Shown piece by piece: positions 1-21,847 of a stretch of 21,847 nucleotides of DNA; position 1 is the stretch's first letter, and each line of letters begins with the position of its first letter. The notes beneath the pieces were generated by a model. It did not search any database. It was not told where the DNA came from and worked only from the letters and a program-made list of their open reading frames with translations. The stretch is from IMG/VR virus record IMGVR_UViG_3300042445_003235, positions 1 to 21,847 of that record. The stretch is one strand, 5' to 3'. This DNA is from a virus. The translations under genes and the position numbers were made by a program.

Positions 1-187
1 TATTGAAGGCAAACTCATTCGCGCAGCTCTGCTTGAAGAACTCCCCCTCGAGGAACATGCACGATCCCTTGCAGAGCTGAACGACCGGGCATGACATGCA
101 TTCCTCCCGGAAGGCAAAATGCGTCGCAGTGTCGAGCGCGATTGTCTCGAAATACACAACGTGGCTGACACTTTTTCTATCCGCCAT
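1..187 (-). CDS. SPASM-like cysteine-rich protein, partial (C-terminus outside window)
   Basis: Reading leftwards from ATG at 187, 62 residues are open to the window edge with no stop. Cysteines fall at residues 30, 33, 39, 43 and 55, giving CX2CX5CX3C-X11-C, within the motif CMSCPVVQLCKGSCMF. This spacing is the established second half of the SPASM domain, which holds auxiliary 4Fe-4S clusters in radical SAM peptide-modifying enzymes such as PqqE and the anaerobic sulfatase maturases. The ATG overlaps the end of the upstream gene by 11 bp and a GGGGGTGG stretch lies just before it, so the two are probably co-translated. Oddly, the usual order is radical SAM core first and SPASM last; here the motif sits near the N-terminus and neither the core CX3CX2C nor the first SPASM half is seen. 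It could be a separate SPASM subunit, a 5'-truncated enzyme, or another zinc or Fe-S protein. No function is proven. Confidence 0.6.
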   Translation of the reverse strand, partial: MADRKSVSHVVYFETIALDTATHFAFREECMSCPVVQLCKGSCMFLEGEFFKQSCANEFAFN

Positions 188-836
188 CCACCCCCAACCA
201 AATGGCAAACTGCCCACTCTCATCCGAAATCCTGCGCTCAATCCCCGCGGCTGCCTCCGCGGCGTTGATCCGCTCAAGGATCTTGGCTTGCTCGGAGTTG
301 AATAGGATGGCTTCATCGAGGCTCTCGGTCCGATGGTTCAGCCCGGTGCTGCTGTTGTGCCAGACGAAGGCGTCGTAACCGGCGAGGTCACCACTACTAG
401 AAACAACGACCTCCCAGACCTCGGCGCCGTGTTCGCCAAGACGCACCCCGTTGATCACGCGCGCGGCAGAATGGTCACGGCGCAACTCAGAAAAGACGCG
501 GCGCCGATGGTCCGCAGCGGCCTCGTAGGTTTCGTGGAGATGACCATCAGAAGTCCGGTAGAGGTTCTCTTCGATATGATCGCCGAAGTAGGTGATGGCC
601 TCGTGGCGGGTGCGTAGGTCGTGGCACCATTTCAGCCAACCGGCGGCGGCGTCGTGACCGGGTTCACCGCTTTCAGCCGCGGCGATCTCCAACTCGTCCA
701 TCATGCCGAGCATAAGCTCGTAACCCGTGGCATAATCGAACTCGGAGACACCGGCGGTCAGGAATACCCGTTCCAACACCGCATAGGCACCGTCACACAC
801 GCCCATGTCCTTGAAGAACTGCAAAGATGTTTTCAT
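177..836 (-). CDS. Hypothetical protein after the glycine-rich tail genes
   Basis: This is a 219-residue protein that I do not recognise. It starts at ATG 836, overlapping the stop of the glycine-rich gene in an ATGA arrangement, and ends in TAG at 177, inside the start of the SPASM-like gene. It is acidic and soluble, with no signal peptide or membrane segment. The N-terminal half is helical and rich in Glu, His and aromatic residues (motifs GYELMLGMMDELE and YFGDHIEENLYRTSDGHLHETY). The middle looks like a beta segment (AEVWEVVVSSSGDLAGYDAF), and a helical stretch (SLDEAILFNSEQAKILERI) precedes the C-terminus. Its tight coupling to both neighbours suggests a job with them, for example as a partner or substrate-presenting protein for the SPASM-like product or as a tail-tip accessory. 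That is inference from position only. Confidence 0.75.
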   Translation of the reverse strand: MKTSLQFFKDMGVCDGAYAVLERVFLTAGVSEFDYATGYELMLGMMDELEIAAAESGEPGHDAAAGWLKWCHDLRTRHEAITYFGDHIEENLYRTSDGHLHETYEAAADHRRRVFSELRRDHSAARVINGVRLGEHGAEVWEVVVSSSGDLAGYDAFVWHNSSTGLNHRTESLDEAILFNSEQAKILERINAAEAAAGIERRISDESGQFAIWLGVDGG

Positions 837-1318
837 CCAATGGCTCCATATGCGCGGGCTGATCCCCCAATCCAGGTGATCGCGTGCCCGTTAGCTGCGA
901 TGGCTTTGCCTCCGGCTGCACCAGGATTGCCACCAGCCTGCGCCGTAAAGTCGGCTAGGGAGCGTGTTGCGGCCCCGCCAGCAGCCCCCCAGCCGCCCCC
1001 ACCGCCCGAAAGCGGTTTGATCGGTGCCAGCGTACCATCGTTGGCGTTGCGGGCGACGTAGACGACAAAGCTGTCCCCCTGACCGGCTTCACCTGGCGCA
1101 CCGCCGGGGGCTGCGAAGAGCGTGTCGATTACCCAGCCGAAGGGTGGCATTGGGCGGCGGTCGGGAGATCCAGCCGTAACTGAAGCCGTGATATTGGTGC
1201 GCGGGGTAGAGAAGATCAACTCGCCCACGCCGCCCACAGTACCGGGGAGGATGCGCCCCCCACCCTGCCCCGAGATGCCCGCAATCTTAAAAGGACCACT
1301 GCTGCCGCCGCTTCCCAT
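833..1318 (-). CDS. Glycine-rich tail tip protein (second of two)
   Basis: The product is 161 residues and glycine-rich throughout, with runs such as SGGGGGWGAAGG at about 104-115 and GNPGAAGG at about 130-137. The start at 1318 is fixed by an AAGGGAG ribosome site 6 bases upstream; an in-frame extension to 1423 would overlap the previous gene and has no such site. The C-terminal segment (NGHAITWIGGSARAYGAIG) resembles the ending common in phage glycine-rich tail fibre tips, where a 'TW..G....GA' motif follows an N-G step. Polyglycine-rich lattices are known from receptor-binding adhesins such as T-even gp38, so a receptor-contacting role is plausible. Its stop overlaps the next gene's ATG by 4 bp. 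It may act with the longer glycine-rich protein encoded just upstream. Confidence 0.75.
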   Translation of the reverse strand: MGSGGSSGPFKIAGISGQGGGRILPGTVGGVGELIFSTPRTNITASVTAGSPDRRPMPPFGWVIDTLFAAPGGAPGEAGQGDSFVVYVARNANDGTLAPIKPLSGGGGGWGAAGGAATRSLADFTAQAGGNPGAAGGKAIAANGHAITWIGGSARAYGAIG

Positions 1319-1341
1319 GATCGTCTCCCTTGATCGTTCGA

Positions 1342-2121
1342 TTAGATACCACTGCCCTGGATCGCGCCCGCGCCACTTGCCCCGCCCGCACCGCCATGGG
1401 TGGCGATCGTTTGACCCGCCCAAGTGTTCGAAGCCGTGTTAACGGATCCCGGCTGGCCAATGGCCCCACCTTCGCCAAAGCCGCCCAAAACGACGCTGCT
1501 CGTTGTGCCGAAGGGCATAGGGCCACCGCGCCCCCCGCCTGCGCCACCCCCACCCGGGCAATGAATGCCGGTAATAAAGATCGCAAGGGGGGCCCCAGTC
1601 ATTCCGGCACCCCCACCGCCGCCGCCGCCAATATAACCGATGGTATTGTCGATAATGATCGGCCCCCGCAGCGCGATCGCCGGCCCGCCGGCAGTGGGGC
1701 CGACATAGGTGGTGCGATCTGCCTGCATGTATCCGCCATCCCCGCCCTTGCCCATGATGAAGCCACGGTTGACGAGCGTCAGGCCTCCGGGGAAGGCCCC
1801 GCCCATGTCGAGCGCCGGGATCGAAGTGTTGTCAGACCAGATGTAGATGCCGGAGGCGACCGTCACCTCGACCCTGCTGCTCCCATCCCAGCCCACGCCG
1901 AGGAGATAGCTGCGCAGGTTCAGATGCAGCTGATTGGCCGTGATGGTGTGGCTGAACTGCGCCGCCTTACCACGCAAACTGCTCTTGCCGATGGGACCCG
2001 AGGTAATCCCCGCAAGCCCGCGCACCGCGGCACTGCCGAGCGAGATCGTGGTTGATGCCGCGCGGCCCAGTTCAAGATTGACCTGCGACAGGGAGAGCGG
2101 TCCGGTTAGAGGAAGCGGCAT
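1342..2121 (-). CDS. Glycine-rich tail fibre / receptor-binding protein (first of two)
   Basis: This 259-residue protein has two parts. The N-terminus (residues about 4-52, including LSQVNLELGR and IGKSSLRGKA) follows a pattern seen at the start of many phage tail and fibre proteins, in which a 'GPISLSQVN.ELG' segment is followed by 'S...LRGK'. Residues about 55-100 are a beta-type segment. The remainder holds glycine clusters at 124-130 (GKGGDGG), 165-172 (eight residues, seven of them in an unbroken Gly run), 190-200 and 243-252, separated by short hydrophobic strands such as IALRGPIIIDNTIGYI. This layout fits a polyglycine-helix sandwich adhesin tip. It starts 3 bases after the stop of the upstream short gene. 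Function as adhesin is inferred. Confidence 0.75.
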   Translation of the reverse strand: MPLPLTGPLSLSQVNLELGRAASTTISLGSAAVRGLAGITSGPIGKSSLRGKAAQFSHTITANQLHLNLRSYLLGVGWDGSSRVEVTVASGIYIWSDNTSIPALDMGGAFPGGLTLVNRGFIMGKGGDGGYMQADRTTYVGPTAGGPAIALRGPIIIDNTIGYIGGGGGGGAGMTGAPLAIFITGIHCPGGGGAGGGRGGPMPFGTTSSVVLGGFGEGGAIGQPGSVNTASNTWAGQTIATHGGAGGASGAGAIQGSGI

Positions 2122-2124
2122 GGA

Positions 2125-2415
2125 TCACGGGCTCCCGAAGGCGGTCACATCGCCCAAGACCACCAGATTGCCCGAACCGTCGATCGTCATGATGTCGGTG
2201 CCGTTGTAGCGGAAAGTCAGGCTCGCGCCGTCCGCCTGCGCGGTGAAGGCGCCCCAGCGCGCGCCGACCTCGATGATCTCCTCACTGCCGTCGGAGCGCT
2301 TGAGGAAGAGCTTTCCGTCCCGAGTGTTGACGGCCAGCTCACCCAGATCGAGCTGGGCGGTGGTCGGCACCTTCGTGGCGATTGCAGAGCGTTTCAGGAG
2401 GATGGTGCTGGGCAT
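2125..2415 (-). CDS. Short fibre head-domain protein
   Basis: The product has 96 residues. The N-terminus (STILLKRSAIATKVPTTAQL, then DLGELAVNTRDGKLFLKR) is a module widely found at the start of phage fibre proteins, where an 'I.LKRS' strand is followed by 'L.GELA.N..DGKLF.K'. It resembles the N-terminus of the large fibre protein encoded just upstream (IQLKRR ... LRSGEVAHNEVDDTLYVGK), so the two are probably paralogous in that part. The C-terminal half is a beta-rich tail (ASLTFRYNGTDIMTIDGSGNLVVLGDVTAF), typical of short fibre or collar pieces. A likely role is as an adaptor or attachment piece for the glycine-rich proteins that follow. The 113 bases between this gene and the upstream fibre hold no gene that I can support. 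Confidence 0.7.
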   Translation of the reverse strand: MPSTILLKRSAIATKVPTTAQLDLGELAVNTRDGKLFLKRSDGSEEIIEVGARWGAFTAQADGASLTFRYNGTDIMTIDGSGNLVVLGDVTAFGSP

Positions 2416-2528
2416 CGGAGTTCCCGGGTTCTGAAGGGAATGGCGAGGATGACGGGCGGGCCCGCAGGACCCGACGCAGATCGTCCCGTCGAGATGAGCT
2501 CAAAGGCACAAGGTCGACTGGGAGCCGA

Positions 2529-4169
2529 TCAGAAGAGCCCGCCGTCCAGCGCTATGCCGTCGACCGTACCGCCGGTGATCGCAACGGCCGATGAGGATTG
2601 TGTGGCCAGTGTGCCAAGTCCCAGCGTGCTGCGCGCCGTTGGCGCATCGGCATCATCGAGTAAAGTGCGGGCAAAAGCCGTTAGGGGCGCAAGGGCCGCA
2701 GCCGAAGCGCCGGTGTAATAGGTCAGCCGATCCGCGGCAGGTGTCAAATTTCCGACGGTTGCGAGGGCCGCGGTGAGGCTGAGTGTCGGGTTTCCGGCGA
2801 CGGCATCACCGTTCGTGACCGAAAGACCCGCGCCGCTCACCGCAATCGACCGCGCCGCGACCGTCGCGGCCGCCGTCCGGGCCACAAGACCGTTGGTCGC
2901 AAGGTTGTGCAACGCAAGCGCCTGACCGCTCAGCGCAACCGTATCGGCCGCCACGGCAATCCCGGCGCCTGCGCCCACATCCAGCGTGTTGCCAGACCGG
3001 GTGAGCCCGGCCCCTGCGAGGATCTGACCCGCCCCGGTGAACTGGACGAAGGTGACCGCCGTCGTGCCGAGCGTCCCGCCCGGATCGACCGTGCTGAGAT
3101 AGCCGAGATCGGCATTCACCGCGCCGCTCTCGACAAAGACATAGGCCGAGACCAACTCGCCCCAGACATCGGCATCTGCCGCGCGACCCCAGGCCCCCGC
3201 CGCAACCACATAGATCCCGTTCTGGCTCGCCGTCGTCTGATCCTTCACCAGAACACGGTCCCCCGCGACCAGGGCCACGCCATCGATAGTCATCGGTCCG
3301 GAAAGCGCCGCAATCGTGGCCGTACTCGCCGCGCGCACCGACTGCTTGGGCTCAAGCCCCTGTACCGTGAGATCAACATAGGCCTTGGTCACCGCATCCT
3401 GCGCGCCTTGCGGATCGCCAAGGCCCGTCAGGCGATAACCGCCAAGGCCAAGATCGGCCGCGGGCGCCGCCAACTGATCCAGCCGTGTGGCCCGCACGAA
3501 GGCGGTCGTTGCGATCTGGGTCGTGTTTGTCCCAACCGCAGCCGTCGGTGCGGTGGGGGTTCCGCTAAAAGCCGGCGATGCCAGTGGCGCGCGCGACGTG
3601 TCCGTGGGGTGGACGTGATCGGCGCGGGCAAATCGGGGGGCCGTGCCTACCGCGGCTGTGCCATCCATTATAGGCGCCGTCGCCGCCGCCTGGCCCAGGA
3701 CAAAGGCGGTCGTCGCGAGCTGCGTGCTGTTCGTATCCGCCGCAGCCGTCGTGGCCGTGGGCGTGCCAGTGAGCGCAGGCGAGGCGAGCCCGACCTTGGC
3801 ATCAAGCGCCGCCTGAAGCCCAGTGACCTCCCCAATTGCATGGGCATGGCTGAGTGCGGCCCGCCCGGCAATTCCGGCATCAAGCTGGGATTTGCGCACG
3901 AGGTCGGTGGCGCCCGTGGCATCCTCGGTGGATTTCGGAGGGGTGGTGAAGGTTTTCGGGCCGACAATGCTCTGCGTGCCCGCTAGATCGACAAAGGCAC
4001 CCTTGCCTGCGAGCGGGATCACGGCCGTGGCATTGCCCGCCCCGTCATCGCCCTTGCCCACGTAAAGCGTGTCATCGACCTCATTATGGGCGACCTCGCC
4101 TGATCTCAAAGCCGCTGGGGCCCCGGCGTTGCCAGCGGGGCGACGCTTGAGCTGGATCGTATTGGCCAT
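2529..4169 (-). CDS. Tail fibre protein with internal repeats
   Basis: This 546-residue protein is Ala/Gly/Thr-rich and has fibre architecture. Residues 1-55 are an attachment-type module (IQLKRR ... GEVAHNEVDDTLYVGKGDDG). Residues 107-125 carry the hinge motif SHAHAIGEVTGLQAALDAK, common in phage fibres. Residues 128-157 and 196-225 are two copies of a 30-residue repeat of the type 'LASPALTGTPTA ... TQLATTAFV', separated by a spacer with ADHVHPTDTSRAP. From about 230 a module reads GYRLTGLGDPQGAQDAVTKAYVD, followed by a beta-rich region with VLVKDQTTASQNGIYVV at about 307-322. The C-terminus ends in DGGLF, an ending shared by two other tail proteins here. Its start overlaps the preceding gene's stop in TGATG. 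It most likely forms the long side or tip fibre. Confidence 0.8.
   Translation of the reverse strand: MANTIQLKRRPAGNAGAPAALRSGEVAHNEVDDTLYVGKGDDGAGNATAVIPLAGKGAFVDLAGTQSIVGPKTFTTPPKSTEDATGATDLVRKSQLDAGIAGRAALSHAHAIGEVTGLQAALDAKVGLASPALTGTPTATTAAADTNSTQLATTAFVLGQAAATAPIMDGTAAVGTAPRFARADHVHPTDTSRAPLASPAFSGTPTAPTAAVGTNTTQIATTAFVRATRLDQLAAPAADLGLGGYRLTGLGDPQGAQDAVTKAYVDLTVQGLEPKQSVRAASTATIAALSGPMTIDGVALVAGDRVLVKDQTTASQNGIYVVAAGAWGRAADADVWGELVSAYVFVESGAVNADLGYLSTVDPGGTLGTTAVTFVQFTGAGQILAGAGLTRSGNTLDVGAGAGIAVAADTVALSGQALALHNLATNGLVARTAAATVAARSIAVSGAGLSVTNGDAVAGNPTLSLTAALATVGNLTPAADRLTYYTGASAAALAPLTAFARTLLDDADAPTARSTLGLGTLATQSSSAVAITGGTVDGIALDGGLF
3495..3788 (-). repeat. Two 90-bp repeat units inside the tail fibre gene
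   Basis: Positions 3699-3788 and 3495-3584 encode the two 30-residue copies (LASPALTGTPTA... and LASPAFSGTPTA...), offset by 68 codons. The protein copies differ at about seven positions, so the DNA repeat is degenerate. This repeat type is common in phage fibres and is a likely site of recombination between fibre genes. Confidence 0.75.
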
Positions 4170-4396
4170 CAGAAGAAGCCTCCGTTGATGGGGGTGTCGA
4201 TGGGAAGAACGGTGATCCCGGGCGCGCCCTGATCACCCTTGTCACCTTGGGGGCCCGCCCGACCTTGCGGACCAGGCTGGCCGAGCAGCCGCAGACCGAC
4301 CGGCCCCGCCAGCAGGCGCAGCCGGACCGGTTCACTGGCGCTCAGATGCAGGCGGATCGGCCCGGTCAGGGGCCTGAGATCAAGCGCTCCAGGCAT
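4169..4396 (-). CDS. Short collagen-like tail protein
   Basis: The product is 75 residues. Residues about 5-38 hold three degenerate copies of a '[GE]P[IV]xL[HR]L' unit (GPIRLHLSAS, EPVRLRLLA, GPVGLRLLG). They are followed by seven Gly-X-Y triplets beginning GQPGPQGRAGPQG and ending GAPG. Collagen-like triplets in phage proteins normally form trimeric stalks in fibres. The C-terminus is INGGFF, similar to the endings of the large fibre (DGGLF) and the small protein after J (DGGVY). It starts 3 bases after the upstream gene's stop and its own stop shares a base with the fibre start (TGATG). A trimerising linker between the BppU-like protein and the fibre is a reasonable inference. Confidence 0.7.
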   Translation of the reverse strand: MPGALDLRPLTGPIRLHLSASEPVRLRLLAGPVGLRLLGQPGPQGRAGPQGDKGDQGAPGITVLPIDTPINGGFF

Positions 4397-4399
4397 GGC

Positions 4400-4759
4400 T
4401 CAGAGCTCCCCGGATGCGGGGAGCCTCGTCACGGGCAGCACCACGGGGATTTCCAGAAGGAAGCCGAGATGGCGGTCCGGCGTCAGATCGGTGCGCACGA
4501 GGTCCAGTACCACGGTGCCGGAGGTGAGGGCCCCGGTAACGGCAGGCGCGACGATGATCTCGAGGGTGCGACCATCGACGCGCCGCACACTTCCGGCCGC
4601 GCTGGAAAGATCCGCGAGGACGCCCGCGGCGCTGATCGCGCTGCGCATCTGCCCGGCAAAGCTCGCCCCGTCCGGAAAGAGGTCCGCCTCCGCCTGAAGC
4701 TGCAGCCGGTATTCGTAGCCGATCAGAATAACCGGCCCCTCCTGAAGCGATGTGGTCAT
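4400..4759 (-). CDS. Hypothetical baseplate/fibre-associated protein (BppU-like)
   Basis: This is a 119-residue protein with an ATG start at 4759. The N-terminus is beta-rich (GPVILIGYEYRLQLQAEADLFPDG). The middle holds a short helix (SFAGQMRSAISAAG), and the second half alternates strands (RTLEIIVAPAVTGAL, GTVVLDLVRTD, RHLGFLLEIPVVLPVT). This layout, with 'G.vv.DlvRtD', resembles the N-terminal immunoglobulin-like domain of upper baseplate proteins that carry fibres (BppU type). The similarity is by eye and weak. As the first gene of the fibre module it is well placed to connect fibres to the tail tip. It faces away from the plus-strand YecA-family gene, with about 90 bases between their starts. 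Confidence 0.6.
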   Translation of the reverse strand: MTTSLQEGPVILIGYEYRLQLQAEADLFPDGASFAGQMRSAISAAGVLADLSSAAGSVRRVDGRTLEIIVAPAVTGALTSGTVVLDLVRTDLTPDRHLGFLLEIPVVLPVTRLPASGEL

Positions 4760-4849
4760 GCAGGTCTCCCGGGTGCGCCAGAGCGGTCTTGATTGTGGCC
4801 GCAGGTCCGCGCGGCTAAGGATTTGGGCAGGCTGCAGAAGGATCGGGAC

Positions 4850-5557
4850 ATGGGTCAGAACAGGGATCAGGATCTGGAACTGGATGAAGAGCGGCTCGAG
4901 CGCCTGGAAGACCTGCTCGACGCCTTGCCGCTCGAGAATGACCCCATGTCGGTCAGCGAACTCGACGGGTTTCTGACCGGTGTTCTGGCCTGCCCGGAGA
5001 TGATCCCGCCCTCGGACTGGCTCTCACAGGTCTGGGGCGTCACCGGGGACGCGCAACTCCCCGATCTCGAGACGGCGCAGGCGACCATCGACGCGGTGAT
5101 GGAACACTACAACGATATCGCCGCCCGGATCACCCGCTCGCTCTGGATCGAGCCGATCTACGAGATTGATCCCAACAGCGACGAGACCCTCTGGGAGCCT
5201 TGGATCGACGGGTTCACCCGCGCCATGGCCCTGCGGCCGAAGGCTTGGGAGGACCTGCTCGAGCGGGCCGATGAGGAGACCCGCGAGACCATGATCTTCA
5301 TCATGGCGCTGCAGGACATCTACACCGGGAACAGCAAGTTCACCGATGAAGAAATCGACGCAATCGATCTCGAGGCACCAGACCTGATCCCGAACTGCAT
5401 CGCCGCGATCCTGCACCACTCACGGCCCGAACTTGCCGGGCAGATGCCGGCCAACCTGCCGGGCCAGCCCTTCAAGGCCGAGCCGCGCCCGGGCCGCAAC
5501 AATCCCTGTTCCTGTGGCTCTGGGCGCAAATACAAGCAGTGCTGCGGCAAGAACTGA
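4850..5557 (+). CDS. YecA/UPF0149 family protein with C-terminal SEC-C zinc motif
   Basis: This 235-residue protein is on the opposite strand to the phage genes. Residues about 25-190 form a UPF0149 (YecA-like) domain: the motif MSVSELDGFLTGVLACPEM is followed by PPSDWL and a helical body containing LWEPWIDGFTRAM. The C-terminus has the SEC-C motif NPCSCGSGRKYKQCCG, which binds zinc through three Cys and a further Cys or His, as in SecA. I chose ATG 4850 because an AGAAGG site lies about 8 bases upstream and the YecA domain begins soon after; a TTG at 4793 is in frame but has no clear ribosome site. The family's cellular role is poorly known; some members bind SecA or ribosomes. As a lone plus-strand gene between lysis and fibre modules it looks like a moron expressed in the lysogen. 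Confidence 0.88.
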   Translation: MGQNRDQDLELDEERLERLEDLLDALPLENDPMSVSELDGFLTGVLACPEMIPPSDWLSQVWGVTGDAQLPDLETAQATIDAVMEHYNDIAARITRSLWIEPIYEIDPNSDETLWEPWIDGFTRAMALRPKAWEDLLERADEETRETMIFIMALQDIYTGNSKFTDEEIDAIDLEAPDLIPNCIAAILHHSRPELAGQMPANLPGQPFKAEPRPGRNNPCSCGSGRKYKQCCGKN

Positions 5558-5605
5558 GGGCGCGTTGCCATTTTGCGGAACTCTGCGCGATTGGCATGGA
5601 CAAGC

Positions 5606-6574
5606 CTACAGCGTCTTGCCGGTGCGGTGATCCTCGATCCGGGCCGCGCGTGCCTTCCAGGCAAACACGATGACCCCAAGGAAGATCGCCGCACCGAGCA
5701 TCGGCAGGAGGGTGTTCGAATGCGCGCCAAGCCCCATAAGTGTGAGGATACGACCGGCCAGCGTTCTGCCCTCCTCGGCCTGCGCTACCAGGGGCGCCAA
5801 CTGGCTCATCAGAACGCCCGCTGATCCGACAGCCCCAAGCACAATCTGCGCATTGGCGGCCGCCACGATCCGTGAACCCGCAGGCTGACCCTGCGCTCGT
5901 TCCGGCGCAACAGCACGAGGCTTGGCGGCCGCGAGCGCTGTCACCAGGGCGGTGTCGATCACCGGATCGAGCGGCAGCCCCTCGGCATCGCGGAAGGCGA
6001 GGATTGCGCCGCGCGTTCGCGGGCCCATCTTGCCATCGACCCGGCCCACTTCGTGATAGTCGAGTGCTTGCAGCCGCTTCTGGACCGCCTCCACCGACAG
6101 CTTCGTGGGCGGCGTGTCGGGCCGCGTCTCCGCTTGCGTCACGGGGAGCGCAACCAGAGTGGCCCGGCGCACGCCCAGAAGCTTCGAGACCGGGTAGCGT
6201 TTGACGTTCACTGCGTTGTCTTGATTGCCGCCAAGCCCCCAGACCCAAGCCCCCTCGATACGGTCGATGAAGAAGACATGACCCTGCCAGGTCGACCGGC
6301 CCCGTGGAATGACCCCGATGTCGCCCTGCCGCGCCTGCGCAAACTCGACCGGGTCACCCCAATCGAGATAGGATCGCGCCGTCAACTTGCGGGTCGATCC
6401 GATGCCGGCAGCCTCGAGGCAGTGTCCGATGAAGGCCGCGCACCAGGCCACATCGTCATGCTCCACCCAGTCATGGCCTACAGAGGCATACATTGCCATG
6501 ATGGCGGGATTGTTCTCGGGGCCTTTGCCTTCGGTCGTGCCGATCAGCCCACGGGCAATCTCGAACGGGGTCAT
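5606..6574 (-). CDS. Endolysin: NlpC/P60-like (TIGR02594-type) hydrolase with peptidoglycan-binding domain
   Basis: This 322-residue protein has three parts. Residues 1-145 are a cysteine hydrolase of the TIGR02594 type, with the nucleophile motif DDVAWCAAFIGHCLEAAG (C45), a histidine in WQGHVFFIDR (H99) and a polar GGNQDN at 115-120. Residues about 158-215 form a peptidoglycan-binding helical domain (VEAVQKRLQALDYHEVGRVDG ... GPRTRGAILAFRDAEGLP). The C-terminal part has hydrophobic stretches at about 236-258 and 289-307 (MLGAAIFLGVIVFAW), suggesting membrane anchoring or a pinholin-like tail. Ribosome site AGGAG lies 8 bases before ATG 6574. It cleaves peptidoglycan for lysis. Its 3' end converges on the YecA-family gene across 48 bases. 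Confidence 0.88.
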   Translation of the reverse strand: MTPFEIARGLIGTTEGKGPENNPAIMAMYASVGHDWVEHDDVAWCAAFIGHCLEAAGIGSTRKLTARSYLDWGDPVEFAQARQGDIGVIPRGRSTWQGHVFFIDRIEGAWVWGLGGNQDNAVNVKRYPVSKLLGVRRATLVALPVTQAETRPDTPPTKLSVEAVQKRLQALDYHEVGRVDGKMGPRTRGAILAFRDAEGLPLDPVIDTALVTALAAAKPRAVAPERAQGQPAGSRIVAAANAQIVLGAVGSAGVLMSQLAPLVAQAEEGRTLAGRILTLMGLGAHSNTLLPMLGAAIFLGVIVFAWKARAARIEDHRTGKTL

Positions 6575-6597
6575 GCTGGTCTCTCCTGCAAAATGAA

Positions 6598-6624
6598 GAC
6601 GCCGTCCTGGGGCGGGACGGCGTC
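6598..6624 (-). terminator. Perfect 10-bp hairpin upstream of endolysin (possible attenuator or terminator)
   Basis: On the minus strand GACGCCGTCC and GGACGGCGTC pair perfectly around a 7-base loop (CGCCCCA). They are followed by TTCATTTTG and then the endolysin ribosome site AGGAG. The T-tract is short and interrupted, so termination would be partial. The hairpin could also affect endolysin translation. Confidence 0.5.
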
Positions 6625-6679
6625 CAAAAGGTCGTAGATGATGCGGCGGATAGGATCGGGCAGCAGGCAGGCTACAGGA

Positions 6680-6991
6680 TCACTTCTTCCGGCAAAGCCA
6701 GGCCGTGAGCAGTGCTTCCGCCCCGCGCGGCCCGAGATAGGCAAGCGTGGCCACAAGTCCCGTGCTGACCGGCTGGCCCAGCCCGAGATAGCTTGCAATC
6801 CCCTCGCCAATAATCGCCATGCCGATGGCGACGGGGATTTCCCAGAGAAGCTCCTTGCCGAAGAAGCGCCGCCGGCCGAGCTTCACCTCGCCCGAATGAT
6901 ACATGAGCCGCCCCGTCACTGCGCCGATAAGCGTCGTCAGCGCGCCCCCGAAGAGGCTGTTCAGGGTTTCAAGGAATCCGGGATCGGACAT
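6680..6991 (-). CDS. Holin-like membrane protein
   Basis: The product is 103 residues. Hydrophobic segments lie at about 14-30 (weak), 50-69 (WEIPVAIGMAIIGEGIASYLG) and 75-88 (VSTGLVATLAYLGPRG), with a basic stretch at 38-46 (LGRRRFFGK) and a basic end (CRKK). Size, membrane segments and the motif LAYLGPRGAE fit lambda-type (class I/phage_holin_3-like) holins. The gene lies directly upstream of the endolysin gene, as expected for a lysis cassette. A GGGAGG ribosome site precedes ATG 6991. The holin role is inferred from layout and position; no Rz/Rz1 pair is evident. Confidence 0.72.
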   Translation of the reverse strand: MSDPGFLETLNSLFGGALTTLIGAVTGRLMYHSGEVKLGRRRFFGKELLWEIPVAIGMAIIGEGIASYLGLGQPVSTGLVATLAYLGPRGAEALLTAWLCRKK

Positions 6992-7036
6992 GGGTGCCTC
7001 CCATGGGCGTTTGTGGTTCTGCGTAGCCGGTCGCGT

Positions 7037-7267
7037 TCAGTAGACACCGCCATCAAGCAGCGCCTCGAAGACACTGCCGGAGGCGTCCCTGATGCGGAGC
7101 GTGGGCGGCGAGGTGCTGGTATCGAGCCAGAGCATGCCCGGCGCAGTAGCGGTGGGTACCGTGCTACCGCTATGCGTTGTCACCACTGCGGCCAGCACCT
7201 GGTTGATCTGAGCCCGCACCGCCGCGCCATTGTCGTTCTGGATCACAAAGCTGGGCGCTTGCGCCAT
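7037..7267 (-). CDS. Small tail-associated protein after J
   Basis: This is a 76-residue protein. ATG 7267 shares its A with the stop of the J-like gene (TGATG), which selects this start over the in-frame GTG at 7270. The N-terminal half is a helical segment (GAAVRAQINQVLAAVVTTHSG), followed by TAPGMLWLDTSTSPPTLRIRDASGSVF. The latter is a strand motif typical of small phage tail proteins, in which 'P...G..W.D....P..L..R' appears. It ends in DGGVY, like the endings of the fibre and the collagen-like protein. A tip or fibre-docking role is likely but unproven. Confidence 0.7.
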   Translation of the reverse strand: MAQAPSFVIQNDNGAAVRAQINQVLAAVVTTHSGSTVPTATAPGMLWLDTSTSPPTLRIRDASGSVFEALLDGGVY

Positions 7268-9861
7268 CACACCACCTCTTCTGCCACGAGCCGCAATTCC
7301 GAGACGATCGGCGTGAAGGCCGGGTCCTGCGTCCGGAGCCAGGCCCGCGCTTCAACCGCCCGCGCCTCGATCTCGCTATTGTCGATCCGGCCCCAAGGTC
7401 CCCAGACAGGTGCCGCGCCCGCCGGATCATCGTCGGTTTCTCTGACCTCGAGGACCACGTCGATATCCGCCCCCTCCGAGCCGTCGAAGTCGGCCCAGAG
7501 ATCGATCGGGGTCATGCGGTCGTCGATGTAATCCGAGAGCGCCGAGGCACCGACCCGGATGTCTGAGCGCAAGCGCACCCGCCTGAGGCGGCCGAAGTCG
7601 AGCCGCGCGGGGAAGGCGTAGAGGCCCTCCTCAGACAAAACCTGCGGCCTCCCCGTAGCATCGGGCGCACTCGCAAGCTTGAGCGTACCCCCGACCGCCA
7701 CGACGTTGGTCTTGGTGCCGGCAAATTGCGGCTCGGCCACCAGACGGTTGAGCTGGGCAAAACTCAGAACCTGCACGCCCTTGGTCGTGATCGTGCTCAC
7801 CGGGCCGATCCGGCCCTCGCTGTCCTCGGCCCGCAAGAGATAGGTCCCGGGCTTCAGCGGAACGACGGCAATCGCCTCGCCCCCGGAGACGCGGTCCATA
7901 AGCGTGGAATTGGCCCAGCTTGCAACCGCCTCCTTGCTATGCCGGATCACGACATTGCCGCCCACACGCACATCGACGTCCACCGACCGCTGCCATTTGA
8001 GAACTGCGAGGCCACCGGCACTCTGGATCGTCAGACCCTCAAGGGCCGCAGGCGGCGCGGTCAGCCCCACCACCTCGCGTGTCCCCTCACGCCAGACCGA
8101 GGAGACGCCGAGAACCGAGATCGCCTTCACCCGGAAGGCCCAGATGCCTGGGCGGATGTCGCGCACCTCCAGAACCGTGCCAGAAGTTCGGCCCTGATCC
8201 ATCCAAGGCTCCCCCTCCTGCCGGGTCTCGACCTGATAGGTGTCGACAAAGCCCGAGGCGGCAGGTGCCCAGCGGATGCGCAAGAGCACCTTCACCGCCG
8301 AGCCGTCGCGGGTCACGTAAAGCTCCTCCTCGCCCTGCGGCGCGCCGGGCGCCGGAATGTCGAAGGCCGAGGGAAGTGTCGTGCGCGGCGCCGCCTGATA
8401 GATCCGCTCCTCGGAGGCATCCCAAGAATAGACCAGCGGCGAGGTCTCCCGCAGCAGCAACTCAGTCGCAAGCCGCGGCCCGGATCCCGCCTGCGCAAGA
8501 TCGAGACGTACGGCCTCCACCTCGAAGGGCTTGCCCTCGGGCAGACCTGCGCCGCCAAAGCCCCAGCGCTCATAGCGCAGATTGGCCGTATCCCCCGCCG
8601 CCACCCGCCAGGCCTTGAGCTTGCCCGAGAGCTTGACCCGCATCTGCCGACGCGCGCGTTCAAGTTCGATTTTCGCGAGCCGCTGTGCCATCGAGGCCGA
8701 GATCGTGAAGGGCAGCGAGATGTCCCGCCAGACCCGCTCACCACCGTCCTCGGCGAGATAGGCCGCACTCGCACAGGCCGGGAAGTCATCGGGCTGCCAG
8801 TTGTTCTCGGGGCTCACGAACTGACCGCGCACCGCATTGAAGTTGGCCGCCCGGCTTTGTCGGGTGGTGAGCGTCAGGCCACCCTCCCGCACATCATCAG
8901 CCGTCAGCACGGCGAGCGGCAGCCGGTAGGCCCCTGCCCGCAGACGCCATTGCCCGGCCTGCCAGATTGCGCGCCCGGCCATAGCCGTCAGCATCGCCTC
9001 AATAATGGTCTTGGGCGGCTCGCCCAGCGAGACCACCCCGTTGCAACTGTAGCGCGGCTCGAACCCCCCGGTCGCGATTGGCACGGCCTCGTCGCAGATG
9101 TTCGCGGCCTCAATCAGGCTCTCGACCTCGATCCCGTCCTGCGCCCCGATCCCCGCCCCAATCCCGTAATCGCGCTCGGCCATGTAATCGGCGAGGCACA
9201 GGGCGGCATTCTCGCTATAGCCCCGAAGGCCCGTGCGCGGATCGAGGATGTCGTTCTTGCCCTCAAGATCGACCGTGATGTTCGGGATCCCGCCCGGGAA
9301 GGCATCGGGATCATAGGTCAGTCGCAGATAGATCGCAGCACAGCCTGCCAGACGATGCGCGGCCGTCCAGAAGGCCGGTGCGGCCGCAACCAGACCCGTA
9401 AAGGCCGTCTGGTCGCCCCGGCCGAGGCGTTTCTCGAGCGAGACCTTGCCGGCCCATCGACCCCGTGCCACTCCGGAGACCGTGACCGCCTCCTCACCTT
9501 CGAAGTAGACGGCGCCGATCGATTTGACGGAATGGCTCGCCAGAACCACTACGAGGTGGAGATATTTGTCCGTCTCCCCCGTTGCATGCAGAAAGACGAT
9601 CACACCGCCCTTGCGGACCCGGCCATAGACCATCTCCCGCGGCATGACGGGCTCGCGCACTGTCACGGTTCGGGCCTTCAGCTCCATCTGCCCCAGAGAC
9701 GGTGTGGGCATGAGCGCCTGGGCCGCGGCCGAGAGCAGCATCGAGGCCCCGAAGCTCGCGGCAAAGCCCACGAGCCCCGTCGCAGCAAAGGCAGCTGCCA
9801 CACCGCCTGCCGCAATCGCCGCACCGCCAAGCGCCACGGCACCGATGATCACAGGGGGCAT
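7267..9861 (-). CDS. J-like central tail tip / host specificity protein
   Basis: The product has 864 residues. The N-terminus (about 4-50) is a hydrophobic Ala/Gly-rich segment. A PMPREMVYGRVRKGGVIVFL motif at about 73-92 is typical of J-type hub proteins. The middle (about 130-480) forms the hub ring, with segments such as YLRLTYDPDAFPGGIPN and YMAERDYGIGAGI. From about 500 to 640 there are fibronectin type III-like modules (VDTYQVETRQEGEPW; PPAALEGLTIQSAGGLAVLKW). The C-terminal part (about 700-864) is beta-rich with a DSEGRIGPVSTITTKGV segment before it. The protein ends the tail-tip complex and contacts the host surface. It starts 3 bases after the stop of the tail peptidase gene. Confidence 0.88.
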   Translation of the reverse strand: MPPVIIGAVALGGAAIAAGGVAAAFAATGLVGFAASFGASMLLSAAAQALMPTPSLGQMELKARTVTVREPVMPREMVYGRVRKGGVIVFLHATGETDKYLHLVVVLASHSVKSIGAVYFEGEEAVTVSGVARGRWAGKVSLEKRLGRGDQTAFTGLVAAAPAFWTAAHRLAGCAAIYLRLTYDPDAFPGGIPNITVDLEGKNDILDPRTGLRGYSENAALCLADYMAERDYGIGAGIGAQDGIEVESLIEAANICDEAVPIATGGFEPRYSCNGVVSLGEPPKTIIEAMLTAMAGRAIWQAGQWRLRAGAYRLPLAVLTADDVREGGLTLTTRQSRAANFNAVRGQFVSPENNWQPDDFPACASAAYLAEDGGERVWRDISLPFTISASMAQRLAKIELERARRQMRVKLSGKLKAWRVAAGDTANLRYERWGFGGAGLPEGKPFEVEAVRLDLAQAGSGPRLATELLLRETSPLVYSWDASEERIYQAAPRTTLPSAFDIPAPGAPQGEEELYVTRDGSAVKVLLRIRWAPAASGFVDTYQVETRQEGEPWMDQGRTSGTVLEVRDIRPGIWAFRVKAISVLGVSSVWREGTREVVGLTAPPAALEGLTIQSAGGLAVLKWQRSVDVDVRVGGNVVIRHSKEAVASWANSTLMDRVSGGEAIAVVPLKPGTYLLRAEDSEGRIGPVSTITTKGVQVLSFAQLNRLVAEPQFAGTKTNVVAVGGTLKLASAPDATGRPQVLSEEGLYAFPARLDFGRLRRVRLRSDIRVGASALSDYIDDRMTPIDLWADFDGSEGADIDVVLEVRETDDDPAGAAPVWGPWGRIDNSEIEARAVEARAWLRTQDPAFTPIVSELRLVAEEVV

Positions 9862-9864
9862 GGG

Positions 9865-10278
9865 TCAGGTTCTCCAGGCAAGGCGTGCGACCGAGAGCGG
9901 TAGGCTCACGAGCCCGTCCGGCGCGACAAAGATCACATGAGCGCCTGCCACCACGCCGAAGGCCTCCGGTGCGCCGCCCAGGACCAGATCGCCCCGCTGC
10001 GCGAGCCGAGGATCGGCGAGCGGCGCCCCCAGCAGTGCCCGCCCGCCAGCCTCGAGCGTCTCCCAGCCCAGAAGGTTGAGCACGCGCAGGCAGCCGCGCG
10101 CCGTCCGGTACTGACCCCGCCAGAGCGCGGCATGATCCGGCCCGCCGGTCAGATCGCGGCGGAGATCAAAGGCCCAGGTTGCGCAGTCATGCTGCCCCCA
10201 GGCGAAGGGGCGGTCTCTGGCCGCAAGGATCGCTGATGCGAGGATTTGCTCCCAGTGCGGGACACGGGCGGTTCCCAT
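9865..10278 (-). CDS. NlpC/P60-like tail peptidase (DUF6950-type, lambda K position)
   Basis: This is a 137-residue protein. The motif RPFAWGQHDCATWAFD places a probable catalytic Cys at residue 32, and a His lies in the later strand GAHVIFVAPDG. Together with PRLAQRGDLVLGG, this is the usual order of an NlpC/P60 papain-like fold in DUF6950-type phage proteins. It probably trims peptidoglycan during DNA injection. ATG 10278 is chosen because it forms TGATG with the previous gene's stop; the GTG one codon earlier is less likely. Its place between the hub protein and J equals lambda gene K. Confidence 0.82.
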   Translation of the reverse strand: MGTARVPHWEQILASAILAARDRPFAWGQHDCATWAFDLRRDLTGGPDHAALWRGQYRTARGCLRVLNLLGWETLEAGGRALLGAPLADPRLAQRGDLVLGGAPEAFGVVAGAHVIFVAPDGLVSLPLSVARLAWRT

Positions 10279-10838
10279 CACCCCCGCCCCCAGGTGATCT
10301 CGCGGTCCTGGATCGCCGTCACATGCTCGAACCCCCTATCACCGGGATGCAGAACCTGCTGGCTCTCATGGGTGTAGCGCCAGCTACGCGCGGTCCCGAG
10401 ATCGATGAGCCGGCTCTCATAGCTGATCGTGATCCGGCAGGTCTCCCCGTCCTCCTGTAGTTCGGGCACATCAAGGCGGCCCGAGAAGGCCTGCACGGGA
10501 TCGGCGATCACCTTCCGCTCAGGGGTCAGAAGTGCGAACCAGATGCGCCCCGGAAGACCCTGGCGCGCCTCATCGATCGCAAGGCTCACAAGATCAAGTG
10601 GCACGCCGGAGAGCGAGACCGTGGTCCCTGCCGCCACCACATCGGAAGTCTCTTCCAATGCGCCAAGCCCCAGAAGCACACCCACCCCAGTCCAGCTCTT
10701 GCCATCCCAGTCCAAAGGGCCGGACCCCGTCCAGATACGCACCATGCCGGAGGGGAAAGCGCCCTCGAAGAAGATCGCAGGCCTGAGATCCCCCGCGTCC
10801 AGCGCTTCCGCCAAGGCGCTCGTGATCTCGCGGCTCAT
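10278..10838 (-). CDS. Tail tip (hub) protein, lambda L/M position
   Basis: This 186-residue protein starts at ATG 10838, overlapping the previous stop by ATGA. It is strand-rich, with VRIWTGSGPLDWDGKSWTGVG near residues 33-53, LSGVPLDLVSLA in the middle, and a C-terminal segment YTHESQQVLHPGDRGFEHV. This last pattern ('YT.E.Q....PGD.GFE.V') recurs in tail tip proteins that precede an NlpC/P60 peptidase and J. No catalytic motif is seen. It probably forms the hub that joins the distal tail ring to J. I cannot name a family for it with certainty. Confidence 0.75.
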   Translation of the reverse strand: MSREITSALAEALDAGDLRPAIFFEGAFPSGMVRIWTGSGPLDWDGKSWTGVGVLLGLGALEETSDVVAAGTTVSLSGVPLDLVSLAIDEARQGLPGRIWFALLTPERKVIADPVQAFSGRLDVPELQEDGETCRITISYESRLIDLGTARSWRYTHESQQVLHPGDRGFEHVTAIQDREITWGRG

Positions 10839-11434
10839 AGGGCCTCCCGTGCCGATAAGGTAAAGCGATGCCGGGCGCCGCGCTCGATGCGGGTGGGGAC
10901 CGGCGCGGTGGGGCGCAAAAGCACACGCGGCTGGTTCACCTCGAGCACCGTGCCTGCAGCCTGTGCCCGCCTCAGGGCGGGAAAGACCGTCAACGTGGCG
11001 ATCCCGTTCATGTTGGCCGCCGCATCAAAGGCGATCTGATGCAAGCGGCTTTCCCGACCGACCCCGATGGTCAGGAAGTCCCCCGAAGCCATGGCTGCCA
11101 GGCCCACTGGCCAACCCCGAGTCTGAAGCACGTTGCCCCCGGAGACCGGCAGATCAAGCGTGATGGTCTGGCTGAGGCTCTTTGGCTCAATCGAGGGATC
11201 GGCAAAACGCAGGATACCGCGCCCGGAGCCCAGGGCCGAGAGCGCGGCCGAGACCGAGCGCGCCAGCGGCCCCGATTGCGCGGCGAAGTCGATCTCGTAT
11301 TCCCACCATTCGCCTCCCCAGTCCTGCACCTCCGTGCTGCCCGTGAAGGGGGACTGGGTCTGGCTCGTGGCCGTCACGAGCCGCCGCTCGAGGCCCGCAA
11401 CCCAAGTGCGGGGCAAATCCACGATGAGGCTCAT
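10835..11434 (-). CDS. Distal tail protein (lambda M/L position)
   Basis: The product is 199 residues. The N-terminus (LIVDLPRTWVAGLERRLV) precedes a tryptophan-rich segment (DWGGEWWEYEIDFAAQSGPLA), a layout common to distal tail proteins in which a beta module forms a ring under the tail tube. Segments such as LPVSGGNVLQTRGWP and GDFLTIGVG follow. The C-terminus is basic (RIERGARHRFTLSAREAL). It overlaps the tape measure stop by ATGA at its start and the hub gene start by ATGA at its end. A structural role at the tail end is inferred from position and composition. Confidence 0.75.
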   Translation of the reverse strand: MSLIVDLPRTWVAGLERRLVTATSQTQSPFTGSTEVQDWGGEWWEYEIDFAAQSGPLARSVSAALSALGSGRGILRFADPSIEPKSLSQTITLDLPVSGGNVLQTRGWPVGLAAMASGDFLTIGVGRESRLHQIAFDAAANMNGIATLTVFPALRRAQAAGTVLEVNQPRVLLRPTAPVPTRIERGARHRFTLSAREAL

Positions 11435-13941
11435 GCAAGACGTCCCCGGCGCATGGCATTGCCCACGGCCGCGATGGCGATCCGTTCGAACTCAGGCTGC
11501 GCGTTGCGCAGGACCGTGGCCAGTTGTTCGGCGACCCCGATCTGCGCCCCGCGCGCATCGACGTTGAGATGGGCGGCGACGGGCGGCATACCTCCCGCTC
11601 CGCGACCAAGCTCGGCGCGCGACAGGACGCGCTCGCCCCTCTGCAGAATGGCCGGAACCTCATCCGGCCGGAGCCCGGCCCAGCCGCCTGCATGCATCCG
11701 CGGGGCACCAGTAAAGATCGCCGCAGGAACGCTGCGCATCGGAGCGCTTTGGCCTACCATGCCGCCTGTGTGCCAGATGCTGGCGTTCACCATCGGGTTC
11801 GCCCGGACGGCGGCGCCTCCGCCAAAGAGCCCGCCCCCAAAGGCACCTGACAGAGCTGAGGCCAGTGGGCCCAGCACCGCATTCTTGAAGGCCAGCGTCG
11901 CAAGGTCGGCAAGAATCGAAGAGACCAGTGATTTGAAGTCGAACTTGCCGGTGGTGACAAACTGGCGGAAGGCACTTTCTGCCGAGGAGAAGGCGGAGGT
12001 CAGCGTCTCGCCGAGGCCCTTGCCCCAATCCATCGCGCCTTTGGCATAGTCGGCCAAAGCCTTCGTGACCTGCGCCCAGCCGGTCAAGGCCTCCTCTGCC
12101 GCCTTCTTGGCAGCGCCACCCGCCCCGCCTGCCGCTTGGCCTGCCGCGTCAAACCCGTCTGACACGGCGCCTGCGGCTTGCGCAGCCGCAGTCAGCGCGT
12201 CTTCACCCTCTGTCCCTGCGCCGGTGATCGCTGCCTTGAGGGTTTCCCAAGCCGTCATCGGGCGGGAGGCAGCCACTGACAGCATACCCGCCGCCTCGGC
12301 ATATCCCGTAGCGCGGCCACGTGCAGCCTCAGCCATGCCCCCGAGGAGATCCGGCGCCTCAATGTAGGTCTTGCCCATCGCGGCACGGAACGCATCTGCG
12401 GCGGCCGTACCTGCGGCTGAAGCTGCGCCTTCGAAGGGATTGGCAATCCCGCCAAGATCCACCGCCTCCAAGGTACCAATCTTCAGACCACCTTCACCCG
12501 TCGCCCAATCAGGCAGGAGGGCCAGCGCCGCGTTCAGACCTTCGATGAAGCTGTTGATGCGCGTAACCACCGCATTCAACATCGATTCGACGCCACCGAT
12601 GAGCCCATTCGCCGCCTGATAGGCAAAATCCCCGATCGCCTGCGGCAGCGCGCCCCAGATCGCCTTCACCCCGTCAAAAGCGCCCTGGAACGTCCCGACA
12701 GCAGAATTGCCCCAGGCTACCACAGCCGACAGCGCCGATTGCAGCCCGTCGTAAATCCCCGCCTGTGCGTTGGCCCAGCCGGCCTCCACGCGCGACCACG
12801 CGGCCGTTGCCGCCAGCGCAATGCGGTCCCAGGCCTCTGCCGCGACATCCCGCAAGAGGCCGAAGGCTGCACCAACGCCGCCGACTTTGCCCACCAGTTG
12901 CGTGAACTGATAGACCAGTTCGCCCGCGCCCACGATCAGCGCGCCGATCCCAGTGCGGATCAATGCACCACGCAGAAAGACAAGCGCCGTGGCGAGGCCC
13001 TTCACGGAGAGGGCCGCAGCAGCCAGCCCAGCAACCCAGCGTCCGGCCATGACCGTGACAAAGGTTACGGCATAGGCCGTAAGCCTCCCAAGATTGTCGA
13101 GCACAGTGGTGAAGGCCCGATTGATGGGCCCACCAACCTCCGCAAGCCGCAAAAATCCCTCGGCCAGCGCCGTCACCGCAGGCGCCAAAGCCGCGCCGAT
13201 CTGATTTCGCATGCCCTCAAAGACCTGACCCACACCGATCAGGGCCAACTCTGCCCGTCGCAAGGCGCTGAGCGCCCTTTGGTCAAGCACCACCCCAAGC
13301 CCCGCCGCCCGCTCGCCCAACCGCGCCATCTCCGCGCCACCGTCTTGCAGCAAGGGAATGAGCCGCGTGGCATCCGAGGCCATCGCCTCGAGATAGAAGG
13401 TCATCTCTTGGCTGTTGACGCCCGCCTTCTCCAAGCTTGAGACATAAAGCTGCAGCGCCTCAGGTCCCGAGAGCCGTGCAAACTCTTCAGCCGTCACCCC
13501 CACCTTCGGCGCGATCTTCTCAAAAAAGTCCGCCATCGGGCCGCCGCCCGTCTGCAGGAAGTCCCCCACCCGGTCGTTCACGTCCTTCAGAATATCGGCG
13601 AGTTTTTCTTGTTCGATCCCGACCGTCATCGAGGCAGCCGTCCAGCGCTGGAATGCCTCCGGCGCAGCATTGGCGATCTGGGCAAACTGCCTAATCTCGG
13701 CGGCACTTTGTGCCGTGGATCGCACAACGAGGCCCAACGACGCCGTCGCTGCCGCGGCCGCAGCCCCAAGGGCAAGCCCGGCCTTGCGCGCAAAGCTCGC
13801 AAGACGGGCATTGGCCAGCTCCATCTCGCGTGAGAGACGTCCAAAGCCTTTGGATCCGGCCTCGCCCACGCCTTCCAGCTCGGCACGAACTTGCCGGCCG
13901 CCCACCGCCGCAAGCCTGACAGAGATACGCTTTTCGGCCAT
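11431..13941 (-). CDS. Tape measure protein (lambda H-like)
   Basis: This 836-residue protein is Ala-rich and mostly helical, with an N-terminal helical region (about 20-160) and hydrophobic segments at about 54-73, 290-320 and 325-345. The central part has many amphipathic helices. The C-terminus carries the conserved tape-measure ending: FGGGLFGGGAA, a WHTGGMVG step, and LRPDEVPAILQRGERVLSR before a basic end. It sets tail length and is ejected with DNA; the membrane-like segments may help DNA entry. The start at 13941 lies 27 bases after the G-T stop, with an AGGAC stretch upstream. Confidence 0.93.
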   Translation of the reverse strand: MAEKRISVRLAAVGGRQVRAELEGVGEAGSKGFGRLSREMELANARLASFARKAGLALGAAAAAATASLGLVVRSTAQSAAEIRQFAQIANAAPEAFQRWTAASMTVGIEQEKLADILKDVNDRVGDFLQTGGGPMADFFEKIAPKVGVTAEEFARLSGPEALQLYVSSLEKAGVNSQEMTFYLEAMASDATRLIPLLQDGGAEMARLGERAAGLGVVLDQRALSALRRAELALIGVGQVFEGMRNQIGAALAPAVTALAEGFLRLAEVGGPINRAFTTVLDNLGRLTAYAVTFVTVMAGRWVAGLAAAALSVKGLATALVFLRGALIRTGIGALIVGAGELVYQFTQLVGKVGGVGAAFGLLRDVAAEAWDRIALAATAAWSRVEAGWANAQAGIYDGLQSALSAVVAWGNSAVGTFQGAFDGVKAIWGALPQAIGDFAYQAANGLIGGVESMLNAVVTRINSFIEGLNAALALLPDWATGEGGLKIGTLEAVDLGGIANPFEGAASAAGTAAADAFRAAMGKTYIEAPDLLGGMAEAARGRATGYAEAAGMLSVAASRPMTAWETLKAAITGAGTEGEDALTAAAQAAGAVSDGFDAAGQAAGGAGGAAKKAAEEALTGWAQVTKALADYAKGAMDWGKGLGETLTSAFSSAESAFRQFVTTGKFDFKSLVSSILADLATLAFKNAVLGPLASALSGAFGGGLFGGGAAVRANPMVNASIWHTGGMVGQSAPMRSVPAAIFTGAPRMHAGGWAGLRPDEVPAILQRGERVLSRAELGRGAGGMPPVAAHLNVDARGAQIGVAEQLATVLRNAQPEFERIAIAAVGNAMRRGRLA

Positions 13942-13968
13942 TGCGAGGACAGGTCCTGTTGATGAAGG

Positions 13969-14633
13969 TCAGTCGTGGTTTGCGGCGATCTGCGCATTCA
14001 CGCAGCGCACCATCGCCGCCTCGATGGCGGGCAAGAGTTCTGCGATGGCAGGCGCCGGAACACCGAGGGCGGCACCAAGGACAAAGGCCGCGCCCATATC
14101 CCAGCCGATCACCGCGCCGGGAACGATGCGAAGTTGACCTCCCATGCGGCTGACCAGGTCCCAGACCAGCCAACCTTCAACCGTGAGCGGCTGGTTCAGT
14201 CGTGCAGGGCAGTCTGGGCAGTTGGATCCACATGCTGCGCAGTAGCTGTCGCCCCCGCCGAACTCCCACTCAGCACGGGCGATGAGGCGTTTTTTTCCGC
14301 GTCCAGCAGCAGGCCCTTCGCGACATAGACCGTCTGGAACGCCTCGAAGATGGGCCAGATGTCGAGCAGCGCGTCGATGGCCTCGGGGCTGACCACCAAG
14401 GGCGCGCCCTCGGCATCTCCGACTCCTTCCCAGTCAAGGATCGCCGTGCGCGCCAGTGCCTTGGCCATCGCCAGTGCCGCCTCCTCCGTTCTCGCCTCTT
14501 TCGGCAGGTCGGCAATCGCTGGATCGCTGCGTGCCGCGACCATCAGCGCCGTGGTGAGCGGGCGGAGCTTCACGCGCACGCCGGGGACGAGGTCACACCA
14601 AAAGGGTGTGTTGGTCAGATCAAGGGTTAGCAT
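13969..14633 (-). CDS. Tail assembly chaperone G-T fusion by -1 frameshift
   Basis: Codons 1-115 are shared with G; a -1 shift at A AAA AAC (14295-14289) opens 106 further codons from CGC 14289 to TGA 13969, giving 221 residues. The T part begins RLIARAEWEFGGGDSYCAAC, carries the cluster CAACGSNCPDC (CxxCxxxCxxC), and continues with WLVWDLVSRMGGQLRIVPG and a helical end. The T frame is free of stops, ends just before the tape measure gene, and has no good separate start near its beginning. Known family behaviour: lambda-type tail chaperones make G and a minor G-T product that loads tape measure and recruits tail tube subunits. The frameshift itself is inferred from sequence, not shown. Confidence 0.75.
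14196..14633 (-). CDS. Tail assembly chaperone G (unshifted product)
   Basis: This is a 145-residue product of normal translation. ATG 14633 is chosen because a GAGAGA stretch lies 9 bases upstream and the protein then begins MLTLDLTNTPFWCDL; longer in-frame starts run into the tail tube gene. The body is helical (LTTALMVAARSDPAIADL, EEAALAMAKALARTAI, SPEAIDALLDIWPIFEAF), as expected for a lambda G-like chaperone that coats the tape measure protein. After the slippery site the G frame adds 30 low-complexity residues (SSPVLSGSSAGATATAQ...), consistent with a disposable tail produced only when no frameshift occurs. Confidence 0.82.
   Translation of the reverse strand: MLTLDLTNTPFWCDLVPGVRVKLRPLTTALMVAARSDPAIADLPKEARTEEAALAMAKALARTAILDWEGVGDAEGAPLVVSPEAIDALLDIWPIFEAFQTVYVAKGLLLDAEKNASSPVLSGSSAGATATAQHVDPTAQTALHD
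14249..14295 (-). promoter_or_regulatory. Programmed -1 frameshift signal: slippery heptamer plus stem
   Basis: On the minus strand the G frame reads GCG GAA AAA AAC GCC, which contains the heptamer A AAA AAC in X XXY YYZ phase at 14295-14289. Six bases later TCGCCC (14282-14277) can pair with GGGCGA (14254-14249) around a 22-base loop. Both spacer and phase fit known -1 frameshift sites, and lambda uses the equivalent G GGA AAG in the same gene pair. Confidence 0.75.
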
Positions 14634-14644
14634 GCTTTGGTCTC

Positions 14645-15583
14645 TCAGTAAGAAACGACAGTGTTGACGAGGACGGCGGTACAGAGGCGCGCAGGGCTTG
14701 CGGCCTTGGCCGCCTGCCACTCGAAGGTCGCCTGAATGCCCTGAGGCCCCGGAATTTCGATCCGGGGGCGCGGCAGGTAGACGGCATGGGCCGTGAAGGT
14801 GAAGCTGGCACTTGCCCCAAGGCTCCAGGCGAAGATCAACTCGCAAGGCGTGCCATCTAGGGCTTGGGTGATGAGGGCCGTGTCGGCAAAGCGCACTTCC
14901 ATCCGCCCGGTCAGTGACGACATTCCGGGATCCGCACCCTCGATCTTGCCGTCCGCGCGGATGGTCTCAATCCGATCGAGCCCGTTGGAATAGGTGACCT
15001 CCGCCGAGATGACATTGCCGAGCGGTATCCCATTGCGGGTAATGGATCCGTTGAAGTGGCCAAAGCGCTGCTGCGACAGGGCCGTGGTCGTACCTGCAGC
15101 CGTGGCAGCGGCGGCGGTCTCCCCTTGCGCCACAAGCCGTGCGGTTGCAGTCAGAAGCCCCGATCGGGACATCTGCCAACTCAGCTGGTCGCAAACGCAG
15201 CCCGTGTACATCGCATAGCGCGGTACTTCGGGCATACCCGTCTCGATGGACATGCTTGGCAGCGACCAGTTGCCCGACTGGAACGTGTGGGTCTTGGGCG
15301 TCGTGCCGGTGGTCGTGGGACCTCCGAAGGCGGCCTTCAGCCAGAGGCCAAAGTTCTCAACATCAATCGGCACTACGACATCGCCATCCGCCGTGACCGC
15401 ATCCTTGATTGGGGCCAGCGGGTCGCGCCCCTGGCCCAAGAGCTCCGAGGCAATCAGTGGTTGCTCAGAGCCGAGCGTGGTGCTGGCGAAGGGCACCGTG
15501 CGGAACCCTGTGGCGGGCGCAGTGCCATAGACGGTCTCGAACGCCAGCGCCATTTGCGCCCGCGCCCCATGGGCTCGTGCCAT
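14645..15583 (-). CDS. Major tail tube protein (lambda V position)
   Basis: The product is 312 residues. The start MARAHGARAQMALAFETVYG is typical of phage tail tube proteins from this group, with a conserved opening 'A....YG..P....F..VPF'. The middle includes DGDVVVPIDVENFGLWLKAA and a C-x-C in MYTGCVCDQLSWQM, followed by 'FGHFNGSITRNG' and a beta sandwich with 'ADPGMSSLTGRMEVRFAD'. The C-terminus is beta-rich with WQAAKAA before the end. Ribosome site AAGGA lies 7 bases before ATG 15583. It forms the hexameric rings of the non-contractile tail. It ends 11 bases before the G start. Confidence 0.88.
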   Translation of the reverse strand: MARAHGARAQMALAFETVYGTAPATGFRTVPFASTTLGSEQPLIASELLGQGRDPLAPIKDAVTADGDVVVPIDVENFGLWLKAAFGGPTTTGTTPKTHTFQSGNWSLPSMSIETGMPEVPRYAMYTGCVCDQLSWQMSRSGLLTATARLVAQGETAAAATAAGTTTALSQQRFGHFNGSITRNGIPLGNVISAEVTYSNGLDRIETIRADGKIEGADPGMSSLTGRMEVRFADTALITQALDGTPCELIFAWSLGASASFTFTAHAVYLPRPRIEIPGPQGIQATFEWQAAKAASPARLCTAVLVNTVVSY

Positions 15584-15618
15584 TTTGGTATCCTTTTCAG
15601 CGGATTTTGGTTAAAGGC

Positions 15619-15665
15619 GCACCAGTTGCATATGGTGCAAAGTCAATTCATTCTGTGGCATATGC
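15619..15665. promoter_or_regulatory. Divergent intergenic region with nested inverted repeats and paired GCATATG sites
   Basis: The 130 bases between the tail tube start and the bactofilin start hold GCACCA (15619-15624) facing TGGTGC (15633-15638), overlapped by TTGCA (15626-15630) facing TGCAA (15636-15640). The two pairings exclude each other. GCATATG occurs at 15628-15634 and again at 15658-15664, exactly 30 bases apart. This suggests operator sites for control of the bactofilin gene. I see no strong -10 box. Confidence 0.4.
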
Positions 15666-15713
15666 GCAGCCAACGCACTTTTGGTACAGACACGACCCGA
15701 ACGCAGACCTCGA

Positions 15714-16088
15714 ATGACCACTCTCACACCAAGCACTGCAAAACCTTCCGTCCTCGCACCGGATCTCGAAGTCACGGGCGATATCACCACCAAAGGCCCA
15801 TTACTTGTTCAAGCGCGTATTGTCGGCAACATTACCGGCGAGATCGTGACGATTGAGCACTGGGCCAATGTCAAGGGCGACATCACGGCCAAGCAGGCAA
15901 CGATTGAAGGCGTTGTCGTTGGTGCAGTCATCGCGGAGGATGTCCGCGTTGCCCATTCCGGCCAAATCAACGGCTCAGTTCATTACACCAAATTGACCGT
16001 AGAAGCTGGCGCGATGATCGAGGGCCATCTGAGAATGATAACCCCGCCCCCGGAACCCGCTCAGCCAAGTGGATCGGCCAGCGAGTAG
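15714..16088 (+). CDS. Bactofilin-family protein (polymer-forming beta-helix)
   Basis: This 124-residue protein is on the plus strand inside the tail operon. Residues about 13-105 are a run of short beta-helix turns with regular Gly and hydrophobic steps (GDITTKGPLLVQARIVGNI, VKGDITAKQATIEG, GQINGSVHYTKLTVEAGA), which is the bactofilin (DUF583) pattern. The ends are short and Pro/Ser/Thr-rich, as in known bactofilins. Bactofilins polymerise without nucleotide and scaffold cell-shape and envelope proteins. ATG 15714 gives the family's usual short lead; a TTG at 15681 is in frame but adds unlikely residues. Its last 28 bases overlap, tail to tail, the end of the minus-strand tail terminator gene. 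It looks like a moron; a role in reshaping or protecting the lysogen is inference. Confidence 0.87.
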   Translation: MTTLTPSTAKPSVLAPDLEVTGDITTKGPLLVQARIVGNITGEIVTIEHWANVKGDITAKQATIEGVVVGAVIAEDVRVAHSGQINGSVHYTKLTVEAGAMIEGHLRMITPPPEPAQPSGSASE

Positions 16089-16486
16089 TTTAGTATGACG
16101 GGAACGACGGCCGCCTTTAGGCTGGCTGCGCCGTCAACAGCGAGATCGACAGGCTCAGGTGCCGCCGCCTCGACCCAGTCGCAGAGCCCACCCAATGTAC
16201 GCTGAACTGCGATGGCTGCACCAATCCGGGCGATGAGTTGGTCAAACCTTGTATCACGATCACCGCTTGCCTGCACGATGACCTCAAGTTCAGCCCGGTG
16301 CTGGTAGTGATAGCGCAGCGGGGACAGTGTAACCTCCGGATCGCCGGGGTTGCCGTCGCGTAGGATCAGCAGACCAGCCGTGGGCACGCGCTCAGGCAGG
16401 ACCTCGCCGCGCAGAACCGGCACATGCGGGATCGTGCGAAAGGCATCTGCCAAGGCGGTTAAGATGATTTCTCGGGCTGTCGGCAT
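16061..16486 (-). CDS. Tail terminator-like protein (lambda U position)
   Basis: This is a 141-residue protein. It begins with a helix (TAREIILTALADAFRTI), then strands (AGLLILRDGNPGDPEVTLSP; YQHRAELEVIVQASG), a second helix (RFDQLIARIGAAIAVQRTLGG) and a final strand (AAVVPVILNYSLADPLG). This alpha-beta layout, with 'Y.H...E..V' and a C-terminal 'V.L.Y', is the pattern of tail terminator proteins that cap the tail tube. Its position before the tail tube gene equals lambda U. It is separated from the previous head-tail gene by the inserted parDE operon and from the tail tube by the bactofilin gene. Confidence 0.78.
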   Translation of the reverse strand: MPTAREIILTALADAFRTIPHVPVLRGEVLPERVPTAGLLILRDGNPGDPEVTLSPLRYHYQHRAELEVIVQASGDRDTRFDQLIARIGAAIAVQRTLGGLCDWVEAAAPEPVDLAVDGAASLKAAVVPVILNYSLADPLG

Positions 16487-16499
16487 TGTGGTCCCGCTG

Positions 16500-16519
16500 T
16501 TCCGGGATAGAGCCCGGAA
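16500..16519. repeat. Hairpin between parE and tail terminator gene
   Basis: TTCCGGG (16500-16506) and CCCGGAA (16513-16519) form a perfect 7-bp stem with a 6-base loop. No T-run follows on the minus strand, so it is a weak terminator candidate for the parDE transcript or an RNA processing site. Confidence 0.45.
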
Positions 16520-16521
16520 GT

Positions 16522-16863
16522 TTAATCGTACTTCGACGTACCGGGTCCAAGCCCCATAAGACGTCGAGGCAAATCACTTCGGCTATGCAGCACGTCGATG
16601 ATGACGATCTGATCAGGGTACTCGACGAAGACGACGAAGTGCTGGCCTACACGCGTGAAGCGCAAGTCCTCTGGCAAATCAGGGTCGATCAGCTTGCGAC
16701 AATCCTGCGAGATGGCAACACCGGCCGCAATCGCAGCACAGCGAGCAATCAGATCCTCTTCATAGGCTGCGGCTTGCAAAGGCCCAAATGTCTCTGCAGT
16801 CCAGAGCGCAATCTCTTCGAGGGAGGCGCCGGCCTGGCGCGTAAGACGCCAAGGTTTTGGCAT
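16522..16863 (-). CDS. parE: ParE/RelE-family toxin
   Basis: The product is 113 residues. The opening (PWRLTRQAGASLEEIALWTAETFG) is the ParE pattern of a first strand, then a helix ending 'W....FG'. A second helix (AAAYEEDLIARCAAIA) is followed by the toxin core LPEDLRFTRVGQHFVVFVEYPDQIVIIDVLHSRSDL, with the conserved R and 'V..VLH.R.D.'. Family role: ParE toxins usually poison gyrase, RelE relatives cleave mRNA; the sequence alone favours ParE. ATG 16863 shares its base with the antitoxin stop (TAATG). About 15 extra residues follow the family's usual end. It forms a complex with ParD. Confidence 0.88.
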   Translation of the reverse strand: MPKPWRLTRQAGASLEEIALWTAETFGPLQAAAYEEDLIARCAAIAAGVAISQDCRKLIDPDLPEDLRFTRVGQHFVVFVEYPDQIVIIDVLHSRSDLPRRLMGLGPGTSKYD

Positions 16864-17120
16864 TAGTTCTTGGCGCGCGCGGATGCAAATGCGCGCCGAA
16901 TGGCCTCTTCGCCACTGCCCTGTGCCAATTCACCGTGGCGCGCCTGCGAGAGACCGGACGATAGCCGGTCGCGAAGTTCGCCAAGCTCAGCCTCTTCACG
17001 CTCAAGAAGACGCAAGCCCGCGCGCAAAGCTTCAGAAGCGTTTTGATATCGCCCTGAAGCCACCAGCTGATCGATCAGCACGGACTGGCTGTCGGTCAAC
17101 ACAACGTTTCGAGTACCCAT
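16863..17120 (-). CDS. parD: ParD-family antitoxin
   Basis: The product has 85 residues. ATG 17120 is set by a strong GGAGG site 5 bases upstream; a longer in-frame start would remove the promoter. Residues 1-45 form a ribbon-helix-helix DNA-binding domain (VVLTDSQSVLIDQLVASG, then RYQNASEALRAGLRLLE), and the rest is the helical toxin-binding tail, with EEAIRRAFASARAKN at the end. Antitoxins of this kind repress their own promoter; the palindrome over the -10 box upstream fits this. The operon sits between the DUF6441-type gene and the tail terminator gene. Confidence 0.9.
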   Translation of the reverse strand: MGTRNVVLTDSQSVLIDQLVASGRYQNASEALRAGLRLLEREEAELGELRDRLSSGLSQARHGELAQGSGEEAIRRAFASARAKN

Positions 17121-17141
17121 AGCTGCCTCCTGCCCCTGCAT

Positions 17142-17174
17142 TGGCAATATATGCCATAAGACTTGAGCTGTCGA
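17142..17174 (-). promoter_or_regulatory. parDE promoter with ParD operator
   Basis: On the minus strand TCGACA (17174-17169) and TATATT (17151-17146) lie 17 bases apart, each 5 of 6 matches to the sigma-70 boxes. The palindrome TGGCATATATTGCCA (17156-17142) covers the -10 box. It begins 22 bases upstream of the parD start, so ParD binding here would block transcription. Confidence 0.72.
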
Positions 17175-17193
17175 CCCACCTTGCCATAGCCCT

Positions 17194-17823
17194 TCACCAT
17201 TGACCTTCCACCCAGCTTGCCACAATCGCTCCCGGCACACGTCCCAACTCCGCCTCCGCGGCGGCGGCCAAATTGAGCCGCTTCTCCAGCCGCACCTGCG
17301 GCACGAGCAAAAAGATTGGTGCGGTCAGGAGGCCCCGACCGGTCTTCGAGCGCGACGCCACAGCCCGGCCTTTGGTGTTGAGCCGCCCCTCAGCCACCAA
17401 GAGGCTCGGCCCCTGGTGTCGATAGATAAACCGCAACCTCAAGCCAGTACGGCGCTCCCATTCGCCGGGGGAGATCCGGCCGCCGCGGGCGGATTTACCA
17501 GCCGCGGGCGTGGGGATCGCGAGCCAAAAGCCGTTCTTCGAGCGGATCATTGGCCCTGTGTTGTGCGCCCCAAGAATGACCGGGGCCTTCGACCAGACCA
17601 GAGCCGCCGCGTTCAGACTGGGTTTGCCCTTTGGATATTGCGCAGACCGAATGCTGCGCGCCAACCTGGTGCCAAGCCCCGCGCCCGTAATCTGGCCGCG
17701 CCAGGCTGACTTCAGGCGCGTGCTGGCTTCGCGGATCGCCGTCGACACCGCACGCTCGCCGGTGGCAATCTCTTCCCGCATGAGCGCCACAATGTCAGGA
17801 TCAATGTTGAGGCTCAGATGCAT
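17194..17823 (-). CDS. DUF6441-type phage structural protein (lambda Z position)
   Basis: This protein is 209 residues from ATG 17823; a GTG at 17832 forms GTGA with the previous stop and is a possible alternative start. The N-terminus (MREEIATGERAVSTAIREASTRLKSAWRGQI) is an amphipathic helix, followed by GAGLGTRLARSIRSAQYPKG. This opening, with 'GLG.RLA...R...YPKG', is typical of DUF6441 phage proteins found between head-tail joining and tail terminator genes. The C-terminal half is basic with strands (LRLRFIYRHQGPSLLVAEG) and a short ending helix. Its position equals lambda Z or the HK97 gp10-like neck protein, so a head-tail connection role is likely. Confidence 0.78.
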   Translation of the reverse strand: MHLSLNIDPDIVALMREEIATGERAVSTAIREASTRLKSAWRGQITGAGLGTRLARSIRSAQYPKGKPSLNAAALVWSKAPVILGAHNTGPMIRSKNGFWLAIPTPAAGKSARGGRISPGEWERRTGLRLRFIYRHQGPSLLVAEGRLNTKGRAVASRSKTGRGLLTAPIFLLVPQVRLEKRLNLAAAAEAELGRVPGAIVASWVEGQW

Positions 17824-17828
17824 CGCAC

Positions 17829-18140
17829 TCACGCGGGGCAGAGGGTCATTGTCCAGATGAGCCGCTCCCGATCTTGGCGCGGCTCACCCTCAATCAAAAA
17901 TGTCTCATCTCCTATCAGGATCTGCTCCTGCGGTCGCGGATTGGGAATGTCTGCCACCCGGACGTCGATCCGGGTGGTGTCTGAGAGAAGCCGCGCCGCG
18001 CCAAACTCTGTGATTTCGTCAGGGCGACGCAGGATGCCCCGCGCCCGTGTGAAGGCCCCTGCCCCGTCACGATACCAAATCTCGACGGCGATGTTCTTAT
18101 CCGCAAAAAGCACCTCCAGCGCGTCTGCGAAGGCCGTCAT
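17829..18140 (-). CDS. Head-tail joining protein (lambda FII-like)
   Basis: The product is 103 residues. It starts with a helix (FADALEVLFADKNIAVEIWY), then strands with 'GILRRPDE' and 'TRIDVRVADIPNPRPQEQILIGDETFLI', and ends RLIWTMTLCPA. Size and layout fit the small FII-type connector that binds the portal-adaptor complex. Its ATG shares a base with the capsid gene stop (TGATG). Confidence 0.72.
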   Translation of the reverse strand: MTAFADALEVLFADKNIAVEIWYRDGAGAFTRARGILRRPDEITEFGAARLLSDTTRIDVRVADIPNPRPQEQILIGDETFLIEGEPRQDRERLIWTMTLCPA

Positions 18141-19153
18141 CAGGTCCGCCGGCCCGCGCGCAGGACCTGCGGGCGCGTACAGATCGGCAGGGGGTTGCTC
18201 TCGATCTCAAGGCGCACCCATTCATCGCGGTCGCGATCGGGGATCATGCGCGCATAAAGCGGCAACCCAATCGTATTGACCGTCTCGAATGTATCCGCCG
18301 GGGCAAAGTAGATCTCAAAAAGCCCCTCAATGCCCTGCGGATAAAAGTAGGCCTTGTCCGTTGGCACACCGATCGTGGCACTGCCTCCATACCGGCGGAA
18401 GGTGATGCCACCAAAGGTGAACTCATCCACCGCCCTGCCCCGCAACTCATTGGCGGCTGCCGTGTTGAGATAGGTCTCCCGGATCTCCTTATGCGCGACC
18501 AGATCGGCAAAGAAGGCCGAACCACATTCCGCGCGCAACTGCACAGGCCCCACCGCAAGCCCGCCGAGGCTCTCCTCAACGCTTTCGATCAAAGCCTGGC
18601 AGCGCTTCCTGAGCGCCCCAGATGCCGGCGACTGGTTATCAAGATCAAAATCGATCTCTGCAGCCGGCGTGATGCCAAACTCCGTAGCGAAGTTGATCAC
18701 CACTGAGCCATCACGAGGATCCTTCACCAAACCCTGAAGCCCATTCAGCAAATGATACTCAAAAGTCGCTTCGGCATCCGCTCTCAGGCGCCGCATCCGG
18801 CGCGCAACTTCGGCCTGCGCCTGCTGCGTGACGCTTTCTGAGCCGAACTCACGAATGCCCTGGATTTCTGAGGCCCACAGCACATCCTGCTTTTTGAACT
18901 GCCGGCACACAAAGGCACGGACCTGACGGCTTTCTGGGGATTGCTGGTCATAGGATGATCCGCGCTCAGAGAACGGGATCAGTGACAAGGTCCCATCCCG
19001 GCTTTCGATAACAACAGTGCGCGTGCGCACCCCGCGCTCACCGAAGAGACCCGAGCCGGACAAGGTCGCAGGCTTGAAGGGAATATTCTCCAAGGCACGT
19101 GTGAGCTCAATGACGGAGAAGGCATCGCCTTCAAAGATATCCATGGTGGCCAT
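18140..19153 (-). CDS. Major capsid protein (lambda E family)
   Basis: This is a 337-residue protein, close to the 341 of lambda E. The opening (MDIFEGDAFSVIELTRALENIPFKP) is the hallmark of the phage major capsid protein E family. Later segments SGLFGERGVRTRTVVIES, RRLRADAEATFEYHLLNGLQG and the C-terminal 'GLPLYARMIPDRDRDEWVRLEIESNPLPICTRPQVL' also fit it. It forms the HK97-fold icosahedral shell. A strong AGGAGG ribosome site lies 8 bases before ATG 19153; a second ATG three codons on is less well placed. Confidence 0.95.
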   Translation of the reverse strand: MATMDIFEGDAFSVIELTRALENIPFKPATLSGSGLFGERGVRTRTVVIESRDGTLSLIPFSERGSSYDQQSPESRQVRAFVCRQFKKQDVLWASEIQGIREFGSESVTQQAQAEVARRMRRLRADAEATFEYHLLNGLQGLVKDPRDGSVVINFATEFGITPAAEIDFDLDNQSPASGALRKRCQALIESVEESLGGLAVGPVQLRAECGSAFFADLVAHKEIRETYLNTAAANELRGRAVDEFTFGGITFRRYGGSATIGVPTDKAYFYPQGIEGLFEIYFAPADTFETVNTIGLPLYARMIPDRDRDEWVRLEIESNPLPICTRPQVLRAGRRT

Positions 19154-19198
19154 ATGCCAACCTCCTTGATGTGAGTGTCTTTAGGCCCGACCCAACGC

Positions 19199-19570
19199 TC
19201 AGCGCAGGACGATGCCGAGCGCCGCCAGTGCCGTGGTGGCTGCCGTGATCTGGACCTCCGTAGCCCCCTCGGGCCACACAAGTTCATGTCGGTTGACGAG
19301 CGCGGGCCCACGCAGGATCACAACGCCAAGGGCGTCAGCCGCACTTGCGTCGACCGCGGCCCAGAGAATGGCAGCGGGGGTTTGGCTGCCGTTGGTCGCG
19401 GCCGGTGCAAGGCGGGTGTATTTGCCACCCGTGGTGATCTTGCCAAGCACGGAGCCGGGCTCGAGCGATCCAGCGCCGGAGGCAATGGTGACGGTTTCTC
19501 GGGTGAAGTCGCGGAGCACTTCCCAGACGAGAAAGCCGCCTGCGTGTTGGCCTTCAGTGAGCATGGTCAT
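19199..19570 (-). CDS. Head decoration protein (lambda D family)
   Basis: The product has 123 residues. The motif HAGGFLVWE followed by RETVTIASG and LEPGSVLGKITTGGKYT is typical of the lambda D/SHP-like stabilising protein, as is ILWAAVDASAAD in the middle. It trimerises on the capsid surface to reinforce it after packaging. The start at 19570 is preceded by AAGGATAAG; an ATG two codons on is in frame. It begins 7 bases after the protease gene's stop and is followed by the capsid gene after 45 bases. Confidence 0.88.
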   Translation of the reverse strand: MTMLTEGQHAGGFLVWEVLRDFTRETVTIASGAGSLEPGSVLGKITTGGKYTRLAPAATNGSQTPAAILWAAVDASAADALGVVILRGPALVNRHELVWPEGATEVQITAATTALAALGIVLR

Positions 19571-19576
19571 GGAGGC

Positions 19577-20674
19577 TTATCCTTTCGTCTTAAAGGTGCG
19601 GGCGATGACCTCGCCCCAGGGATGGAGGGAGGCTGCGCGTCCAGGCTGTGCGTGGGCGCTCAGGGTGATCTCGGGGGTCGCGTCCGCCTTGGCCGCGAGA
19701 AGGCGGACGCGGACCGTATCAAGGCTCGTGTCCTCCTCAAGAAAGCGGCCCACCATCTGCGGCTGGCCTGCAAGGCGGCAAAGGTCGATGACCGCGCGGG
19801 CATGGGCCATCGCCTCGGCGCGGATTGCAGGCGCGCTTGATGCCCCATGGTCGATGGGGCTGGGATCCGCGGAGGTCAGGTTAGGCGGCTTCGCGTTCTC
19901 GACAGTTAGCGTCCCGCCCTCGCTGTTGGGCGACCCTTGGTCCTGCAGCGCGTCACCGGTGTCACTGGATAGGGCCTCAGGGCGGCCAACAGGTGCATCG
20001 ATGTCGCCTAAGGGGACCGCAGCCGGGCTGGGGTCTTCATCCTGGGAGCCAAAACTGGCAGGCGGCGGATGAGCGTCTGCGGCGGCCTCGAGCACCGCTG
20101 GTGGCGCATTGCGGAAGCGTGCCACATCAAAGGAGGCGGCGAGCTTCACGGGCTCTGCGATCCGGTCAATCAGGCCAAGATCCAAAGCCTCGGTTGCATC
20201 AAGCCAAGTCTCTGCCGCCATGAGGGCGGCGATCTCTTCATCGGGCTTGCCGGACTTGGTCGCGTAGCCCTGGATCAAGCTGACCTTGACCTTGTCAAGC
20301 GCCTCGGCGGTGGACCGCATATCCTCGGCCGTGCCCATCACAAGACCTGAAGGGTCATGGATCATCAGGAAGGCGTTTTCTGGCATCACGATCGTGTCGC
20401 CCGCCATGGCGATGTAGCTCGCGGCCGAGGCGGCAATGCCGTCAATCCAAACAGTGACCTCGCCCAGATGGCGTCTCAGCGCATTGTAGATCGCCACCGC
20501 ATCAAAGACTGAGCCGCCGGGGCTGTTGAGCCGCAGATCAATGGTCGCATCATCAGGCAAGGCACCCAACTCCGCCAGAAAGCCCTTCGCTGTGACGCCG
20601 TAAGCGCCGATTTCGTCATAGATCAGCACTTCCGTGCCCGAGGAACGGGCGCGGATCGTGTACCAGGATTTCAT
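19577..20674 (-). CDS. Head maturation protease, ClpP-like (lambda C position), with C-terminal scaffold-like region
   Basis: The product is 365 residues from ATG 20674, which has AGAGGA upstream and starts MKSWYTIRARSSGTEVLIYDEIG, the usual opening; the longer frame to 20770 overlaps the portal gene. Residues about 10-190 are a ClpP-type serine peptidase: NSPGGSVFDA (50-59), a nucleophile Ser at 83 in GIAASAASYIA and His 106 in MIHDPSG. Residues about 195-280 are a Pro/Ser/Asp-rich linker. A helical end (RAEAMAHARAVIDLCRLAG) is of the kind that acts as scaffold in such proteins. It cleaves head proteins and itself during capsid maturation. Confidence 0.93.
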   Translation of the reverse strand: MKSWYTIRARSSGTEVLIYDEIGAYGVTAKGFLAELGALPDDATIDLRLNSPGGSVFDAVAIYNALRRHLGEVTVWIDGIAASAASYIAMAGDTIVMPENAFLMIHDPSGLVMGTAEDMRSTAEALDKVKVSLIQGYATKSGKPDEEIAALMAAETWLDATEALDLGLIDRIAEPVKLAASFDVARFRNAPPAVLEAAADAHPPPASFGSQDEDPSPAAVPLGDIDAPVGRPEALSSDTGDALQDQGSPNSEGGTLTVENAKPPNLTSADPSPIDHGASSAPAIRAEAMAHARAVIDLCRLAGQPQMVGRFLEEDTSLDTVRVRLLAAKADATPEITLSAHAQPGRAASLHPWGEVIARTFKTKG

Positions 20675-20678
20675 GGGG

Positions 20679-21847
20679 TTATTCCTCTTCGGGGTTGTTT
20701 GCCCGGCTAAAGTCGGACGGTCCGACATTAGAATTCGTTTCCGGCACCTGGGTTGGCGTCGCCCGTGCACCCTGCGTCTCGCCCGGGCTGGCGCGATAAG
20801 TCAGCCCCAGATCCGATGCGCGCTTGGCATCCGCAGCGTTCTCACGATCGACCTCTTCGATATCGTAGCCGGTACCCTCGACCACCTTGCGCCGCGAGGT
20901 AATGCCTGCCCCCATTGCGAGCACCTGCGCTTGGATGTCTTTGAGCGGATCAACCCAGTCCCACCTTGGCGGGATCCATTGCACTGCGCGCGCGTCAGCG
21001 GGGTCTGTATTGAGCGCGCCCGACAGCACCGCCGTCTCCAGCCAGCGCCGCCAAATGGGACGGCACAGCTGATGCGCCATGACACCATGCTGCAATTGGC
21101 CAATCCGCCGCCGGAACTCGACGAGTTCGGCACGCAAGGACGAGTAGTTCGCCTGCCGGACATCGCCCGTGACGAGATGATAAGGCAAACCCAGCGAGGC
21201 CGAGACCGCTAAGAGTGTCCGGTACTGGAACGCCTCATAGCCACCACCAACATCAGCGGGGCTTGAGAACTTCACATCCTCACCCGGCAGCAGCACCTGC
21301 ATGGTGCCGGGCTCGAGGCTCGCGATGGCGGCCCCGTCGAGATCAGCAGCGCCCTCTCCCATCATCGGGTCCTCGGGGGCGGTCTTCGTGATGAAGCCCG
21401 CAAACATCGCCGCGGTCTTCTTCCGATCAAGTTCCGCATCGTCGTACTGGTCGAGCAAGAACAGCCGCACCATGGCCGGTGCCACATGCGGCAGGCCGCG
21501 GATCTGGCCTGCATCAATCGGCCGATAGATGTGCAGCACCTCCTCAGCCGACACGCGCACCGTCTCAGGCACCGCCACCCGCTGATCCGTGCTGTCGCCC
21601 GGGTGACGGCGGCGGAAGTGATAAGCCACCCGCCGGCCGATCAGATCGAACTCAACCCCACAGCGGATGGGGTTGCCGTTCGGGTCCATCTCCGTTTTCT
21701 CAAAGGGCAGCATCTCGGACTGGAGAAGCTGCAATTGCAGTGGCACTAGTAGCCCGTCCTCAGTGCGACGCGGGCGCAGGCGCACAAAACATTCACCGGC
21801 CACAAACATCTCGCGTGCGACCATAGCCTGCAGACCGTAGAAATCGG
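20679..21847 (-). CDS. Portal protein (lambda B family), N-terminus outside window
   Basis: The last 389 or so residues are visible and the frame stays open to the window edge (DFYGLQAMVAREMFVAGECFVRL at the edge). The segment VAREMFVAGECFVRL, then HIYRPIDAGQIRGLPHVAPAM, and the region LPYHLVTGDVRQANYSSLRAEL are hallmarks of lambda-type portal proteins. RRWLETAVLSG and IQAQVLAMGAGITSRRKVV also fit. The C-terminus is acidic and unstructured (ANNPEEE). Twelve copies form the DNA gate of the capsid. It ends 4 bases before the protease start. It probably begins upstream, next to a terminase module not in view. Confidence 0.93.
   Translation of the reverse strand, partial: DFYGLQAMVAREMFVAGECFVRLRPRRTEDGLLVPLQLQLLQSEMLPFEKTEMDPNGNPIRCGVEFDLIGRRVAYHFRRRHPGDSTDQRVAVPETVRVSAEEVLHIYRPIDAGQIRGLPHVAPAMVRLFLLDQYDDAELDRKKTAAMFAGFITKTAPEDPMMGEGAADLDGAAIASLEPGTMQVLLPGEDVKFSSPADVGGGYEAFQYRTLLAVSASLGLPYHLVTGDVRQANYSSLRAELVEFRRRIGQLQHGVMAHQLCRPIWRRWLETAVLSGALNTDPADARAVQWIPPRWDWVDPLKDIQAQVLAMGAGITSRRKVVEGTGYDIEEVDRENAADAKRASDLGLTYRASPGETQGARATPTQVPETNSNVGPSDFSRANNPEEE

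Follow-up and report, generated by a model that had tools for sequence, protein, structure and literature searches.

The gene cut by the left edge of the window (the whole stretch of DNA analysed, a linear IMG/VR record of 21,847 bases) is, we are confident, a 3' remnant: a fibre cassette was exchanged here, and only the end of a phage radical SAM/SPASM gene stayed behind. Where relatives, about a hundred phages and prophages, have the gene intact, there is almost certainly a genetic tie between the enzyme and a fibre-like protein that carries an (Asn/Ala/Asp-Cys)n repeat at its C-terminus; the enzyme probably modifies that repeat. It is likely that the remnant, the genetic tie and the modification all hold together. 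More broadly, we lean towards the view that widespread tailed phages carry their own radical SAM cassette, which would covalently modify Cys-Xaa repeats at fibre tips and be exchanged or lost as a module with the fibre.

The left edge of the window

The phage late genes lie on the minus strand. An apparent portal gene stands at the right edge, the tape measure (PF09718) follows, and the fibres close the series at the left edge, where we distinguish the following features.

2..172, minus strand: apparent 3' remnant of a radical SAM/SPASM gene, SPASM second half (5 of 7 Cys), running off the contig end (tblastn of L002 residues 328-384 onto reverse-complement positions 21676-21846; HMM; phrog_1802)
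2..187, minus strand: open frame of 62 aa with an ATG at 187, its first 5 codons not derived from the radical SAM gene
172..177, no strand: apparent junction of the exchanged fibre cassette's end with the radical SAM remnant (219-aa gene ends at 177; radical SAM homology from about 172)
177..836, minus strand: 219-aa protein, last gene of the alternative fibre cassette (homologue of 68% identity at the same place in L046, likewise against a truncated radical SAM gene)
836..1318, minus strand: 161-aa Gly-rich protein of the alternative cassette (80% identity in L046)
1342..2121, minus strand: 259-aa Gly-rich fibre-like protein of the alternative cassette (83% identity in L046)
2125..4169, minus strand: two fibre genes, 96 and 546 aa, of a fibre family (cluster 0) that also precedes the intact radical SAM cassette in relatives

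Three further loci in the late region were recorded: a ParE/ParD toxin-antitoxin pair (PF05016, PF03693) between head and tail genes (16522-17240, minus strand) and, on the opposite strand to the late genes, a bactofilin (PF04519, 9.7e-21; 15681-16088, plus strand) and a UPF0149/YecA-like protein with a SEC-C motif (PF03695 6e-33, PF02810; 4793-5557, plus strand).

The minus-strand frame 187..2 reads MADRKSVSHVVYFETIALDTATHFAFREECMSCPVVQLCKGSCMFLEGEFFKQSCANEFAFN over its 62 residues and stays open up to the contig end. The SPASM domain (PF13186 / TIGR04085) has seven Cys in the pattern CX9-15GX4C-gap-CX2CX5CX3C-gap-C. An initial annotation had noticed C-x2-C-x5-C-x3-C followed by a Cys 12 residues on, at the end of the phage fibre module, and had read it as the second half of a SPASM domain from a peptide-type radical SAM enzyme; both the spacing and the position are as it described. 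Among the six frames of the window, the same spacing comes up a second time by chance, in a frame (13694-14176) that corresponds to no known gene, and on sequence grounds the pattern alone is weak evidence; it is homology that gives the fragment its significance. An HMM of phage radical SAM proteins aligned with the fragment at profile positions 341-399 (96.8 bits, E=2.9e-29), and the fragment (P0001) is a member of phrog_1802, the 'radical SAM domain-containing protein' family (E=1.5e-7, profile 338-393), which the intact relative L002 matched with E=2.5e-53. These two results bear out the proposed origin. Relatives of the fragment are encoded on at least 80 viral contigs. In a Pfam search of the window, the fragment, which holds the last five of the seven SPASM Cys, was too short to match PF13186, and PF04055, the core fold and the CX3CX2C core motif, which the annotation had proposed to look for here or in the next gene, were absent from the fragment and from the rest of the window. 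Weak 2OG matches at 95-265 on the plus strand were discarded as antisense of the SPASM remnant.

The ATG at 187, previously taken as the start, overlaps the stop region of the 219-aa gene (177..836). The frame is homologous to the intact enzyme only from residue 328 of the latter, at about window base 172 and 5 nt past that stop; roughly 25-30 further codons would be expected to the left of the contig edge. Of what intact relatives have (discussed later), the window lacks the radical SAM core and the first SPASM half as well as the genes for the Cys-repeat protein, for the companion protein and for oxygenase-like proteins; in their stead it has the Gly-rich 259-aa and 161-aa genes and the 219-aa gene. 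The 219-aa protein matched no Pfam or PHROG family. The isolate prophage L046 carries homologues of all three alternative-cassette genes (68-83% protein identity) and then a radical SAM remnant from residue 351; its record holds no intact enzyme copy and no radical SAM core. With a different breakpoint (residue 351 as opposed to 328), L046 is, by sequence comparison, truncated independently of the window.

The gene had been variously proposed to be (i) a split enzyme, (ii) a stand-alone SPASM subunit or (iii) a truncated remnant. With the core and the first SPASM half missing, the third proposal is the one upheld. The first is not supported: intact relatives consist of a single chain, and neither the rest of the window nor the L046 record holds a radical SAM core. 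That the fragment works by itself as a SPASM protein would fit the open frame, the close match to intact enzymes and the retention of a similar piece in L046, but the retained length differs between the two truncated lineages (starting at residue 328 or 351 of the intact enzyme) and neither record has a core partner; further, 127 bp are identical to an intact gene, that of contig L026, and the junction may be too young for an open frame to indicate selection. We consider this second proposal extremely improbable.

Another metagenome yielded L001, a second record of this virus, which shares 8,170 identical bp with the window and is truncated in the same way. Its last 127 bp are those identical to the intact-gene contig L026, and L001 and L026 end at the same base; this shared end resembles an assembler break, and contigs may stop here for that reason. 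One might accordingly suspect that the junction is an assembly chimera at a contig end, given that the window ends about 170 bp beyond it and that the common end of L001 and L026 after their identical stretch is like an assembler k-mer break. The junction, however, lies upstream of the shared stretch and is present in L001 as well, and isolate prophage L046 shows this arrangement too, at a breakpoint of its own. We therefore disfavour a chimera as very unlikely.

We propose instead that a fibre-cassette exchange ran into the last phage gene and left the truncated remnant, which would account for the truncation, the replaced genes, and the L046 and L001 observations. Among Rhodobacterales relatives, DNA similarity collapses shortly past the SPASM domain, and the enzyme gene is for that reason probably at the very end of the phage. 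At the Rhodobacterales loci (e.g., L002, L202-L213), the last codons of the enzyme diverge between phages right after '..HLTGMVVV', suggesting that a phage end or attachment region may lie inside the 3' end of the gene. More decayed or truncated enzyme copies were seen in host genomes at L211, L214, L221 and L229, at all of which the Cys-repeat gene is absent nearby; in L214, a gene resembling the UPF0149/YecA-like gene of the window adjoins the truncated enzyme.

The intact enzyme and its companion genes

In relatives, the full gene is kept in this place, with the normal core-then-SPASM order. These intact relatives encode a single-chain radical SAM/SPASM enzyme of 405-495 aa in a late cassette behind the tail fibres. 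Across 45 diverse sequences, the CX3CX2C core and all seven SPASM Cys (C299, C318, C352, C355, C361, C365 and C377) are conserved, core Cys74 nearly so. Intact relatives matched PF04055 with 37.5 bits (cut-off 29.5) and the TIGR04085 SPASM model with 31.5 bits (cut-off 27), the latter being passed by L002 and by the second enzyme of L061. The closest solved folds to an AlphaFold2 model of the intact enzyme (pLDDT 93) were the peptide maturases CteB (thioether), ChlB, anSME and TigE, with CteB the best; the fold matches also span quite different chemistries (formylglycine formation, epimerisation and others).

Scores against the NCBIfam equivalog models (PapB, SCIFF maturase, anSME, HxsB) were far below the cut-offs, so that the reaction is not nameable by family, and the intact enzyme looks, from its sequence, like a family of its own. 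Three specific identities were rejected: anaerobic sulfatase maturase, the annotation of the Achromobacter phage JWF protein (TIGR03942, 38.3 bits for L002 against a curated cut-off of 349); PapB ranthipeptide maturase (NF047865, 65-75 bits against a curated cut-off of 340); and HxsB of the His-Xaa-Ser system (TIGR03978, 44-55 bits against 370), the repeat here being Asn/Ala/Asp-Cys. The best sub-cut-off family matches include the Cys-directed enzymes PapB, QhpD and CcpM, which is weak evidence.

Most cassettes also encode a companion protein of 240-330 aa (43/59 viral and 45/61 genome loci). Its AlphaFold2 model (pLDDT 92) had whole-length matches only to uncharacterised phage proteins, its C-terminal domain being Ig/Big-1-like. 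We rejected a known-fold identity, as no characterised fold matched over the whole length; by its model, the companion is a new fold. Genes for 2OG-Fe(II) oxygenase-like proteins or for a second radical SAM protein are frequent in the cassettes. The count of 2OG genes (98 of 146 loci) is approximate, being drawn from permissive iterative profiles and a set that includes loci picked by their repeat. Against PF13759 (gathering cut-off 27), a gene of L053 scored 70.7 bits, two genes of L002 scored 25.1 and 17.9, and one of L037 scored 26.2.

The Cys-Xaa repeat and its proposed modification

A gene near the intact enzyme, usually upstream of it, encodes a fibre-like protein bearing at its C-terminus an (Asn/Ala/Asp-Cys)n repeat of n=3-10, in which the Xaa residue is mainly Asn (256), Ala (97) or Asp (45), with few others. 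The repeat stands at the C-terminus or immediately before a Hint-like domain. A 198-aa fibre-like protein carries NCNCNCACACQCACDC and other proteins carry CSYCSYCSYCTYCNCNCDC; JWF-like phages have NCNCNCACTC or NCNCDCNCNCSC just ahead of the Hint-like domain. In Rhodobacterales phages, NCNCACRC occurs in a protein of about 100 aa that matched no fibre family of its own. Synonymous codons are mixed in 93 of the 98 repeat arrays, which shows selection at the protein level and rules out a DNA microsatellite as the source of the repeat. A repeat-tail query returned no matches among annotated phages.

The association was counted from both sides. Among loci chosen by the enzyme alone, with at least 4 kb upstream, the repeat was found upstream on the same strand in 57/59 viral and 51/61 genome loci and downstream in 1/59 and 1/61; repeats in antisense frames anywhere in these loci numbered 7 (viral) and 10 (genome). 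Conversely, of 30 loci chosen by a DNA pattern for NCNCNCxC alone, in which the repeat was C-terminal and at least 3.5 kb of downstream sequence was available, 27 had the enzyme downstream; in the other three, the match was weaker, lay at 7 kb or was fragmentary. Other, non-terminal occurrences of the repeat had the enzyme in 0 of 11 cases. Leaving aside the chromosomal clade (see below), the enzyme lacked a repeat within 4.5 kb at genome loci L244, L271, L281 and L211 and viral loci L038 and L048, most of which are decayed or not clearly phage. In L048, a divergent virus, a Lys-Cys repeat (KCKCQCKCKCKC..., more than 25 units; 970-1692) lies 5.2 kb upstream of the enzyme. Enzyme core and repeat are jointly absent in the truncated lineages.

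We postulate that the enzyme modifies the repeat using its SAM-bound [4Fe-4S] cluster and two SPASM auxiliary clusters, and regard this as probable. Such a reaction would be of RiPP type and act on a virion protein, the fibre taking the part of the 'leader' and the Cys-Xaa repeat that of the 'core'; in the relatives, by the two-way association, a putative modifying enzyme is encoded beside a candidate repeat-bearing substrate, an arrangement that the window does not have. A second radical SAM enzyme may act too in some phages, as may 2OG-Fe(II) oxygenase-like enzymes, and in some the Hint domain may trim the precursor. The window phage would have lost this maturation system by fibre-cassette exchange.

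Without any enzyme, solvent-exposed Cys repeats could also take up metal or become linked by disulfides. The repeat might thus be a metal-binding needle tip like the His-x-His iron sites of T4 gp37, the enzyme being unrelated or building a metal site non-covalently; for HxH needles, we know of no need for a dedicated enzyme. HxH iron sites are established in tail fibres (PMC11705849), and Cys residues that alternate along a trimeric fibre would point to its inside, like the His of the needles. Enzyme and repeat, however, are linked both ways and are absent together in the truncated lineages, and we judge a needle without covalent modification unlikely.

As to the chemistry of the proposed covalent modification, thioethers from Cys sulfur to a neighbouring Asn, Asp or Ala carbon are tentatively the most likely, since the Cys density, the fold neighbours and the tolerance of PapB all fit. 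The radical SAM thioether maturase PapB works on Cys-Xn-Asp at n=0-6 (PMC9413430), a range that gives near-neighbour links a chemical precedent. Judging only from the position of the repeat, thioethers might make a stiff, redox-stable fibre tip for receptor contact. Nearly as possible is another radical SAM chemistry on the repeat, such as epimerisation of alternate residues, C-C cross-links, or changes to Asn/Asp preparing for 2OG oxygenases, and we hold it to be plausible though not preferred. The strict alternation of residue and Cys, the 2OG-Fe(II) oxygenase-like genes of many cassettes and the several chemistries among the fold neighbours are in its favour, but Cys at every second position best fits sulfur chemistry and, more weakly, the top sub-cut-off matches include the Cys-directed PapB, QhpD and CcpM.

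Distribution and comparison with known systems

The enzyme was found in prophages and MAG contigs of Rhodobacterales, Rhizobiales, Rhodospirillales and Burkholderiales, and in some Verrucomicrobia, Planctomycetes and Bacteroidetes MAGs, where the binning of phage contigs does not prove the host. A close full-length relative occurs in only two sequenced isolate phages, Achromobacter phages JWF and 2-1; the earlier remark that this is not a standard siphophage late gene is thus apt for sequenced isolates, but not for uncultivated viruses and prophages, in which the gene is widespread. A search for carriage on plasmids gave no match. The cultured Thalassobacter stenotrophicus CECT 5294 has at least three intact copies in separate loci and a partial one at a contig end (L209, L210, L213, L267).

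Chromosomal homologues in Variovorax, Ramlibacter and a gammaproteobacterial MAG (L219, L220, L222, L223, L225, L236; L282-L285), the nearest relatives outside phages, form one monophyletic clade (support 1.0) without the Cys repeat. In the members viewed closely, the enzyme is mostly beside YcaO-nitroreductase and ATP-grasp-like genes, which are typical RiPP machinery. L225 has a 766-aa YcaO-nitroreductase (PF02624, 1.3e-41) and an ATP-grasp-like gene, with similar-looking genes in L219, L223 and L236, while L222 has a carboxylesterase in their place. The cluster looks like an undescribed RiPP-type cluster, and its neighbours are an independent pointer to peptide maturation. In two Variovorax strains, a giant YD/RHS-repeat gene adjoins the enzyme.

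In the open-access literature, outside which most subscription papers lie, we found no paper describing such a fibre maturation system, nor did we find a published report of modification on these fibre repeats. If our proposal is correct, host recognition in many marine, freshwater and soil bacteria uses fibre tips beyond the 20 encoded residues, which would affect structure prediction of fibre tips, phage engineering and receptor identification; a radical SAM family acting on short repeats at the end of folded proteins would also be useful for peptide cross-linking. With Achromobacter phages JWF and 2-1 isolated and Rhodobacterales hosts in culture, the proposal is testable now.

In kind, the system appears to be peptide maturation by a radical SAM/SPASM enzyme, with a fibre-like protein of phages as its target; the window carries only a remnant of it. 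PHROG 1802 and PJWF_00030 of Achromobacter phage JWF ('anaerobic sulfatase-maturating enzyme') are the same protein family. JWF has, in order, a fibre in which NCNCDCNCNCSC precedes a Hint domain, then a 240-aa gene and the enzyme, whereas the window copy is without its core; neither annotation names a target or a tested function, and the sulfatase label is unsupported for the L002 relative. The CteB/SCIFF, PapB ranthipeptide and QhpD maturases share the core, the two-cluster SPASM and a Cys-rich target encoded nearby, but the phage enzyme matches them well below equivalog cut-offs, and their targets are small peptides or an enzyme subunit rather than a fibre-like C-terminus with Cys at every second residue. 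The HxsA/HxsB/HxsC 'His-Xaa-Ser' system likewise has a repeat-tailed target and radical SAM enzymes, which are paired in some of these phages too; its repeat, however, is His-Xaa-Ser and not Asn/Ala-Cys, its enzyme is of another family (HxsB 43.8 bits against a cut-off of 370), and we know of no tie between it and phage fibres. The HxH tips of T4 gp37 resemble the repeats in placing alternating ligand-type residues in a phage tail fibre (PMC11705849), but there the residue is His, whereas the phages described here have Cys, in a repeat at the extreme C-terminus that comes with a dedicated radical SAM enzyme.
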